A DNA stretch of 50,560 bases from Aneurinibacillus terranovensis DSM 18919. GTDB taxonomy: Bacteria; Bacillota; Bacilli; Aneurinibacillales; Aneurinibacillaceae. Positions 1-50,560 of the stretch are shown in pieces. The stretch lies in contig NZ_AUMJ01000046.1 of NCBI RefSeq assembly GCF_000430625.1, forward strand, positions 1 through 50,560, given 5' to 3'. The translations under genes and the position numbers were made by a program. Position 1 is the first letter of the stretch. Every line of letters begins with the position of its first letter. The notes beneath the pieces were generated by a model that was not told the origin of the DNA, did no database searches, and worked only from the letters and a program-made list of their open reading frames with translations.

Positions 1-396
1 CAACGATTTCAATTTAAAAGAGATCCAGACCAATACCTTAAATGCGTAGAAGAAAAATGGCTTAATCAACGATTGTGTTAGTTAAGCCGTCTAAGTTTTT
101 TTAAAGTCTCCATTTTAGTACACGGTAGTATCATTGAAATGGACAAAAAACTTACCGAAGACTTCTTACGCCATCAGGCCGAAAAAACCATAGAAAAAGA
201 AGTTCAGCAGACATGGGAAGAAGGCTTAAAAAAACAAATTGATCTATTTGATTTTTCCGAAGTAGTGTACCGTCATTATCCAAAAAAGTGGAAACAATTG
301 TTAGGAGGAGAAAAAGGATTTGCTTTAACTCCCGATTCAATTTCTTCCTTAAACGTAACAGTTAAAATAGTAGAATCAGGAAGATTATTCCCTTAA
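1..396 (+). pseudogene. Decayed Ger(x)C-type spore germination protein, C-terminal part
   Basis: One reading frame runs from the window edge to 396 but is broken by TAG at 79-81. The last 85 codons (ATG at 139) carry the C-terminal pattern of Ger(x)C lipoproteins: an amphipathic helix, then DLFDFSEVVYRHYPKKWKQL, which resembles the family's D-hydrophobic-GF-GE-hydrophobic-R-P-K-W block, and a closing NVTVKIVESGRLF strand. The codons just before 139 continue the family pattern in the same frame (KVSILVHGSIIEM), so ATG 139 is not a true start and has no good ribosome site. Family members are about 350-400 residues; the rest lies left of the window or is lost. GGCTTAA/TTAAGCC at 59-88 followed by a T-run could act as a weak terminator. 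The family call rests on remembered motifs. Confidence 0.6.
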
Positions 397-421
397 CCGT
401 TTATACTGGATAAACGAAGAG

Positions 422-1867
422 TTAATACCGTGATGCGCCGGGCATTCTACTTAGAATCGATCTCGCAATATGCACGCCGCATGCTCCGGCCTGCGCCAGC
501 CCGCGCGTAATTCCCGCACCATCACCACCGGCATACAGCCCTTTGATTTCCGTTTCAAAATCACTGGTTAGACGGGGACGGGCAGAGTAGAACTTCGCTT
601 CCACGCCGTAAAACAGTGTATGTTCACTGGCGATGCCCGGGGTGACATGGTCAAGGGCTTCAACCATTTCAATTAAACTCTTCATTGTATTGTAAGGAAG
701 AACAAGGCCGAGGTCTCCCGGAACCGCTTCTTTTAAAGTAGGTTCAATAAAACCTTCTTTAATTCGTTTCTCCGTACTGCGCCTTCCCCGTTTAATATCA
801 CCGAAACGCTGCAGGATAACTGAACCGTTGGACAAATCATTCGCACGCCTGGAAATTTCCTTTGCATATTCATTAGGTTTGTCGAAAGGTTCCGTAAATG
901 TGTGCGAGATAAGCAGCGCAAAATTGGTATTTTGGCTTCCTAAACTTTTATCTTTATAGGCATGACCATTAGCGGTCATAACCCCGCTATGGTTTTCAAC
1001 CACAACATGGCCGCTCGGGTTGGAGCAAAAACTGCGAATGATCTGATCTGTTGAGGATTTAAATATAAACTTCCCTTCATACAAGTGCTTATTAATTTCT
1101 TCCATAACAACATTGGATGTTTCGACGCGAACGCCGATATCCACCTGATTATTAATCAGATAAAGCCCTTGTTTTTTGAGAAGGTTGCCAAACCATTCGG
1201 ATCCATCCCGCCCGGGAGCAATGATCACGTGATCGGCAAAATAAACATCCCCTGATTTACACGTAACACCTTTCATTTGCAGCCCTGCTTCTGTTTTCTC
1301 CGTGATAATGTCAGCTACTTCTGTCTTAAATTTTAACGTGATTCGGGAATCAAGTGTTTGGTAAATACTTTTAAGAATTTCAAGATTCTGTTCCGTTCCC
1401 AAATGGCGGACATTCGCACGCAGCAGCTTTAAGCCAACGGCAGCCCCTCTACGTTCAATATCTTTTACGGCTTCTGTCGTTGGATCCGTTACATCAAGAG
1501 TAGCGCCATGACGGAGATTGATTTCATCCACATAACGAATCAACTCCAGCACTTCGGAAGGGGCAAGATAATCGGTCATCCACCCGCCGAACTCTGTCGT
1601 AATATTAAATTTTCCATCGGAGTAAGCGCCCGCTCCTCCAAAGCCATTCGTGATGGAACACGCCGGCAGACAGCCGCTGAACTCTTTACGGCCCACAGGC
1701 GGAGGGCACTTTTTAATTTTTTTCTCGAGAATGGGGCAGTGGCGTTTAAAGATATCATGTCCTTTATCTATAAGTAAAATGGATAGTTCCGGTTTTTTTT
1801 CGGTTAACTCGTATGCCGTAAAAATACCGGCAGGGCCGGCACCTACAATGATCACATCGTACTTCAC
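422..1867 (-). CDS. FAD-dependent dehydrogenase (COG2509-like flavoprotein)
   Basis: A 481-residue soluble flavoprotein. The N-terminus has the dinucleotide-binding fingerprint VGAGPAG (residues 8-14). It is followed by a Cys-rich stretch (CPILEKKIKKCPPP, then SGCLPACS) and a Gly-rich GFGGAGAYSDGK segment typical of this uncharacterised dehydrogenase family. The C-terminus has the second FAD motif, GLYAGGDGAGITRGLAQAG. The start is GTG at 1867, preceded by GGGAGGT. Substrate and physiological role are unknown; relatives are annotated only as NAD(P)/FAD-dependent oxidoreductases. It lies downstream of a same-strand TetR gene, separated by about 230 bases and a hairpin, so it is probably its own unit. 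Confidence 0.85.
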   Translation of the reverse strand: MKYDVIIVGAGPAGIFTAYELTEKKPELSILLIDKGHDIFKRHCPILEKKIKKCPPPVGRKEFSGCLPACSITNGFGGAGAYSDGKFNITTEFGGWMTDYLAPSEVLELIRYVDEINLRHGATLDVTDPTTEAVKDIERRGAAVGLKLLRANVRHLGTEQNLEILKSIYQTLDSRITLKFKTEVADIITEKTEAGLQMKGVTCKSGDVYFADHVIIAPGRDGSEWFGNLLKKQGLYLINNQVDIGVRVETSNVVMEEINKHLYEGKFIFKSSTDQIIRSFCSNPSGHVVVENHSGVMTANGHAYKDKSLGSQNTNFALLISHTFTEPFDKPNEYAKEISRRANDLSNGSVILQRFGDIKRGRRSTEKRIKEGFIEPTLKEAVPGDLGLVLPYNTMKSLIEMVEALDHVTPGIASEHTLFYGVEAKFYSARPRLTSDFETEIKGLYAGGDGAGITRGLAQAGACGVHIARSILSRMPGASRY

Positions 1868-2025
1868 AAAATGTACCTCCCTTGATGCTTATCGTGTGAA
1901 ACCTTATTGATTATATCGTTTTTATTGCTAACATTCAAGAAAAAGACGAATATTAATGTTACATCCTTGTATTTCATTCGGTTTTATTCGTGTTTTCATA
2001 AAAAATCACCAAGATACCAAAAGAA

Positions 2026-2050
2026 CCCTCCTTTGTTGGAAAAAGGGGGG
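2026..2050 (-). terminator. Hairpin downstream of the TetR gene
   Basis: CCCTCCTTT pairs with AAAGGGGGG across a short loop. On the minus strand the stem is followed by TTCTTTTGG. It sits 45 bases after the TetR stop and is a plausible but imperfect intrinsic terminator. Nothing else was recognised between 1868 and 2095. Confidence 0.4.
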
Positions 2051-2095
2051 CTCAGAGAGAAAAACAGGATAAAGCGCAGTGATCTCACGCAACGT

Positions 2096-2719
2096 TTAAT
2101 GGGAATATTCAAGTACAGCAGAGCCTGCGGTATACAGGTTCGTCCACCCTTCCAAAAGGTCTTCTTCTGCGTACGTTCCTACCAAATCAAAATCTGCGTA
2201 AAATATCATCGCGTATGTCCGGGAAAAAATTGTTCCAAACAGACTGGTGGCTAACGCGTAACAGTCCAGATCCTCCCGGACTTTCCCATTTGTTTTATAA
2301 AGTTCGAAAAAATTTGTTAATTCTTGCAGAATTCCGCGGGCAAACGATGCCAGAAATTTTTTGCACTCATCCATCCGGGTCGATTCCGTGAGCATAAGCT
2401 TAATTACATGTATTTCTTTTTGCAGGATTAATGTGAACGTATAAATAATGGATTTCACATCTTGTTCGAAGTTTCCGCTAAAGCATTCTTTAATATGCCT
2501 GTTCATCTCGGACAGCAACGTTTGCCGTGTAATCATTTCAGAGAAAAGCTTTTCTTTGCACTCGAAATGGCGATATACTGTTAAATCATTAACGCGGGCC
2601 AACTTGGCAATTTCGCGAATAGTGGTCGATTGAAAACCTTTCTCAGAGAAAATTTCTAAGGCGCACGTCAATATTTTTTCTCTTGTTCTTTGGACCCTGG
2701 GCGAATATTTTTTATTCAT
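2096..2719 (-). CDS. TetR/AcrR family transcriptional regulator
   Basis: A 207-residue TetR-type repressor. Residues about 11-57 form the DNA-binding domain, with the ILTCALEIFSEKGFQSTTIREIAKLARVNDLTVYRHFECKEKLF pattern split here over two helices and the recognition helix. The remainder is the helical ligand and dimer domain. The frame stays open to 2926, but the extra N-terminal 69 residues translate a tRNA gene and leader. The true start is ATG 2719, preceded by AAAGGAGA at good spacing. No target is visible; the nearest same-strand gene is the FAD dehydrogenase. The ligand is unknown. Confidence 0.85.
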   Translation of the reverse strand: MNKKYSPRVQRTREKILTCALEIFSEKGFQSTTIREIAKLARVNDLTVYRHFECKEKLFSEMITRQTLLSEMNRHIKECFSGNFEQDVKSIIYTFTLILQKEIHVIKLMLTESTRMDECKKFLASFARGILQELTNFFELYKTNGKVREDLDCYALATSLFGTIFSRTYAMIFYADFDLVGTYAEEDLLEGWTNLYTAGSAVLEYSH

Positions 2720-2901
2720 TTGTACGGTCTCCTTTACTCTATCTACTACCAGTATCCTCCAACCAGAACCGGGATTCAAGTTACAAATTCGTTGCATTTT
2801 TAATACAAAAAAGGATATACTTCTGCATTCGTATCCTCCTTTTCGCAGGAACTGCGCCAAGGCGGGTAAAATACGACAGAAGATATATCCTTTAGTAAGA
2901 G

Positions 2902-2972
2902 AGCGGGTGATGGGAATCGAACCCACGTATTCAGCTTGGAAGGCTGATGTTCTACCATTGAACTACACCCGC
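2902..2972 (-). tRNA. tRNA-Gly (anticodon TCC)
   Basis: The minus strand folds as a cloverleaf. Acceptor GCGGGTG pairs with CACCCGC, the anticodon loop is CTTCCAA (TCC), and the T-arm contains GGTTCGATTCC. The 3' CCA is not encoded. It is the last of four tRNA genes in tandem. Confidence 0.95.
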
Positions 2973-3047
2973 AAAATGAAAATTTACAACGCCGAATATG
3001 TTTCCTTGTTACTGTTCAATCGTTGTCCCCGTAAGGGCACCCGAAAA

Positions 3048-3124
3048 TGGTAGCGGCGGAGGGGATCGAACCCCCGACCTTACGGGTATGAACCGTACGC
3101 TCTAGCCAGCTGAGCTACACCGCC
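3048..3124 (-). tRNA. tRNA-Met (anticodon CAT, elongator type)
   Basis: The minus strand begins GGCGGTGTAGCTCAG, has anticodon loop TTCATAC (CAT) and T-arm GGGGGTTCGATCCCC, and ends with an encoded CCA. The D-arm and the 5' GGCGGTG acceptor match elongator Met tRNAs of Bacilli. Confidence 0.93.
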
Positions 3125-3163
3125 ATATTATGGATTGCCAACAATAGATAAAAAATTGCTAAA

Positions 3164-3255
3164 TGGCGGAGAGTGAGGGATTCGAACCCTCGCACGGTAT
3201 AACCCGCCTACTCCCTTAGCAGGGGAGCCCCTTATAACCTCTTGGGTAACTCTCC
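3164..3255 (-). tRNA. tRNA-Ser (anticodon GCT)
   Basis: The minus strand begins GGAGAGTTACCCAAG, has anticodon loop CTGCTAA (GCT), the long variable arm of a serine tRNA and an encoded 3' CCA. Total length is 92 bases. Confidence 0.95.
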
Positions 3256-3258
3256 ATC

Positions 3259-3353
3259 TGGCGGACAGAGCGGGATTCGAACCCACGAGACGAGTTATCC
3301 CCGCCTACACGATTTCCAATCGTGCTCCTTCAGCCAAACTCGGACACCTGTCC
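3259..3353 (-). tRNA. tRNA-Ser (anticodon GGA)
   Basis: The minus strand begins GGACAGGTGTCCGAG, has anticodon loop TTGGAAA (GGA), a long variable arm, a GGGTTCGAATCCC T-arm and an encoded CCA. It lies three bases from tRNA-Ser(GCT), so the cluster is processed from one transcript. It is the promoter-proximal member. Confidence 0.95.
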
Positions 3354-3396
3354 ACAATTCACCTGAAATCATCGAAAACTCACAATGACAATAACT

Positions 3397-3425
3397 ATCA
3401 TATCATGTTTAAGTTCGAGAAGCAA
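3397..3425 (-). promoter_or_regulatory. Candidate sigma-A promoter of the tRNA cluster
   Basis: On the minus strand TTGCTT (3420-3425) lies 17 bases from TATGAT (3397-3402), about 45 bases upstream of tRNA-Ser(GGA). The stretch 3354-3675 holds no convincing gene: the 92-codon minus-strand frame in it lacks family features and overlaps this promoter. Confidence 0.5.
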
Positions 3426-3675
3426 CATCTTTTTTGGTGGGGCTTTTTGCGATATACCTTTTTCGTGATCGGTGGCTGCGAAAGGAATGCGTAATGGTAG
3501 GGCCTGAAACGGTTTGACTTCTCCCAATATTGTCATCTCATGCCACTCAAACAGTTTGAGTTGAGGTATAATAGCCAATGTTTTCTGATGCTCTTTTTTC
3601 CCGTATATTTGCATATGCAAAATCGCATTCCATATGTAATAATTCATATAGTACCAATAAATCGGGGATGAAATA

Positions 3676-5091
3676 ATGAAAGAAACAATCCAAGAACTCT
3701 ATGAATCAGAACTGTTGCTTCGAAATTTGATAGATAATTCCTACGATGCGATCTATATTACTGATGAAAAAGGGAAAACCGCCTGGTATAACAAAGCTTT
3801 CCTGCGGATTTCGGGCCTTTCTCCCTCCCAACTGGATGGATACACCGTTTTCGAGCTCTTAGAAAAGGGGTGGTTACCTAATTCAGTAGTGGCAGAAGTT
3901 ATACAACAAAAAAAAGCCTTCACTAGCCTAATCAATTATTACAACGGCTCAGAAGGTTTAGTGAGTGCAACACCGGTTATGGATGATTCCGGTAACTTAC
4001 TGCATGTAATTGCCAATGTAAGGGACCTAACCGAGTTAAATGAATTAAAACGGCAACTGGATGACACCAAGGCATTAAATGAGAGCTATCGCCAAACTCT
4101 TCAAGAAGTCCAATCAACAGGTGTTGAAGGCAATAGGATTATTTTTCGCAGTTCAGTAATGGAAAATATCGTCTCACTCGCCCATAAAGTCGCTTTGGTT
4201 GATACTCCTGTGGTAATTTTTGGGGAATCCGGCGTTGGTAAGGATATACTCGCCAAATATATTCATTACTTAAGTGAAAGACATAAAAAGGGGACATTTG
4301 TAAAAGTGAACTGCGGTGCTATCCCTGAACATCTGTTAGAGTCCGAATTATTTGGATATGAAGCAGGTTCCTTTACGGGTGCAGGGCGCCATGGGAAGGC
4401 CGGTTTGTTTCAAGTAGCGAATAACGGAACCATCTTTTTAGATGAAATTGGCGAAATGCCTTTAGCTTTACAGGTGAAGCTGTTAGGTGTTTTACAGGAC
4501 ATGGAAATACAAAGGGTAGGAGGAACTAAGCCGATTCCAATCAATGTCCGTGTCATAACAGCCACTAATGCGAATCTAGAAAAGATGATGCATGAAAAAA
4601 AGTTTCGACACGATCTTTTTTATCGTATCAATGTATTGACGATCCATATCCCACCACTTAGGGAACGGTCGGAAGACATATTCGATCTATTATTGCATTA
4701 TCTTGATATGTTTAACAAAAAGTATAAAGTAAATAAAACGTTCTCCCCTGATGTGATAGAACAGTTGCTATCCTATGAATGGCCCGGGAATGTAAGGGAA
4801 TTAAAGAATATCGTAGAACGGCTTGTTGTCATGTCCGATAGTGACATCATCGAGGTGAATCAATTACCTGGCAGCCTGCAGCAGAGAAAAATACCCGATC
4901 ACCATATTAATTTAGAACTCCCGTCTTTCACTTCCATTCCCGGTCAGACCTTAAAACAGCTTGTCTCTGAACAGGAGAAACAAATCCTTTCTTACTATTT
5001 GTCTACCTATCGCCCGATGAAACGATGTGCAGAGGTGTTAGGAGTTGATCTAGCTACACTTGTTCGCAAGAAAAAGCGATATGGTCTTTGA
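3676..5091 (+). CDS. Sigma-54-dependent activator, PAS-AAA-HTH
   Basis: A 471-residue enhancer-binding protein. A PAS domain (about residues 12-120, LLRNLIDNSYDAIYITDEKG) senses a signal. The AAA+ domain has Walker A GESGVGKD (183-190), GSFTGA (231-236, a conservative variant of the GAFTGA sigma-54 contact loop) and Walker B FLDEIGE (254-260). The C-terminal 40 residues form a Fis-like HTH with an odd ending, VDLATLVRKKKRYGL. There is no receiver domain, so control is probably by ligand through PAS. It points towards the fatty acid carrier. The -24/-12 elements in front of the carrier and the ligase operon make it the likely activator of both. Confidence 0.92.
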   Translation: MKETIQELYESELLLRNLIDNSYDAIYITDEKGKTAWYNKAFLRISGLSPSQLDGYTVFELLEKGWLPNSVVAEVIQQKKAFTSLINYYNGSEGLVSATPVMDDSGNLLHVIANVRDLTELNELKRQLDDTKALNESYRQTLQEVQSTGVEGNRIIFRSSVMENIVSLAHKVALVDTPVVIFGESGVGKDILAKYIHYLSERHKKGTFVKVNCGAIPEHLLESELFGYEAGSFTGAGRHGKAGLFQVANNGTIFLDEIGEMPLALQVKLLGVLQDMEIQRVGGTKPIPINVRVITATNANLEKMMHEKKFRHDLFYRINVLTIHIPPLRERSEDIFDLLLHYLDMFNKKYKVNKTFSPDVIEQLLSYEWPGNVRELKNIVERLVVMSDSDIIEVNQLPGSLQQRKIPDHHINLELPSFTSIPGQTLKQLVSEQEKQILSYYLSTYRPMKRCAEVLGVDLATLVRKKKRYGL

Positions 5092-5114
5092 TTCATCATT
5101 TTACCGATGCACAA

Positions 5115-5270
5115 AAGGGGCTGTCTCAAAAGCCTCTTATAGAAATTTCGAGCCCCACTTTAGCAGTAAAAATCGCATCAAAAATAATGAGCCCGTACCA
5201 CTTTTATAGTGATTACGGGCTATTTTTTGGGATTTAATCATTTGGGACTTACCTTTTGGGTCAGCCCCTT
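5115..5270. repeat. MITE-like element with imperfect terminal inverted repeats
   Basis: The left end AAGGGGCTGTCTCAAAAG matches, inverted, the right end CTTTTGGGTCAGCCCCTT (18-base arms, two mismatches). The element is about 156 bases and non-coding. It contains hairpin GCCCGTACCACT...AGTGATTACGGGC followed by TATTTTTT (5190-5229), which can serve as a plus-strand terminator for the activator gene. Related hairpins occur at 10715-10750 and 33086-33130. Confidence 0.6.
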
Positions 5271-5291
5271 GTAGGTTAATCCTATTTTCAA

Positions 5292-6722
5292 TTACAAATT
5301 CAAAGGCATTAAGAACATGGCAATACTTGTAATTATAATATAAATGATCAATAACATCATACAAAATCCAGCTATTTGCCCGAATTTCGTTTTTGTAATA
5401 TCCAACAAGGCTATGGCCCAGAAAGGTTGGATCAGGTGTGACATCATATCTCCCCACCCATAGGCAATCGTTGTGCTTGCCGGGCTTATTCCCATCTCAT
5501 GAGATGCTTTTAATAAATACGGTGCCTCGATGATCCATTTCGAACCGCCGGAAGGTACAAAATAGCCAAGAATTCCGGAATACCAATAGACAATGGGTAA
5601 AAAGGTATGTGGCGTTGAGATAGATATAAAGAAGTCAGTCAAAACATGTCCTAAGTCAGTATAAGATATGAGACCGAAAATCCCTCCGTAGAGAGGAAAT
5701 TGGATCAAAATCCCCCATGCTCCCTGAACTCCTTTTTTACAGCTTTCCATGAAAACAACCGGACGCCATGTTAAAAAAAGGGCTAAAGTTAAAAATAACA
5801 GATTATACGTGTCTATACTCCATCCGGCGATTCCTTTGGTCATAAAAGTTTGAACAAGAACATACAGCGCAGCGCACCCCATGATTATATTCCAGCCAGG
5901 CCAAAAAGCCATTCGTTCAGCAGGAGCGAGGTTTTGATGACTCCTGGAATTATTTTCTCTCGTAATTGAATCCAGCACTTCTTGATCCATTACCACCTGT
6001 GACTTTCTTGGTGTTAAAAGCGTTAAGGCAAGCGCAGTCGAAAGAATGGTTACCAAAACAAGGACAATGTTAAATGCGGAAAAAATGGTTCGTGTTACAG
6101 GGATCAGTTCGGTCAATATCTTATCTTTTACCAAAAAGTTTTCTGGTGTTGCCACCAGTAAGGTTGCCGATCCGGACAATCCCGCATGCCAAAGCGTCGC
6201 CACACCGACATAAGCAGCCGCAACCAAAAGACGCATATCCGACTTCGGATTATGCTTAGCGACAAACGGGACAAATGTAGCAGATACAACAACCGTTAAC
6301 GCCCAATTGATATAACCTGTTAGGAGAGATACGATTGCTACTAATAGCGTTGCTTGCCAGGGCTTATCTGGATGCGGACGCGAACCCAGCCAGTTTAAGG
6401 CTCGTTTAGTTGCAGGTGCTGTTGCACACACATAAGCCACAATGATAGCAAAACTAAATTGTGCCATAAGCGATAATAGAACCCATAGCCCTTTACCCCA
6501 AACCTGAATTGCTTTGACAGGAGAAGCATTTCCCCATAGTAACGTCATGGCGAAAACGATTACAGTTAGAACAACGGCAATGATCCAAGCGTCTGGTACC
6601 CACTTTTGCGTCCATGCACTCGTAACGAGGGCGAAATCACGAAATTTATTGAGTATTCCTTTGTCATTCCTTTCCTTGATGGAAGGTTGTTTTAATTCTT
6701 CTCCCAAATTACTTTGTGACAT
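5292..6722 (-). CDS. AtoE-family short-chain fatty acid transporter
   Basis: A 476-residue polytopic membrane protein of the short-chain fatty acid transporter family (AtoE/TIGR00366). After a soluble N-terminus of about 40 residues there are roughly ten or more hydrophobic helices (for example AWIIAVVLTVIVFAMTLLW). It also has the family-type segment GYFVPSGGSKWIIEAPYLLKA near residue 380, like the SGG-W-E-P motif of these carriers. Relatives move acetoacetate, butyrate or similar acids. The ribosome site is AAAGGGGGAAG before ATG 6722. It is divergent from the acyl-CoA ligase operon and has its own -24/-12 promoter, so it probably imports the acid that the ligase activates. Confidence 0.9.
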   Translation of the reverse strand: MSQSNLGEELKQPSIKERNDKGILNKFRDFALVTSAWTQKWVPDAWIIAVVLTVIVFAMTLLWGNASPVKAIQVWGKGLWVLLSLMAQFSFAIIVAYVCATAPATKRALNWLGSRPHPDKPWQATLLVAIVSLLTGYINWALTVVVSATFVPFVAKHNPKSDMRLLVAAAYVGVATLWHAGLSGSATLLVATPENFLVKDKILTELIPVTRTIFSAFNIVLVLVTILSTALALTLLTPRKSQVVMDQEVLDSITRENNSRSHQNLAPAERMAFWPGWNIIMGCAALYVLVQTFMTKGIAGWSIDTYNLLFLTLALFLTWRPVVFMESCKKGVQGAWGILIQFPLYGGIFGLISYTDLGHVLTDFFISISTPHTFLPIVYWYSGILGYFVPSGGSKWIIEAPYLLKASHEMGISPASTTIAYGWGDMMSHLIQPFWAIALLDITKTKFGQIAGFCMMLLIIYIIITSIAMFLMPLNL

Positions 6723-6818
6723 TTTTCTTCCCCCTTTATTCTCCTAAAAAATTAAACATCATCTTTAAAATGAGATTCTCCTATCACCCACTTTTATATA
6801 ATTTCGCACCATAAAATT

Positions 6819-6835
6819 TGCAATTTTCATACCAA
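6819..6835 (-). promoter_or_regulatory. Sigma-54 (-24/-12) promoter of the fatty acid carrier
   Basis: The minus strand reads TTGGTATGAAAATTGCA: GG at -24 and GC at -12 with the required ten-base spacing, close to the YTGGCACN5TTGCW consensus. It lies about 100 bases upstream of the carrier start. Confidence 0.7.
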
Positions 6836-6871
6836 TTAGCTTTACCAGTAGTTATAACTCCCTTCAAAAAG

Positions 6872-6915
6872 ATCAGGCATTTTTGCATAAGTAAAAATGC
6901 CTGATATATGCAAAA
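6872..6915. promoter_or_regulatory. Nested inverted repeats, candidate activator site (UAS)
   Basis: ATCAGGCATTTTT (6872-6884) is a perfect inverted copy of AAAAATGCCTGAT (6893-6905). Overlapping it, TTTTGCATA (6881-6889) is inverted as TATGCAAAA (6907-6915). The pair lies between the two divergent sigma-54 promoters, 37-102 bases from each. That is the place expected for binding sites of the adjacent enhancer-binding protein. A hairpin terminator is less likely because genes diverge here. Confidence 0.6.
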
Positions 6916-6973
6916 GCACCTCAATGACTGTTTCCAAACCCATCGGGATTCTTACGTGTAAACAACGAAAAGA

Positions 6974-6990
6974 TTGGCATCATATTTGCT
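6974..6990 (+). promoter_or_regulatory. Sigma-54 (-24/-12) promoter of the acyl-CoA ligase operon
   Basis: TTGGCATCATATTTGCT matches YTGGCAYN5TTGCW with exact -24 GG to -12 GC spacing. It lies 43 bases upstream of the GTG start of the ligase. Confidence 0.82.
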
Positions 6991-7032
6991 TTTAATTTGG
7001 TTTAGAAAGACATTACTTTAGGGGGGTTATAT

Positions 7033-8607
7033 GTGGACATCATAGGAAACCGGACTCTTCGCGACCTATTAGCGGAAAAGGTATCACTTCATCCCAAAAA
7101 AACTTTTCTTATCTATGAAAACAAGGAGGAGCAAACGTTTACACTGACCTACGAAGAATTCGCGGAAAAGGTAAAATGTTTGGGCCGTTTGTTCATAGAT
7201 TATGGTGTGAAAAAAGGAGACAACGTAACGTTACATCTTCCAAACTGCATGGAGTTTATGATCGCCTGGTTTGCACTCGCACACATTGGAGCCATTATGG
7301 TTCCAACCAATATTTTGTCTACCGAAGATGAAATGGAATATATTTTAAAACACTCAGAATCAGTCCTGTTGATTACGGAAGAAGCGTATTTGGAAAAGTT
7401 TAAACCGCTACGCTCGAAATTGCCAAAATTGAAAGAGATCTTGCTTTCCCGATATCAAGGAGGTGGATATGCCGATAAAAGCCTTGATCGCTTAATGGAA
7501 CGGGCTGCGCCTGAAATCCCTTTCATTCCCTTTCATTCGGAAGATGTAGCTGCCATGCTTTATACATCAGGAACCACATCCAGACCGAAGGGTGTACTCA
7601 TTTCTCATGCGAACTATCTCTTTGCCGGTGAAGTCATGTCAAAATCCATTAGCTTGTCTCCCGAAGATCGGCAACTGATTGTACTGCCCCTCTTCCATGC
7701 GAATGCTCAATATTACTCTTTTATGTCCGCCTTAACTGTCGGCGCAAGTGTTGCCATCACAGAACGATTCAGCGCTTCACGCTATTTCAAACAAGCCAAA
7801 AGACTGAAAGCAACAGTGGGATCACTTTTTGCTGCTCCAATCCGCATGATTCTTCATCAGGAGTATGATCCTGCAGATCGAGAGAATCAACTTCGCCTCA
7901 TCTGGTTTGCCCAAGTGATCACGGAAGCTCAGCTTAAGGACTTCGAAGAAAAGTACAACACTCAACTACTGCATTTGTACGGAATGACAGAAACGATCGC
8001 TACTCCATTAATGAATCCTCTCCACGGAGTTCGTAAAAACATGGGAATTGGCAAGCCTGTTCTTGGCTATGAAGTAAAAATTATAGACGATTTCGGGAAC
8101 GAAGTTCCCCAAGGCGAAGCCGGACAGATCATCGTGAAAGGAGTCCCCGGGCGCACGTTGATGAAAGGATATTTCAACAATCAGGCAGCAACAGGGGAAG
8201 CTCTCCAGAATGGATGGCTTTATACCGGTGATAATGCCCGAATCGACGAAGACGGATATTTCTTCTTTGTCGACAGGAAAAAGGATATGATCAAGCGTGC
8301 CGGTGAGAATGTAGCAGCCAATGAAATAGAAAAAGTGATTGCCGAACATCCAAGTGTTTTTGAGTGCGCTGTGATTGGGATCCCGGATGAAATTCGGGAC
8401 GAGACCATTAAGGCTTATGTTATTTTGCGCGAGGATAGAAATGCAACCGAAGAAGAAATCATTGCCTTTTGCCAATCCCGTTTAGCCAAATTCAAGGTTC
8501 CTGAATACGTGGAATTTGTCGGACAACTGCCTCGAACTTCTGTAGGCAAAATCCAAAAGCACCTGCTGCGAAAATGGCATGAGGAGGGAATCAAGTCTTA
8601 TGGTTAA
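7033..8607 (+). CDS. Acyl-CoA synthetase (AMP-dependent, class I adenylate-forming)
   Basis: A 524-residue acyl-CoA ligase that would adenylate a carboxylic acid with ATP and transfer it to CoA. Seen: phosphate-binding loop YTSGTTSRPKG (177-187), LYGMTET, YTGDNARIDEDGYFFFVDRKKDMIKRAGENV split by the domain hinge, and the C-terminal catalytic lysine in RTSVGKIQK. The start is GTG 7033, because the nearby ATG at 7031 is in another frame and stops at once; GGGGGG precedes it. It is first in an operon with an epimerase-like protein, a thiolase and an OB-fold partner, under a -24/-12 promoter. Chain specificity cannot be read; the neighbouring carrier suggests a short or branched acid. Confidence 0.9.
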   Translation: MDIIGNRTLRDLLAEKVSLHPKKTFLIYENKEEQTFTLTYEEFAEKVKCLGRLFIDYGVKKGDNVTLHLPNCMEFMIAWFALAHIGAIMVPTNILSTEDEMEYILKHSESVLLITEEAYLEKFKPLRSKLPKLKEILLSRYQGGGYADKSLDRLMERAAPEIPFIPFHSEDVAAMLYTSGTTSRPKGVLISHANYLFAGEVMSKSISLSPEDRQLIVLPLFHANAQYYSFMSALTVGASVAITERFSASRYFKQAKRLKATVGSLFAAPIRMILHQEYDPADRENQLRLIWFAQVITEAQLKDFEEKYNTQLLHLYGMTETIATPLMNPLHGVRKNMGIGKPVLGYEVKIIDDFGNEVPQGEAGQIIVKGVPGRTLMKGYFNNQAATGEALQNGWLYTGDNARIDEDGYFFFVDRKKDMIKRAGENVAANEIEKVIAEHPSVFECAVIGIPDEIRDETIKAYVILREDRNATEEEIIAFCQSRLAKFKVPEYVEFVGQLPRTSVGKIQKHLLRKWHEEGIKSYG

Positions 8608-9004
8608 AAAAATCAACCATATCGCCATTATCGTTGAAGATATAGAAAAATCCCTTGTCCCCTATAAGCAAGGACTTGGATTAAAGCCAACTGACGTTGA
8701 ATATGTTGAATCTTACGATGTTCGTGTAGCATTTTTGCCTATTGGTGATACACAGATCGAACTAGTGCAGCCAATGGGAAATGATGGAGATCTTGTAGAA
8801 TTCCTCAAAAAAACAGGAGGCGGTCTGCATCATATCGCTCTTGAAGTTGAGGATATTCATCAAACGATTCATCGTTTGGATCAGGCTGGCATACCCCTAA
8901 AAGACCGTTCTACCCAGAAGGGAGCCCACAACTCAACAGTTACCTTTGCCGAACAGACAGGCTTCGATGGTGTCGTAATAGAATTAGTGGAACCAGCAAA
9001 ATAA
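8600..9004 (+). CDS. VOC-family protein, methylmalonyl-CoA epimerase-like
   Basis: A 134-residue vicinal-oxygen-chelate protein with the two beta-alpha-beta-beta-beta repeats of methylmalonyl-CoA epimerases. Metal-ligand positions are visible: INHIAI (His7), TQIELVQP (Glu54), GGGLHHIALEV (His77/78) and VVIELVEP near the end. I start it at ATG 8600, after GAGGAGGG, rather than ATG 8579, which lies within the ligase gene and has no ribosome site. It overlaps the ligase by eight bases, indicating coupled translation. No mutase genes are in the window, so it may act on a different CoA thioester. Confidence 0.82.
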   Translation: MVKKINHIAIIVEDIEKSLVPYKQGLGLKPTDVEYVESYDVRVAFLPIGDTQIELVQPMGNDGDLVEFLKKTGGGLHHIALEVEDIHQTIHRLDQAGIPLKDRSTQKGAHNSTVTFAEQTGFDGVVIELVEPAK

Positions 9005-9029
9005 TGAAGGAATAATAGGAGGTTACAAA

Positions 9030-10190
9030 ATGGCATTAGCATCTGTTATTGGTATAGGCAGTACCCGCTACGGAATCCTACCATCCTCTTTTATCGAATT
9101 AATCATTGAAGCTGCAACGGAGGCGTTAGTTGACGCCGGATTAGGTCCGGATGACATCGATGCTTTCTATCTCGGCAACTTTGCCGGTGATGCCTTTATT
9201 GGGCAAAATCATTTGGCATCTTATGCAGCCTCGGCTTTAGGATTGCAAGGGGTTCCTTCAACAAGAGTAGAAGGAGCTTGCGCTTCCGGCAGCCTGGCTA
9301 TTCGCGAAGCCATTTTTGCGATAAAAAGCGGACTTTACAAGCGCGTATTAGTTGTTGGGGCAGAAAAAATGTCTTCATTGCCCACCGCAGGAGTGACCGG
9401 TGTTCTCGCTCAGGCTAGCCATTTTGAATTAGAAGTAAAAGCCGGATTAACATTTCCTGCCGTTTTCGCCCTCGTTGCACAAAGGCATATGCATCGTTAT
9501 GGAACAACCAGAGAACAGCTTGCTGCCGTAGCTGTTAAAAATCATGATCATGCCTTGTTAAATCCAAAAGCACACATGCAAAAAAAGATTAAACTGGAAG
9601 ACGTATGTTCATGTACAACGATGGTAGCTGAACCGCTTAATAGGTTTGACTGCTCACTTATCTCCGATGGAGCCTCCGCGATGGTTCTATGCGCTCCTGA
9701 ACTGGTTGAAGATTATCGGAGTGATGTGATAGATATCATTGGGTCCGGCCAGGCATCAGGTCAATTCGAGATATTTTTAAATGAAGAATTAACTTCTTTT
9801 CCAGCTACACGTTTAGCTGCGGAAAGAGCTTATCAAATGGCCAAGATCGAACCGAATGCCATTGATTTTGCTGAGGTGCATGATTGCTTTACCATCGCCG
9901 AAATCGTAGCCACAGAAGATCTTGGTTTTTTCAAACCTGGTGAAGGTGGGATTGCAGCACTTGAAGACCATACTCGAATAGGTGGGCGTTTACCTATTAA
10001 TCCCAGTGGTGGACTCAAGGCAAAGGGGCATCCCGTTGGATCTACCGGAGTGGGTCAAGGGGTTGAAGTCATCACTCAATTACGCGGTCAAGCAGGTAAT
10101 CGACAAATCAAGAATGCCAAGATCGGATTAACCCATAATTTAGGCGGGTCAGGCGGTACCTGTACGGTTCATATTTATCAAAGGAGGTAA
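9030..10190 (+). CDS. Thiolase (SCP-x / acetyl-CoA acetyltransferase-like)
   Basis: A 386-residue thiolase-fold enzyme. The nucleophile is in VEGACASGS (Cys84), the active-site histidine is in GGLKAKGHPVGSTG, and the C-terminal block is GGSGGTCTVHIY. It has the VHDCFTIAE motif of the SCP-x-like group rather than the NEAFA motif of classical biosynthetic thiolases. That group often needs a zinc-ribbon OB-fold partner, which is the next gene. The likely role is thiolytic cleavage of a 3-oxoacyl-CoA. Ribosome site AGGAGG precedes ATG 9030. Confidence 0.9.
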   Translation: MALASVIGIGSTRYGILPSSFIELIIEAATEALVDAGLGPDDIDAFYLGNFAGDAFIGQNHLASYAASALGLQGVPSTRVEGACASGSLAIREAIFAIKSGLYKRVLVVGAEKMSSLPTAGVTGVLAQASHFELEVKAGLTFPAVFALVAQRHMHRYGTTREQLAAVAVKNHDHALLNPKAHMQKKIKLEDVCSCTTMVAEPLNRFDCSLISDGASAMVLCAPELVEDYRSDVIDIIGSGQASGQFEIFLNEELTSFPATRLAAERAYQMAKIEPNAIDFAEVHDCFTIAEIVATEDLGFFKPGEGGIAALEDHTRIGGRLPINPSGGLKAKGHPVGSTGVGQGVEVITQLRGQAGNRQIKNAKIGLTHNLGGSGGTCTVHIYQRR

Positions 10191-10197
10191 AATCAAC

Positions 10198-10533
10198 ATG
10201 GCAAAAAAATTAAAAGCTTACCAATGTCGTGAATGCGGCAGGCAGGCACTCATTTCTCCTGGATATTGCCCAAATTGTCGCAGTAACAACAGTTATACTT
10301 CTGTTGATGTTGAGGGTAAAGGGAAAATTTTCTCCTATACGACCGTCCATATTTGTGAAGAAAGGCTACAAAGTGAAGTTCCTTACCTATTAGCCGTTAT
10401 CGAAAGTGAAAATGGGTTGCGATTGATAGGAAGATTGTCTAAGCCCTGGAGGAAACCTGTGATCATTGGAAACCAAGTGGAGTTAATCGATGTTAAGGAT
10501 GGAACAAACATATTTATGCAAATAGTGGATTAA
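10198..10533 (+). CDS. Zn-ribbon OB-fold protein (DUF35/COG1545), thiolase partner
   Basis: A 111-residue protein. A rubredoxin-like zinc ribbon uses Cys10, Cys13, Cys24 and Cys27 (CRECG and CPNC), followed by a beta-rich OB fold (GKGKIFSYTTVHI, then GLRLIGRL). It begins eight bases after the thiolase stop, with AAAGGAGG inside the thiolase end, so the two are translationally linked. In known complexes such proteins bind acyl-CoA and scaffold thiolases of this class. Confidence 0.9.
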   Translation: MAKKLKAYQCRECGRQALISPGYCPNCRSNNSYTSVDVEGKGKIFSYTTVHICEERLQSEVPYLLAVIESENGLRLIGRLSKPWRKPVIIGNQVELIDVKDGTNIFMQIVD

Positions 10534-10573
10534 TTTATGAACTATCATTGATCCATGCTGTTCTCCCCTCATA

Positions 10574-10656
10574 ATGGAATGGAGCATTTTTATTTTTTGC
10601 AGGGTATTCCCTTGCGCAGCGGGAAGAAAGCAAAAAATAAAAATGCTCCATTCCAT
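10574..10656. repeat. Perfect 27-bp inverted repeat (cruciform/hairpin)
   Basis: The 27 bases at 10574-10600 are exactly inverted at 10630-10656, with a 29-base spacer that can itself pair TTCCC with GGGAA. The arm begins ATGGAATGGAGC and ends TTTTTTGC. It lies 40 bases after the OB-fold gene and could end that transcript, but the symmetry is far longer than a terminator needs. Confidence 0.8.
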
Positions 10657-10714
10657 CGCCCACCAACTCCGGGATTTTTCGGTCAACCCGAACATTGCAG
10701 GAGAAAATAAGGAA

Positions 10715-10750
10715 AACCCGCACACATAAAAGTGGTACGGGCTATTTCTT
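10715..10750 (+). repeat. Dispersed hairpin repeat, copy B
   Basis: CCCGCACAC and GTGGTACGGG flank ATAAAA, followed by CTATTTCTT. The GTGGTACGGGCTATTT core is shared with the hairpins at 5190-5229 and 33086-33130. A tail GGTCAGCCCCG (10794-10804) matches the right end of the 5115-5270 element, so this may be a partial copy. Confidence 0.5.
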
Positions 10751-10820
10751 GATAAATTTTTATTGCCAAAGCAGGGCTTAAAATCAGAGCTTCAGGTCAG
10801 CCCCGTTAAACAGAAGGGTA

Positions 10821-11252
10821 TTACCCGCAATACTTATCGTAAGCAGCCGTTAAATCAGCCGCAATTTCTTCCAGAGAGCGGTTTTCAATTTCATGGCGCT
10901 CGATCATGTGTACAAGCTTTCCATCTTTTAATAAAGCAAAAGATGGCGAAGACGGTGCATAGCCTGTAAAATATTCTCTCGCTTTCGCGGTCGCTTCTTT
11001 ATCCTGTCCTGCAAATACTGTATATAAATGGTCCGGTTTTTTATCATTTCGCAGCGAATGGACCACGGCCGGACGCGCAAGACCAGCGGCACACCCGCAA
11101 ACGGAATTCACGACAACAAGTGCGGTTCCCTTCAAATCGCCCAACTTTGCTTCCACCTCTTCAGGTGTGCGCAATTCTTCAAAACCATTTGTGGTCAGCT
11201 CTGTTCTCATTGGCTGAATCACAGATTTCATATATTCATCATATGACATCAT
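10821..11252 (-). CDS. Bacilliredoxin (BrxA/BrxB, YphP/YqiW family)
   Basis: A 143-residue DUF1094 protein. It removes bacillithiol from mixed disulfides on cytosolic proteins after oxidative stress. The thioredoxin-like active site is SVCGCAAG (Cys52-Gly-Cys54). The open frame begins at 11261, but that ATG is one base from AGGAGGA. The ATG at 11252 is ten bases from the same site and gives the family's usual MSYDEYM-type N-terminus. It is a single gene pointing towards the repeats. Which of the two paralogues it is cannot be settled here. Confidence 0.92.
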   Translation of the reverse strand: MMSYDEYMKSVIQPMRTELTTNGFEELRTPEEVEAKLGDLKGTALVVVNSVCGCAAGLARPAVVHSLRNDKKPDHLYTVFAGQDKEATAKAREYFTGYAPSSPSFALLKDGKLVHMIERHEIENRSLEEIAADLTAAYDKYCG

Positions 11253-11522
11253 AAATAACATTCCTCCTAGTATAGGCTCTATCTTTCCAAACAGGCATGA
11301 TAATACCGCCTATTCTATTATATCCCTTTGTTATCGTTTAGAAAATTATAGAATGTGCTGAAATATTCACGGCTGTTATCCAGTTCATCCTCCTCATTGA
11401 TGATGGCTTCCACGCCCTTTTATCTCCATTAGTTTTATAACCACAGAACAAAACTTTTTTTGCTTTACGCCGTCTATAAAGTGGGGTATGTTTATACTAG
11501 AGAAAGAAGGGAAAAAAACAAC

Positions 11523-12482
11523 TTGGAACCACGTAAAAAAAAGAGAAATATAGGGATATGGGTTGCACTTATCGCGCTTGCTACCATTATTCAGCTTAAT
11601 CTGGTTTTTTCACACAGTAAATCTGCACGCTCGGCAACAGAAACAAATGTAAAAGCGGCACAACCAAACCAATCCACCGCAGCTTCCGGCGGCCAGGAGT
11701 CTACTTCCATAACGGCTTCAACTCCACAAACGGGAGACAAGAATAGCGGGCAACCTTCCCCGGCGACCGGTTCATCCAATGCTCCGGATTCTCCATCTCC
11801 TCAACCTGCACCAGTCATTGAGGGCCCGATAAAAAGCGTCCTGCCATTCGGAAAATTAATTGCGAACGTTCCGGCAAAGAACAAAACGGTGTATCTTACT
11901 TTTGATGACGGTCCCAACGAACGTACGAAAGAGATGGTGGCTGTTCTCGATAAATACGGAGTAAAGGCCACCTTTTTCTGGATTGGTGAAAATATAAAAG
12001 ATGATATTGTTCCGGTTGCCAAACAGATGGTTGCGGAAGGCCATGTCATTGGAACTCATACGATGCACCATACGAGTATGGCCCATAAAAGCCTGCAGGA
12101 ACAGGAAGCGATCATCAACCAAACGACAAGCTTTATTTCACAGAAAATCGGAGCGCCTATCGTATATTTCCGTCCGCCATACGGAGCTGTCGACAAAAAC
12201 ACAAGAATTGCTTCTCAAGACACGAAGCAGAGTCTGATTTATTGGGAAGTGGACAGTGAAGACTGGAAATACCCGCACAATCCGCAAAAAATCCTGTCAA
12301 ATATCGAATCGGAAGTGAAACCTAACGCTATCATTCTCATGCACGAAAAAGCATGGACGCTTGAACTGATTCCGAAAGTCATTTCAATTCTTAAAAATAA
12401 AGGATACGAACTTGCACCGCTGCCGGCGCCGGAATCAGCACAGCAATCGAACGAGAAGCCCGCGCAGCAGGTGGCTAAATAA
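11523..12482 (+). CDS. Membrane-anchored polysaccharide deacetylase (NodB domain)
   Basis: About 319 residues. A basic N-terminus and one membrane segment (IGIWVALIALATIIQLNLVF) lead to an 80-residue Ser/Thr/Pro/Gln-rich linker and a NodB deacetylase domain. Motifs: VYLTFDDGP (motif 1), GTHTMHHTS (H-x4-H metal site), YFRPPYGA and ILMHE. It probably deacetylates peptidoglycan or another wall polymer outside the cell. I take TTG 11523 as start: GAAGGG precedes it, and a TATACT box at 11493 would place the upstream ATG 11460 outside the message. The longer form is possible. Confidence 0.88.
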   Translation: MEPRKKKRNIGIWVALIALATIIQLNLVFSHSKSARSATETNVKAAQPNQSTAASGGQESTSITASTPQTGDKNSGQPSPATGSSNAPDSPSPQPAPVIEGPIKSVLPFGKLIANVPAKNKTVYLTFDDGPNERTKEMVAVLDKYGVKATFFWIGENIKDDIVPVAKQMVAEGHVIGTHTMHHTSMAHKSLQEQEAIINQTTSFISQKIGAPIVYFRPPYGAVDKNTRIASQDTKQSLIYWEVDSEDWKYPHNPQKILSNIESEVKPNAIILMHEKAWTLELIPKVISILKNKGYELAPLPAPESAQQSNEKPAQQVAK

Positions 12483-12496
12483 CGAAAGAGAGGCAG

Positions 12497-12526
12497 AGTA
12501 CCGGGTGACACCCTGGTACTTTTTTC
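12497..12526 (+). terminator. Intrinsic terminator after the deacetylase
   Basis: AGTACCGGGTG pairs with CACCCTGGTACT and is followed by TTTTTT. It lies 15 bases past the stop codon. Confidence 0.85.
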
Positions 12527-12574
12527 TTTACATTTAGACTATCCAACTCTACAACCTATTATACGTGTTTGTCT

Positions 12575-13567
12575 CTAACTTAGAACATCCCGTCGGATAA
12601 AAACGATATAACTGACTACGAGAGCGGCAAGGGCCCATACCGCAAGTGTAATGACCGAGAAGGCAAGCGTCATTCCCGGAATAGGCGGAAGAGTTCCTGC
12701 GAGATAGTCTGTAATTTCAAGATTAACCATAAAAAAATATTTGGCTGTCTCCCATGAGGATACCATATTGGTCAGTATCGTTCCTGCAATCAACGCAGCG
12801 ACCATAACCCCCATTCCTGCCGCTGTGCTGCGGATAAGCACGGATACCATAAGGGAGATACAGGCGACAGCCAGGCAGGCGTACCAGCATAACCCGTACT
12901 CCATAATAATGTAAAGCCACTGCGGCAGCACATGAATATTTTGCGTTAGAATTTCTGAACCCGTGATTTGAAAACCTGTGAGAACCGGGTAACTCCACCC
13001 CCCGTAACCGAACACCATTCCGGAGATGAGATAGGCTACAGTCCCTGTCATGATTACAATGACGGATACGAACAGTGCAAGGGCGATACATTTGCTTGTG
13101 AGTATTTTCCACCTTTTTACCGGCCTCGTCAGGAGAACTTTAATTGTTCCCGATGTATGTTCTCCCGATACAAGGTCAGAGGCAATGATGACAATCAACA
13201 GCGGAATAAAAAGAGTAACCGCATTGCTCATAAAATCCCGTGTAAACGTAACGCCGTTTGGCGAAGTCGGATTAATATTATGGTCGAGATAATATTGCTG
13301 CTGCTGTACGCGGACCCGCATCCACTGTTTCCACTCTTCGGGAACCCGGCTGCTGCTTAACCGGTTTGTTGTATCATTAATCTGCTGGCGCAGCGCGACC
13401 TTCCAATCGGTCGTTCCCAGATGCTTCTGATTGGTCACAGTTACCCTATACTGTGCATATGTAAAAATAGGAACAAGTACGATAAGAATCATGAAGACAA
13501 CGAGCAGCCTTTTCTTACGGAGGATTTTTATACATTCGTTCATTACAAGTAAATATAACCTACTCAT
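12575..13567 (-). CDS. ABC-2 type transporter permease
   Basis: A 330-residue permease. After a short cytosolic start (MSRLYLLVMNECIKILRKKR) there is one membrane segment, an extracytoplasmic loop of about 100 residues, and five more hydrophobic helices. This is the NatB/ABC-2 layout. ATG 13567 overlaps the end of the ATPase gene by eight bases, with GGAGA inside that gene. The longer open frame to 13657 reads into the ATPase and is not used. It forms an exporter with the preceding ATPase; the substrate is unknown (the family includes Na+, lantibiotic and bacitracin exporters). Confidence 0.88.
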   Translation of the reverse strand: MSRLYLLVMNECIKILRKKRLLVVFMILIVLVPIFTYAQYRVTVTNQKHLGTTDWKVALRQQINDTTNRLSSSRVPEEWKQWMRVRVQQQQYYLDHNINPTSPNGVTFTRDFMSNAVTLFIPLLIVIIASDLVSGEHTSGTIKVLLTRPVKRWKILTSKCIALALFVSVIVIMTGTVAYLISGMVFGYGGWSYPVLTGFQITGSEILTQNIHVLPQWLYIIMEYGLCWYACLAVACISLMVSVLIRSTAAGMGVMVAALIAGTILTNMVSSWETAKYFFMVNLEITDYLAGTLPPIPGMTLAFSVITLAVWALAALVVSYIVFIRRDVLS

Positions 13568-14495
13568 CTCGGTCTCCTTCCGTGATATGGAGGAACAAAT
13601 CTTCAAGCGTAGGCTTTCTCCGCTCAATAGAGAAAACCTCAATCCCTTCCTTAACAAGCTGGCTCGTTATCTGTGGAACCAGCTGAAATGGGTTCTGGGT
13701 AATAATGGACTCTCCTTCATTGTCATCTCCCTCCAGAATGGCGACCTCACGATACCGCGCGAGAATTGTACGGGCTGCGCCTGCAGGCCGGAGATGCCAG
13801 AACGTTTTTTCCGTCGTCTCATCCAGAAGGTTTGCAACCTCTCCCACCTTAATCACCCTGCCCTTATTTATGATCGCGACCCGATCGCACATGAGTTGAA
13901 TTTCACTAAGCAGGTGGCTGGAAATAAATACGCTCATTCCTTCTTCCGCTAATTCTCTTATAAAGGCACGTAATTCTTTAATTCCCTGAGGATCAAGCCC
14001 ATTGGTCGGCTCGTCCAGAATGAGCAGGTTTGGATTTCCGAGCAGCGCCTGGGCGATGCCTAGACGTTGGCGCATTCCAAGTGAGTAATCCTTTACCTTA
14101 TCGTGAATCCGTTCCGTTAAATCCACACGTTCTACGACTTCATCAATTTTTGCGGTTGTCACCCCCGGAATCATGCGCGCAAAATGCTCTAAATTCTCCA
14201 TCCCTGTCATATAGGAATATAATTCCGGGTTTTCCACAATCGAACCGACTCTGGCCAACGCTTTATTATGTTCCCTCTGAATGTCATATCCGCACACGTT
14301 GACGGAACCGTCTGTAGGCCGGATTAATCCGACCATCATCCGAATCGTTGTCGTCTTCCCGGAGCCGTTTGGTCCGAGAAAACCAAATACTTCACCCGAG
14401 CGGACAGAAAATGAAATACCATGTATAATCTCTTTTCCACGAATCGATTTTTTCACATCACGTAACTCCAGTGTAACAGACTGTTCGCCTTTCAC
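13560..14495 (-). CDS. ABC transporter ATP-binding protein
   Basis: A 311-residue ATPase of the BcrA/NatA type. Walker A is GPNGSGKTT, the signature is YSLGMRQRLGIAQALL, and Walker B is LLILDEPTNGLDPQG. A C-terminal extension of about 90 residues is typical for exporters. The start is GTG 14495, eight bases after AGGAGGG. It sits between the SGNH hydrolase (13 bases upstream) and the permease (overlapping), forming a three-gene operon. Confidence 0.92.
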   Translation of the reverse strand: MKGEQSVTLELRDVKKSIRGKEIIHGISFSVRSGEVFGFLGPNGSGKTTTIRMMVGLIRPTDGSVNVCGYDIQREHNKALARVGSIVENPELYSYMTGMENLEHFARMIPGVTTAKIDEVVERVDLTERIHDKVKDYSLGMRQRLGIAQALLGNPNLLILDEPTNGLDPQGIKELRAFIRELAEEGMSVFISSHLLSEIQLMCDRVAIINKGRVIKVGEVANLLDETTEKTFWHLRPAGAARTILARYREVAILEGDDNEGESIITQNPFQLVPQITSQLVKEGIEVFSIERRKPTLEDLFLHITEGDRDE

Positions 14496-14508
14496 TCTGC
14501 TATCCCTC

Positions 14509-15285
14509 CTATTCGAGCGCCTGTGCCATTCTCAAACCAATTCTTCTGTACCCTTCCGCATTTGGATGGTAATGGTCGCTAGAAAGGTATTTCTTCACGT
14601 CTAATTGAAATATATCAGCTGTCGGCACCATCACGGCAGCATGATATTGATTGAGTACATGGGCCGCCTGATTATTCCACGCTTGAACGACAGCATTGCT
14701 TTGTTTCGCGTTCGGCAAATCTCCAAAAGGGTTATAGAGTCCCATATATAAAAGCGTTGCTTTTGGATTGATGGCTGTGATGTCATGAACAATTTTTTGA
14801 AAGGCACCCATCGCTGTCGGGATTCGTTTGCTAATAACAGCAGGGTCGACTTCCTCTTCATTCGCATGGAAAAGATCATTTGCGCCAATGGACAGCGTAA
14901 TGATTTCCGCTTCTTTCACGGATGCACGAATGTCCTGACGATGCTGTAAATCAGAGAGCAGGTTTTCCGCCCTGTACCCGTATATACCGAGATTGTAATC
15001 AAACACCTGGCGCTTGGAGCTTTTCCTTAATTCATCCTGAAGATTTCCAACATACCCTTTGCCTGTTTCATCCCCCGTTCCTCTCGTAAGTGAATCTCCG
15101 AGAGAAACAATGAGGATTTTATTTTTGCTGCCAATTTCCCCGGCTTCCGGAATGGCATTTCCGGGCGAAGCGACCGGACCCGAATAGGAAACTCCCTTCA
15201 CCCCTAAATAAAAACCTGTGACTAACAAAACCGTAAATAGGAATCCGGCGATACCAAATATTCGCCACATTATGCGAGTGGACAC
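14509..15285 (-). CDS. SGNH/GDSL-family lipase/esterase, membrane-anchored or secreted
   Basis: A 258-residue hydrolase. The N-terminal hydrophobic segment (IFGIAGFLFTVLLVTGFYLG) acts as signal or anchor. The catalytic serine is in SLGDSLTRG (Ser65), block III is SIGANDLF, and the Asp/His pair is in DHYHPNAEGY. It probably removes acyl groups from lipid or wall glycans outside the membrane. The start is GTG 15285 after GAGGGT. It is first in the operon with the ABC exporter, which suggests an envelope role. Confidence 0.88.
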   Translation of the reverse strand: MSTRIMWRIFGIAGFLFTVLLVTGFYLGVKGVSYSGPVASPGNAIPEAGEIGSKNKILIVSLGDSLTRGTGDETGKGYVGNLQDELRKSSKRQVFDYNLGIYGYRAENLLSDLQHRQDIRASVKEAEIITLSIGANDLFHANEEEVDPAVISKRIPTAMGAFQKIVHDITAINPKATLLYMGLYNPFGDLPNAKQSNAVVQAWNNQAAHVLNQYHAAVMVPTADIFQLDVKKYLSSDHYHPNAEGYRRIGLRMAQALE

Positions 15286-15342
15286 GTTGTACCCTCACTT
15301 TCCCAGCAGTATCGTTTTTATTATATACATATCCCGGAGTAA

Positions 15343-15392
15343 AATAAAAAGCGTTCAATCTGTTTTTGAATCCAGAATAAACGCTTTTTATT
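15343..15392 (-). terminator. Intrinsic terminator after the NlpC/P60 gene
   Basis: AATAAAAAGCGTT (15343-15355) is perfectly inverted at 15380-15392. The stem is bounded by A/T runs on both sides, so it could work both ways. It separates the NlpC/P60 gene from the SGNH operon. Confidence 0.8.
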
Positions 15393-15464
15393 AATAGGTT
15401 TAGTTTCTCAAAATACGGGTAATTCTATTATAGATGAGATGGTTTATTTAGGTATGGAGGATAC

Positions 15465-15923
15465 TTAAATTCTTCTAGCTCCGGCAAACCGGCTTCCCCA
15501 GTAGTATGGATCATTAAGGCTGCTTATGCCTACACCATGACTTGTTGAAGAATGAATAAATTTACCGTTGCCTATGTACAATCCCGCATGAGATACCTGG
15601 TCGGATCCTGACGTTTTAAAGAAAACCAAATCGCCCGCTCTTAAAGCCGAACGTGAAACGGCATGTCCGCTTGATCTGTACATTTGGTCTGCCGTGCGAG
15701 GCAAAGAAATGCTTTGTTTATTAAATACGTACCGCACAAATCCGGAGCAGTCAAATCCACTTGTGGACGTTCCGCCATACTTGTACGGCGTGCCTATTAA
15801 TTTCTCAGCATTTTTGACCAGACTCTTCGCAGGCACCGATGCGGAAGCTTGCCCTGCAGGTAATAAACCTCCAATAAGCACCAGACTTGCTGTTACTACT
15901 GCCATGATCTTCTTTTGTTTCAC
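15465..15923 (-). CDS. Secreted NlpC/P60 cell-wall endopeptidase
   Basis: A 152-residue hydrolase. The signal peptide (KKIMAVVTASLVLIGGLLPAGQASA) is cleaved near residue 29. The rest is a bare NlpC/P60 catalytic domain with Cys59 (GFDCSGFV), His112 (VSHAGLYIG) and His124 (KFIHSS). It cleaves gamma-D-glutamyl-diamino acid bonds in peptidoglycan. There is no LysM or SH3 targeting domain. The start is GTG 15923 after GAAGGGAG. A c-di-AMP riboswitch sits directly upstream, as known for several wall hydrolases. Confidence 0.92.
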   Translation of the reverse strand: MKQKKIMAVVTASLVLIGGLLPAGQASASVPAKSLVKNAEKLIGTPYKYGGTSTSGFDCSGFVRYVFNKQSISLPRTADQMYRSSGHAVSRSALRAGDLVFFKTSGSDQVSHAGLYIGNGKFIHSSTSHGVGISSLNDPYYWGSRFAGARRI

Positions 15924-15937
15924 CTTTTACTCCCTTC

Positions 15938-16055
15938 ATGCCTACGAGGTTAGTTGACGGGTTGAGAGGATAAGGTCTCTCTCTGATAACATCAGATACA
16001 CCCCATAAATATAAATATCCCCCGTTCCATAAAATATGGATTCGGCAAGTAAATC
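15938..16055 (-). promoter_or_regulatory. c-di-AMP riboswitch (ydaO/yuaA type)
   Basis: The minus strand carries the class hallmarks in order: GCCGAATCC, GGAACGGGGGA, GGGGTGTATC, GAGAGACCTTATCC..CTCAACCCGTC, and CTAACCTCGTAGGC. The last block ends just before the NlpC/P60 ribosome site GAAGGGAG, and no separate terminator is visible between them. Control may therefore be by masking translation, or by a terminator overlapping the last stem. In this class c-di-AMP turns expression off. Confidence 0.92.
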
Positions 16056-16314
16056 TTTTTTGGCCAGCGACACACCTCTACATTTTCTTTTATCTTTTTA
16101 AATAAACCATCTACACAACGCTTTCATTTTATCGAATCTTCCCGAAAAATCATAGTTTTCCGGGAGAACGTTCACAAATTAGACATATTTCCGTGTCATT
16201 TTATGCAACTATTTCTGAAATGCATAAGATAGACTCCTTCGTTTTATATGGCCGGTTTTCGGGTATTCTAGCGGTATACACACTGCCTTACCGGCATGAA
16301 GGAGGAATCGAACG

Positions 16315-16416
16315 ATGAATAACAATGACGATAATAGAAACCATAAGGAAAGTGAGAAAAACTCGCGGGCGTTGCCGCTCGTCCTTTTTCTGCAGGGAAG
16401 CGAAACGGCCGCTTAG
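16315..16416 (+). CDS. Short ORF (33 residues) overlapping a structured RNA
   Basis: ATG 16315 follows GGAGGA at ideal spacing. The product would start with a very polar stretch (MNNNDDNRNHKESEKNSR) and end in a short hydrophobic one (ALPLVLFLQGSETAA). Its second half also forms the 5' arm of a long stem (16353-16369), and its stop codon abuts an inner stem. It could be a leader peptide coupled to the RNA fold. No homologue recognised. Confidence 0.4.
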   Translation: MNNNDDNRNHKESEKNSRALPLVLFLQGSETAA

Positions 16417-16550
16417 TGACCGGAAGGTCGGACCCGACAAAACATCCGGGTATCTCAAGGATGGAGACAATTGTCGGTCTGATCGACCTTCCGGCCACAC
16501 GCTCCACATCGAAAAAGAAACGTTCGGCACACCCCCGTGAGTTTTTCTCA
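16353..16550 (+). ncRNA. Long-hairpin structured RNA, copy 1 (novel motif candidate)
   Basis: A 17-bp outer stem joins 16353-16369 (TGAGAAAAACTCGCGGG) to 16534-16550. Inside, GCCG..CGT..TTTTTC pairs imperfectly with 16511-16529, GTGaCCGGAAGGTCG pairs with CGACCTTCCGGcCAC (16416-16498), and CCGAC pairs with GTCGG (16434-16477). The terminal loop AACATCCGGGTATCTCAAG (16441-16459) continues GATGGAGACA. CATCC can pair GGATG, and TCTC can pair GAGA to make a pseudoknot. The loop is nearly identical to that at 39737-39764. No described RNA class was recognised; function unknown. Confidence 0.55.
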
Positions 16551-16558
16551 GGTGACCA

Positions 16559-16711
16559 ATGGAAGAAAGTATATGTTGCTTTAACACTGTAAAGCAACAT
16601 ATACTTTCCTTAACGATAAAGAAAACGGACAAGTCCGCCAGAAAAGCGAACGATAAGCACTCAATGGTCCGGTTAAAACGATCGGAGGACACATCTAACC
16701 AGGAGAAATGA
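16559..16711 (+). CDS. Short ORF (50 residues) between structured RNA and terminator
   Basis: ATG 16559 follows AGGTGA, which starts right at the end of the RNA's outer stem. The stop at 16709-16711 abuts a strong terminator. The product would be basic and polar (SARKANDKHSMVRLKRSED near the C-terminus) with two cysteines near the start. Within the frame 16567-16610 forms a long hairpin (AAAGTATATGTTGCTTTA and its inverse), unusual for coding DNA, so this may be RNA only. No homologue recognised. Confidence 0.35.
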   Translation: MEESICCFNTVKQHILSLTIKKTDKSARKANDKHSMVRLKRSEDTSNQEK

Positions 16712-16741
16712 AAAACGGGAGCCAGAGAGCTCCCGTTTTTT
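16711..16741. terminator. Bidirectional intrinsic terminator
   Basis: AAAAACGGGAGC pairs with GCTCCCGTTTTTT around CAGAGA. It can end both the plus-strand RNA/short-ORF transcript and the minus-strand pts operon, whose last stop is 24 bases away. Confidence 0.9.
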
Positions 16742-16764
16742 GTATGAACAAAATTTTTGGGATA

Positions 16765-18501
16765 TTACATAAGTTCAGCAATTGCCGGAACCGACTCCTC
16801 AACATACCGCACGATTTCCTCGGCTGATTCCATCTGCAGCACACGCTCTGCAAGGGGCTTTACTTCACTTTGGCTCAACCTGTGCATCAGCGCCCGCGCA
16901 GGCAGTATGGAAGATGCGCTCATGCTGAATTCATCGAGGCCCATGCCGAGAAGAATCGGAATCGCCGTTAAATTGCCTGCCATTTCCCCGCACATACCGG
17001 CCCATTTGCCGGCTTTATGCGCAGCCTGGATCACCATGTTTATCAGGCGCAGGACGGCCGGATTAAACGGTTGATATAAGTATGAAACGCGCTCATTCAT
17101 CCTGTCCGCGGCCATCGTGTATTGAATTAAGTCATTCGTTCCGATGCTGAAGAAATCAACCTCTTTGGCCAACTGGTCAGCAATGATAGCCGCAGCCGGA
17201 ATCTCAATCATCATTCCGACTTCCATGTTTCTGTTGAACGGAATGTTCTTCGAGGTGAGTTCATCTTTCACTTCATCTAAAACTTTATTTGCCTCACGCA
17301 ATTCAGCAAGCGAAGAAATCATTGGATACATTAATTTCACATTACCATATATGCTGGCTCGTAAAATGGCCCGCAGCTGCACTTTAAAAATGTCCGTGCG
17401 GTCAAGGCACAGCCTAATCGCCCGATACCCGAGGAACGGATTCATTTCCTTCGGCAAATCCAGATAAGGAAGCTCTTTATCCCCGCCAATATCCAGAGAA
17501 CGGATGACGACGGGGCTTTCCTTATCAAACATCTCGGCTACTGATTTATAAGCTTCAAACTGTTCTTCTTCCGAAGGAAACTCGTTTCTGCCCATATACA
17601 AAAACTCGGTACGATAAAGACCTATCCCTTCCGCCCCATTCTTTTTAGCGCCAACTGCGTCAAGCGGATTACCGATGTTGGAAACCAACTCGACCCGGTG
17701 GCCGTCCGCTGTTACAGAATGGGCGTCCTTCAGCTTGTTTAGTTCAGCCTGCCTTGCTGCAAAATGGCGCTGTTTTTCCTTATAGGAAGCAACCGTGACT
17801 TCGTCCGGATTAACATGCACAACTCCTTGCGAACCGTCCACAACCACGTAGTCGCCCGTTTTTACCTGCTCCACAATGTTCTTTAACCCGACAACCGCAG
17901 GAATTTCCATTGAGCGGGCCATAATGGCTGAATGGGACGTTCTTCCGCCTATATTTGTAGCAAATCCTGCGACTTTATCACGGTTTAATTGAGCGGTATC
18001 GGAAGGCGTTAAGTCATGGGCAATCATAACGACCGGTTCTGAAACATCGTCAAGCGATTTTTCTTCAATGCCTGCAAGACGATGCAGGACACGGCTGCTC
18101 ACATCACGAATATCAGCGGCACGTTCCCGCATGTATTCATTGTCCATACTTTCAAAAATAGCAATGAAGTTATCCGTTACTTCCTGCAGCGCTGCCTCCG
18201 CATTAATGTACTCATTTGTTATTTTTTCCCGTACAGCTCCAATATACTCCGGGTCATTCAATACAAGGATATGGGCCGAAAAAATTTCCGCTTCTTCATC
18301 CCCGAGTTTTTTACGGGCTTTTTCTTTAATCACTTCAAGCTCTTGAATGGCCTGTGTTACTTTGCTGTCAAACCGTTCGACTTCTGCACCAACCTGATCG
18401 GGACTGAGTGTTTGTTTTTGAACCGCGACTTTTTCTTCCTCTAAAAGGAAGGCAGGTCCCATGGCATAACCAGAGGCCGCGGCAATTCCCTTCCATTCCA
18501 T
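16765..18501 (-). CDS. ptsI: Phosphoenolpyruvate-protein phosphotransferase (enzyme I)
   Basis: A 578-residue enzyme I of the phosphotransferase system. It takes phosphate from phosphoenolpyruvate on His190 (GGRTSHSAIMAR) and passes it to HPr. Layout: N-terminal HPr-binding helical domain, swivelling His domain, then a PEP-binding TIM barrel with GIGLYRTEFLYM, ELPYLDLPKEMNPFLGYRAIR and FSIGTNDLIQYTMA (start of the second PEP-utiliser signature), and the catalytic Cys in AGMCGEMAG. Full family length. It follows ptsH by 24 bases and is last in the glcT-ptsG-ptsH-ptsI cluster. Confidence 0.98.
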   Translation of the reverse strand: MEWKGIAAASGYAMGPAFLLEEEKVAVQKQTLSPDQVGAEVERFDSKVTQAIQELEVIKEKARKKLGDEEAEIFSAHILVLNDPEYIGAVREKITNEYINAEAALQEVTDNFIAIFESMDNEYMRERAADIRDVSSRVLHRLAGIEEKSLDDVSEPVVMIAHDLTPSDTAQLNRDKVAGFATNIGGRTSHSAIMARSMEIPAVVGLKNIVEQVKTGDYVVVDGSQGVVHVNPDEVTVASYKEKQRHFAARQAELNKLKDAHSVTADGHRVELVSNIGNPLDAVGAKKNGAEGIGLYRTEFLYMGRNEFPSEEEQFEAYKSVAEMFDKESPVVIRSLDIGGDKELPYLDLPKEMNPFLGYRAIRLCLDRTDIFKVQLRAILRASIYGNVKLMYPMISSLAELREANKVLDEVKDELTSKNIPFNRNMEVGMMIEIPAAAIIADQLAKEVDFFSIGTNDLIQYTMAADRMNERVSYLYQPFNPAVLRLINMVIQAAHKAGKWAGMCGEMAGNLTAIPILLGMGLDEFSMSASSILPARALMHRLSQSEVKPLAERVLQMESAEEIVRYVEESVPAIAELM

Positions 18502-18525
18502 AATGAGTAAGTCAACTCCCTCTTA

Positions 18526-18783
18526 TCATTCAAAAACAGTTTCGATAATTTCACCCATTGCTTTTAGGGCTTCTTCTTCTTGCTCACCTTTCGTGGTTAC
18601 CGTTAACTGTTCTCCCTGTCTGATGCCAAGCGACATCACACCCATAATGCTCTTCGCGTTAACATGTTTGTCACCTTTCGAAATCGTGACTTCACAGGGG
18701 AATGAACTTGCTTTCTGCACCAGCATAGTGGCCGGTCTTGCATGCAGACCCGACGGATTTTTTACTGTAAATACTTTTTCCAT
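18526..18783 (-). CDS. ptsH: Phosphocarrier protein HPr
   Basis: An 85-residue HPr. The phosphoacceptor histidine is His14 in SGLHARPATM. The regulatory serine used by HPr kinase for catabolite control with CcpA is Ser45 in NAKSIMGVMSLGI (His15 and Ser46 in the common numbering). It carries phosphate from enzyme I to EIIA domains and, as P-Ser-HPr, is the CcpA corepressor in Bacilli. It lies 19 bases after ptsG. Confidence 0.98.
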   Translation of the reverse strand: MEKVFTVKNPSGLHARPATMLVQKASSFPCEVTISKGDKHVNAKSIMGVMSLGIRQGEQLTVTTKGEQEEEALKAMGEIIETVFE

Positions 18784-18802
18784 GATAAAATTCCTCCTTC
18801 AA

Positions 18803-20752
18803 TTACTTTGTTTGAACCGTAGCTACTTCGGTTTGTCCGGCAATGACCTGGCAATTCGTTACGGTTACGGATTGGTTGGCTTTCAGATTTGTAAAAACGA
18901 CAGGGGTGATGGTTGATTTTGCATTTGCTTCAATGTAAGCAAGATCAACATGGAGCAGGGGTGTCCCTATTTCAACACGCTGGTTCTCTTCGATAAGCAA
19001 TTTAAAACCCTGCCCTTTGAGGTTCACCGTATCAATCCCTACATGAATAAGGATTTCCAGGCCTGTATCAGAAAGAATGCCAAGGGCGTGTTTGGTAGGA
19101 AAAGCATTGATAATCTTGCCTTTAACCGGAGAGACGACTTTGCCTTCCACCGGTCTTATCGCAAATCCATCCCCCATCATTTTACCAGCAAATACTTGAT
19201 CAGGCACCTGTGTAATGTCGATAACTTTCCCCGATAGCGGCGCTACAATATATTCCGTTCCCGCTATCGCTACAGGGGCACCGGCCGGCACTTCCTTTTG
19301 AACGGCAGCTTCCTGTGCTTCCGCCGGTTTAGCCCCTTCCATCAGTGCCTTTATCTGCTCTTTAATGGCATCCGATTGAGTCCCGTATATCGCCTGAAAG
19401 TTGTTGCCCATTTCCAGTACGCCTGTCGCACCTAACCCTTTCAACCGGTTTTTATCGACTTTTTTCGGGTCGGCAACGCTCACACGCAAACGAGTGATAC
19501 AGGCATCAAGCGCCGTCAGGTTTTCTTTACCACCGAGAGCCTCAAGAATACCGGCCGCCTGGCTGCCTGCTTGCGCTGGTTTGTTCTGTGTGTTTACTTC
19601 CTCGTCGGATTCACGCCCGGGCGTTTTCAAATCCCACTTGCGAATCGCAAAACGAAACATGAAGTAGTAGACCAAACCGAACACAAGCCCTACGGGAATA
19701 ATAATCCAGCCTCTTGTCGATAACCCGTAGTTCAACACATAGTCGATGAGACCACCAGAGAACGTGTACCCGTCTCTTACTCCGAAAATGTCAAGAATCG
19801 TAAAAGACAGGCCGGCTAATAAGGCATGGATGAAGAAAAGAACAGGGGCTACAAAAAGAAAAGAAAATTCAACCGGTTCTGTAATCCCTGTTAACATGGA
19901 AGTCAGGCCGGCGGATACCAGAATACCTGATACCGCCTTTCTCCGTTCCGGACGAGCTTCATGAATCATCGCCAGAGCGGCAGCCGGAAGGCCGAAAATC
20001 ATGTAGGGGAAGAGACCGGCCATAAACCGGCCTGCCGTTTTATCTCCGGCAAAGAAACGAGCCATATCCCCCGTAACCACCTTGCCTGTTGACGGATCGA
20101 TAAATTGACCCATTGTGAAATAGAACGGCGTTTGAAAAATATGGTGCAGACCAAACGGAATAAGCAAGCGCTGAATAAACCCAAAGAAGAACGGGCCCGC
20201 GGTTGAGTTCATAACCCAAGTACTGGCGGCGTCAATTCCATGCTGAATCGGCGGCCAAACAAAGGCAAAGACAACACCCAGCAATAGGGAAGTAAACGCT
20301 GTTATAATTGGCACAAAACGTTTTCCGGCAAAAAAACCGAGAACAGGATGAAGTTGAATGTTAAAGAAGCGTTTATACAGAATGGCTGCCGTAAGGCCAA
20401 TAATAATTCCGCCAAACACCCCCATATTAATAAGGTGTTCCGCCCCTTGATAGGGTGGCTGCAAATGCAGGAATTTCCCCATATTATCAAGTGTCGTTGT
20501 CAATACGAGATAGCCAATCACTGCGGCAAGACCGGCGACTCCGTCTCCCCCGGCAAAACCGATCGCTACACCGACCGCAAAAATAATGGGCATGTTATCA
20601 AAAATAGCGCCTCCAGCATTTTTAATAACCGGCATATTGAGCAGATCCTTATCGCCGAAGCGAAGCAGAAGCCCTGCCGCAGGAAGTACGGCGACCGGCG
20701 TCATTAAGGCCCGTCCAACCTGCTGTAAAACCTGAAACGCTTTCTTAAACAT
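18803..20752 (-). CDS. ptsG: Glucose-type PTS transporter EIICBA
   Basis: A 649-residue fused permease that imports and phosphorylates a hexose. Order: EIIC membrane domain (residues 1 to about 400, starting FKKAFQVLQQVGRALMTPVAVLPAAGLLL), EIIB with phosphocysteine in ALDACITRLRVS, a Pro/Ala linker, then EIIA with phosphohistidine in GLEILIHVGIDTVNLKGQGF. The C-B-A order, the GlcT gene upstream and the antiterminator leader all point to glucose. N-acetylglucosamine carriers are similar, so specificity is inferred. Weak ribosome site GCGGGTGA. Confidence 0.93.
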   Translation of the reverse strand: MFKKAFQVLQQVGRALMTPVAVLPAAGLLLRFGDKDLLNMPVIKNAGGAIFDNMPIIFAVGVAIGFAGGDGVAGLAAVIGYLVLTTTLDNMGKFLHLQPPYQGAEHLINMGVFGGIIIGLTAAILYKRFFNIQLHPVLGFFAGKRFVPIITAFTSLLLGVVFAFVWPPIQHGIDAASTWVMNSTAGPFFFGFIQRLLIPFGLHHIFQTPFYFTMGQFIDPSTGKVVTGDMARFFAGDKTAGRFMAGLFPYMIFGLPAAALAMIHEARPERRKAVSGILVSAGLTSMLTGITEPVEFSFLFVAPVLFFIHALLAGLSFTILDIFGVRDGYTFSGGLIDYVLNYGLSTRGWIIIPVGLVFGLVYYFMFRFAIRKWDLKTPGRESDEEVNTQNKPAQAGSQAAGILEALGGKENLTALDACITRLRVSVADPKKVDKNRLKGLGATGVLEMGNNFQAIYGTQSDAIKEQIKALMEGAKPAEAQEAAVQKEVPAGAPVAIAGTEYIVAPLSGKVIDITQVPDQVFAGKMMGDGFAIRPVEGKVVSPVKGKIINAFPTKHALGILSDTGLEILIHVGIDTVNLKGQGFKLLIEENQRVEIGTPLLHVDLAYIEANAKSTITPVVFTNLKANQSVTVTNCQVIAGQTEVATVQTK

Positions 20753-20796
20753 AGCTAATCATCACCCGCTCTTCCATCTCCATATATGTTCATCAA

Positions 20797-20880
20797 CCAA
20801 AAAAGGCATGAGCAAATGTCCTGTTACGACTTAAGATGTCGCAATAACAGGAAATTTACTCATGCCTGATCGAATCAGTC
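20797..20880 (-). promoter_or_regulatory. GlcT-responsive antiterminator/terminator leader of ptsG
   Basis: On the minus strand, about 45 bases upstream of ptsG, GGCATGAG..CCTGTTA..GCGAC folds onto GTCG..TAACAGG..CTCATGCC and ends in TTTTTT. The 5' arm and the bases before it would form the alternative RNA antiterminator bound by GlcT, as in Bacillus ptsG. When glucose is absent the long stem stops transcription. The exact RAT boundaries are inferred. Confidence 0.82.
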
Positions 20881-20890
20881 ACACGGTTCA

Positions 20891-21763
20891 TCATTTCATA
20901 TGGAGATGGCTAACAATTCGCTGGATGTGCAATGTTAAATAGCTTACTTCCGCTTCCGGAATATCTACTTTCAGTTCGTTCTGCATGATTTTCACTAACT
21001 TCCAACTCAAATTATAGCACGCGGGATATTCTTTACGCAACAAATCACTTACAGGGTGATTGTCTTCAAGCATCTTTTTTGCTTCAGCCCGTTCGACAGC
21101 GAAACGAAGGTGCGTGATCAATCGTGCGTAATCAATGGATGTTTTATCAATGGTGACATCAAGCTCATTCTCAACTACAGAAATCAGGCGTGATATAAGC
21201 TGTGAAAAACGATTCATCTTACTAAGGCTCTGGTTGGTTCTTGAACTGTGAAGGTGAAGGGTTATAAATCCGATTTCATCATCCGGTATTTTCATATGAA
21301 GCTGTTTTTCAATTTTCCTTATTCCTTCTTCAGCAATCTTATATTCATACGCATACAAGCTGCGCACCTCATGAAGGAATGGATTATCAATATTGACACC
21401 CTGTCCCAGACGCTTAATCGCAAAAGAAATGTGATCGATGAGTGTCACAATAAATTGTTCGGAAAACTTCTTGTTAACCGCTTTCTCAACATACTCAATA
21501 AACTCATTTATGATCCGAATAACTTCCTCATCTGTTTCGGCAAAAATCCGGACCATCTTTTCACGGTTGTCTTCTGAAGAAGGTACAAACACTTTTTCAA
21601 CGGCTTCATTAAATAAAATGCTGTCTCCCTTTTTCTTCTCAAACCCGATTCCTTTTCCGAGCAGGATGACCTCGGTTCGCCTTTCGTCGAGGGCTAATAA
21701 CGAGTTGTTATTCAGAACTCTTTTTATCTGGTAACGCTTTCCCGTATTCATTGCTTGATTCAC
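20891..21763 (-). CDS. glcT: BglG-family transcription antiterminator GlcT
   Basis: A 290-residue antiterminator. Residues 1-60 are the RNA-binding CAT domain (YQIKRVLNNNSLLALDERRTEVILLGKGIGF). Two PRD domains follow, with regulatory histidines in LIDHISFAI and LHLHSS (PRD1) and in RLITHLRFAVER and LTLHIQRI (PRD2). Phosphorylation by PtsG would inactivate it when glucose is scarce. The start is uncertain: GTG 21763 has GGAG seven bases upstream, while ATG 21751 (four residues later) has AAGGG at ten. It lies directly before the ptsG leader. Confidence 0.93.
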   Translation of the reverse strand: MNQAMNTGKRYQIKRVLNNNSLLALDERRTEVILLGKGIGFEKKKGDSILFNEAVEKVFVPSSEDNREKMVRIFAETDEEVIRIINEFIEYVEKAVNKKFSEQFIVTLIDHISFAIKRLGQGVNIDNPFLHEVRSLYAYEYKIAEEGIRKIEKQLHMKIPDDEIGFITLHLHSSRTNQSLSKMNRFSQLISRLISVVENELDVTIDKTSIDYARLITHLRFAVERAEAKKMLEDNHPVSDLLRKEYPACYNLSWKLVKIMQNELKVDIPEAEVSYLTLHIQRIVSHLHMK

Positions 21764-21809
21764 CCTTTTCTCCGTAGACTATATAAAGATACATGTTCTG
21801 CCGCTAGAA

Positions 21810-21870
21810 ATCAAGCAAAAAAAAGGCGATAAGCCCTTATCCGCTACCTTTTCCACGCGGGAAGGGCGAA
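21810..21870 (-). terminator. Terminator/attenuator between phosphoglucomutase and glcT
   Basis: The minus strand pairs AAGGTGATA with TATCGCCTT around an inner GCCCTT/AAGGGC stem and ends in eight T. It follows the phosphoglucomutase stop by about 30 bases. It could also act as a leader element for glcT, which begins about 50 bases later. Confidence 0.65.
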
Positions 21871-21902
21871 GTGACTATCACCTTTGAAAACATTTTCGTC
21901 GA

Positions 21903-23645
21903 CTAGCTCTTTATTATGCGTTGAACATTTTCCATTGCTTCCGTTTGCAGGGCAGCCAGAAGGTTCTTACTCTTTTCCAACGAATCCTCCCGAACACCGA
22001 AGTAAAACTTTAATTTCGGTTCCGTTCCCGATGGCCTAAGGCAGAACCACGATCCGTCTTCAAGAATGAATTTCAGCACGTCGGATGGCGGCAGCTGAAT
22101 GGTCTCGTTCGCTGCCCCCGCAAGATTTTTACGCACTCCGGTTTTATAATCCTCGATAAGCACAACCTTCCTGCCCGCAGCTTGCTGCAATGGTTTCATA
22201 CGGAATTGCTGCAGCACCGCTTCAATCTGCTTGATTCCTTCCTGCCCTTTTAAAGTGAGTGATTCAAGGCTTTCCAGGTAAAAGCCGTATGTTTCAAATA
22301 TTTCATGCAATCCGTCGTAAAGCGACATCCCCCGTGATTTATAGTAAGCCGCCACCTCTGCAGCCATAAGACACGCCTGCACAGCATCTTTGTCCCGTAC
22401 GAAGTCTCCAATTAAATACCCGTAGCTTTCTTCATACCCAAATAAAAAGCGATGTTCCCCGGTTGTTTCAAATTCATTAATTTTCTCGCCGATAAATTTA
22501 AATCCAGTTAGCGTATCAATGGTATCGATACCGAAACGCCCGGCAATGGCACGCCCGATTTCAGACGTTACAATCGTTTTTACAACGACGCCATTGTCTG
22601 GAAGCGTTCCCTGTTCTTTATGCTGCGAAAGCAGGTAATGGAGCATCAGGGCACCGGTTTGATTTCCGGTCAAAACGACATATTCCCCCTGATGATTTTT
22701 AACCGCCACTCCCATCCGATCGGCATCCGGATCGCAGCCAAGAAGCAAATCGGCGTCGGTTTCTTTTCCATAACGGATGGCCAGTTCAAAGGCGGCATGC
22801 TCTTCAGGATTGGGGGATTTCACAGTTGAAAAATTAGGGTCCGGACGTTCCTGTTCCTTAACGATCGTTACATTGGTAAAGCCTGCCGCATCAAGAGCGG
22901 CCCGCACCGGTTTGTTCGAAGTACCGTGAAGCGGGGTGAATACAATTTTCACGTCATCCGCCATTTGCTGAATAAGGGACGGATTCATGCAAATATTTTT
23001 CACCTGTTCTATGTATGTCCGGTCCACTTCATCACCGATGATGGTTAATATCCCAGAGGCTTTAAGAGCGTCTTCATCGGCAACCTCTATTGACAGTTCA
23101 TCTTCAATACCATTAACATAGTGAATCACTTCATTAGCCGCCTGAGGCGGGAGCTGTCCGCCGTCCGGACCGTAGACTTTGTACCCGTTATACTCAGGAG
23201 GATTATGGCTGGCCGTAATGACAATGCCCGCGTACGCATGCAAGTGTCGTACGGCGAACGACAGTACAGGGGTAGGGCGCAGTTCGTCAAATAAATATGT
23301 GCGAATTCCATGTCTGCCGAGAGTACGCGCCGCTTCCCGGGCGAATTCGAGCGATTTGTGGCGCACATCATACGCGATGGCGACCCCGCGGTTTTTCGCC
23401 TCCTCACCCTGTGACTCAATGTAACGCGCCAATCCTTCCGACGCTTTACGAACCGTATAGATGTTCATGCGATTTGTACCCGGCCCAATTTCACCTCGCA
23501 GGCCCCCAGTGCCAAACTCCAGGTTTTTATAAAAGCAATCCTCCAGTATTTTTTCATCACCCTGTAGCTTTTCCAGGGCCTGTTTCATTTCAGCATGGAG
23601 AGAAGGGTGTTCTATCCACCGTTTCCATTGTGTTTTCCAGTTCAT
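21903..23645 (-). CDS. pgcA: Phospho-sugar mutase (alpha-phosphoglucomutase)
   Basis: A 580-residue mutase that interconverts glucose 1-phosphate and glucose 6-phosphate. The phosphoserine loop is [17 protein letters not shown], the metal loop is [12 protein letters not shown], sugar binding is [12 protein letters not shown], and the C-terminal phosphate site is [12 protein letters not shown]. Length and N-terminal WKRWIEHP match PgcA of Bacilli. It joins galactose breakdown (glucose 1-phosphate from GalT) to glycolysis and, with GalU, supplies UDP-glucose. Ribosome site GGGGGGAA precedes ATG 23645. Confidence 0.95.
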
Positions 23646-23846
23646 GTTATTCCCCCCTGTTTATAGTAGGAACCCTTTGTTTCTTACCAATTATTGAAGA
23701 AACTTTATTAGTATATGATTTATTTTACTTTGTTTTGTCCCCTATTTTATTTTATTTTAAAAGAAGTAAAGAAACCATCCCAAAAACATCAGGAATGACT
23801 TGAACATAAATTATTTAACTTCGCCGGTTCCTTCCATCTCGAGGCT

Positions 23847-24095
23847 TCAAATGGATTCCCCATAATCTGCATCCAGCTTTTTTTTAGCCGTCTGTGGTCT
23901 ACGGGAAATAAGCCAAAACGTTAATCCAAATACAAGAGTAACGATTCCCCACCACAAGTCAAGGTTCCCGACTTGTTTAATTTTTGATTGAGGATTAGCT
24001 ACGGCTCCATAGACAATAAGAATGACTCCATAAATGGTAAACAATATACCAACCAGGAAACGTAAATCAAACCACTTTGTCTTGTTCTTTTCCAT
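23847..24095 (-). CDS. Small two-helix membrane protein linked to the symporter
   Basis: An 82-residue protein with two hydrophobic helices (FLVGILFTIYGVILIVYGAVA and LWWGIVTLVFGLTFWLIS) and a charged tail. It begins 12 bases after the symporter stop with ribosome site AAGGGGGAA, so it is cotranscribed. Small membrane partners occur beside several sodium symporters. A role in stability or activity of the symporter is inferred from position only. Confidence 0.7.
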   Translation of the reverse strand: MEKNKTKWFDLRFLVGILFTIYGVILIVYGAVANPQSKIKQVGNLDLWWGIVTLVFGLTFWLISRRPQTAKKKLDADYGESI

Positions 24096-24107
24096 GGAAA
24101 TTCCCCC

Positions 24108-25724
24108 TTACCATAACCATGCATTGATGGCAATTAAAATGACAGCAGCAACAAATGCGAGATAACCAGGGCGCTTATACCACGACATGCTTGCATAATT
24201 CGGGCGCTTGGTTAATCCGTACACGACACCGGCCAGTTCTTCCAGCTTCTTCGGCTTTGTAAATAAACTAACACCAATCGTAACAATAACCGTAATAACC
24301 CATGCCCACCACGCGCGCCAGAAATTCCCCGCCTGCGGGCTGGCATAATAGGAAGCAGGAATAAGTGCATACAGTAAGAAAGCGCCTACAATTCCGGTAA
24401 TAAGACCCCAGAAACCACCCCACGGTGTCGCCTTCTTCCAGAACATCCCGAGCAAGAAAGTGGCAAAGAGCGGGGCATTAAAGAACGAAAACAACGTTTG
24501 CATATAATCCATTACGCTTGGAAAATCTGCCGCCATATAAGCGGTTGCAATACTGATCAATACTCCCACAACAACAGACCAGCGCCCCATCGCAACATAA
24601 TGTTTATCTGTAGCATTTTTATTGATATACGCCTGGTAGATATCATAGGTCCAAACCGTTGTAAACGCTGTAACGTTACCCGCCATTCCGCTCATAAAAC
24701 TGGCGAGCATAGCCGTTAGCCCAAGACCCATGAGACCCGGCGGATAGTAGCGCTCAATCAGAAGTGGAAGCGCTAAATTGTAACTCGGTCCTCCTGTTTT
24801 TCCTATAGCCGGATAGATCGCGGCCGCAATGAGGCCGGGTACAATAACAAGAAGAGGAACGAACATTTTGAAATAGGCCGCATAAATAGGGGTATTTTGC
24901 GCAGCTCTTAGATTACGGGCAGCCAACGTTCGCTGTACAACGAGAAAGTCAGTTGTCCAATAACCAAAAGATAGAACAAAGCCTAGCCCAAGAATAATAC
25001 CAACCCATTCAATGCCCATAGAATTGTGGCTTGCCGAACCAAGATTGGCCCACAAATGCCCAAAGCTTTGAGGAAGACGATTCATCATTCCTTGCCATCC
25101 GCCTAATTCTTTTAATCCGAGAATAGGAACCAGCAAAAGCCCAGTCCAGATTAAAAAAAACTGAATGACTTCATTGTAGATTGAGGATGTAAGCCCTCCC
25201 ATTCCTACGTACAATAAAACAACTGCAGCTGATATTATAACACTAGTTGTTAGAGACCAGCCCATTAATACCTGAAAGATTAACCCCATGGAATATAAAC
25301 TAATTCCCGACATCAGAACGGTCATAAAAGCGAATGATATCGCATTAACCGCGCGCGTTGCTTCGTTATAGCGAACTTTTAAATACTCAGGCACAGAGCG
25401 AACCTTGGAAACATAGTAGAATGGCATCATATAAATACCTAGAAAAAGCATAGCCGGAATTGCACCTAACCAGTAAAAGTGCCCGGTCAGCATCCCGTAT
25501 TCAGCACCGCTGGCGGCCATTCCCAACACTTCAAGCGCGCCTAAATTAGCGGAAAGAAACGCAAGCCCTGTAATCCACGCCGGAATGGAGCGACCGGACA
25601 GAAAGAAGTCTTCTCCTGTATTTGCCTGGTTCTTCAAAAGGAACCCGATTCCTATTACAAAAATGAAATAAATGGCAATAATGAGATAGTCAACAAACGT
25701 TGCGGTAAATAAAGCGTGTGTCAT
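24108..25724 (-). CDS. SSS-family sodium:sugar symporter
   Basis: A 538-residue carrier of the sodium:solute symporter family with about 14 hydrophobic segments. The SGLT-type signature is FFLSGRSIPAWITGLAFLSANLGALEVLGMAASG (residues about 40-75). Also visible are FGYWTTDFLVVQRTLAA and the second signature around MGLGLTAMLASFMSGMAGNVTAF. It lies downstream of the ROK repressor and gal genes, so galactose is the best substrate guess; glucose or another sugar is possible. ATG 25724 follows a GAGGGGAA-type site. Confidence 0.9.
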   Translation of the reverse strand: MTHALFTATFVDYLIIAIYFIFVIGIGFLLKNQANTGEDFFLSGRSIPAWITGLAFLSANLGALEVLGMAASGAEYGMLTGHFYWLGAIPAMLFLGIYMMPFYYVSKVRSVPEYLKVRYNEATRAVNAISFAFMTVLMSGISLYSMGLIFQVLMGWSLTTSVIISAAVVLLYVGMGGLTSSIYNEVIQFFLIWTGLLLVPILGLKELGGWQGMMNRLPQSFGHLWANLGSASHNSMGIEWVGIILGLGFVLSFGYWTTDFLVVQRTLAARNLRAAQNTPIYAAYFKMFVPLLVIVPGLIAAAIYPAIGKTGGPSYNLALPLLIERYYPPGLMGLGLTAMLASFMSGMAGNVTAFTTVWTYDIYQAYINKNATDKHYVAMGRWSVVVGVLISIATAYMAADFPSVMDYMQTLFSFFNAPLFATFLLGMFWKKATPWGGFWGLITGIVGAFLLYALIPASYYASPQAGNFWRAWWAWVITVIVTIGVSLFTKPKKLEELAGVVYGLTKRPNYASMSWYKRPGYLAFVAAVILIAINAWLW

Positions 25725-25834
25725 TTTTCATTCCCCTCGGTTTTAATGGATTTTCAAAGCGGATTGTAATTGCTGTTTTTTTACTAACTTTATTAAATAA
25801 ATCAAGTATCTGATCATCCAGAGGAACAGCGATA

Positions 25835-27061
25835 TTAAACTTCTGTCACTCCCTGAGGTGTGAATAACTTATGCAATACGAGCGTAACTGCACCTACTGC
25901 TATCGCATGAGGACCAAGTTCGGATTTCACGATGGTAACCGATTTTGCCGGAACCGCAAGCGAACGATGCTCTACCGTTTCTTTCAGCGGCTGCAACACG
26001 AAATCACCCGCACGTGAAACTCCCCCGCTTAAAATAATACGCGACGGATTAAACGTATTGATCAGGTTGGCAATCCCAATTCCGAGGTATCGGCCGGTAT
26101 CGGCAAGCACTTCTATCGCTACCGTATCTCCCTGTGCAGCAGCGTTCGCCACCATTTCACCTGTTATCGCATCCAGGTCACCCTTTACATACTCTTCCAC
26201 CACCGTTTGTTTGCCGATGCGAATCGCCTTCTGTATCCGCTTAACGATAGCAGGACCTGACGTCAGAGTTTCCAGACAACCATAGTTTCCACAGCTGCAT
26301 TTAGGCCCGTGGATATCAATCGTCGTATGGCCGATTTCTCCTGCGGTATAGGATGCGCCGTGGTACAGATGGTGGTCAAGAATGATGCCTGCTCCGACCC
26401 CTGTGCCGACATTTACGCAAATAAAATTGGCGATTCCCTGTCCCTGTCCAAACCAGCTCTCGCCGAGCGCAATCGCACGTACATCATTTTCGATTTCAAC
26501 CGGGAGCATAAATTCTTTTTCTAGCTCCGTTTTCACAGGGATGTTGGCCAGATTCAAATTCGGGGCAAAAATAGAGATCCCTTTCTCAGGGTCAACCAAC
26601 CCATGCATCCCGATGCCGATGCCAACAAACGATTGTACGGGATTTTTGGTGCCCTCGATCGCGGAATGGATGCTTTTTTTCAAAAGCCCTACGTATCCTT
26701 CCACGTCAACTCCGGCCGGAACTTTCGTCTCGGTATAATACACAACATGTCCGTCGAGGGTAGCAATAACGGCGTTTATTTTTTTGGCGCCCGCATACAC
26801 CCCAATAATATAAAAGGCGGAGGAATTGATGCGCAGCATGATCGGCTTACGCCCACCAGTAGATTCTCCGAGATTACTTTCGACAACAAGCCCCGACTCA
26901 AGAAGTTCCCCAACAATGTTGGTTACCGTAGGCGCGGTAAGACGGGTGATTTTAGCGATTTCAGCGCGCGAAATCGGCCCATGAAGCCGTATTACATTAA
27001 GAATAGTTGACTTGTTCATGGATTTCATCCACTGGAAACTTCCAACCTGGATTTGTGTCAT
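25835..27061 (-). CDS. ROK-family transcriptional repressor (XylR/NagC type)
   Basis: A 408-residue ROK repressor. The N-terminal winged helix (ILNVIRLHGPISRAEIAKITRLTAPTVTNIVGELLESGLV) is joined to a sugar-kinase-like domain with VNVGTGVGAG and the zinc site CSCGNYGCLET. It probably represses the gal/symporter genes and is released by a sugar or sugar phosphate. A perfect palindrome before galT is a good operator candidate. ATG 27061 follows GGAGGA; the gene is 30 bases after the M24 gene and shares its transcript. Confidence 0.9.
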   Translation of the reverse strand: MTQIQVGSFQWMKSMNKSTILNVIRLHGPISRAEIAKITRLTAPTVTNIVGELLESGLVVESNLGESTGGRKPIMLRINSSAFYIIGVYAGAKKINAVIATLDGHVVYYTETKVPAGVDVEGYVGLLKKSIHSAIEGTKNPVQSFVGIGIGMHGLVDPEKGISIFAPNLNLANIPVKTELEKEFMLPVEIENDVRAIALGESWFGQGQGIANFICVNVGTGVGAGIILDHHLYHGASYTAGEIGHTTIDIHGPKCSCGNYGCLETLTSGPAIVKRIQKAIRIGKQTVVEEYVKGDLDAITGEMVANAAAQGDTVAIEVLADTGRYLGIGIANLINTFNPSRIILSGGVSRAGDFVLQPLKETVEHRSLAVPAKSVTIVKSELGPHAIAVGAVTLVLHKLFTPQGVTEV

Positions 27062-27091
27062 GTTTGATTCCTCCAGCCTCTCAATCTTCTG

Positions 27092-28207
27092 CTACCTGAC
27101 GAGAATCCCCGGCCTCTTGTATAGTTGGCCGTTCTCTTCAAGAATAATGTACTCCCATTCTCCGGTGTGGGTCATAAATTCATTTCCGTCTTCCAATACA
27201 AGGATGGTATCCTCTGATTTAATTCCCCTGATGGCAGGATTCCAAGCAAACGCCTGATGCAGTTGAACCACCCCTTCACTTGCAGGTGTAGCGAGAAATT
27301 CTCGCGATTCATAGCCCGTTGGACCGCCCTGATGCAAATAGCGCCAGTCTTCCGCATAGCCAACTTCAGCATACGTTTCAATTCCTCTTTGAAACACGTC
27401 TTTAATCAGCACACCGGGACGGGTCGCAAGATTCATCGCTAAATCGATGCGGGAGACTTTGCGGCTGTTTTCTTGGATTTCAGCCGGAAGCGGGCCAAAA
27501 TGAACAAAGCGTGTGGCATTCGCCACCAGCCCCCACTTCTCCGCACAAAGCACAAGCATGACATAATTGGACAGTTTCTTGTCCGTTGGAATCGGATGAC
27601 GGTATTTAAAAATTCTCTCGTCCGTTGCCACCAAGATAACCTGCGGATTAATTCCTTGCGGCAGAATTTTCGAAGCCAGGAGGCTCCGGATCTCATATTC
27701 CGTCATCCCCGGCTCAATCTCCCGGCCTGTCGCTTCAATTGCCTTTGCGGCAGCTAGAGATAGCCGGCGATAGCGATTCATTTCGTCATCGGATAATACA
27801 TACGACAATTCTGCCAGTTTCCGGCTGATATCGATTCCGCCGGTAAGCCCGGTGACAAGTACGGGAGGCACATCCGTGCCGATCACTTTTCCGCCGCATA
27901 ACGTGTGGATCACGGATCCAGTCCCGTCCACCCACTCTGAAGCGGCCATTTCAAATTCGAGGCCTGTCAGCTCCTCCTCTGCAACGCGGGCGGCTTCCAT
28001 TTTTGTGGTAATACAATATACAGTATCTTTCGTGACAAGCAGGTCAGCCACTCCATTTTCCGTAGTATTGACAATGCAGTTAACCTGACCATCGGTAAGC
28101 CATGAAAAACTCCGCCGTTTGCGGAGCAGCACACCGTCGAGCTGCTCTTCGCCCATAAGAATGCGAACTTTTTCAATACGCTGATTTACGTTCGCCAGTG
28201 CTGCCAT
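27092..28207 (-). CDS. M24 (pita-bread) peptidase-like protein, metal site degenerate
   Basis: A 371-residue protein with an N-terminal creatinase-like domain and a C-terminal M24 domain. Active family members bind two metals with D, D, H, E, E. Here the usual aspartate-bearing strand reads LVLCAEKWGLVANATRF with no aspartate, while HQGGPTGYESREF and LEDGNEFMTH remain. It is therefore probably not a working metallopeptidase and may bind a small molecule. It is embedded between galE and the ROK regulator, with ribosome site GGGGAGAGGG. Its role in sugar use is unknown. Confidence 0.82.
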   Translation of the reverse strand: MAALANVNQRIEKVRILMGEEQLDGVLLRKRRSFSWLTDGQVNCIVNTTENGVADLLVTKDTVYCITTKMEAARVAEEELTGLEFEMAASEWVDGTGSVIHTLCGGKVIGTDVPPVLVTGLTGGIDISRKLAELSYVLSDDEMNRYRRLSLAAAKAIEATGREIEPGMTEYEIRSLLASKILPQGINPQVILVATDERIFKYRHPIPTDKKLSNYVMLVLCAEKWGLVANATRFVHFGPLPAEIQENSRKVSRIDLAMNLATRPGVLIKDVFQRGIETYAEVGYAEDWRYLHQGGPTGYESREFLATPASEGVVQLHQAFAWNPAIRGIKSEDTILVLEDGNEFMTHTGEWEYIILEENGQLYKRPGILVR

Positions 28208-28233
28208 TCCCTCTCCCCCTATATTCTCAGATG

Positions 28234-29223
28234 CTATTCTTTCGCGTAACCGTGCGGGTGGTGCTTATGCCAATTCCAGGCGCTCTCAATAATTTCGTCC
28301 AAGCTGTTATACCGCTGCTTCCATTCAAGTTCCGCCTGCGCCTTCTCATAGGCAGCAATCAATACGGCCGGATCTCCAGCACGCCGTTCGGATACTACCG
28401 CCGGTATTGGATGACCTGTTACCCTGCGGGCCGTATCGATCACTTGCTTGACAGAAAAGCCGGTGCCGTTTCCAAGATTGTAAATGCCGCTTTCCTTTGT
28501 TCGGCGCAGCCGTTCAAGTGCGAGCCAGTGCGCGTTTGCCAGGTCCATAACATGGATGTAGTCGCGGATGCACGTTCCGTCTTCTGTAGGATAGTCATCT
28601 CCGAAGACCGCAATCGATTCCCGCTGCCCGAGCGCAACCTGAAGAATAATCGGAATTAAGTGGCTTTCTGGCGTATGGTCTTCCCCGATATGCCCATCGG
28701 GGTGAGCGCCGGCGACATTGAAATAACGGAGCGCTATACTTTTCAATCCGTAAGCCACATCGCACCATTTGAGCATTTTTTCAATCGCAAGTTTGGTTTC
28801 CCCGTAAGGACTCGTAGGCTCTGTCGGATCCGTCTCCATGATCGGCACTCGTTTCGGTTCCCCATATGTGGCTGCGGTGGAAGAAAAGACAATGTTTTTC
28901 ACGTTGTATTCCACCATTTTGGTCAGCAGGGTATGAGCGGCAATCACATTATTATCGTAATATTTTAGCGGCACCTGCACGCTTTCTCCAACAAGCGAAT
29001 CCGCGGCAAAGTGAATCACCGCTTCAATTTCATTTTCCTGGAAGATGCGGTCGAGAAGCTCCCGTTTTCGAATGTCTCCGTCATAAAATGTTGGTGCCAG
29101 CACCGCCTGCTCATGGCCTTTCTGCAGGTTGTCAACTACGATCACATCCTCCCTACGTGAAAGCAATTCCGCAACCGTATGACTGCCTATGTAACCGGCA
29201 CCACCTGTAACTAGAATTGACAT
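28234..29223 (-). CDS. galE: UDP-glucose 4-epimerase
   Basis: A 329-residue short-chain dehydrogenase-type epimerase that interconverts UDP-galactose and UDP-glucose with bound NAD. NAD motif TGGAGYIGSH (residues 6-15), SSTAATYG, catalytic YGETK (Y-x3-K) and the RYFNVAGAHPDG block are present. ATG 29223 overlaps the galK end by 13 bases, indicating coupled translation. Full length. Confidence 0.97.
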   Translation of the reverse strand: MSILVTGGAGYIGSHTVAELLSRREDVIVVDNLQKGHEQAVLAPTFYDGDIRKRELLDRIFQENEIEAVIHFAADSLVGESVQVPLKYYDNNVIAAHTLLTKMVEYNVKNIVFSSTAATYGEPKRVPIMETDPTEPTSPYGETKLAIEKMLKWCDVAYGLKSIALRYFNVAGAHPDGHIGEDHTPESHLIPIILQVALGQRESIAVFGDDYPTEDGTCIRDYIHVMDLANAHWLALERLRRTKESGIYNLGNGTGFSVKQVIDTARRVTGHPIPAVVSERRAGDPAVLIAAYEKAQAELEWKQRYNSLDEIIESAWNWHKHHPHGYAKE

Positions 29224-30398
29224 ATTTCCACCTCTTTTATCTCACGGGCACCGGCACCTACATCACACGTGTAAAAGGTTGGTGTCAGCCCTGTTTTCGT
29301 TTTATATTGCACAGTCACTGTCTGTTTAAAATGATCAATCGATTCGCGATGAACCAGACTTACCGTACATCCTCCGAAACCGGCGCCCGTCATTCGGGTT
29401 CCAATACAGCCTTCGATTTGCCGCTGACTATCGAAGAGAACGTCCAGGTGCGCACCCGTTACTTCAAACAAATCCCTCAGCGAGATATGGGACTGCTTCA
29501 TTCGTTCGCCGAATTCAATTAAATCCCCATTCTGAAGTGCCTCCATGGAAGAGAGAACGCGCGCGTTTTCCGTTACGACATGCTCTACACGGCGGCGTAT
29601 CGTCTCATCCGTAATGTGATGCTGCACTTTTCGCCATGTTTCTATGGAAATGTCCCCTAGAGAGGCGGCATCGGTATACGGCAGGATGGCGGCAAACCCC
29701 GCTTCGCATTCCGAACGGCGTTCATTATATTTGGAGTCGGCAAGGCCGCGCCGTTTATTTGAATTAGTAATCACCAGATTGTACACGCCCAGTTCGAGCG
29801 GAACATAACGATACTGGAGCGTATCACACTTTAAGAGCATTGCCTGTCCCATTCGGCCCATGCCGACCGCAAACTGGTCCATAATCCCACAGTTCACACC
29901 AATAAACGTGTTTTCCGCCCGTTGAGCCATCTTCACCAGTTCAACCGTCGGGATTTCTGCCTGTTCGATTGAAGCGAGCGCGACCCCTGTAACCAATTCA
30001 ATGGAAGCGGAGGAGGATAATCCGGCACCGTTCGGTATGTTGCCGTGGAACAGCATGTCAGCCCCGTTTAAACCGATGCCCCGTTCAATAAACTGGCGAG
30101 CCATTCCTTTCGGATAGTTGGTCCAGTCATCCTCCGTACGATAAACTAAATCGTTTACAAAACATTCTGTACGAGTGGAAAAGCCTGTGGAAGCAAAGCG
30201 AAACAAACCGTCCCGGCGCGCTCGGGCAAACGCCCATGTTCCATAGGACAGCGCGGCCGGGAATACATAGCCGCCCGTGTAATCCGTGTGCTCGCCGATT
30301 AGATTCACTCGTCCCGGTGCAAAAAACAAACGGATCTCTTCGCCTGATGTATCAAATATATTATGAAACTCATGAAGCCATTTAGTATAGTCTTTCAT
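29211..30398 (-). CDS. galK: Galactokinase
   Basis: A 395-residue GHMP kinase that phosphorylates galactose at C1. Substrate signature RVNLIGEHTDYTGGYVFPAAL (residues about 30-50), ATP loop GAGLSSSASIE, and C-terminal MTGAGFGGCTVSLV. It begins two bases after the galT stop, with its ribosome site GGGGA inside galT. Committed enzyme of the Leloir pathway here. Confidence 0.97.
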   Translation of the reverse strand: MKDYTKWLHEFHNIFDTSGEEIRLFFAPGRVNLIGEHTDYTGGYVFPAALSYGTWAFARARRDGLFRFASTGFSTRTECFVNDLVYRTEDDWTNYPKGMARQFIERGIGLNGADMLFHGNIPNGAGLSSSASIELVTGVALASIEQAEIPTVELVKMAQRAENTFIGVNCGIMDQFAVGMGRMGQAMLLKCDTLQYRYVPLELGVYNLVITNSNKRRGLADSKYNERRSECEAGFAAILPYTDAASLGDISIETWRKVQHHITDETIRRRVEHVVTENARVLSSMEALQNGDLIEFGERMKQSHISLRDLFEVTGAHLDVLFDSQRQIEGCIGTRMTGAGFGGCTVSLVHRESIDHFKQTVTVQYKTKTGLTPTFYTCDVGAGAREIKEVEICQF

Positions 30399-30400
30399 AG

Positions 30401-31381
30401 TTAATCCCCGACCTTATTTTTTAAATATCGCTGGTACGCTTCGCGAAGTTTCGCGGATGTTTGCTCTACCGCTTTCGGATTACAGGCGGCCCATGCACCC
30501 GTTTCCGAGGAAGCGTTGTATTTAATTTTATTGGCTTCACGCAGCGGTGGATAAAACTCAATATGGAAGTGGTAATAATCGTCCACATCTTCACTGTTCA
30601 CTGGCCGCTGGTGGAGAACCATCATATACGGAAACAGGCGGTCAAACAGAGTATCCATAGCGCCTGTCATTACCTTTAACATTTCCGCAAGGCTTTTTTT
30701 TTCTTCCATTGTAAAGTCCGGCAAAGCTGTTTTATGATTTTTACTAACGATAAACAAGCCGTAGGGATAATCGGTAAAGAACGGAATGTAGGCAATGAAA
30801 TGTTCGTTTTCAAAAATCACGCGCTGCTTGAAATTCTGCTCTTCCCGGTTCATGTCGCAAATCAGGCAGTGTCCAGTTTGGTCGTGGTGGTTCTTACAGT
30901 TTGTAAGCTCAGTGCGAATTTTTAGCGGCATCTGCGAATACGCATAAATCTGGCCGTGCGGATGCGGCATCGTTACCCCGCATTCTTCTCCACGATTTTC
31001 GAAAATCATAATATATTTATTTTTCGGATCTCTACGCAACTCATTGAAGCGTTCCGTCCATAAATTTATCAATTGTTCAATATGCGGAACAGAAAGTTCG
31101 GGAAGTGTTGCTGTATGATTCGGAGAATACAGGATGACCTCGCATTTCCCGTACGATTTTTTTGTCCGGTATAGGTCGGACCCCACCTCGTCGGGTTCCG
31201 GAGGTTCGGGCATTAACGCGGGAAAGTCATTATCATATTTATACACCGTATAATCGTCCGGAACTTTTCCGGAGCCGGGGCAAAAGGGGCAAAAATCCTT
31301 TGGCATCGTCGGCCGGTTCGTCCGGTGGGAAGCAACCATGGTCCAATCATCCAGTAATGGATTATAGCGTAATTCAGCCAA
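30401..31381 (-). CDS. galT: Galactose-1-phosphate uridylyltransferase
   Basis: A 326-residue HIT-type transferase that exchanges UMP between UDP-glucose and galactose 1-phosphate. Zinc motif CPFCPGSG (residues 32-39) and active-site histidine triad MPHPHGQIYAY with the nucleophilic second His. This is the short galT1 type, not the long Bacillus subtilis type. The start is TTG 31381 after AAGGAGGGA. It is the first gene of galT-galK-galE-M24-ROK, and a perfect palindrome lies 86 bases upstream. Confidence 0.96.
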   Translation of the reverse strand: MAELRYNPLLDDWTMVASHRTNRPTMPKDFCPFCPGSGKVPDDYTVYKYDNDFPALMPEPPEPDEVGSDLYRTKKSYGKCEVILYSPNHTATLPELSVPHIEQLINLWTERFNELRRDPKNKYIMIFENRGEECGVTMPHPHGQIYAYSQMPLKIRTELTNCKNHHDQTGHCLICDMNREEQNFKQRVIFENEHFIAYIPFFTDYPYGLFIVSKNHKTALPDFTMEEKKSLAEMLKVMTGAMDTLFDRLFPYMMVLHQRPVNSEDVDDYYHFHIEFYPPLREANKIKYNASSETGAWAACNPKAVEQTSAKLREAYQRYLKNKVGD

Positions 31382-31466
31382 CTTTCTCCCTCCTTACTTT
31401 TTGCTGGATAGCTATACCACAATGGGTGACACCACGTGTGTCACTGCATGCTACCAGCTTGCATCT

Positions 31467-31493
31467 AACTTAATTAAATAAATTAATTAAGTT
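31467..31493 (-). promoter_or_regulatory. Palindrome before galT, candidate ROK-repressor operator
   Basis: AACTTAATTAA and TTAATTAAGTT are perfect inverted copies around ATAAA. The AT-rich 27-base site resembles operators of XylR-like ROK repressors and lies in the galU-galT gap. A second palindrome, GTGACAC..GTGTCAC (about 31424-31440), lies nearer the gene. Confidence 0.6.
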
Positions 31494-31535
31494 AATCATA
31501 CTCTCCCCTATTTTTTTTTGCAATCTTTTTTTCGC

Positions 31536-32408
31536 TTAATTCCTCAACTTTTCAGCCTGCTTACACAAATATGCTTTAAAAAGCGGGCCTATGTCCTCAC
31601 GTTCTAAAGCAAACTCGACGGTTGCCTTAAGGAATCCAAGTTTATTACCGGCATCATAGCGGGTTCCGTTGAATTGATAGCCCAGCAGCTTGTTCTGTTC
31701 TGCCAGCCGGTTCAGCGCATAGGACAAATCCAGCTCTATTCCCTGCTCACAGGGCGCTTCTTTTAAAAGTTCAAATACTTCGGGTTCAAATATATAGCGG
31801 CCAATAATCGCACGGTTGGTTGGCGGGTTTTCTTTCGGTTTTTCTACTACATAAGAAATATCATACAGCCGTTCGATCTTTTTCTCCCCTGCAATAATTC
31901 CGTAGTTTCTCGTCTCCTCCGGTTCTACCTCCTGCACCGCCACCAGCGATTTTTCCTCTTTCTCGTACAGTTCAAGCATCTGCTTCAAACACGGGGTGTC
32001 CCCTTTTATCAAATCATCGCCCAGCAGTACAGCAAATGGTTCGCCACAAATAAACGGCCGCGCACAGGCAATGGCGTCTCCAAGACCCAACGGTTCGCGC
32101 TGGCGAATGTAAAAAACATTGGCGAGATGGGAAATGTTTTCTACCACTTCAAGCTGACTCTCATTTCCTTTATTCCGGAGATTGGTCTCAAGTTCAAAGC
32201 TTTTATCAAAATGGTCCTCAATCGCCCGCTTATTGCGGCCGGTGACAATCATAATATCTTCAATCCCCGATGCGACTGCTTCCTCCACGATGTACTGGAT
32301 AACAGGTTTGTCAACAATCGGGAGCATTTCCTTCGGCTGCGCTTTCGTTGCCGGGAGAAAACGGGTTCCCAGTCCGGCGGCAGGGATCACAGCTTTTTTA
32401 ATTTTCAT
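31536..32408 (-). CDS. galU: UTP-glucose-1-phosphate uridylyltransferase
   Basis: A 290-residue nucleotidyltransferase making UDP-glucose from glucose 1-phosphate and UTP. Signature PAAGLGTRFLPATKAQPKEM (residues 8-27), VDKPVIQYIVEEA, and ILLGDDL-like VLLGDDLIKG. I start at ATG 32408 (MKIKKAVIPAAG) after GGAGAG, not at the longer frame's ATG 32438. It provides the UDP-glucose that GalT consumes, as well as precursors for envelope glycans. It precedes galT but is separated by the palindrome, so the galT transcript probably has its own promoter. Confidence 0.96.
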   Translation of the reverse strand: MKIKKAVIPAAGLGTRFLPATKAQPKEMLPIVDKPVIQYIVEEAVASGIEDIMIVTGRNKRAIEDHFDKSFELETNLRNKGNESQLEVVENISHLANVFYIRQREPLGLGDAIACARPFICGEPFAVLLGDDLIKGDTPCLKQMLELYEKEEKSLVAVQEVEPEETRNYGIIAGEKKIERLYDISYVVEKPKENPPTNRAIIGRYIFEPEVFELLKEAPCEQGIELDLSYALNRLAEQNKLLGYQFNGTRYDAGNKLGFLKATVEFALEREDIGPLFKAYLCKQAEKLRN

Positions 32409-32439
32409 TTCACACTCTCCTTTCATTGGTAAAGACACA

Positions 32440-32472
32440 GTAAAGGGGACGAGTGCGACTCGTCTCCTTTAC
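32440..32472. repeat. 15-bp hairpin in the galU leader
   Basis: GTAAAGGGGACGAGT (32440-32454) pairs with ACTCGTCTCCTTTAC (32458-32472), one G-U pair, three-base loop. It sits 32-64 bases upstream of galU with no T-run, so it is not a simple terminator; it may be an operator or an RNA stem in the leader. Confidence 0.5.
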
Positions 32473-32569
32473 GATACAAATTGGATGCCCGGTTGTCAAT
32501 CCATTGTAATTTCAATCAGTAATAAGTGATTTAATTTCATCTGCCAACGTTTTTTCTGTGACCGGCCCT

Positions 32570-32770
32570 TCAAGGAAATGGAAGATAAGAAAAGGGAGAG
32601 GGCTCTCCGGCCGAATTTCGATAGGCATCCCACATCGCAAATGTATAGAGACACGGGTAGAACATCTGCCATTGATAATCTGTTACACGAATTGCGGATT
32701 GAATATCCCCATAGAAGCTTGCAACGATGGCTCTATTCAGATTGGCTCGAACATTGATCAGAAATTCTAA
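32570..32770 (-). other. Unrecognised coding-like remnant
   Basis: A minus-strand frame reads VRANLNRAIVASFYGDIQ and then YQWQMFYPCLYTFAMWDAYR, which looks like real protein, but there is no ribosome site or matching start. It lies between galU and a broken DUF3231-like gene. Probably the tail of a lost gene; no family assigned. Confidence 0.3.
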
Positions 32771-32845
32771 AAAAATAAACACAAAACCCTTTACATATCT
32801 TCCATTCAAAATTTGTCAAAACCGGGCAGGGCAATACTCCAGAGA

Positions 32846-33091
32846 AGGCTTTCCATAACTTTTTACGGTCGGGTGCAAGCGGAATCTGCTCCATCCACCC
32901 GTTTTCGATCATGACCACCAAAAGAACAATTTCTGTCAACAGTCGGTATAGGAAGCGGCAATATCATTTCTGAGACTGATACCGATAAACACCCTATAAT
33001 TTTCTAATTCAACTGCGTTTAAAGGCCTGCGATCTTCAAACAAAGGAAGTCCGGATAAAAAACTTTGCTTTTCAACAAACGCGACTCCGTC
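32846..33091 (-). pseudogene. Frameshifted fragment of a DUF3231/CotF-like gene
   Basis: One minus-strand frame (33091 to about 32940) reads VAFVEKQSFLSGLPLFEDRR, then ISLRNDIAASYT. The next frame continues LTEIVLLVVMIENGWMEQ and then IPLAPDRKKL. Together they match the last domain of ferritin-like DUF3231 proteins (R-D-hydrophobic-A-x2-Y-T near the start and GW-EQPP-APDR at the end), joined only by a frameshift near 32940. The 5' part is missing: the frame stops at a TGA within the hairpin repeat at 33086-33130. Confidence 0.55.
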
Positions 33092-33130
33092 TCACTTTAT
33101 AGTTTTAAAGTGGTTACGGGCTATTTTTCA
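33086..33130 (+). repeat. Dispersed hairpin repeat, copy C
   Basis: CACTTT (33093-33098) pairs with AAAGTG (33107-33112), flanked by CCG and ACGG, followed by GGGCTATTTTT. It shares AGTGGTTACGGGCTATTTTT with the hairpin in the 5115-5270 element (AGTGATTACGGGCTATTTTT) and, partly, with 10715-10750. Here it truncates the DUF3231-like remnant. Confidence 0.5.
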
Positions 33131-33143
33131 TAGTTTCGCGCGG

Positions 33144-34256
33144 TTAGAAAAGCGCGATCTCGGTATCTTTATCAAACAGATGAATTTTGTTCATATCGAG
33201 CGCGAGCGTGATTTTCGCGCCTGAACGAAGGCTGGAACGGGCATCCACGCGCGCCGTCAGCAGCTTCTCGCTACCGAATGCCGTAAAATACAGGTACATC
33301 TCTGACCCCATGTTTTCCGCTACCTCGATAACAGCTTCAAAGGTGCTGTTAGGGGAAGCCTCGATAAACAGCGGTTCATCATGGATATCTTCGGGACGGA
33401 TGCCAAGGACGACAGCTTTGCCAACATAACCCGCATCCCGCACTTTTTTGGCGAGCCCGCCCGGGATGACAACATGCGATTGCGGTGTAGAAATAACGAT
33501 TTCTCCATTTTCTTCTTTAAGGATACCATTGATAAAGTTCATGGCCGGAGAACCGATAAATCCCGCAACAAACATATTCTTCGGGTGGTCATAAATTTCG
33601 GACGGCGTAGCCACCTGCTGAATGACTCCACCTTTCATAACGACAATTCGATCACCCATCGTCATAGCTTCCGTTTGATCGTGGGTTACATAAATCGTAG
33701 TGGTTTCTAAACGCTTTTGAAGCTTGCCGATCTCTGTTCTCATCTGCACTCGCAGTTTGGCATCCAGATTGGAAAGAGGTTCATCCATCAGGAAAACCTG
33801 CGGTTCCCGCACGATGGCACGGCCGAGCGCCACCCGCTGCCGCTGCCCGCCGGAAAGGGCCTTCGGTTTGCGGTCGAGCAAATGCTCCAGGTCAAGGATA
33901 CGCGCCGCATCCCGGACGCGTTTATCAATTTCACTTTTGCTTACTTTACGCAGTTTTAAACCAAACGCCATGTTTTCGTAAACATTCATATGCGGGTATA
34001 ATGCGTAGCTCTGAAATACCATCGCTATGTCGCGGTCCTTCGGCGCCACATCATTGACCCGGCGATCCCCAATATACAAATCACCCCCGGAAATTTCTTC
34101 AAGCCCGGCGATCATTCGCAGTGTCGTGGATTTTCCGCAGCCGGACGGTCCGACAAGTACAATAAATTCTTTATCTTTAATTTCCAGATTAAGGTCATCT
34201 ACAACGGCTACATCACCGTAGTGTTTATTAATATTCTTCAGACTTAACCCTGCCAT
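33144..34256 (-). CDS. msmX: Sugar ABC transporter ATPase (MsmX/UgpC family)
   Basis: A 370-residue ATPase that energises carbohydrate ABC importers. Walker A GPSGCGKST, Q-loop FQSYALYPHM, signature LSGGQRQRVALGRAIV, Walker B VFLMDEPLSNLDAKLR, and a C-terminal regulatory OB domain (GIRPEDIH). No permease or binding-protein genes are near, which fits MsmX as a shared ATPase for several sugar importers. Ribosome site GAGGAGG. A cre site upstream suggests CcpA control. Confidence 0.93.
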   Translation of the reverse strand: MAGLSLKNINKHYGDVAVVDDLNLEIKDKEFIVLVGPSGCGKSTTLRMIAGLEEISGGDLYIGDRRVNDVAPKDRDIAMVFQSYALYPHMNVYENMAFGLKLRKVSKSEIDKRVRDAARILDLEHLLDRKPKALSGGQRQRVALGRAIVREPQVFLMDEPLSNLDAKLRVQMRTEIGKLQKRLETTTIYVTHDQTEAMTMGDRIVVMKGGVIQQVATPSEIYDHPKNMFVAGFIGSPAMNFINGILKEENGEIVISTPQSHVVIPGGLAKKVRDAGYVGKAVVLGIRPEDIHDEPLFIEASPNSTFEAVIEVAENMGSEMYLYFTAFGSEKLLTARVDARSSLRSGAKITLALDMNKIHLFDKDTEIALF

Positions 34257-34288
34257 AAAGGAAACCTCCTCGGATGCTTTTTTTATAG

Positions 34289-34302
34289 TGTAAGCGTAAT
34301 CA
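34289..34302 (-). promoter_or_regulatory. Candidate cre site (CcpA) before msmX
   Basis: TGTAAGCGTAATCA fits the TGNNARCGNWWWCA cre pattern at every defined position. It lies 33 bases upstream of the msmX start, where CcpA with P-Ser-HPr would repress when glucose is available. Confidence 0.7.
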
Positions 34303-34345
34303 GAGCAGGAAACCAGTGGGCATCCTATACAAAAAAGACAGGAAC

Positions 34346-35419
34346 CTACTGATCAGATTGTACATCCGTATCCTGTTCCAGCAAGATAAGGAGGATTTTT
34401 GCCAATATCGCTTCTTCGAATCTTTTCGGGTCTAATCCGGTCAACGCCTTTATTTTATCCAGCCTGTACTGCAGGGTATTCCGGTGAATGTGCAGATGCC
34501 TGGCCGTTTCACTTACATTTAGATTTTGCTCAAAGAATGCGGCCATTGTCAGAGAACCCTCTTTATCGTGCAGGAATTGCCTGAGTGCTTCCTGTTCAGC
34601 ACCGTACGTTTGAATAAACTTCCTGCCTTCTTCTTTTGTGAGAAGTGATAGAAGTTTTTCGAGCGGATACTTCCACGGTACATACATTTTCTGAGACGCT
34701 GTACCGCTTTGATAGAAGGCTTCATAAGCTTCGTACTCCCCCGCCATTTCCATAAACGCGAGCACCCAATCTTCCGGTGAGGCGACAGGATAATATCCCG
34801 CAGTTGATAAACGCAGACCGAGTTCTTCCTCCAGCAAGAGCTGCAGACCGACCGTCCACTGTTCGATGATTTCTTCAACGGATTCCTCCACTTGGCCGGC
34901 TGCCTCTTCCTCAGACACTGGAACAAGCAGGCCTGCATAGGAAGTCGTACCGGAGGAGGACAAAAAAGAGAAAAAAAGAACGTCGCGCTCATAGTAAGCG
35001 CCGATAAACCCTTTCGCTTCCTCAGGAAGCTCAGCGTTTATCAGAAACGGGAAATAGACATTTTCCCCGTTGAACGCGCTATTCTCATCCACCTTGTAAG
35101 GAGGTAAGGCAATCCCCTGGCGCCGGTTTTCTAATGCGCGTTTTAACCAGGCATGATCCCGCTCAACAACGCTGCCTATCTGCCTGACCTGCTGAATAAC
35201 GATGCCGGACACCAGGCGTTTTTCACGCTCGGTAAGATGGGCTTCAATTTTTAATGCTATATTTTCTCCTGTTGGCAATGAGACAAACCAAGCGGTTCCC
35301 TCCGCCTCTGCCCGTCTCTCCGCCACCGATAGCGGAAGAGTGACGAGTGTAACAGGGGCGGCAAGCAATGTTTGCATATAGGAGACAAGCCCGTTCAACT
35401 GACTGTCGGGTCTGTTCAT
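34346..35419 (-). CDS. PucR/CdaR-type helix-turn-helix regulator
   Basis: A 357-residue protein. Its C-terminus has the PucR-type HTH (NVSETARHLHIHRNTLQYRLDKIKALTGLDPKRFEEAI, residues about 305-345). The N-terminal 290 residues lack a clear sensor signature but look like the GGDEF-like/unknown input region of carbohydrate diacid-type regulators. It is between pgi and msmX on the same strand, with its own GGAAGTG ribosome site. Targets and ligand unknown; a sugar-related role is inferred from position. Confidence 0.75.
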   Translation of the reverse strand: MNRPDSQLNGLVSYMQTLLAAPVTLVTLPLSVAERRAEAEGTAWFVSLPTGENIALKIEAHLTEREKRLVSGIVIQQVRQIGSVVERDHAWLKRALENRRQGIALPPYKVDENSAFNGENVYFPFLINAELPEEAKGFIGAYYERDVLFFSFLSSSGTTSYAGLLVPVSEEEAAGQVEESVEEIIEQWTVGLQLLLEEELGLRLSTAGYYPVASPEDWVLAFMEMAGEYEAYEAFYQSGTASQKMYVPWKYPLEKLLSLLTKEEGRKFIQTYGAEQEALRQFLHDKEGSLTMAAFFEQNLNVSETARHLHIHRNTLQYRLDKIKALTGLDPKRFEEAILAKILLILLEQDTDVQSDQ

Positions 35420-35499
35420 TTTTTCACTTCCCGTCGGCAGTACTAAATGAATATACGATTATTTTACCACAAGCATTTGATTTTTCCCGATTCCACCAG

Positions 35500-35536
35500 A
35501 AAAACCCTTCCTTGTTTTGTTTCAGGAAGGGTTTTT
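35500..35536. terminator. Bidirectional-looking terminator after pgi
   Basis: AAAAACCCTTCCT is perfectly inverted as AGGAAGGGTTTTT around an 11-base loop. It lies 12 bases beyond the pgi stop on the minus strand. Confidence 0.88.
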
Positions 35537-35547
35537 GGATTTTTTCA

Positions 35548-36867
35548 TTATTTGCCAGGCTTGCCAAGCAGGGCAAACATATTTTTTTTGTAGGCTTCCA
35601 CACCGGGCTGGTCAAACGGATTGACCCCGAGCAAGTAAGCACTGATACCGCACGCCTTCTCAAAGAAGTAAACGAGTTGGCCGTAGTAATAAGGTGTGAT
35701 TTCAGGAATGTTTACGCGGAGATTCGGCACGCCGCCTTCGGTATGGGCAAGAATTGTCCCTTCCGCCGCCTTCTCATTTACATTATGGATCGTTTTACCG
35801 ACAAGGTAATTAAGGCCGTCAATATCTTCTTTCAGAGCCGGGACGTTGATATCGGCCGTCGGTTTTTCTACCCAAAGTGTGGTATTAAACATAACCCGGC
35901 TCCCATCCTGAATAAACTGGCCAACTGAATGAAGATCCGTTGTAAAATTCACACTCGCAGGATAAAGGCCTTTGTTATCTTTCCCTTCACTCTCACCAAA
36001 CAGTTGCTTCCACCATTCGGAGAAATAGATAAGAGAAGCTTCGTAATTTACAAGGAGTTCGATGGTTTTACCTTTACTGTATAAGATATTGCGGATCGCC
36101 GCGTACTGGTACGCCGGATTTTTGGTCAAATCCTGTTCTTTGTAGCGTTCGTACCCGTGGGCTGCCCCTGTCATAATCTCGTCAATATCAACTCCGCTTA
36201 CGGCGATTGGAAGCAGACCAACCGCTGTGAGGACAGAGAAACGGCCGCCTACTTCATCCGGTACAACAAACGTTTCATATCCTTCATCATCGGCTAGCCC
36301 TTTCAGCACGCCTTTTGCTTTATCCGTTGTGGTAATGATCCGTTCTCTTGCCCCTTCTTTCCCGTAGCGTTCCTCAATTAAATTGCGGAAAATACGGAAC
36401 GCCAGAGCCGGCTCAAGCGTGGTCCCGGATTTGGAGATCACATTGATATACAAATCTTTATCTTTGACAAGGTCTAATACCTCGGCAATGTAGGCCGAAC
36501 TAATATTGTTGCCGACAAAGTAAACGGCCGGTCCCTTGCGTTTTTCCCTTGGCAGCTGGTTGTAAAAAGTGGGCTGAAGCAGTTCAACTGCCGACCGGGC
36601 TCCAAGGTAGGAGCCGCCAATGCCGATAACGACAAAAGCCTCGGCTTTTTCCCTGATTTTCCGGCTCACCGCTTTAATGCGGGCGAACTCTTCTTTATCA
36701 TACGCCAAGGGCCAATCCAGCCAGCCTGTATATTCACTGCCTGCTCCGGTGCCATTGTGCAGCATATCGTGAGCAAGCTGAACTTTCGGCGCTATGTATT
36801 CCAGTTCGTGCGGAGCGAAAAAACCGGTTGCCTTGCTATAGTCCAACGTAATTTCTTTCTTCGTCAT
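35548..36867 (-). CDS. pgi: Glucose-6-phosphate isomerase
   Basis: A 439-residue isomerase between glucose 6-phosphate and fructose 6-phosphate. Motifs: [18 protein letters not shown], the phosphate-binding [31 protein letters not shown], and the catalytic Glu in [11 protein letters not shown]-type C-terminal region. Size matches Bacillus Pgi (about 450). ATG 36867 follows AAGGAGG. It follows pfkA by 82 bases on the same strand. Confidence 0.96.
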
Positions 36868-36949
36868 GAATGGTTAGCCTCCTTGTTTCGTCTGTATCTT
36901 ACCCATTGGGCAGTATCGGGTGTCACCAAACGTTTTGCTGACAATAATT

Positions 36950-37915
<966 letters not shown>

Positions 37916-37944
37916 TCACCCTTTCCCCATGATTAACCTATTTA

Positions 37945-38901
37945 TTAAAGTGTTTTCAAATTTAAATCAACCAACCTCGCAAGCCCGATCATGCCGGCAT
38001 CATTGCCTAATTGAGCCGGATAAATAATCTCTTCTCCTTTTATCTCTGTAAGCGAGAACTCATTAAACCACTTAATGACCGGTTTGAACAAGATATCACC
38101 TGCCGCAGCAAGCCCCCCGCCGATGACAATTCGTCCGGGTGCAATTACCATATACATATTGGCCAGCGCAAAGCCCAGATAATAGGCTGCCTGGTTGACG
38201 ATCTCCTGCGCCGCGGCATCGCCAAACGCCGCCGCTTCAACCACGTCTTTGCTTGTAATGGTGCCGGCGTCCTTCATTTTATCTGCCAACATGGTTGCCA
38301 CGCCGTCTCTTACCGCTTTTTCGCCGTAGAACGCGAGAGCAGAAGCGGACGCCTCCGTTTCCAAACAGCCGGTTTTGCCGCAGTTGCACCGTCTGCCATG
38401 ATCCTTGACGCGGATATGGCCGACTTCCCCCGCATACCCGTTTGTCCCGTTATGAACCGTTCCGTTAATAATGACTCCACCGCCAATGCCGGTGCCAAGT
38501 GTGATACACATCAAATCCCTGTAATTTTGCCCCGCCCCTTTCCACATCTCACCGAGAGCGGCGGCATTCGCATCGTTAATCACGAATGCCGGATAGGGGA
38601 GATATTCGGCCAGCCTCTTCGTAATCGGAACATCGTGCCAGCCAAGATTAACAGCAGTAGTAACGACGCCTTTCTCCATATCAACAAACCCGGGCACACC
38701 AAGACCTGCGCCAAGAATATGTTCTTTGCTGATGCTGTTTTCTTCAAGCATGCGATCCGCAATATCTTTAAATTGCTGCAGGACGCCTTCGAGATTCCCT
38801 TCTACTTGAGTGGGAATGTTCTTCTTGTTATGGATATGCCCCGATTTATCGATAAGGCCCGCTTTTATGTTGGTTCCGCCCAAATCATAGCAAAGATACA
38901 C
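37945..38901 (-). CDS. glcK: Glucokinase, ROK family
   Basis: A 318-residue ROK kinase converting glucose to glucose 6-phosphate. N-terminal phosphate loop DLGGTNIKAGLID, VINDANAAALGE, ITLGTGIGGGVI, and the zinc site CNCGKTGCLETEASASA; no DNA-binding domain, so it is a kinase rather than a repressor. The start is GTG 38901 after GAGGAGGC. It handles glucose that enters by non-PTS routes such as the symporter or disaccharide cleavage. It leads glcK-pfkA-pgi. Confidence 0.93.
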   Translation of the reverse strand: MYLCYDLGGTNIKAGLIDKSGHIHNKKNIPTQVEGNLEGVLQQFKDIADRMLEENSISKEHILGAGLGVPGFVDMEKGVVTTAVNLGWHDVPITKRLAEYLPYPAFVINDANAAALGEMWKGAGQNYRDLMCITLGTGIGGGVIINGTVHNGTNGYAGEVGHIRVKDHGRRCNCGKTGCLETEASASALAFYGEKAVRDGVATMLADKMKDAGTITSKDVVEAAAFGDAAAQEIVNQAAYYLGFALANMYMVIAPGRIVIGGGLAAAGDILFKPVIKWFNEFSLTEIKGEEIIYPAQLGNDAGMIGLARLVDLNLKTL

Positions 38902-38929
38902 CGTTTGGCCTCCTCTACGGATACGTTTT

Positions 38930-39190
38930 TAATATAGCCTTATGTATATAATGTATCCTATATTTTCTTTCCCATTTCAATATTAGCTTTACCACAGACA
39001 TGGTAACGGGACGATTAAAGTCCCTGCTGTGTGTTTTATGTCCCAAATAAACTAAAACTTATAACTATAACTACTCATGTCTTCTCTTTACCCATGTTAC
39101 CATAGAGCCTTCGTAAAAAAAACAGATAAACAGATAATTTCATTCCAAATTGTGAACACTATTTTAAGGGTTTTTGGCCCAGTTCATTCA
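38930..39190. other. Intergenic region between glcK and tlp
   Basis: About 300 bases without a gene, holding the divergent promoters of glcK and tlp. GGGAC..GTCCC (39008-39024) forms a small hairpin. No RNA gene or longer frame recognised. Confidence 0.5.
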
Positions 39191-39219
39191 TCCATTCTAT
39201 AGAAGGAGGGCAATTCTTT

Positions 39220-39441
39220 ATGGCAAAACCTGATGACCGTCGTGACAACGTAGAGAAACTGCAAAACATGATCCACAATACAATTGAGAACATGGAAGCG
39301 GCGGAGGAAACGGCGGCGAACGGTAATCTGTCCGCAAACCAGCGGGAGCAGATTGAAGCTAAAAACGAACGCCGCGCAGAAAGTATCGACTCGATGCGGG
39401 AGGAAATCCGTGACGAAGCCAACGACATGCGTCAGCAGTAA
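39220..39441 (+). CDS. tlp: Small acid-soluble spore protein Tlp
   Basis: A 73-residue, highly charged helical protein with the Tlp pattern: MAKPDDRRDNVEKLQNMI, then NTIENMEAAEE and a closing KNERRAESIDSMREEIRDEA. Tlp is made in the forespore and kept in the spore core. GAAGGAGGG precedes ATG 39220. A terminator follows. Presence indicates an endospore former. Confidence 0.95.
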   Translation: MAKPDDRRDNVEKLQNMIHNTIENMEAAEETAANGNLSANQREQIEAKNERRAESIDSMREEIRDEANDMRQQ

Positions 39442-39475
39442 CACCAGCAGAATACACCACGTTTTATTTATCCAT

Positions 39476-39504
39476 AAATGAGTCGCGCAGCGGCTCATTT
39501 TTTT
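39476..39504 (+). terminator. Terminator after tlp
   Basis: ATGAGTCGC pairs with GCGGCTCAT around GCA (one G-T pair) and runs into TTTTTTT, 35 bases after the tlp stop. Confidence 0.85.
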
Positions 39505-39699
39505 ATGGATCCACACGATATGGAATCATCAAAAAGCCGTTTCCGAAGCAAAAAATTTTGATTGCAATTTGAATTTTCCTTTTATAAACTCTATCCTATA
39601 AAATCTAATTTTAGAAATGTATGGAAAACTGTGAAAAAAATAGCAGCTTGCACTGGTGCGCCGCATTTTTATTAACGGGGTGTTGCAAGTAAGCCTTAA

Positions 39700-39808
39700 C
39701 TGACCATGCTTCCCTTCCGTTTGGGGACCGGCCCGAAACATCCGGGCAGTTCAAGATGCAGACAGTCGGGCCTAAAAGCGCCCCCAAACTCCAGGGAAGC
39801 ACTGGCAG
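39700..39808 (+). ncRNA. Long-hairpin structured RNA, copy 2 (novel motif candidate)
   Basis: Nested stems: CTGaCCA with TGGcAG, GCTTCCCT (39708-39715) with AGGGAAGC (39793-39800), GTTTGGGG (39719-39726) with CCCCAAAC (39782-39789), and GGCCCGA (39730-39736) with TCGGGCC (39766-39772). Internal loop tcc/tcc is symmetric. The 29-base terminal loop AACATCCGGGCAGTTCAAG + ATGCAGACAG differs from copy 1 (16441-16469) at only a few positions, although the stems differ completely. That is the mark of a conserved RNA loop. It precedes a 50-residue membrane ORF. Confidence 0.6.
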
Positions 39809-39818
39809 ATGAATCCTT

Positions 39819-39871
39819 CCCCCTAATCCGTGGCACATTATGTACAGACGGATTGGAGGGAATGATGTGCC
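39819..39871 (+). promoter_or_regulatory. Start-site-masking hairpin before the 50-residue ORF
   Basis: CCCCCTAATCCGT (39819-39831) pairs with ACGGATTGGAGGG (39848-39860), burying the ribosome site GGAGGG; 12 of 13 positions pair, including one G-U. The loop's GGCACATTAT (39832-39841) can instead pair with ATGATGTGCC (39862-39871), which holds the GTG start. Both pairings would block initiation; they look like alternative states. Confidence 0.55.
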
Positions 39872-40019
39872 TTCAGAAATAGCCTATGATCTGATGCGGT
39901 TTATAGTCGGGATGTCCATTCCGATGTTTGGACTAGGTACCTTCTCTGTGCTGACCTTCTGCCTCGTTAGAAAGCGGGACGAACTCCTTTTGCTCAACGA
40001 GCAGGAATCAGATTTTTAA
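39867..40019 (+). CDS. Small membrane protein (50 residues) under RNA control
   Basis: GTG 39867 lies six bases after GGAGGG; the nearby ATGs are in frames that stop at once. The product begins PSEIAYDLMRF, has one hydrophobic helix (FIVGMSIPMFGLGTFSVLTFCLV) and a charged C-terminus (RKRDELLLLNEQESDF), so one membrane span with the tail inside is likely. It lies directly after the structured RNA and its masking hairpin. No family recognised. Confidence 0.6.
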   Translation: MPSEIAYDLMRFIVGMSIPMFGLGTFSVLTFCLVRKRDELLLLNEQESDF

Positions 40020-40063
40020 TTTCGCATAGAATCGACATACCGGACATCAGCTCACACAAGGAA

Positions 40064-40109
40064 GCGGGAAACCCCTCCGTCCTTCTCTTCAGAACGGAGG
40101 GTTCCCCGC
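40064..40109. terminator. Strong hairpin between the small ORF and doxX
   Basis: GCGGGAAACCCCTCCGT pairs with ACGGAGGGTTCCCCGC. It is very stable and lies in the convergent gap, so it may end both transcripts, although no clear T-run follows. Confidence 0.6.
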
Positions 40110-40116
40110 AATGTGT

Positions 40117-40524
40117 TTACTCATTTACAGTTTTACGGAAAAATGAATCAAGCGCGTATAATCGGCTTCCGTTGATGGCAAGGTAAATCGACATGGCTAA
40201 CAAAGCCAATTCGAATTCATATCCACCCATTTTTCCATTACCCGTAAACCCGGCGGCGCCTTTAACCATCACGATCGCCCCAACTAAAACCAAGGCGAAT
40301 AAAATGGAAACAATAGGTGTCCCTATCCCAAGAACCATGGCAATACCGCCGACCACTTCAATAATCGCAACAACATAAGCGGCGAATCCCGGAAGCCCCA
40401 TACTTTCAAACCATCCGGCAATATTCCCGATGCCGCTGTGAAATTTAATAAGACCATGAATAAAAAAAGTGATTCCCAGAACAAGGCGAAGGATCAGTGC
40501 CCCTGCTTCATACCTTCTCGTCAT
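40117..40524 (-). CDS. DoxX-family membrane protein
   Basis: A 135-residue protein with four hydrophobic helices and the DoxX/YphA pattern (ALILRLVLGITFFIHGLIKF, FAAYVVAIIEVVGGIAMVLGI, then FALVLVGAIVMVKG). Relatives join oxidoreductase or thiol-stress membrane complexes. ATG 40524 follows AGGGAGAGG. It lies 45 bases downstream of the dioxygenase on the same strand and is probably cotranscribed, a pairing seen in other bacteria. Confidence 0.88.
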   Translation of the reverse strand: MTRRYEAGALILRLVLGITFFIHGLIKFHSGIGNIAGWFESMGLPGFAAYVVAIIEVVGGIAMVLGIGTPIVSILFALVLVGAIVMVKGAAGFTGNGKMGGYEFELALLAMSIYLAINGSRLYALDSFFRKTVNE

Positions 40525-40569
40525 CTGTTAACCTCTCCCTTTGAAAATATATTTTGTTTAATAAAATGA

Positions 40570-41337
40570 TTAAAATTGCAAACAAAGATAGCTTAATGAC
40601 CCCATATCATAACTTCGGTGAATAACCTTCGCCTCTGTCTCCTGATTACCACTTCCCATGGCAATCAGGAGGGGAACAAAGTGTTCAGGCCTTGGAACAG
40701 CCAGTCGGGCATGAGGTGCTTCCTTTTCGTAATGGAACAGTGAAGGCAGCTCCCTGTTCTGTATCTTATCAATCAGCCAGTCATCAAATTCGACCGCCCA
40801 TGGTTCTGGAGTGGTTTCCCCCCATTTGACAGCCCGTAAATTATGAACCGTCACCCCGCTGCCTATGACTAAAATATCTTCCTTTCCCATCCCCTGCAGC
40901 GCTTGCCCTATTTTAAACTGCTCTTCTGCCACAAGATAAGGGTTAACCGAGACTTGCACCACAGGGATATCCGCTTCCGGATACATACGATACAACAGCG
41001 TCCACGAGCCATGATCCAAACCTCGTGCCGTATCCTGTCTTGCCGCGATTCTGTGTTTTTTGAACCGCTCTTCTACCATCGAAGCGATTTGTTTGGAGCC
41101 TTTCGCTTGATACTTAATGGAATACAATTCGTCTGGGAATCCATAGAAATCATAAATCGTTTCATACACATGTTCTGTGGAAGAAATGGTAAGAATATCA
41201 CTTTCCCAATGCGCTGTAAAAATCACGATGGCTTTCGGTTTTATTGGTTGAGCAAATTTTTTCAGAAAACCGGTATACTCGGTATTTTCAATCGCAAGCA
41301 TAGGAGAACCGTGCGCTAAAAATAAAGATGGAACCAT
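40570..41337 (-). CDS. Class III extradiol dioxygenase (DODA/LigB type)
   Basis: A 255-residue protein of the 4,5-DOPA extradiol dioxygenase family. Expected metal and catalytic histidines are in FLAHGSP (His9), FTAHWES, GLDHGSW and RPEHFVPLL. Some relatives open catechols; the E. coli member YgiD/YdcP-like protein has an unclear natural substrate. ATG 41337 follows GGAGGT. It is divergent from an HxlR regulator, with an inverted repeat in its leader, so it is probably induced by a quinone, aldehyde or related stress. Confidence 0.9.
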   Translation of the reverse strand: MVPSLFLAHGSPMLAIENTEYTGFLKKFAQPIKPKAIVIFTAHWESDILTISSTEHVYETIYDFYGFPDELYSIKYQAKGSKQIASMVEERFKKHRIAARQDTARGLDHGSWTLLYRMYPEADIPVVQVSVNPYLVAEEQFKIGQALQGMGKEDILVIGSGVTVHNLRAVKWGETTPEPWAVEFDDWLIDKIQNRELPSLFHYEKEAPHARLAVPRPEHFVPLLIAMGSGNQETEAKVIHRSYDMGSLSYLCLQF

Positions 41338-41356
41338 TCCCTGTACCTCCTTATCA

Positions 41357-41373
41357 GTAATTTAGTTAATTAC
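41357..41373 (-). promoter_or_regulatory. Inverted repeat, candidate HxlR operator
   Basis: GTAATTTAGTTAATTAC has perfect 6-base arms. It is in the dioxygenase leader, 20 bases from its start. A related AAGTAATTAATTT lies at 41413-41425 nearer the HxlR gene. Confidence 0.5.
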
Positions 41374-41485
41374 ATTTCGTAAGTTAGTATATTATCATAA
41401 ATATCGGGTGTCAAGTAATTAATTTATGAAAGGTATTTTTATTATAAAAGATAAATTAGTGCTATAATAGGACATAAGTGGGGTG

Positions 41486-41815
41486 ATGAAATTGAACCAA
41501 TCGTTGCTTTGTCCAAAATTTGAAAAAGCTATGCAAATACTGAGTAAACGCTGGACCGGATTGATTATTTACCAGCTGCTTTCGGGCCCTCAGCGATTTT
41601 GTGCCATCGAATCAGCCCTTCCGATTAGTGGAAGGCTGTTGTCAGAAAGACTTAAGGATTTGGAACAGGAAGGGATTGTCAACCGTCAAATCTATCCGGA
41701 AGTTCCTGTACGGATCGAGTATTCTCTAACCAAAAAGGGCCTGGCTTTAGAACCTATGCTCAGGGAAATTGAAAAGTGGTCACAAACGTGGGTACAGATA
41801 GAAGAGGGGTTATAA
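41486..41815 (+). CDS. HxlR-family transcriptional regulator
   Basis: About 109 residues. The winged helix has the HxlR signature CPKFEKAMQILSKRWTGLIIY near the N-terminus and ISGRLLSERLKDLEQEGIVNR (recognition helix and wing start). A cysteine is at the usual redox/aldehyde-sensing position (LLCPKFE). A TATAAT box is at 41463-41468. The start is ATG 41486 (GTG 41483 is equally placed). It probably controls the divergent dioxygenase/DoxX pair. Confidence 0.9.
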   Translation: MKLNQSLLCPKFEKAMQILSKRWTGLIIYQLLSGPQRFCAIESALPISGRLLSERLKDLEQEGIVNRQIYPEVPVRIEYSLTKKGLALEPMLREIEKWSQTWVQIEEGL

Positions 41816-41919
41816 TATAATACGCGGTTTCATGCTGCTTCATAGGCAAACTAGTTGTATACTTTATTTAGGAGAAACCGTAAAACTCTCCTCCATGCTG
41901 TACAGAAAGGAAAAGAAAC

Positions 41920-42267
41920 ATGCCATTTTTACGCTTTAAAGGGGTTGAAAAAGCACTTCTCAAAGAAATCGCCCCTGCCCTTATCGACGAATTCTCTCAT
42001 ATCGCTGCGATTCCAAAAGAAATCGTAAAAATTGAGCTTCTAAGTATCGAACAAATCACGGATACGCCACCCAGCCTGGAAATTTTCATGTTTCAAAGGG
42101 AAAAGGAAAAACATGACGCCCTCGCTTCGAGACTTTATAGCCTGTTAAGCGAACATGGATATAAAAATATTCATATTTTCTTTGTCATGCTCACCCATTC
42201 GCTTTACTATAAAGAAGGCAGCCCGCTAACAGAAATCCCCTCATTGAAACAATCCGTTACTTCATGA
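41920..42267 (+). CDS. DUF1904 family protein
   Basis: A 115-residue soluble protein with the tautomerase-like DUF1904 pattern: MPFLRFKGVEKALLKEIAPALIDEF at the start, a central FMFQREKEKHD strand-helix, and HIFFVMLTHSLYYKEGSPL at the end. The Pro1 after Met resembles the catalytic proline of tautomerases, but activity is unproven. Ribosome site AAAGGAAA. Stands alone with a terminator. Confidence 0.8.
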   Translation: MPFLRFKGVEKALLKEIAPALIDEFSHIAAIPKEIVKIELLSIEQITDTPPSLEIFMFQREKEKHDALASRLYSLLSEHGYKNIHIFFVMLTHSLYYKEGSPLTEIPSLKQSVTS

Positions 42268-42317
42268 TCCCAGGATCAAAAATGCTGACAGATACGCTAA
42301 CCAAACCAATTTTTACT

Positions 42318-42368
42318 AAGGTAAGCGCGTATTAGATACGACTAATATGCAGCTTACCTTTATTTTTT
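42318..42368 (+). terminator. Terminator after the DUF1904 gene
   Basis: AAGGTAAGCGCGTATTAG pairs with CTAATATGCaGCTTACCTT and runs into TATTTTTT, 50 bases past the stop. Confidence 0.9.
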
Positions 42369-42447
42369 GTCGATACCGGAATCCCAACCCACTGGTCCCG
42401 GCCAGCCGGCTTTTGCTTCTCATCGCCAAAAATTCCCTCTTGAAATA

Positions 42448-42461
42448 CGAATGTTTGTTCC
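42448..42461 (+). promoter_or_regulatory. LexA (SOS) box 1 of the uvrX operon
   Basis: CGAATGTTTGTTCC matches the Bacillus CGAACN4GTTCG-type box with two mismatches. It overlaps a candidate -35 (TTGTTC, 42455-42460). Confidence 0.72.
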
Positions 42462-42481
42462 TTATGCTATATATAGTAATA

Positions 42482-42495
42482 AGAACAAACGTTCC
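42482..42495 (+). promoter_or_regulatory. LexA (SOS) box 2 of the uvrX operon
   Basis: GAACAAACGTTC is a perfect GAAC-N4-GTTC half-site pair, overlapping the candidate -10 (TAATAA, 42477-42482) and +1. It lies 18 bases upstream of the first gene of the operon. Two boxes imply tight SOS repression. Confidence 0.82.
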
Positions 42496-42512
42496 CTTAT
42501 GGTGGTGATTTT

Positions 42513-42887
42513 ATGGACTGTGAAGCAGAAGAATCCAAATTAGTGAAAGAATACATCCTTCTCCCCATCGTGCTTGATGTCCTGGAAAGAGACATCAAAA
42601 CCATAGAATCGGTTCCGATAAAAATGCGTGCCATTTATGTTAGAACCTTACGCCGTGTGCAGGACATGGTTGCCGCAGACCTAGCGGTGCTGCGCAAAGG
42701 GTTAAGGGAACACGGAATAAAAGTGTATGAACAGCATCGAACGAACATTCACATACAAGCAAGGTACATATGCCAGGGGTATCACCACAATTTTTCTATG
42801 CTGTGGGGTTTAATAAAAGCAGAAGTGGAGAAAAGGCTTAGCCTCTATTTAAAAAAATATTTTACAAACGATGGAGCAGGATTATGA
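42513..42887 (+). CDS. Uncharacterised protein of the SOS uvrX operon
   Basis: A 124-residue mostly helical protein (LVKEYILLPIVLDVLERDIKTIE; VRTLRRVQDMVAADLAVLRKGLREHGIKVYE; then a Tyr/Arg-rich end). No enzymatic motif is visible. GGTGGTGA precedes ATG 42513. Its stop overlaps the UvrX start (ATGATGA), so the two are coupled. A small gene in this position occurs with UvrX in related Bacilli; a role in the damage response is inferred from the operon. Confidence 0.75.
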   Translation: MDCEAEESKLVKEYILLPIVLDVLERDIKTIESVPIKMRAIYVRTLRRVQDMVAADLAVLRKGLREHGIKVYEQHRTNIHIQARYICQGYHHNFSMLWGLIKAEVEKRLSLYLKKYFTNDGAGL

Positions 42888-44125
42888 TGAAGCAATCAGA
42901 ACGAGTCATTATGCTGGCGGACTGTCAATCTTTTTACGCAAGTGTGGAAAAGGCCGCGCACCCGGAATACAGGCATAAGCCCCTGGTCGTTTCCGGGGAC
43001 CCTGCGCGGCATTCAGGGATTATCCTTGCCGCGTGCCCCCTCGCAAAAAAATACGGGGTCACAACGGCAGAAAGGTTGGGCACAGCGCTTGGCAAATGCC
43101 CGGACCTTGTGGTCGTGCGGCCGCGCATGGAGGAATATATTAGGGTCTCCTTACAAATTACAGAACTCCTGCAGTCCTACACCGATTTAGTGGAGCCTTA
43201 TAGCATTGATGAACAGCATCTTGACGTGACAAACAGCCTGCGGCTTTTCGGAGACCCTGTAACGATCGCCAAACATATTCAGCAAAGAGTCATGAATGAA
43301 ACCGGTATCTACACGAGGATTGGCATCAGTTACTGCAAAGTCATCAGCAAAATGGCGTGCGATAATTTCGCCAAGAAAAATAAGACCGGAATTTTTCAAT
43401 TATCCAAGAAAGAACTCCCCGCCGTGTTATGGCCATTGCCGGTTGAACAAATGTTTATGGTCGGTTCCAGAATGGCCCGCCACTTGTACCGTATAGGCAT
43501 TCAAACCATCGGTGACCTGGCGCAGACCTCTCTGTCGAGGTTGCGAAGCCATTGGGGAATCAACGGAGAGGTGCTCTGGCGGATCGCCAACGGAATTGAC
43601 TCTTCACCCGTAACTCCGGAGACGCACGACCAGCAAAAAGGGTTTGGCCAGCACATGACACTGCCAAGGAATTATTCCACTCTGGAAGAGATTGAGGTTG
43701 TCCTGTTAGAGCTGTCAGAGCTCGTTTGCCAGCGCTGCCGGGCCAGAGGATGCATGGGTTCGGTGGTAACGGTCAGCTGTCAGGGATATGATTTTAACCG
43801 CCCAACGGGGTTTTCACGGCAAATGAAAATGGCCGACCCTACGAATGTGACAGATGAGGTGTATAAAACGGCTCGTACGTTGTTTCGCCGCCATTGGGAC
43901 CGTCACCCTATCCGCAGGATCGGAATCGCCCTGACGGATCTGGTAAGCGATGCACAGTACCAGCTTTCCTTATTCGGTGACCGGGAAAAGAAAATGGCGC
44001 TTGAACATACAACGGATTCGATAAAAAACAAATTTGGTAATACCGCTATTATGCGGGCGGTTTCTTTGACGGAAGCCGGGCAAGCAAGAGATCGAGCGCA
44101 AAAAATTGGAGGGCACTATAAATGA
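42884..44125 (+). CDS. uvrX: Y-family DNA polymerase, UvrX/DinB-like
   Basis: A 413-residue translesion polymerase-like protein. Metal and nucleotide motifs: MLADCQSFYASVEKA (Asp in the first catalytic site) and YSIDEQHLDVT (Asp-Glu pair; the usual SIDE-F/V-LD has Gln-His here). A thumb/little-finger region follows (GIQTIGDLAQTSLSRLRSHWG). The C-terminus ends in a QLSLFGD motif that resembles a beta-clamp binding QL-SLF peptide. It would copy past lesions. Two LexA boxes drive it together with the upstream gene and YolD. Confidence 0.92.
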   Translation: MMKQSERVIMLADCQSFYASVEKAAHPEYRHKPLVVSGDPARHSGIILAACPLAKKYGVTTAERLGTALGKCPDLVVVRPRMEEYIRVSLQITELLQSYTDLVEPYSIDEQHLDVTNSLRLFGDPVTIAKHIQQRVMNETGIYTRIGISYCKVISKMACDNFAKKNKTGIFQLSKKELPAVLWPLPVEQMFMVGSRMARHLYRIGIQTIGDLAQTSLSRLRSHWGINGEVLWRIANGIDSSPVTPETHDQQKGFGQHMTLPRNYSTLEEIEVVLLELSELVCQRCRARGCMGSVVTVSCQGYDFNRPTGFSRQMKMADPTNVTDEVYKTARTLFRRHWDRHPIRRIGIALTDLVSDAQYQLSLFGDREKKMALEHTTDSIKNKFGNTAIMRAVSLTEAGQARDRAQKIGGHYK

Positions 44126-44454
44126 GTAAAAAATTGCAAGAGAACGGTTTGTTTGAATCTTCCCGTATGATGCTCCCCGAGCACAAAGAAGCTTATATTA
44201 GACATCAACAAAATTTGCAGAAAAAAAAGCTCCCGCTGCTGGATGAACAAGAGATTGACCGTTTATCTTACCTCATTGCTCATTCCATGTTAACAGGAAA
44301 AAAAATCACCGTTACATTATTCGACGACTTCGAAGAGAGGAAAATTTCAGGGAAAATTCACAATATTGACCAGCAAAAAGGAACCATAAAGTTATCTAAC
44401 GAAATGGGACGTAACTTGATTTCGTTTCATGAAATTATCAATATAGAGGAATAG
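44122..44454 (+). CDS. YolD-like family protein
   Basis: A 110-residue protein that starts inside the UvrX stop (ATGA overlap). It has the YolD features: DSSRMMLPEHKEA-like SSRMMLPEHKEAY, then LPLLDEQEIDRLSY and a C-terminal beta-rich GKKITVTLFDDFEERKISGKI. YolD proteins are regularly paired with UvrX and may serve as an accessory or regulator. Good family match. Confidence 0.9.
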   Translation: MSKKLQENGLFESSRMMLPEHKEAYIRHQQNLQKKKLPLLDEQEIDRLSYLIAHSMLTGKKITVTLFDDFEERKISGKIHNIDQQKGTIKLSNEMGRNLISFHEIINIEE

Positions 44455-44665
44455 ATGTACGTTGATCTTTTTTGAGACCTATCCGATTAGAGTTCTCCTT
44501 TACTGAGTTGGACTCTTCCACGGCTTAGTTTGCGTTTGATGACACTGTATTGATAGAATAATACTAACCTTATACGGAAAGAGAATGACGATTCTCCGTG
44601 ATAGTGATACCTTATATGTGGACAGCCAGGGAGGATCCTCATTTTTATAGAAAGGATGAAACATC

Positions 44666-44755
44666 TTGAGTCTAGGTAAGAAACTCCTGATTAAGAGCGG
44701 ATATCGTTTAACTCTAGTCAATCGTGACGAACAACATACTAAAAGATCTAAATAA
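44666..44755 (+). CDS. Possible 29-residue basic peptide
   Basis: TTG 44666 has AAAGGATG 6-13 bases upstream; the peptide would be LSLGKKLLIKSGYRLTLVNR followed by a charged tail. A terminator follows at 44764-44797. The rest of 44455-44904 shows no convincing gene; the 93-codon minus-strand frame there lacks a ribosome site and family features. Weak candidate. Confidence 0.25.
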   Translation: MSLGKKLLIKSGYRLTLVNRDEQHTKRSK

Positions 44756-44763
44756 TCAAACAA

Positions 44764-44797
44764 AACCCGTTTCGATGACATACTGGAACGGGTGTTT
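44764..44797 (+). terminator. Intrinsic terminator
   Basis: ACCCGTTTC pairs with GAACGGGT around GATGACATACTG and is followed by GTTTTA. It lies before the haem-oxygenase-fold gene and implies a short transcript ends here. Confidence 0.7.
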
Positions 44798-44904
44798 TAC
44801 TATAATTTTATGTAAAGGTGATCTTGACGCAAACTATCCTGCAATGATTTAATAGTTTCGTTCCAAGGCACGGAGCTTATACATACAAGAAAGAGGGATT
44901 TACT

Positions 44905-45609
44905 ATGAAATTTGAGAGCTATGAACACGTGGAAGCTGCCATCTGGAATATTGTCGAGGAAGAGATTATCGGAGCGCCATTTATGCAAACGCTGCTTGCG
45001 GGTGAATGGAGCAAGCACCAGGTGGCTGAATTTGCTTTGCAGTACAGCTACTACAGCCGCAATTTTCCACGCGTCCTGGGAGCCGCCATTGCCGCGGTAG
45101 AACCGGAGGATGATTGGTGGATTTCGATTGCCGACAATCTCTGGGATGAAGCCGGCCGCGGGAAACCGCAAGCCTACCACTCCCGACTGTATCACTCGTT
45201 CCTGATTACGGCCGCACCCGATGTGCCAACGAATGAAAAATATATTCCCGACTACCCTGTATCCCCGGCGGCGAGAGAAGCAGTTGATTCCTTCATCTCT
45301 TTCTTACGAACCGCAACCCCGCTTGAAGCCATGGCTGCTATCGGATTTGGTTCCGAAATGTTTGCCGGCAAAGTCATGGGCCTGATCGGCCAGGGGTTAA
45401 AACATGAAAATTATAACAAAGAAATGCCGTTGAATGTTACCTTTTGGACCGTGCATGCCGACACGCATGAGCCGCGGCATTATGAACTTTGCAAAAATGT
45501 CTTGACCCGCTTCACTACGGCGGACGACCTGGAGAGCATGTACCGCGCCGGCGCCTACATTACACGTTCAGAGGCACGCTTTTACAACAAAATATTTAAA
45601 AATTTTTAA
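44905..45609 (+). CDS. Haem-oxygenase-fold (TenA/PqqC/CADD-like) putative metal oxidase
   Basis: A 234-residue all-helical protein of the iron-containing redox enzyme group within the TenA/PqqC superfamily. Helix patterns fit (YSYYSRNFPRVLGAAIAAVEPE; NLWDEAGRGKPQAYHSRLYH with Glu and His ligand candidates). A ligand-rich HADTHEPRHYE sits in the helix that normally bears the last three metal ligands, but with His where Asp is typical. It could be a di-iron oxidase or bind a cofactor; substrate unknown. GAAAGAGGG precedes ATG 44905. The superoxide dismutase gene follows, 57 bases away. Confidence 0.72.
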   Translation: MKFESYEHVEAAIWNIVEEEIIGAPFMQTLLAGEWSKHQVAEFALQYSYYSRNFPRVLGAAIAAVEPEDDWWISIADNLWDEAGRGKPQAYHSRLYHSFLITAAPDVPTNEKYIPDYPVSPAAREAVDSFISFLRTATPLEAMAAIGFGSEMFAGKVMGLIGQGLKHENYNKEMPLNVTFWTVHADTHEPRHYELCKNVLTRFTTADDLESMYRAGAYITRSEARFYNKIFKNF

Positions 45610-45666
45610 GCCTATCTTTCCTCTTTTGCATACCATGATCAAGGATCAAAAGAGGAGGGATTACTG

Positions 45667-46635
45667 GTGAAAGAAAGCCTTGAACAGCTCATCACATGGA
45701 GCAAGAACCATATTGAGTACCTTGAAACATTAGAGAATGGCTCATCATCCGGGCGGTTCGCCGATTTATTGCATGAATTCACGCACGTTAAAAAAACCGC
45801 CGAAAGCTTTATCGAACGCACCACAGAAGTAGTGGATAATGCGGCCGAGGTGTATGCGTTATTCGAACGCTCAGAGCATTTATATAAAACGCTTATCAGC
45901 TTACTGGAAGAGAGCGGAGCGCTGTCGCTTGCCGAACATCTCCTGCTCGTAAGCGGGGTTGAGGAAGAACAGCGAAAGGATGACGTGTCCAGTTCACCTG
46001 CGGGACAGCCGGTTCCAATCGGCGGACATAACCTCCCTCCCCTGCCGTATCCTTATAACGCCCTCGAACCTCATATTGATGAAAAAACGATGCGGCTACA
46101 CCACGACAAGCACCATAAATCGTATGTCGAAGGGCTCAATAAGGCGGAAAAGGAAATGCAGCGTGCCCGCCAAAAAAATGATTTTGTACTGATAAAACAC
46201 TGGGAGCGGGAAGCCGCTTTTAACGGAGCCGGCCATTACCTGCATACGATTTTCTGGCATAATATGAGTCCGAACGGCGGCGGCCGTCCTACCGGGGCGA
46301 TTGCGCAGGAAATTGACCGGACGTTCGGAAGTTTCGATGCGTTTAAGGCCCACTTCTCTGCCGCTGCAGAGAAAGTCGAGGGGGGCGGCTGGGCGCTGCT
46401 CGTCTGGAGCCCCCGCTCTCATCGCATGGAGATTCTTCAGGCGGAAAAACATCAGAATCTTTCGCAGCAGGATGTAATCCCTCTGCTTGTACTTGACGTA
46501 TGGGAGCATTCGTACTATTTAAAGTATAATGACCGGCGCCCCGAGTATATCGATGCCTGGTGGAATGTTGTCAACTGGAGCGATGTCAACGAACGCTTCC
46601 TTCCGGCACGCAAACTGCAATGGACCGCTTTTTAA
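45667..46635 (+). CDS. Fe/Mn superoxide dismutase with N-terminal helical extension
   Basis: A 322-residue SOD. Residues 1-115 are a charged helical domain not found in plain SODs, as in the extended SodF of Bacillus. The SOD part starts GHNLPPLPYPYNALEPHID. Metal ligands: His145 (LHHDKHH), His193 (HTIFW), then Asp and His of DVWEHSYY. It converts superoxide to peroxide and oxygen. Start GTG 45667 after GAGGAGGG. Whether it uses Fe or Mn cannot be told. The extension may hold it at the membrane or to a partner. Confidence 0.9.
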   Translation: MKESLEQLITWSKNHIEYLETLENGSSSGRFADLLHEFTHVKKTAESFIERTTEVVDNAAEVYALFERSEHLYKTLISLLEESGALSLAEHLLLVSGVEEEQRKDDVSSSPAGQPVPIGGHNLPPLPYPYNALEPHIDEKTMRLHHDKHHKSYVEGLNKAEKEMQRARQKNDFVLIKHWEREAAFNGAGHYLHTIFWHNMSPNGGGRPTGAIAQEIDRTFGSFDAFKAHFSAAAEKVEGGGWALLVWSPRSHRMEILQAEKHQNLSQQDVIPLLVLDVWEHSYYLKYNDRRPEYIDAWWNVVNWSDVNERFLPARKLQWTAF

Positions 46636-46828
46636 CCGGTACATGTAAACGGACGACTGAAATGAAGGGCTCCTTGTCAAAAAAGGATAGTTCTGATTTG
46701 CCCGCGTACAGCAAAGGTTGCACCTTCACTATCGATGTACGCCACGCGCGTTTTTCTTATATCATTAAGGAAAAATTCATGCTATTGTTAATATAGAAAA
46801 ATCCGAGACAGATGTAAGGGAGAACAGC

Positions 46829-47761
46829 ATGGAAGTTTCCACAGTTTTATCTTCAATTGCTATCATGACGATTATGATTGGAATAGGAAGTTTGCTGACC
46901 CTCAGGGTTCCTTTTACAGCCGAGCGGCGGGAATTATTAATGACCCTCATTGTCAATGTGGCACTTCCGTTCATTATTATAAGCGGGGTATTTCATACGA
47001 GAATGGACGGGCAATTTCTTCTTCTCATTTTGGGTACCTTCGTTATTTCCATCATCGTTAACTGCATTGGAATTGCCATGGGGTGGCTGGCCGCCCGCAG
47101 CATCGGTGCCGGACACGAAAAAGTGCGGGAGATGGCTATTCTGTCAGGACTTGGAAATACCGGATTTATCGGCCTTCCGCTGTGTGCCATGTTGTTTGGC
47201 GCGAAAGGCGGGGTTTTGGCTGCGGTTTTTGATTCAGGGCTCGATTTTACCATTTGGACATTAGGCGTGATGATGCTGCAGCGGAAAAAATTCTCGTTCC
47301 GTTCGCTGAAAGAATTGATAAACATTCCAATGATGGCGATTGTAACCGGGCTGCTTGTTGCCGTCCTTAAACTTTCGCCCCCATTTTTCCTCATCCGGCT
47401 AAGCGATTCTCTGGCAAGTCTGGCCTCCCCACTGGCCATGATTTATATCGGAATGTTAATACCGTCTCTCTTGAGGAAGAAATCCGCTTCCATCCGGCAG
47501 ATTGGCATGCCGCTTATTATGAAACTGCTTATTTTCCCGGTCGTTATTGCTCTGCTTGTACATATTGTTCCATTGCACAAAGAGATAACACAGGTCGTTA
47601 TCGTTCAGTCCACAATGCCCACCATTTCGCTCGCCTCTATCCTCTTCGCACGATATTCGGCAGACGAAGAATACGGAGCTATGGCAACGGTGTTTTCTAC
47701 CTTATTATCCATGATGACGATCCCGTTTATGATAGCCGTTGGTTTTTATATCCTAAAGTAG
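46829..47761 (+). CDS. AEC-family (auxin efflux carrier-type) transporter
   Basis: A 310-residue membrane protein with about ten helices arranged as two inverted five-helix halves. The half-site motif LGNTGFIGLPLCAMLFGAKG and the partner VIVQSTMPTISLASILFARY are typical for AEC carriers. Members move malate, other dicarboxylates or similar anions; the substrate is unknown. AAGGGAGAA precedes ATG 46829. The 3' end overlaps a truncated gene on the other strand. Confidence 0.88.
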   Translation: MEVSTVLSSIAIMTIMIGIGSLLTLRVPFTAERRELLMTLIVNVALPFIIISGVFHTRMDGQFLLLILGTFVISIIVNCIGIAMGWLAARSIGAGHEKVREMAILSGLGNTGFIGLPLCAMLFGAKGGVLAAVFDSGLDFTIWTLGVMMLQRKKFSFRSLKELINIPMMAIVTGLLVAVLKLSPPFFLIRLSDSLASLASPLAMIYIGMLIPSLLRKKSASIRQIGMPLIMKLLIFPVVIALLVHIVPLHKEITQVVIVQSTMPTISLASILFARYSADEEYGAMATVFSTLLSMMTIPFMIAVGFYILK

Positions 47762-47870
47762 AGTGCGATGTATCAAGTCTCCCTTTTTTGTACCCCTGGC
47801 CCTTTAATGACTGAATCGCACGAATCGCTTCATCTTCTGTATAAAAAACTCCAACAATTTTCTTTTCCAT
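47727..47870 (-). pseudogene. Truncated general stress protein 17M (YflT-like)
   Basis: ATG 47870 after GGAGGG starts MEKKIVGVFYTEDEAIRAIQ, followed by SLKGQGYK, the N-terminal repeat pattern of general stress protein 17M/YflT. The frame ends after 47 codons (family members are over 100), inside the 3' end of the AEC gene. Most of the domain is lost. Either a relic or a fragment protein. Confidence 0.6.
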
Positions 47871-47979
47871 CGGGTACATCCCTCCATACAATTTTTGTTC
47901 ACACTTACTCTTACCCTGCTTAAACGGAATTTCAAACAACGATTTTACACAGGAACAAAAGGAAGGAAACGGCAATAGT

Positions 47980-48023
47980 TTAGTATAAAAGTATTAGTTT
48001 TATACTAAGGGCCGTGATATAAT
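47980..48023 (+). promoter_or_regulatory. Palindrome and -10 of the globin-sensor operon
   Basis: TTAGTATAAAA (47980-47990) is perfectly inverted as TTTTATACTAA (47998-48008), overlapping the -35 region of a TATAAT box at 48018-48023. An activator or repressor probably binds here. The operon's first gene starts 75 bases further on. Confidence 0.6.
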
Positions 48024-48098
48024 CATCACAGAGTTCTTTAAATAGTTAGTTATTTATAGAAAATCAGGAAGAGTTTTTAAAGGAAGGAGAGCGTACTT

Positions 48099-49478
48099 AT
48101 GAGCTGTTGTCCATTTAAAGATTTGTTGGGAAACGAACGTGGGTCATTCAGCTTTTTAAAGGGAGCAAAGAAAAATACATCCTTTCCCGAAGCCGATTCG
48201 CCGGCTGTGCCCTCCGATAATAATGCGGGCAAAAAGTATCAGGAGCTTCTTAGCAGCCAGGAAAATTCCAAGGTTCAGTTTCTTGGCTTAAAAGAAGAGG
48301 ATGTGACCCGGCTGGCAAGCCTACGACCCATATTTGAGAAGAATGTGGGAGATATTGTTAAATTTTTTTACGAACATGTCAGCGATGTTCCTTTATTGAT
48401 AGAGATTGTTAACAACCATAGCTCGGTAGACAATCTGCGGAAAACATTAGAATGTTATCTTCTTGACATGGTTTCCGGAAACATTGGAAAAGACTACATC
48501 ATTCGCCGAAAAATTATTGGTAATGTACACAACCGGATCAATCTTTTCCCCGAATGGTATATCGGTGCCTTTACACACATCCAAAATGAAGTACTCAGCA
48601 TGCTGGTACGGGAATTAGAACCGTCTGCTGCACTCGAAGCGTTTTACTCCTTCCAGCGCCTGTGCTCGTTTGATATGCAGATTGCGATATCTACGTATAT
48701 CGATTCCTACACATCGTCGATGATGAAGCTCAACGAAATCGAACGCATTCAGCACCATTTAACTGAATCGTCAGAGATGTTAGTAGCTACCGCTGAGGAA
48801 ACGACCGCTTCTATCAATGAAAAAGAGAGACACGTTGTTGAGATGCTGGAAGGCACAAGGGTCATTCAGGAAGGATCGACCCAGATGGTAGAGCAGGTAG
48901 AAGAAGGAAAGCAGGAAATTGAAGCAGCTTTGTTAGAAATTGACAGGATTGTTGAAGTGATAGAAGAAACAAGGACAAAATCGCAGGAACTGATTGAGAG
49001 TTCCAATAAAATTGGGGAAGTCGTCCAGGTCATCCATGCAATTTCGAACAAAACAAACGTGTTGTCACTTAATGCAAGCATTGAGGCAGCTCGTGCAGGT
49101 GAGCATGGCCGGGGTTTCACGGTAGTAGCCAAAGAAGTGCGAAATCTGGCGCTCCAAACCCAATCTGCGCTTGATCATATTCAGGAACAAATCACCCGTG
49201 TTCAGACCAATGTGATAGAATTCGAGAATTCCTTTAAACAAATTGCCTTGCAAACGAGTAAATTCCGGGATATTAACAAGTCCATTATGAGTATTATGGA
49301 TGATTCTTCCGTACACGTTCGGGAAAACAGCGAGAAAATTCAACGCGTAAGCCGGCATATCCATGATTTCCAGCAAACCTTCAAAGAAATATCAGATGCC
49401 TCCGAGCAGGTGGCAAAGATGGCGGAAGAACTGAGTATTTTAAGCAATCAATTGAATGACACATTCGATCTTAAATAA
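48099..49478 (+). CDS. Globin-coupled methyl-accepting sensor (HemAT-like)
   Basis: A 459-residue soluble sensor without membrane segments. After a 45-residue N-terminus with two cysteines (MSCCPF), a globin-sensor domain spans residues about 55-215; the likely proximal haem histidine is His144 (IIGNVHNRINLFPEWYIGAF). The rest is a methyl-accepting coiled coil with the signalling tip KTNVLSLNASIEAARAGEHGRGF split by the hairpin. HemAT senses oxygen in aerotaxis. Here the downstream genes are a partner switch, not chemotaxis genes, so it may control a sigma factor instead. GGAAGGAGAG precedes ATG 48099. Confidence 0.9.
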   Translation: MSCCPFKDLLGNERGSFSFLKGAKKNTSFPEADSPAVPSDNNAGKKYQELLSSQENSKVQFLGLKEEDVTRLASLRPIFEKNVGDIVKFFYEHVSDVPLLIEIVNNHSSVDNLRKTLECYLLDMVSGNIGKDYIIRRKIIGNVHNRINLFPEWYIGAFTHIQNEVLSMLVRELEPSAALEAFYSFQRLCSFDMQIAISTYIDSYTSSMMKLNEIERIQHHLTESSEMLVATAEETTASINEKERHVVEMLEGTRVIQEGSTQMVEQVEEGKQEIEAALLEIDRIVEVIEETRTKSQELIESSNKIGEVVQVIHAISNKTNVLSLNASIEAARAGEHGRGFTVVAKEVRNLALQTQSALDHIQEQITRVQTNVIEFENSFKQIALQTSKFRDINKSIMSIMDDSSVHVRENSEKIQRVSRHIHDFQQTFKEISDASEQVAKMAEELSILSNQLNDTFDLK

Positions 49479-49505
49479 CTAGAGAAACGCAGAGGTGGAG
49501 ACACT

Positions 49506-49820
49506 GTGGAGACAGAGAAATTCTTGTATGAAAGCAAAGAGTTTGCATCCCTGCAAGAAATGTCGGAGAGCCTGCTACATGAAGCCAATCAACAGATTAT
49601 TCGAATTGACATGGGGGAACTGCCGAATACAGCTGAAGTAAGAAACTATATAAAGTGGCGCCTGCTTCATTTGCAATATCACTTTAACGATAAAATACCG
49701 CACGAACTTCGAACCACCTACAATTCTTTATGAGGCCAGCTTTATCGTTTGGAACATCAGAGCGAATATCGCCATCCATACCTCAAACAATTGCTGGAAC
49801 AACTGCATGCTGAACTATGA
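49506..49820 (+). CDS. Small helical protein with in-frame TGA, partner-switch operon
   Basis: GTG 49506 follows GAGGTGGAG. The frame is 75 codons to TGA at 49731-49733. Beyond it the same frame stays open for 28 more codons with helix-like sequence (GQLYRLEHQSEYRHPYLKQL, then LEQLHAEL) and ends TGA 49818-49820, overlapping the kinase start by 14 bases. That overlap is typical for coupled genes, so the intact product was probably 104 residues and now is truncated, read through or mis-sequenced. The product is acidic and helical; no family recognised. Confidence 0.6.
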
Positions 49821-50205
49821 ATGCACCCAACTGGCAGATGACGAATTGAAAAAACATGTTGACGTGATGATGAACCAGGTGAGCGATTATTTATCGCTGT
49901 CGCCGGAAAGCCTGCTGTATTATAATATCTATTTATCCATATGGGAGCTCCTCCTGAATATTATCAATCATAATAAGGCCGGGGATCATACAGTAAACGT
50001 TGCGGTATGGTGGACAGAAAAAGAAATCTTTTTGCAGATTAAACATGAGGGCGGCGGATTCGATTGGGAGAACTGCATGGCGTGCGAATTACCATCAGAT
50101 GAACACGCGAGAGGAAGAGGGTTATTTCTTGTAAGCCATGTCAGTAAGACGTTTTCGTTTAACTCTACAGGCCAGATCGCAACTGTTACATTTGAACGGG
50201 TGTAA
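49807..50205 (+). CDS. Anti-sigma factor kinase (RsbW/SpoIIAB-like HATPase)
   Basis: A 132-residue GHKL-type ATPase. N-box ELLLNIINHNKAG (Glu, Asn and Asn-His), G1 box IKHEGGGFDWEN and G2 box RGRGLFLVSHVS. In most anti-sigma kinases the G1 box starts with Asp (D-x-G-x-G); here it is His (HEGGG), which might weaken nucleotide binding. Such proteins bind a sigma factor or other target and phosphorylate a STAS antagonist, which is the next gene. ATG 49807 lacks a strong ribosome site, fitting translational coupling to the preceding gene. Confidence 0.83.
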   Translation: MLNYECTQLADDELKKHVDVMMNQVSDYLSLSPESLLYYNIYLSIWELLLNIINHNKAGDHTVNVAVWWTEKEIFLQIKHEGGGFDWENCMACELPSDEHARGRGLFLVSHVSKTFSFNSTGQIATVTFERV

Positions 50206-50220
50206 AGGAGGATATATAAT

Positions 50221-50520
50221 ATGGTTACTTTTATTGAACACGGGGAGACAATACATCTCCATTTCGAGGGGGACATCAACTTTGAAACGGTGAGGAAGAT
50301 CGAGGTAAAAATACGAGACTGGATCGTTCCATCCCATACTAAAAAGATAACACTTGATTTTCAAAAAGTAAAGTTCGTGGACAGCACGGGAGTGGGCTTT
50401 TTGATTAGCCGGATTCATCCCTTAACCTCCCGCTATCAAGTGGAGATAAACAACGCTTCTCTGCCGGTAAAAAACATTTTGCAAATTTGCAAATTAGATA
50501 GCCTGGTTAAAATTTTATGA
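50221..50520 (+). CDS. STAS-domain anti-sigma factor antagonist
   Basis: A 99-residue single STAS domain. The phosphoacceptor loop is KFVDSTGVGFLIS (Ser55), as in SpoIIAA/RsbV. When unphosphorylated it would bind the neighbouring kinase and free its target. AAAGGAGG precedes ATG 50221, 15 bases after the kinase. The operon probably continues beyond the window, where a PP2C phosphatase or sigma factor could lie. Confidence 0.9.
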   Translation: MVTFIEHGETIHLHFEGDINFETVRKIEVKIRDWIVPSHTKKITLDFQKVKFVDSTGVGFLISRIHPLTSRYQVEINNASLPVKNILQICKLDSLVKIL

Positions 50521-50560
50521 ATTAGCCGAGAACACTCGTGACTTCCGTCATGAGATGAAT

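Follow-up and report, generated by a model that had tools for sequence, protein, structure and literature searches.

A conserved gene cluster of Bacilli places a globin-coupled MCP sensor beside the parts of a partner switch

Introduction

Can a haem-globin sensor of the chemotaxis type speak to a switch of the stress-response type? MCP-type signalling domains are thought to act through CheA. The end of one contig from an Aneurinibacillus genome of 4.25 Mb suggests a different partnership. The window, by which we mean the whole stretch of DNA analysed (contig C29, 50,560 bases), closes with four plus-strand genes: a globin-MCP gene, a small ORF, an RsbW-like kinase gene and a STAS gene. The original prediction, made from the letters of the window, took this layout to mean that gas or redox sensing is wired to a partner-switching module. 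We discuss the gene content of the locus, its conservation among relatives, the phosphatase that accompanies it, and the competing directions in which a signal could flow. With slightly better than even confidence we favor a partner-switching module of five parts that receives two sensory inputs, one gated by gas through the globin-MCP and one gated by the signal of the phosphatase. Gas sensing would then feed a stress-type switch in place of swimming behavior, or alongside it.

Organization of the locus

The globin-MCP gene (48099-49478, plus strand) encodes a soluble globin-coupled sensor with an MCP signalling domain (459 aa), assigned by domain profiles and a match to HemAT. It is followed after 27 nt by the gene of a small beta-hairpin and helical protein (49506-49820, plus strand; ~104 codons, interrupted by a TGA), then by an RsbW/SpoIIAB-like GHKL kinase gene (49807-50205, plus strand; 132 aa) and, after a further 15 nt, by an RsbV/SpoIIAA-like STAS gene (50221-50520, plus strand; 99 aa). 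The STAS product carries the phospho-acceptor motif DSTG, with the Ser codon at about 50383-50385. All four gene products first proposed for this region are present, and profile matches to Protoglobin, MCPsignal, HATPase_c_2 and STAS bear out the domain assignments.

A promoter-like region lies 5' of the globin-MCP gene (47979-48023, plus strand); it combines a block, TTTAGTATAAAAGTAT (47979-47994), with an extended -10 element, TGATATAAT (48015-48023). Both are conserved upstream of the globin-MCP gene in Aneurinibacillus relatives, the block being weaker in Aneurinibacillus sp. Ricciae_BoGa-3 (G001), which belongs to the same genus and is, of the genomes compared, the nearest to the window. 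An 11-bp inverted repeat at 47980-48008, also upstream of the globin-MCP gene, was rejected as a candidate element; it is not conserved in relatives. A scan for SigB-type promoters is expected to yield ~2.5 matches per region by chance, and we claim no such promoter for the operon.

The upstream neighborhood has features of its own. Before the operon, on the minus strand (47727-47975), a general stress gene of the YflT type survives as a remnant with ~25 recognizable N-terminal residues; a longer, apparently intact YflT-like gene stands divergent from the globin-MCP gene in G001, G002, G004 and G006. Upstream of the YflT-like gene, at a similar place in five genomes, is the sequence GTTT-N15-GGGTA, which resembles a SigB promoter, a pattern for which chance matches are frequent. 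Farther away, 45667-46635 encodes a superoxide dismutase that is extended at its N-terminus by ~115 residues.

Conservation of gene order

The order globin-MCP, helical protein, kinase, STAS is identical in 17 genomes from three families of Bacilli. These comprise eight genomes of the Aneurinibacillus family (the window's included), eight of the Anoxybacillus type and one of a third family (G228). The family genomes compared include G001, A. aneurinilyticus (G002) and A. danicus (G003). The kinase is found in 8 of the 11 Aneurinibacillus-family genomes, and all eight share the four-gene order, with an overlap of 8 to 14 nt between the helical and kinase genes and small gaps elsewhere. The Anoxybacillus-type set, made up of six Anoxybacillus genomes and two others of that family (G264 and G282), shows the identical four-gene arrangement. 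In G228, a PP2C phosphatase gene is the first of a five-gene operon and is followed on the same strand by globin-MCP, helical, kinase and STAS genes.

A profile of the kinase, run against 399 sampled Bacilli genomes, gave 11 strong matches, every one of them in the module arrangement; weak matches in two more of these genomes lie in other gene settings. The kinase sequence used as a query against genome contigs found no match, and the plasmid records searched held nothing beyond short matches to the MCP tip. The helical gene is present in only 1 of 24 genomes of the family of G228; the module is therefore patchy, as if passed between lineages.

Since the same order recurs in 17 genomes, chance is excluded as the cause of the gene adjacency. 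The conserved linkage on which the original prediction depended is thus kept in three families. It is a separate matter whether adjacent genes act together: they could be mere neighbors that function separately. We regard this as very improbable. Conserved but dispersed genes would favor it, and the opposite is seen; the flanking genes differ among the three families while the module order stays the same, and one genome (G007) has lost the kinase and phosphatase genes together.

Partial sets are informative as well. At its locus, G007 retains the globin-MCP and STAS genes and has lost those for the helical protein, kinase and PP2C, while G025, from a fourth family, has the globin-MCP and helical genes only. 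Because each partial set retains the MCP with one partner, the MCP would seem to be the hub of the module.

The phosphatase and the contig break

The original prediction suggested reading beyond the window for a PP2C phosphatase, CheA or sigma factor gene. All complete relatives have a SpoIIE/PP2C gene next to the module, and within the family, 11 genomes in all, it occurs in exactly the 8 that also encode the kinase. In Aneurinibacillus and Anoxybacillus it is convergent with the STAS gene. In the other seven complete genomes of the family it is a PAS-LOV-PP2C gene (~490 aa), located ~50 nt from the STAS gene and followed by a major facilitator-type transporter gene. Neither a sigma factor gene nor CheA or another che gene is present in the module loci read.

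In the window's own genome the phosphatase gene lies on another contig. Contig C29 ends in a stretch of multicopy insertion sequence, probably IS200/IS605-like (50530-50560, no strand assigned), that interrupts the assembly ~10 nt after the STAS gene and is found in 10 copies genome-wide, most of them at the ends of contigs. The LOV-PP2C gene is the one with which contig C46 ends (30990-32189) before an insertion-sequence fragment; it adjoins the same transporter and dehydrogenase as in relatives, and has a LOV domain but no first PAS; C46 then enters the C-terminus of a TnpB (1.2e-22). Because C46 runs into TnpB and C29 ends in multicopy sequence, an IS200/IS605-like element between the STAS and phosphatase genes most likely broke the assembly.

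The second PAS domain of the phosphatase is a LOV domain whose best solved relative is YtvA (8.4e-41). All six phosphatases aligned retain the LOV Cys within the NCRFL motif, and NCRFLQG is also found in the window's genome. The LOV-PP2C protein is thus predicted to be a blue-light sensor phosphatase. In G001, the PP2C gene (L009, record positions 1559214-1560679) is split in two frames and the LOV Cys is replaced by Ser; it may be a pseudogene or reflect a sequencing error.

The sensor of the phosphatase varies among lineages. The convergent PP2C of Anoxybacillus has a receiver domain (9.5e-27), whose phospho-acceptor Asp is lost in A. rupiensis; in G228 a PAS domain follows a degenerate-looking N-terminal part; in Aneurinibacillus the phosphatases have LOV/PAS domains and no receiver. 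The phosphatases of the different lineages may or may not be orthologous; the trees allow for either (p-AU 0.144). PP2C phosphatases have been proposed to exchange their sensors as a general rule (PMC12143880), and the present cluster appears to be a natural example.

The receiver domains raise the possibility of a chemosensory relay, in which the globin-MCP would act on CheA, CheA would phosphorylate the receiver of the PP2C and the switch would be thrown. There is a parallel in Shewanella, where an MCP/Che locus with CrsR/CrsA (Che1) encodes a partner switch that acts on RpoS (PMC9855816), and the Anoxybacillus phosphatases have the domain that a relay would need. The Aneurinibacillus phosphatases lack it, however, and the A. 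rupiensis receiver is without its phospho-acceptor, so that we consider a relay of this kind distinctly unlikely.

The small helical protein

The original prediction recognized a small helical protein between sensor and kinase. The gene is present, but the frame first listed (49506-49733) is a truncated reading that stops at an in-frame TGA (49731-49733, plus strand) where all relatives have Trp (YNSLW). Within STYNSLWSQLYRLEHQ, relatives read TGG AGC and the window TGA GGC, the next codon being altered too. Past the TGA the open frame continues as far as 49820 and overlaps the start of the kinase gene; the match to the family profile spans the stop. Post-stop differences from G001 fall mostly at third codon positions (17 of 25, versus 5 and 2 at the others). 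Because this codon-position bias persists after the stop, the TGA is either recent or a sequencing error. Selenocysteine was considered for this codon and rejected, as there is no evidence for it and the residue is an ordinary Trp in all relatives.

Searches of Pfam, NCBIfam, PHROGs and PDB sequences with the helical protein gave nothing convincing. The fold predicted for the protein of a relative is a beta-hairpin plus four helices (pLDDT 87); Foldseek found no match to it below an E value of 0.001, and structural comparison of the model returned middling Z values, as is common for helical bundles. The protein constitutes a new family without Pfam or PDB relatives. A CotJB-like match in G107 was set aside as chance.

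Aneurinibacillus genomes (g2) encode one to three additional copies of the helical gene. These paralogues are found behind a sigma-54-dependent regulator gene, often before a two-component system; opposite an ordinary MCP gene; and opposite a lone STAS gene. The company that they keep, of MCP, STAS and regulator genes, suggests that the helical protein is a signalling adaptor.

The kinase and the STAS protein

The kinase matches HATPase_c_2 above the cut-off (2.3e-8) and can be classed as a GHKL kinase of the anti-sigma type. The Glu and Asn of the N-box are retained in all module kinases compared. The G1 box is more variable. Its Asp, which holds ATP in GHKL kinases, is present in G005, G008, Anoxybacillus and G228; it is replaced in 6 of the 8 family genomes, by His in the window and G001 and by Asn in four others. 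Because the ATP-holding Asp is His or Asn in these genomes, phosphorylation of the STAS protein may have been lost in them. The STAS protein matches its domain profile (4.2e-13) and TIGR00377 above the cut-off of the latter; its predicted phosphorylatable Ser lies in a DSTG motif that is invariant in the family and reads DSSG in Anoxybacillus. Together with a PP2C phosphatase that carries a sensor domain, these are the parts of a partner switch.

Could the module of the window's genome simply be decaying? An interrupted helical gene, a kinase that lacks its G1 Asp and an insertion sequence between STAS and phosphatase genes all point that way. The remaining frames are nonetheless intact, the haem and STAS motifs are retained and the codon-position bias continues past the stop; moreover, the G1 change also occurs in relatives with otherwise complete modules. 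Decay therefore seems to us an improbable explanation. As for the wiring of gas sensing to a partner switch, the linkage, the phosphatase and the haem-pocket residues described below speak in its favor, and the interrupted helical gene and the missing G1 Asp speak against it.

A canonical rsb-sigB operon is located elsewhere in the window's genome, on contig C6, which makes cross-talk between the module and SigB possible. Outside the sigB operon there is another STAS and GHKL kinase pair behind a large uncharacterized protein (L130; G000:C31:40357-41188).

The globin-MCP and the direction of signal flow

The globin-MCP consists of a protoglobin domain (48273-48710, plus strand; 4.9e-33) followed by an MCP signalling domain (1.4e-30), as in HemAT, and its closest solved structure is that of HemAT (1or4, 5.8e-26). 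It is 70-73% identical to the genes of seven relatives. In HemAT the haem pocket includes a proximal His and a distal Tyr and Thr. The residues aligned with these in 1or4, Tyr91, Thr116 and His144, are invariant in all eight sequences. The protein is thus predicted to bind a haem ligand, probably O2; the first description of it as a HemAT-like haem sensor with an MCP tip agrees with both its architecture and its pocket residues.

Two other globin genes deserve mention. In G006 (contig C21, L133:4219-7077) a second HemAT-like gene is divergent from an adjoining receiver-PP2C gene, which is followed by a CheR-like gene; this is another possible tie between globin-MCP and PP2C. On contig C5 (G000:C5:168168-169082, minus strand; loci L002/L004), a 647-aa open frame matches protoglobin twice in tandem, once at 1.7e-30 and once at 2.5e-4, the latter falling short of the cut-off for the family; it is a possible double-globin protein.

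The MCP signalling hairpin (48957-49433, plus strand) has a conserved tip, NASIEAARAGEHGRGF, so that coupling to CheA is possible. Beyond the EAARAGE tip motif the globin-MCP has 124 residues, whereas two of the family's canonical MCPs have 154; its arms are ~four heptads shorter.

The main rival to our reading is a reversed flow of information. Here the globin-MCP would be an aerotaxis receptor that feeds CheA in the manner of HemAT, and kinase, STAS and PP2C, responding to light or phosphorylation, would adjust the receptor through binding of the STAS or helical protein. Such an arrangement would accommodate the conserved tip, the retention of STAS with the MCP but neither kinase nor phosphatase in G007, the pairing of helical protein and MCP in G025, and the helical paralogues that adjoin ordinary membrane MCP genes. 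It fits less well with the module loci read, which contain no che gene, and with the short arms of the globin-MCP, given that receptors with unequal numbers of heptads are considered not to mix (PMC9855816). We judge it unlikely, though less so than decay or a relay.

In the five-part module that we prefer, binding of the haem ligand, probably O2, at the globin would change the shape of the long MCP coiled coil. The coiled coil, with the helical protein as adaptor, would determine how active or how available the RsbW-like kinase is. The kinase would phosphorylate the STAS protein or, in some species, perhaps merely bind it. The PP2C would strip the phosphate from the STAS protein on a signal of its own, through a LOV domain here and through receiver or PAS domains elsewhere; in most of Aneurinibacillus this second signal would be blue light. 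The balance of free and phosphorylated STAS would then determine which partner the kinase or the STAS protein binds next. Gene content, gene order, conservation, domain motifs and the varied phosphatase sensor are observed; ligand, contacts, direction and final target (SigB or a non-sigma partner) are what the proposal supplies.

A bolder version, which we hold tentatively and at somewhat less than even confidence, is that the MCP coiled coil directly controls the RsbW-type kinase and STAS protein through helical adaptors and without CheA, summing gas with blue light or phosphorylation, and that members of this adaptor family link further MCPs of these bacteria to different outputs.

If the proposal is true, the pairing of MCP and partner switch would be a second output for a very common signalling domain. 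It would also reveal a route by which gas and light together enter stress-type switching in Gram-positive bacteria, and would introduce a new family of adaptors. The module is accessible to test with a handful of small soluble proteins.

Comparison with known systems

The individual parts are known from HemAT, the haem-globin RsbR stressosomes (PMC4976288, PMC9237108), LOV-SpoIIE (PMC4844311) and the Shewanella MCP/partner-switch locus (PMC9855816). In the literature searched, we found no description of the module combination, its conservation or the helical family, an absence that is no proof of novelty; 'globin-coupled sensor' together with 'partner-switching' led only to the Vibrio stressosome, and no paper on Aneurinibacillus globins was found.

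HemAT of Bacillus subtilis, like the globin-MCP, is a soluble protein with Protoglobin and MCP domains and aligned haem-pocket residues. The globin-MCP of the module differs in its operon with kinase, STAS and helical protein, and in the N-terminal CPF motif that most module globin-MCPs carry; HemAT-like genes without these neighbors also occur in relatives. The Shewanella oneidensis Che1 locus likewise brings MCP and partner-switch genes together, but has a full che gene set and a fused regulator, and neither a globin nor a small helical protein. Its MCP is of the Aer2 type (haem-PAS).

The RsbU/RsbP-RsbV-RsbW switch of the SigB pathway shares with the module the kinase, the DSTG-type STAS protein and a PP2C with a PAS or receiver sensor. 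The module locus, however, has no sigma gene, adds the globin-MCP and the helical protein, and has a changed G1 Asp in part of the family. The haem-globin RsbR stressosome of Vibrio resembles the module in combining a gas-sensing globin, STAS and a GHKL serine kinase (PMC4976288, PMC9237108). In the Vibrio system a single polypeptide joins the globin to a C-terminal STAS domain, and RsbT serves as the kinase. In the module the globin is joined to the MCP coiled coil (MCPsignal), with a free STAS protein and an RsbW/SpoIIAB-like kinase. YtvA (LOV-STAS) and LOV-SpoIIE tie a LOV domain with a photoactive Cys to a stress-type switch, as the module is predicted to do (PMC4844311, PMC7522486); the LOV domain of the module is carried by the phosphatase, and the cluster that encodes it also encodes a globin sensor.
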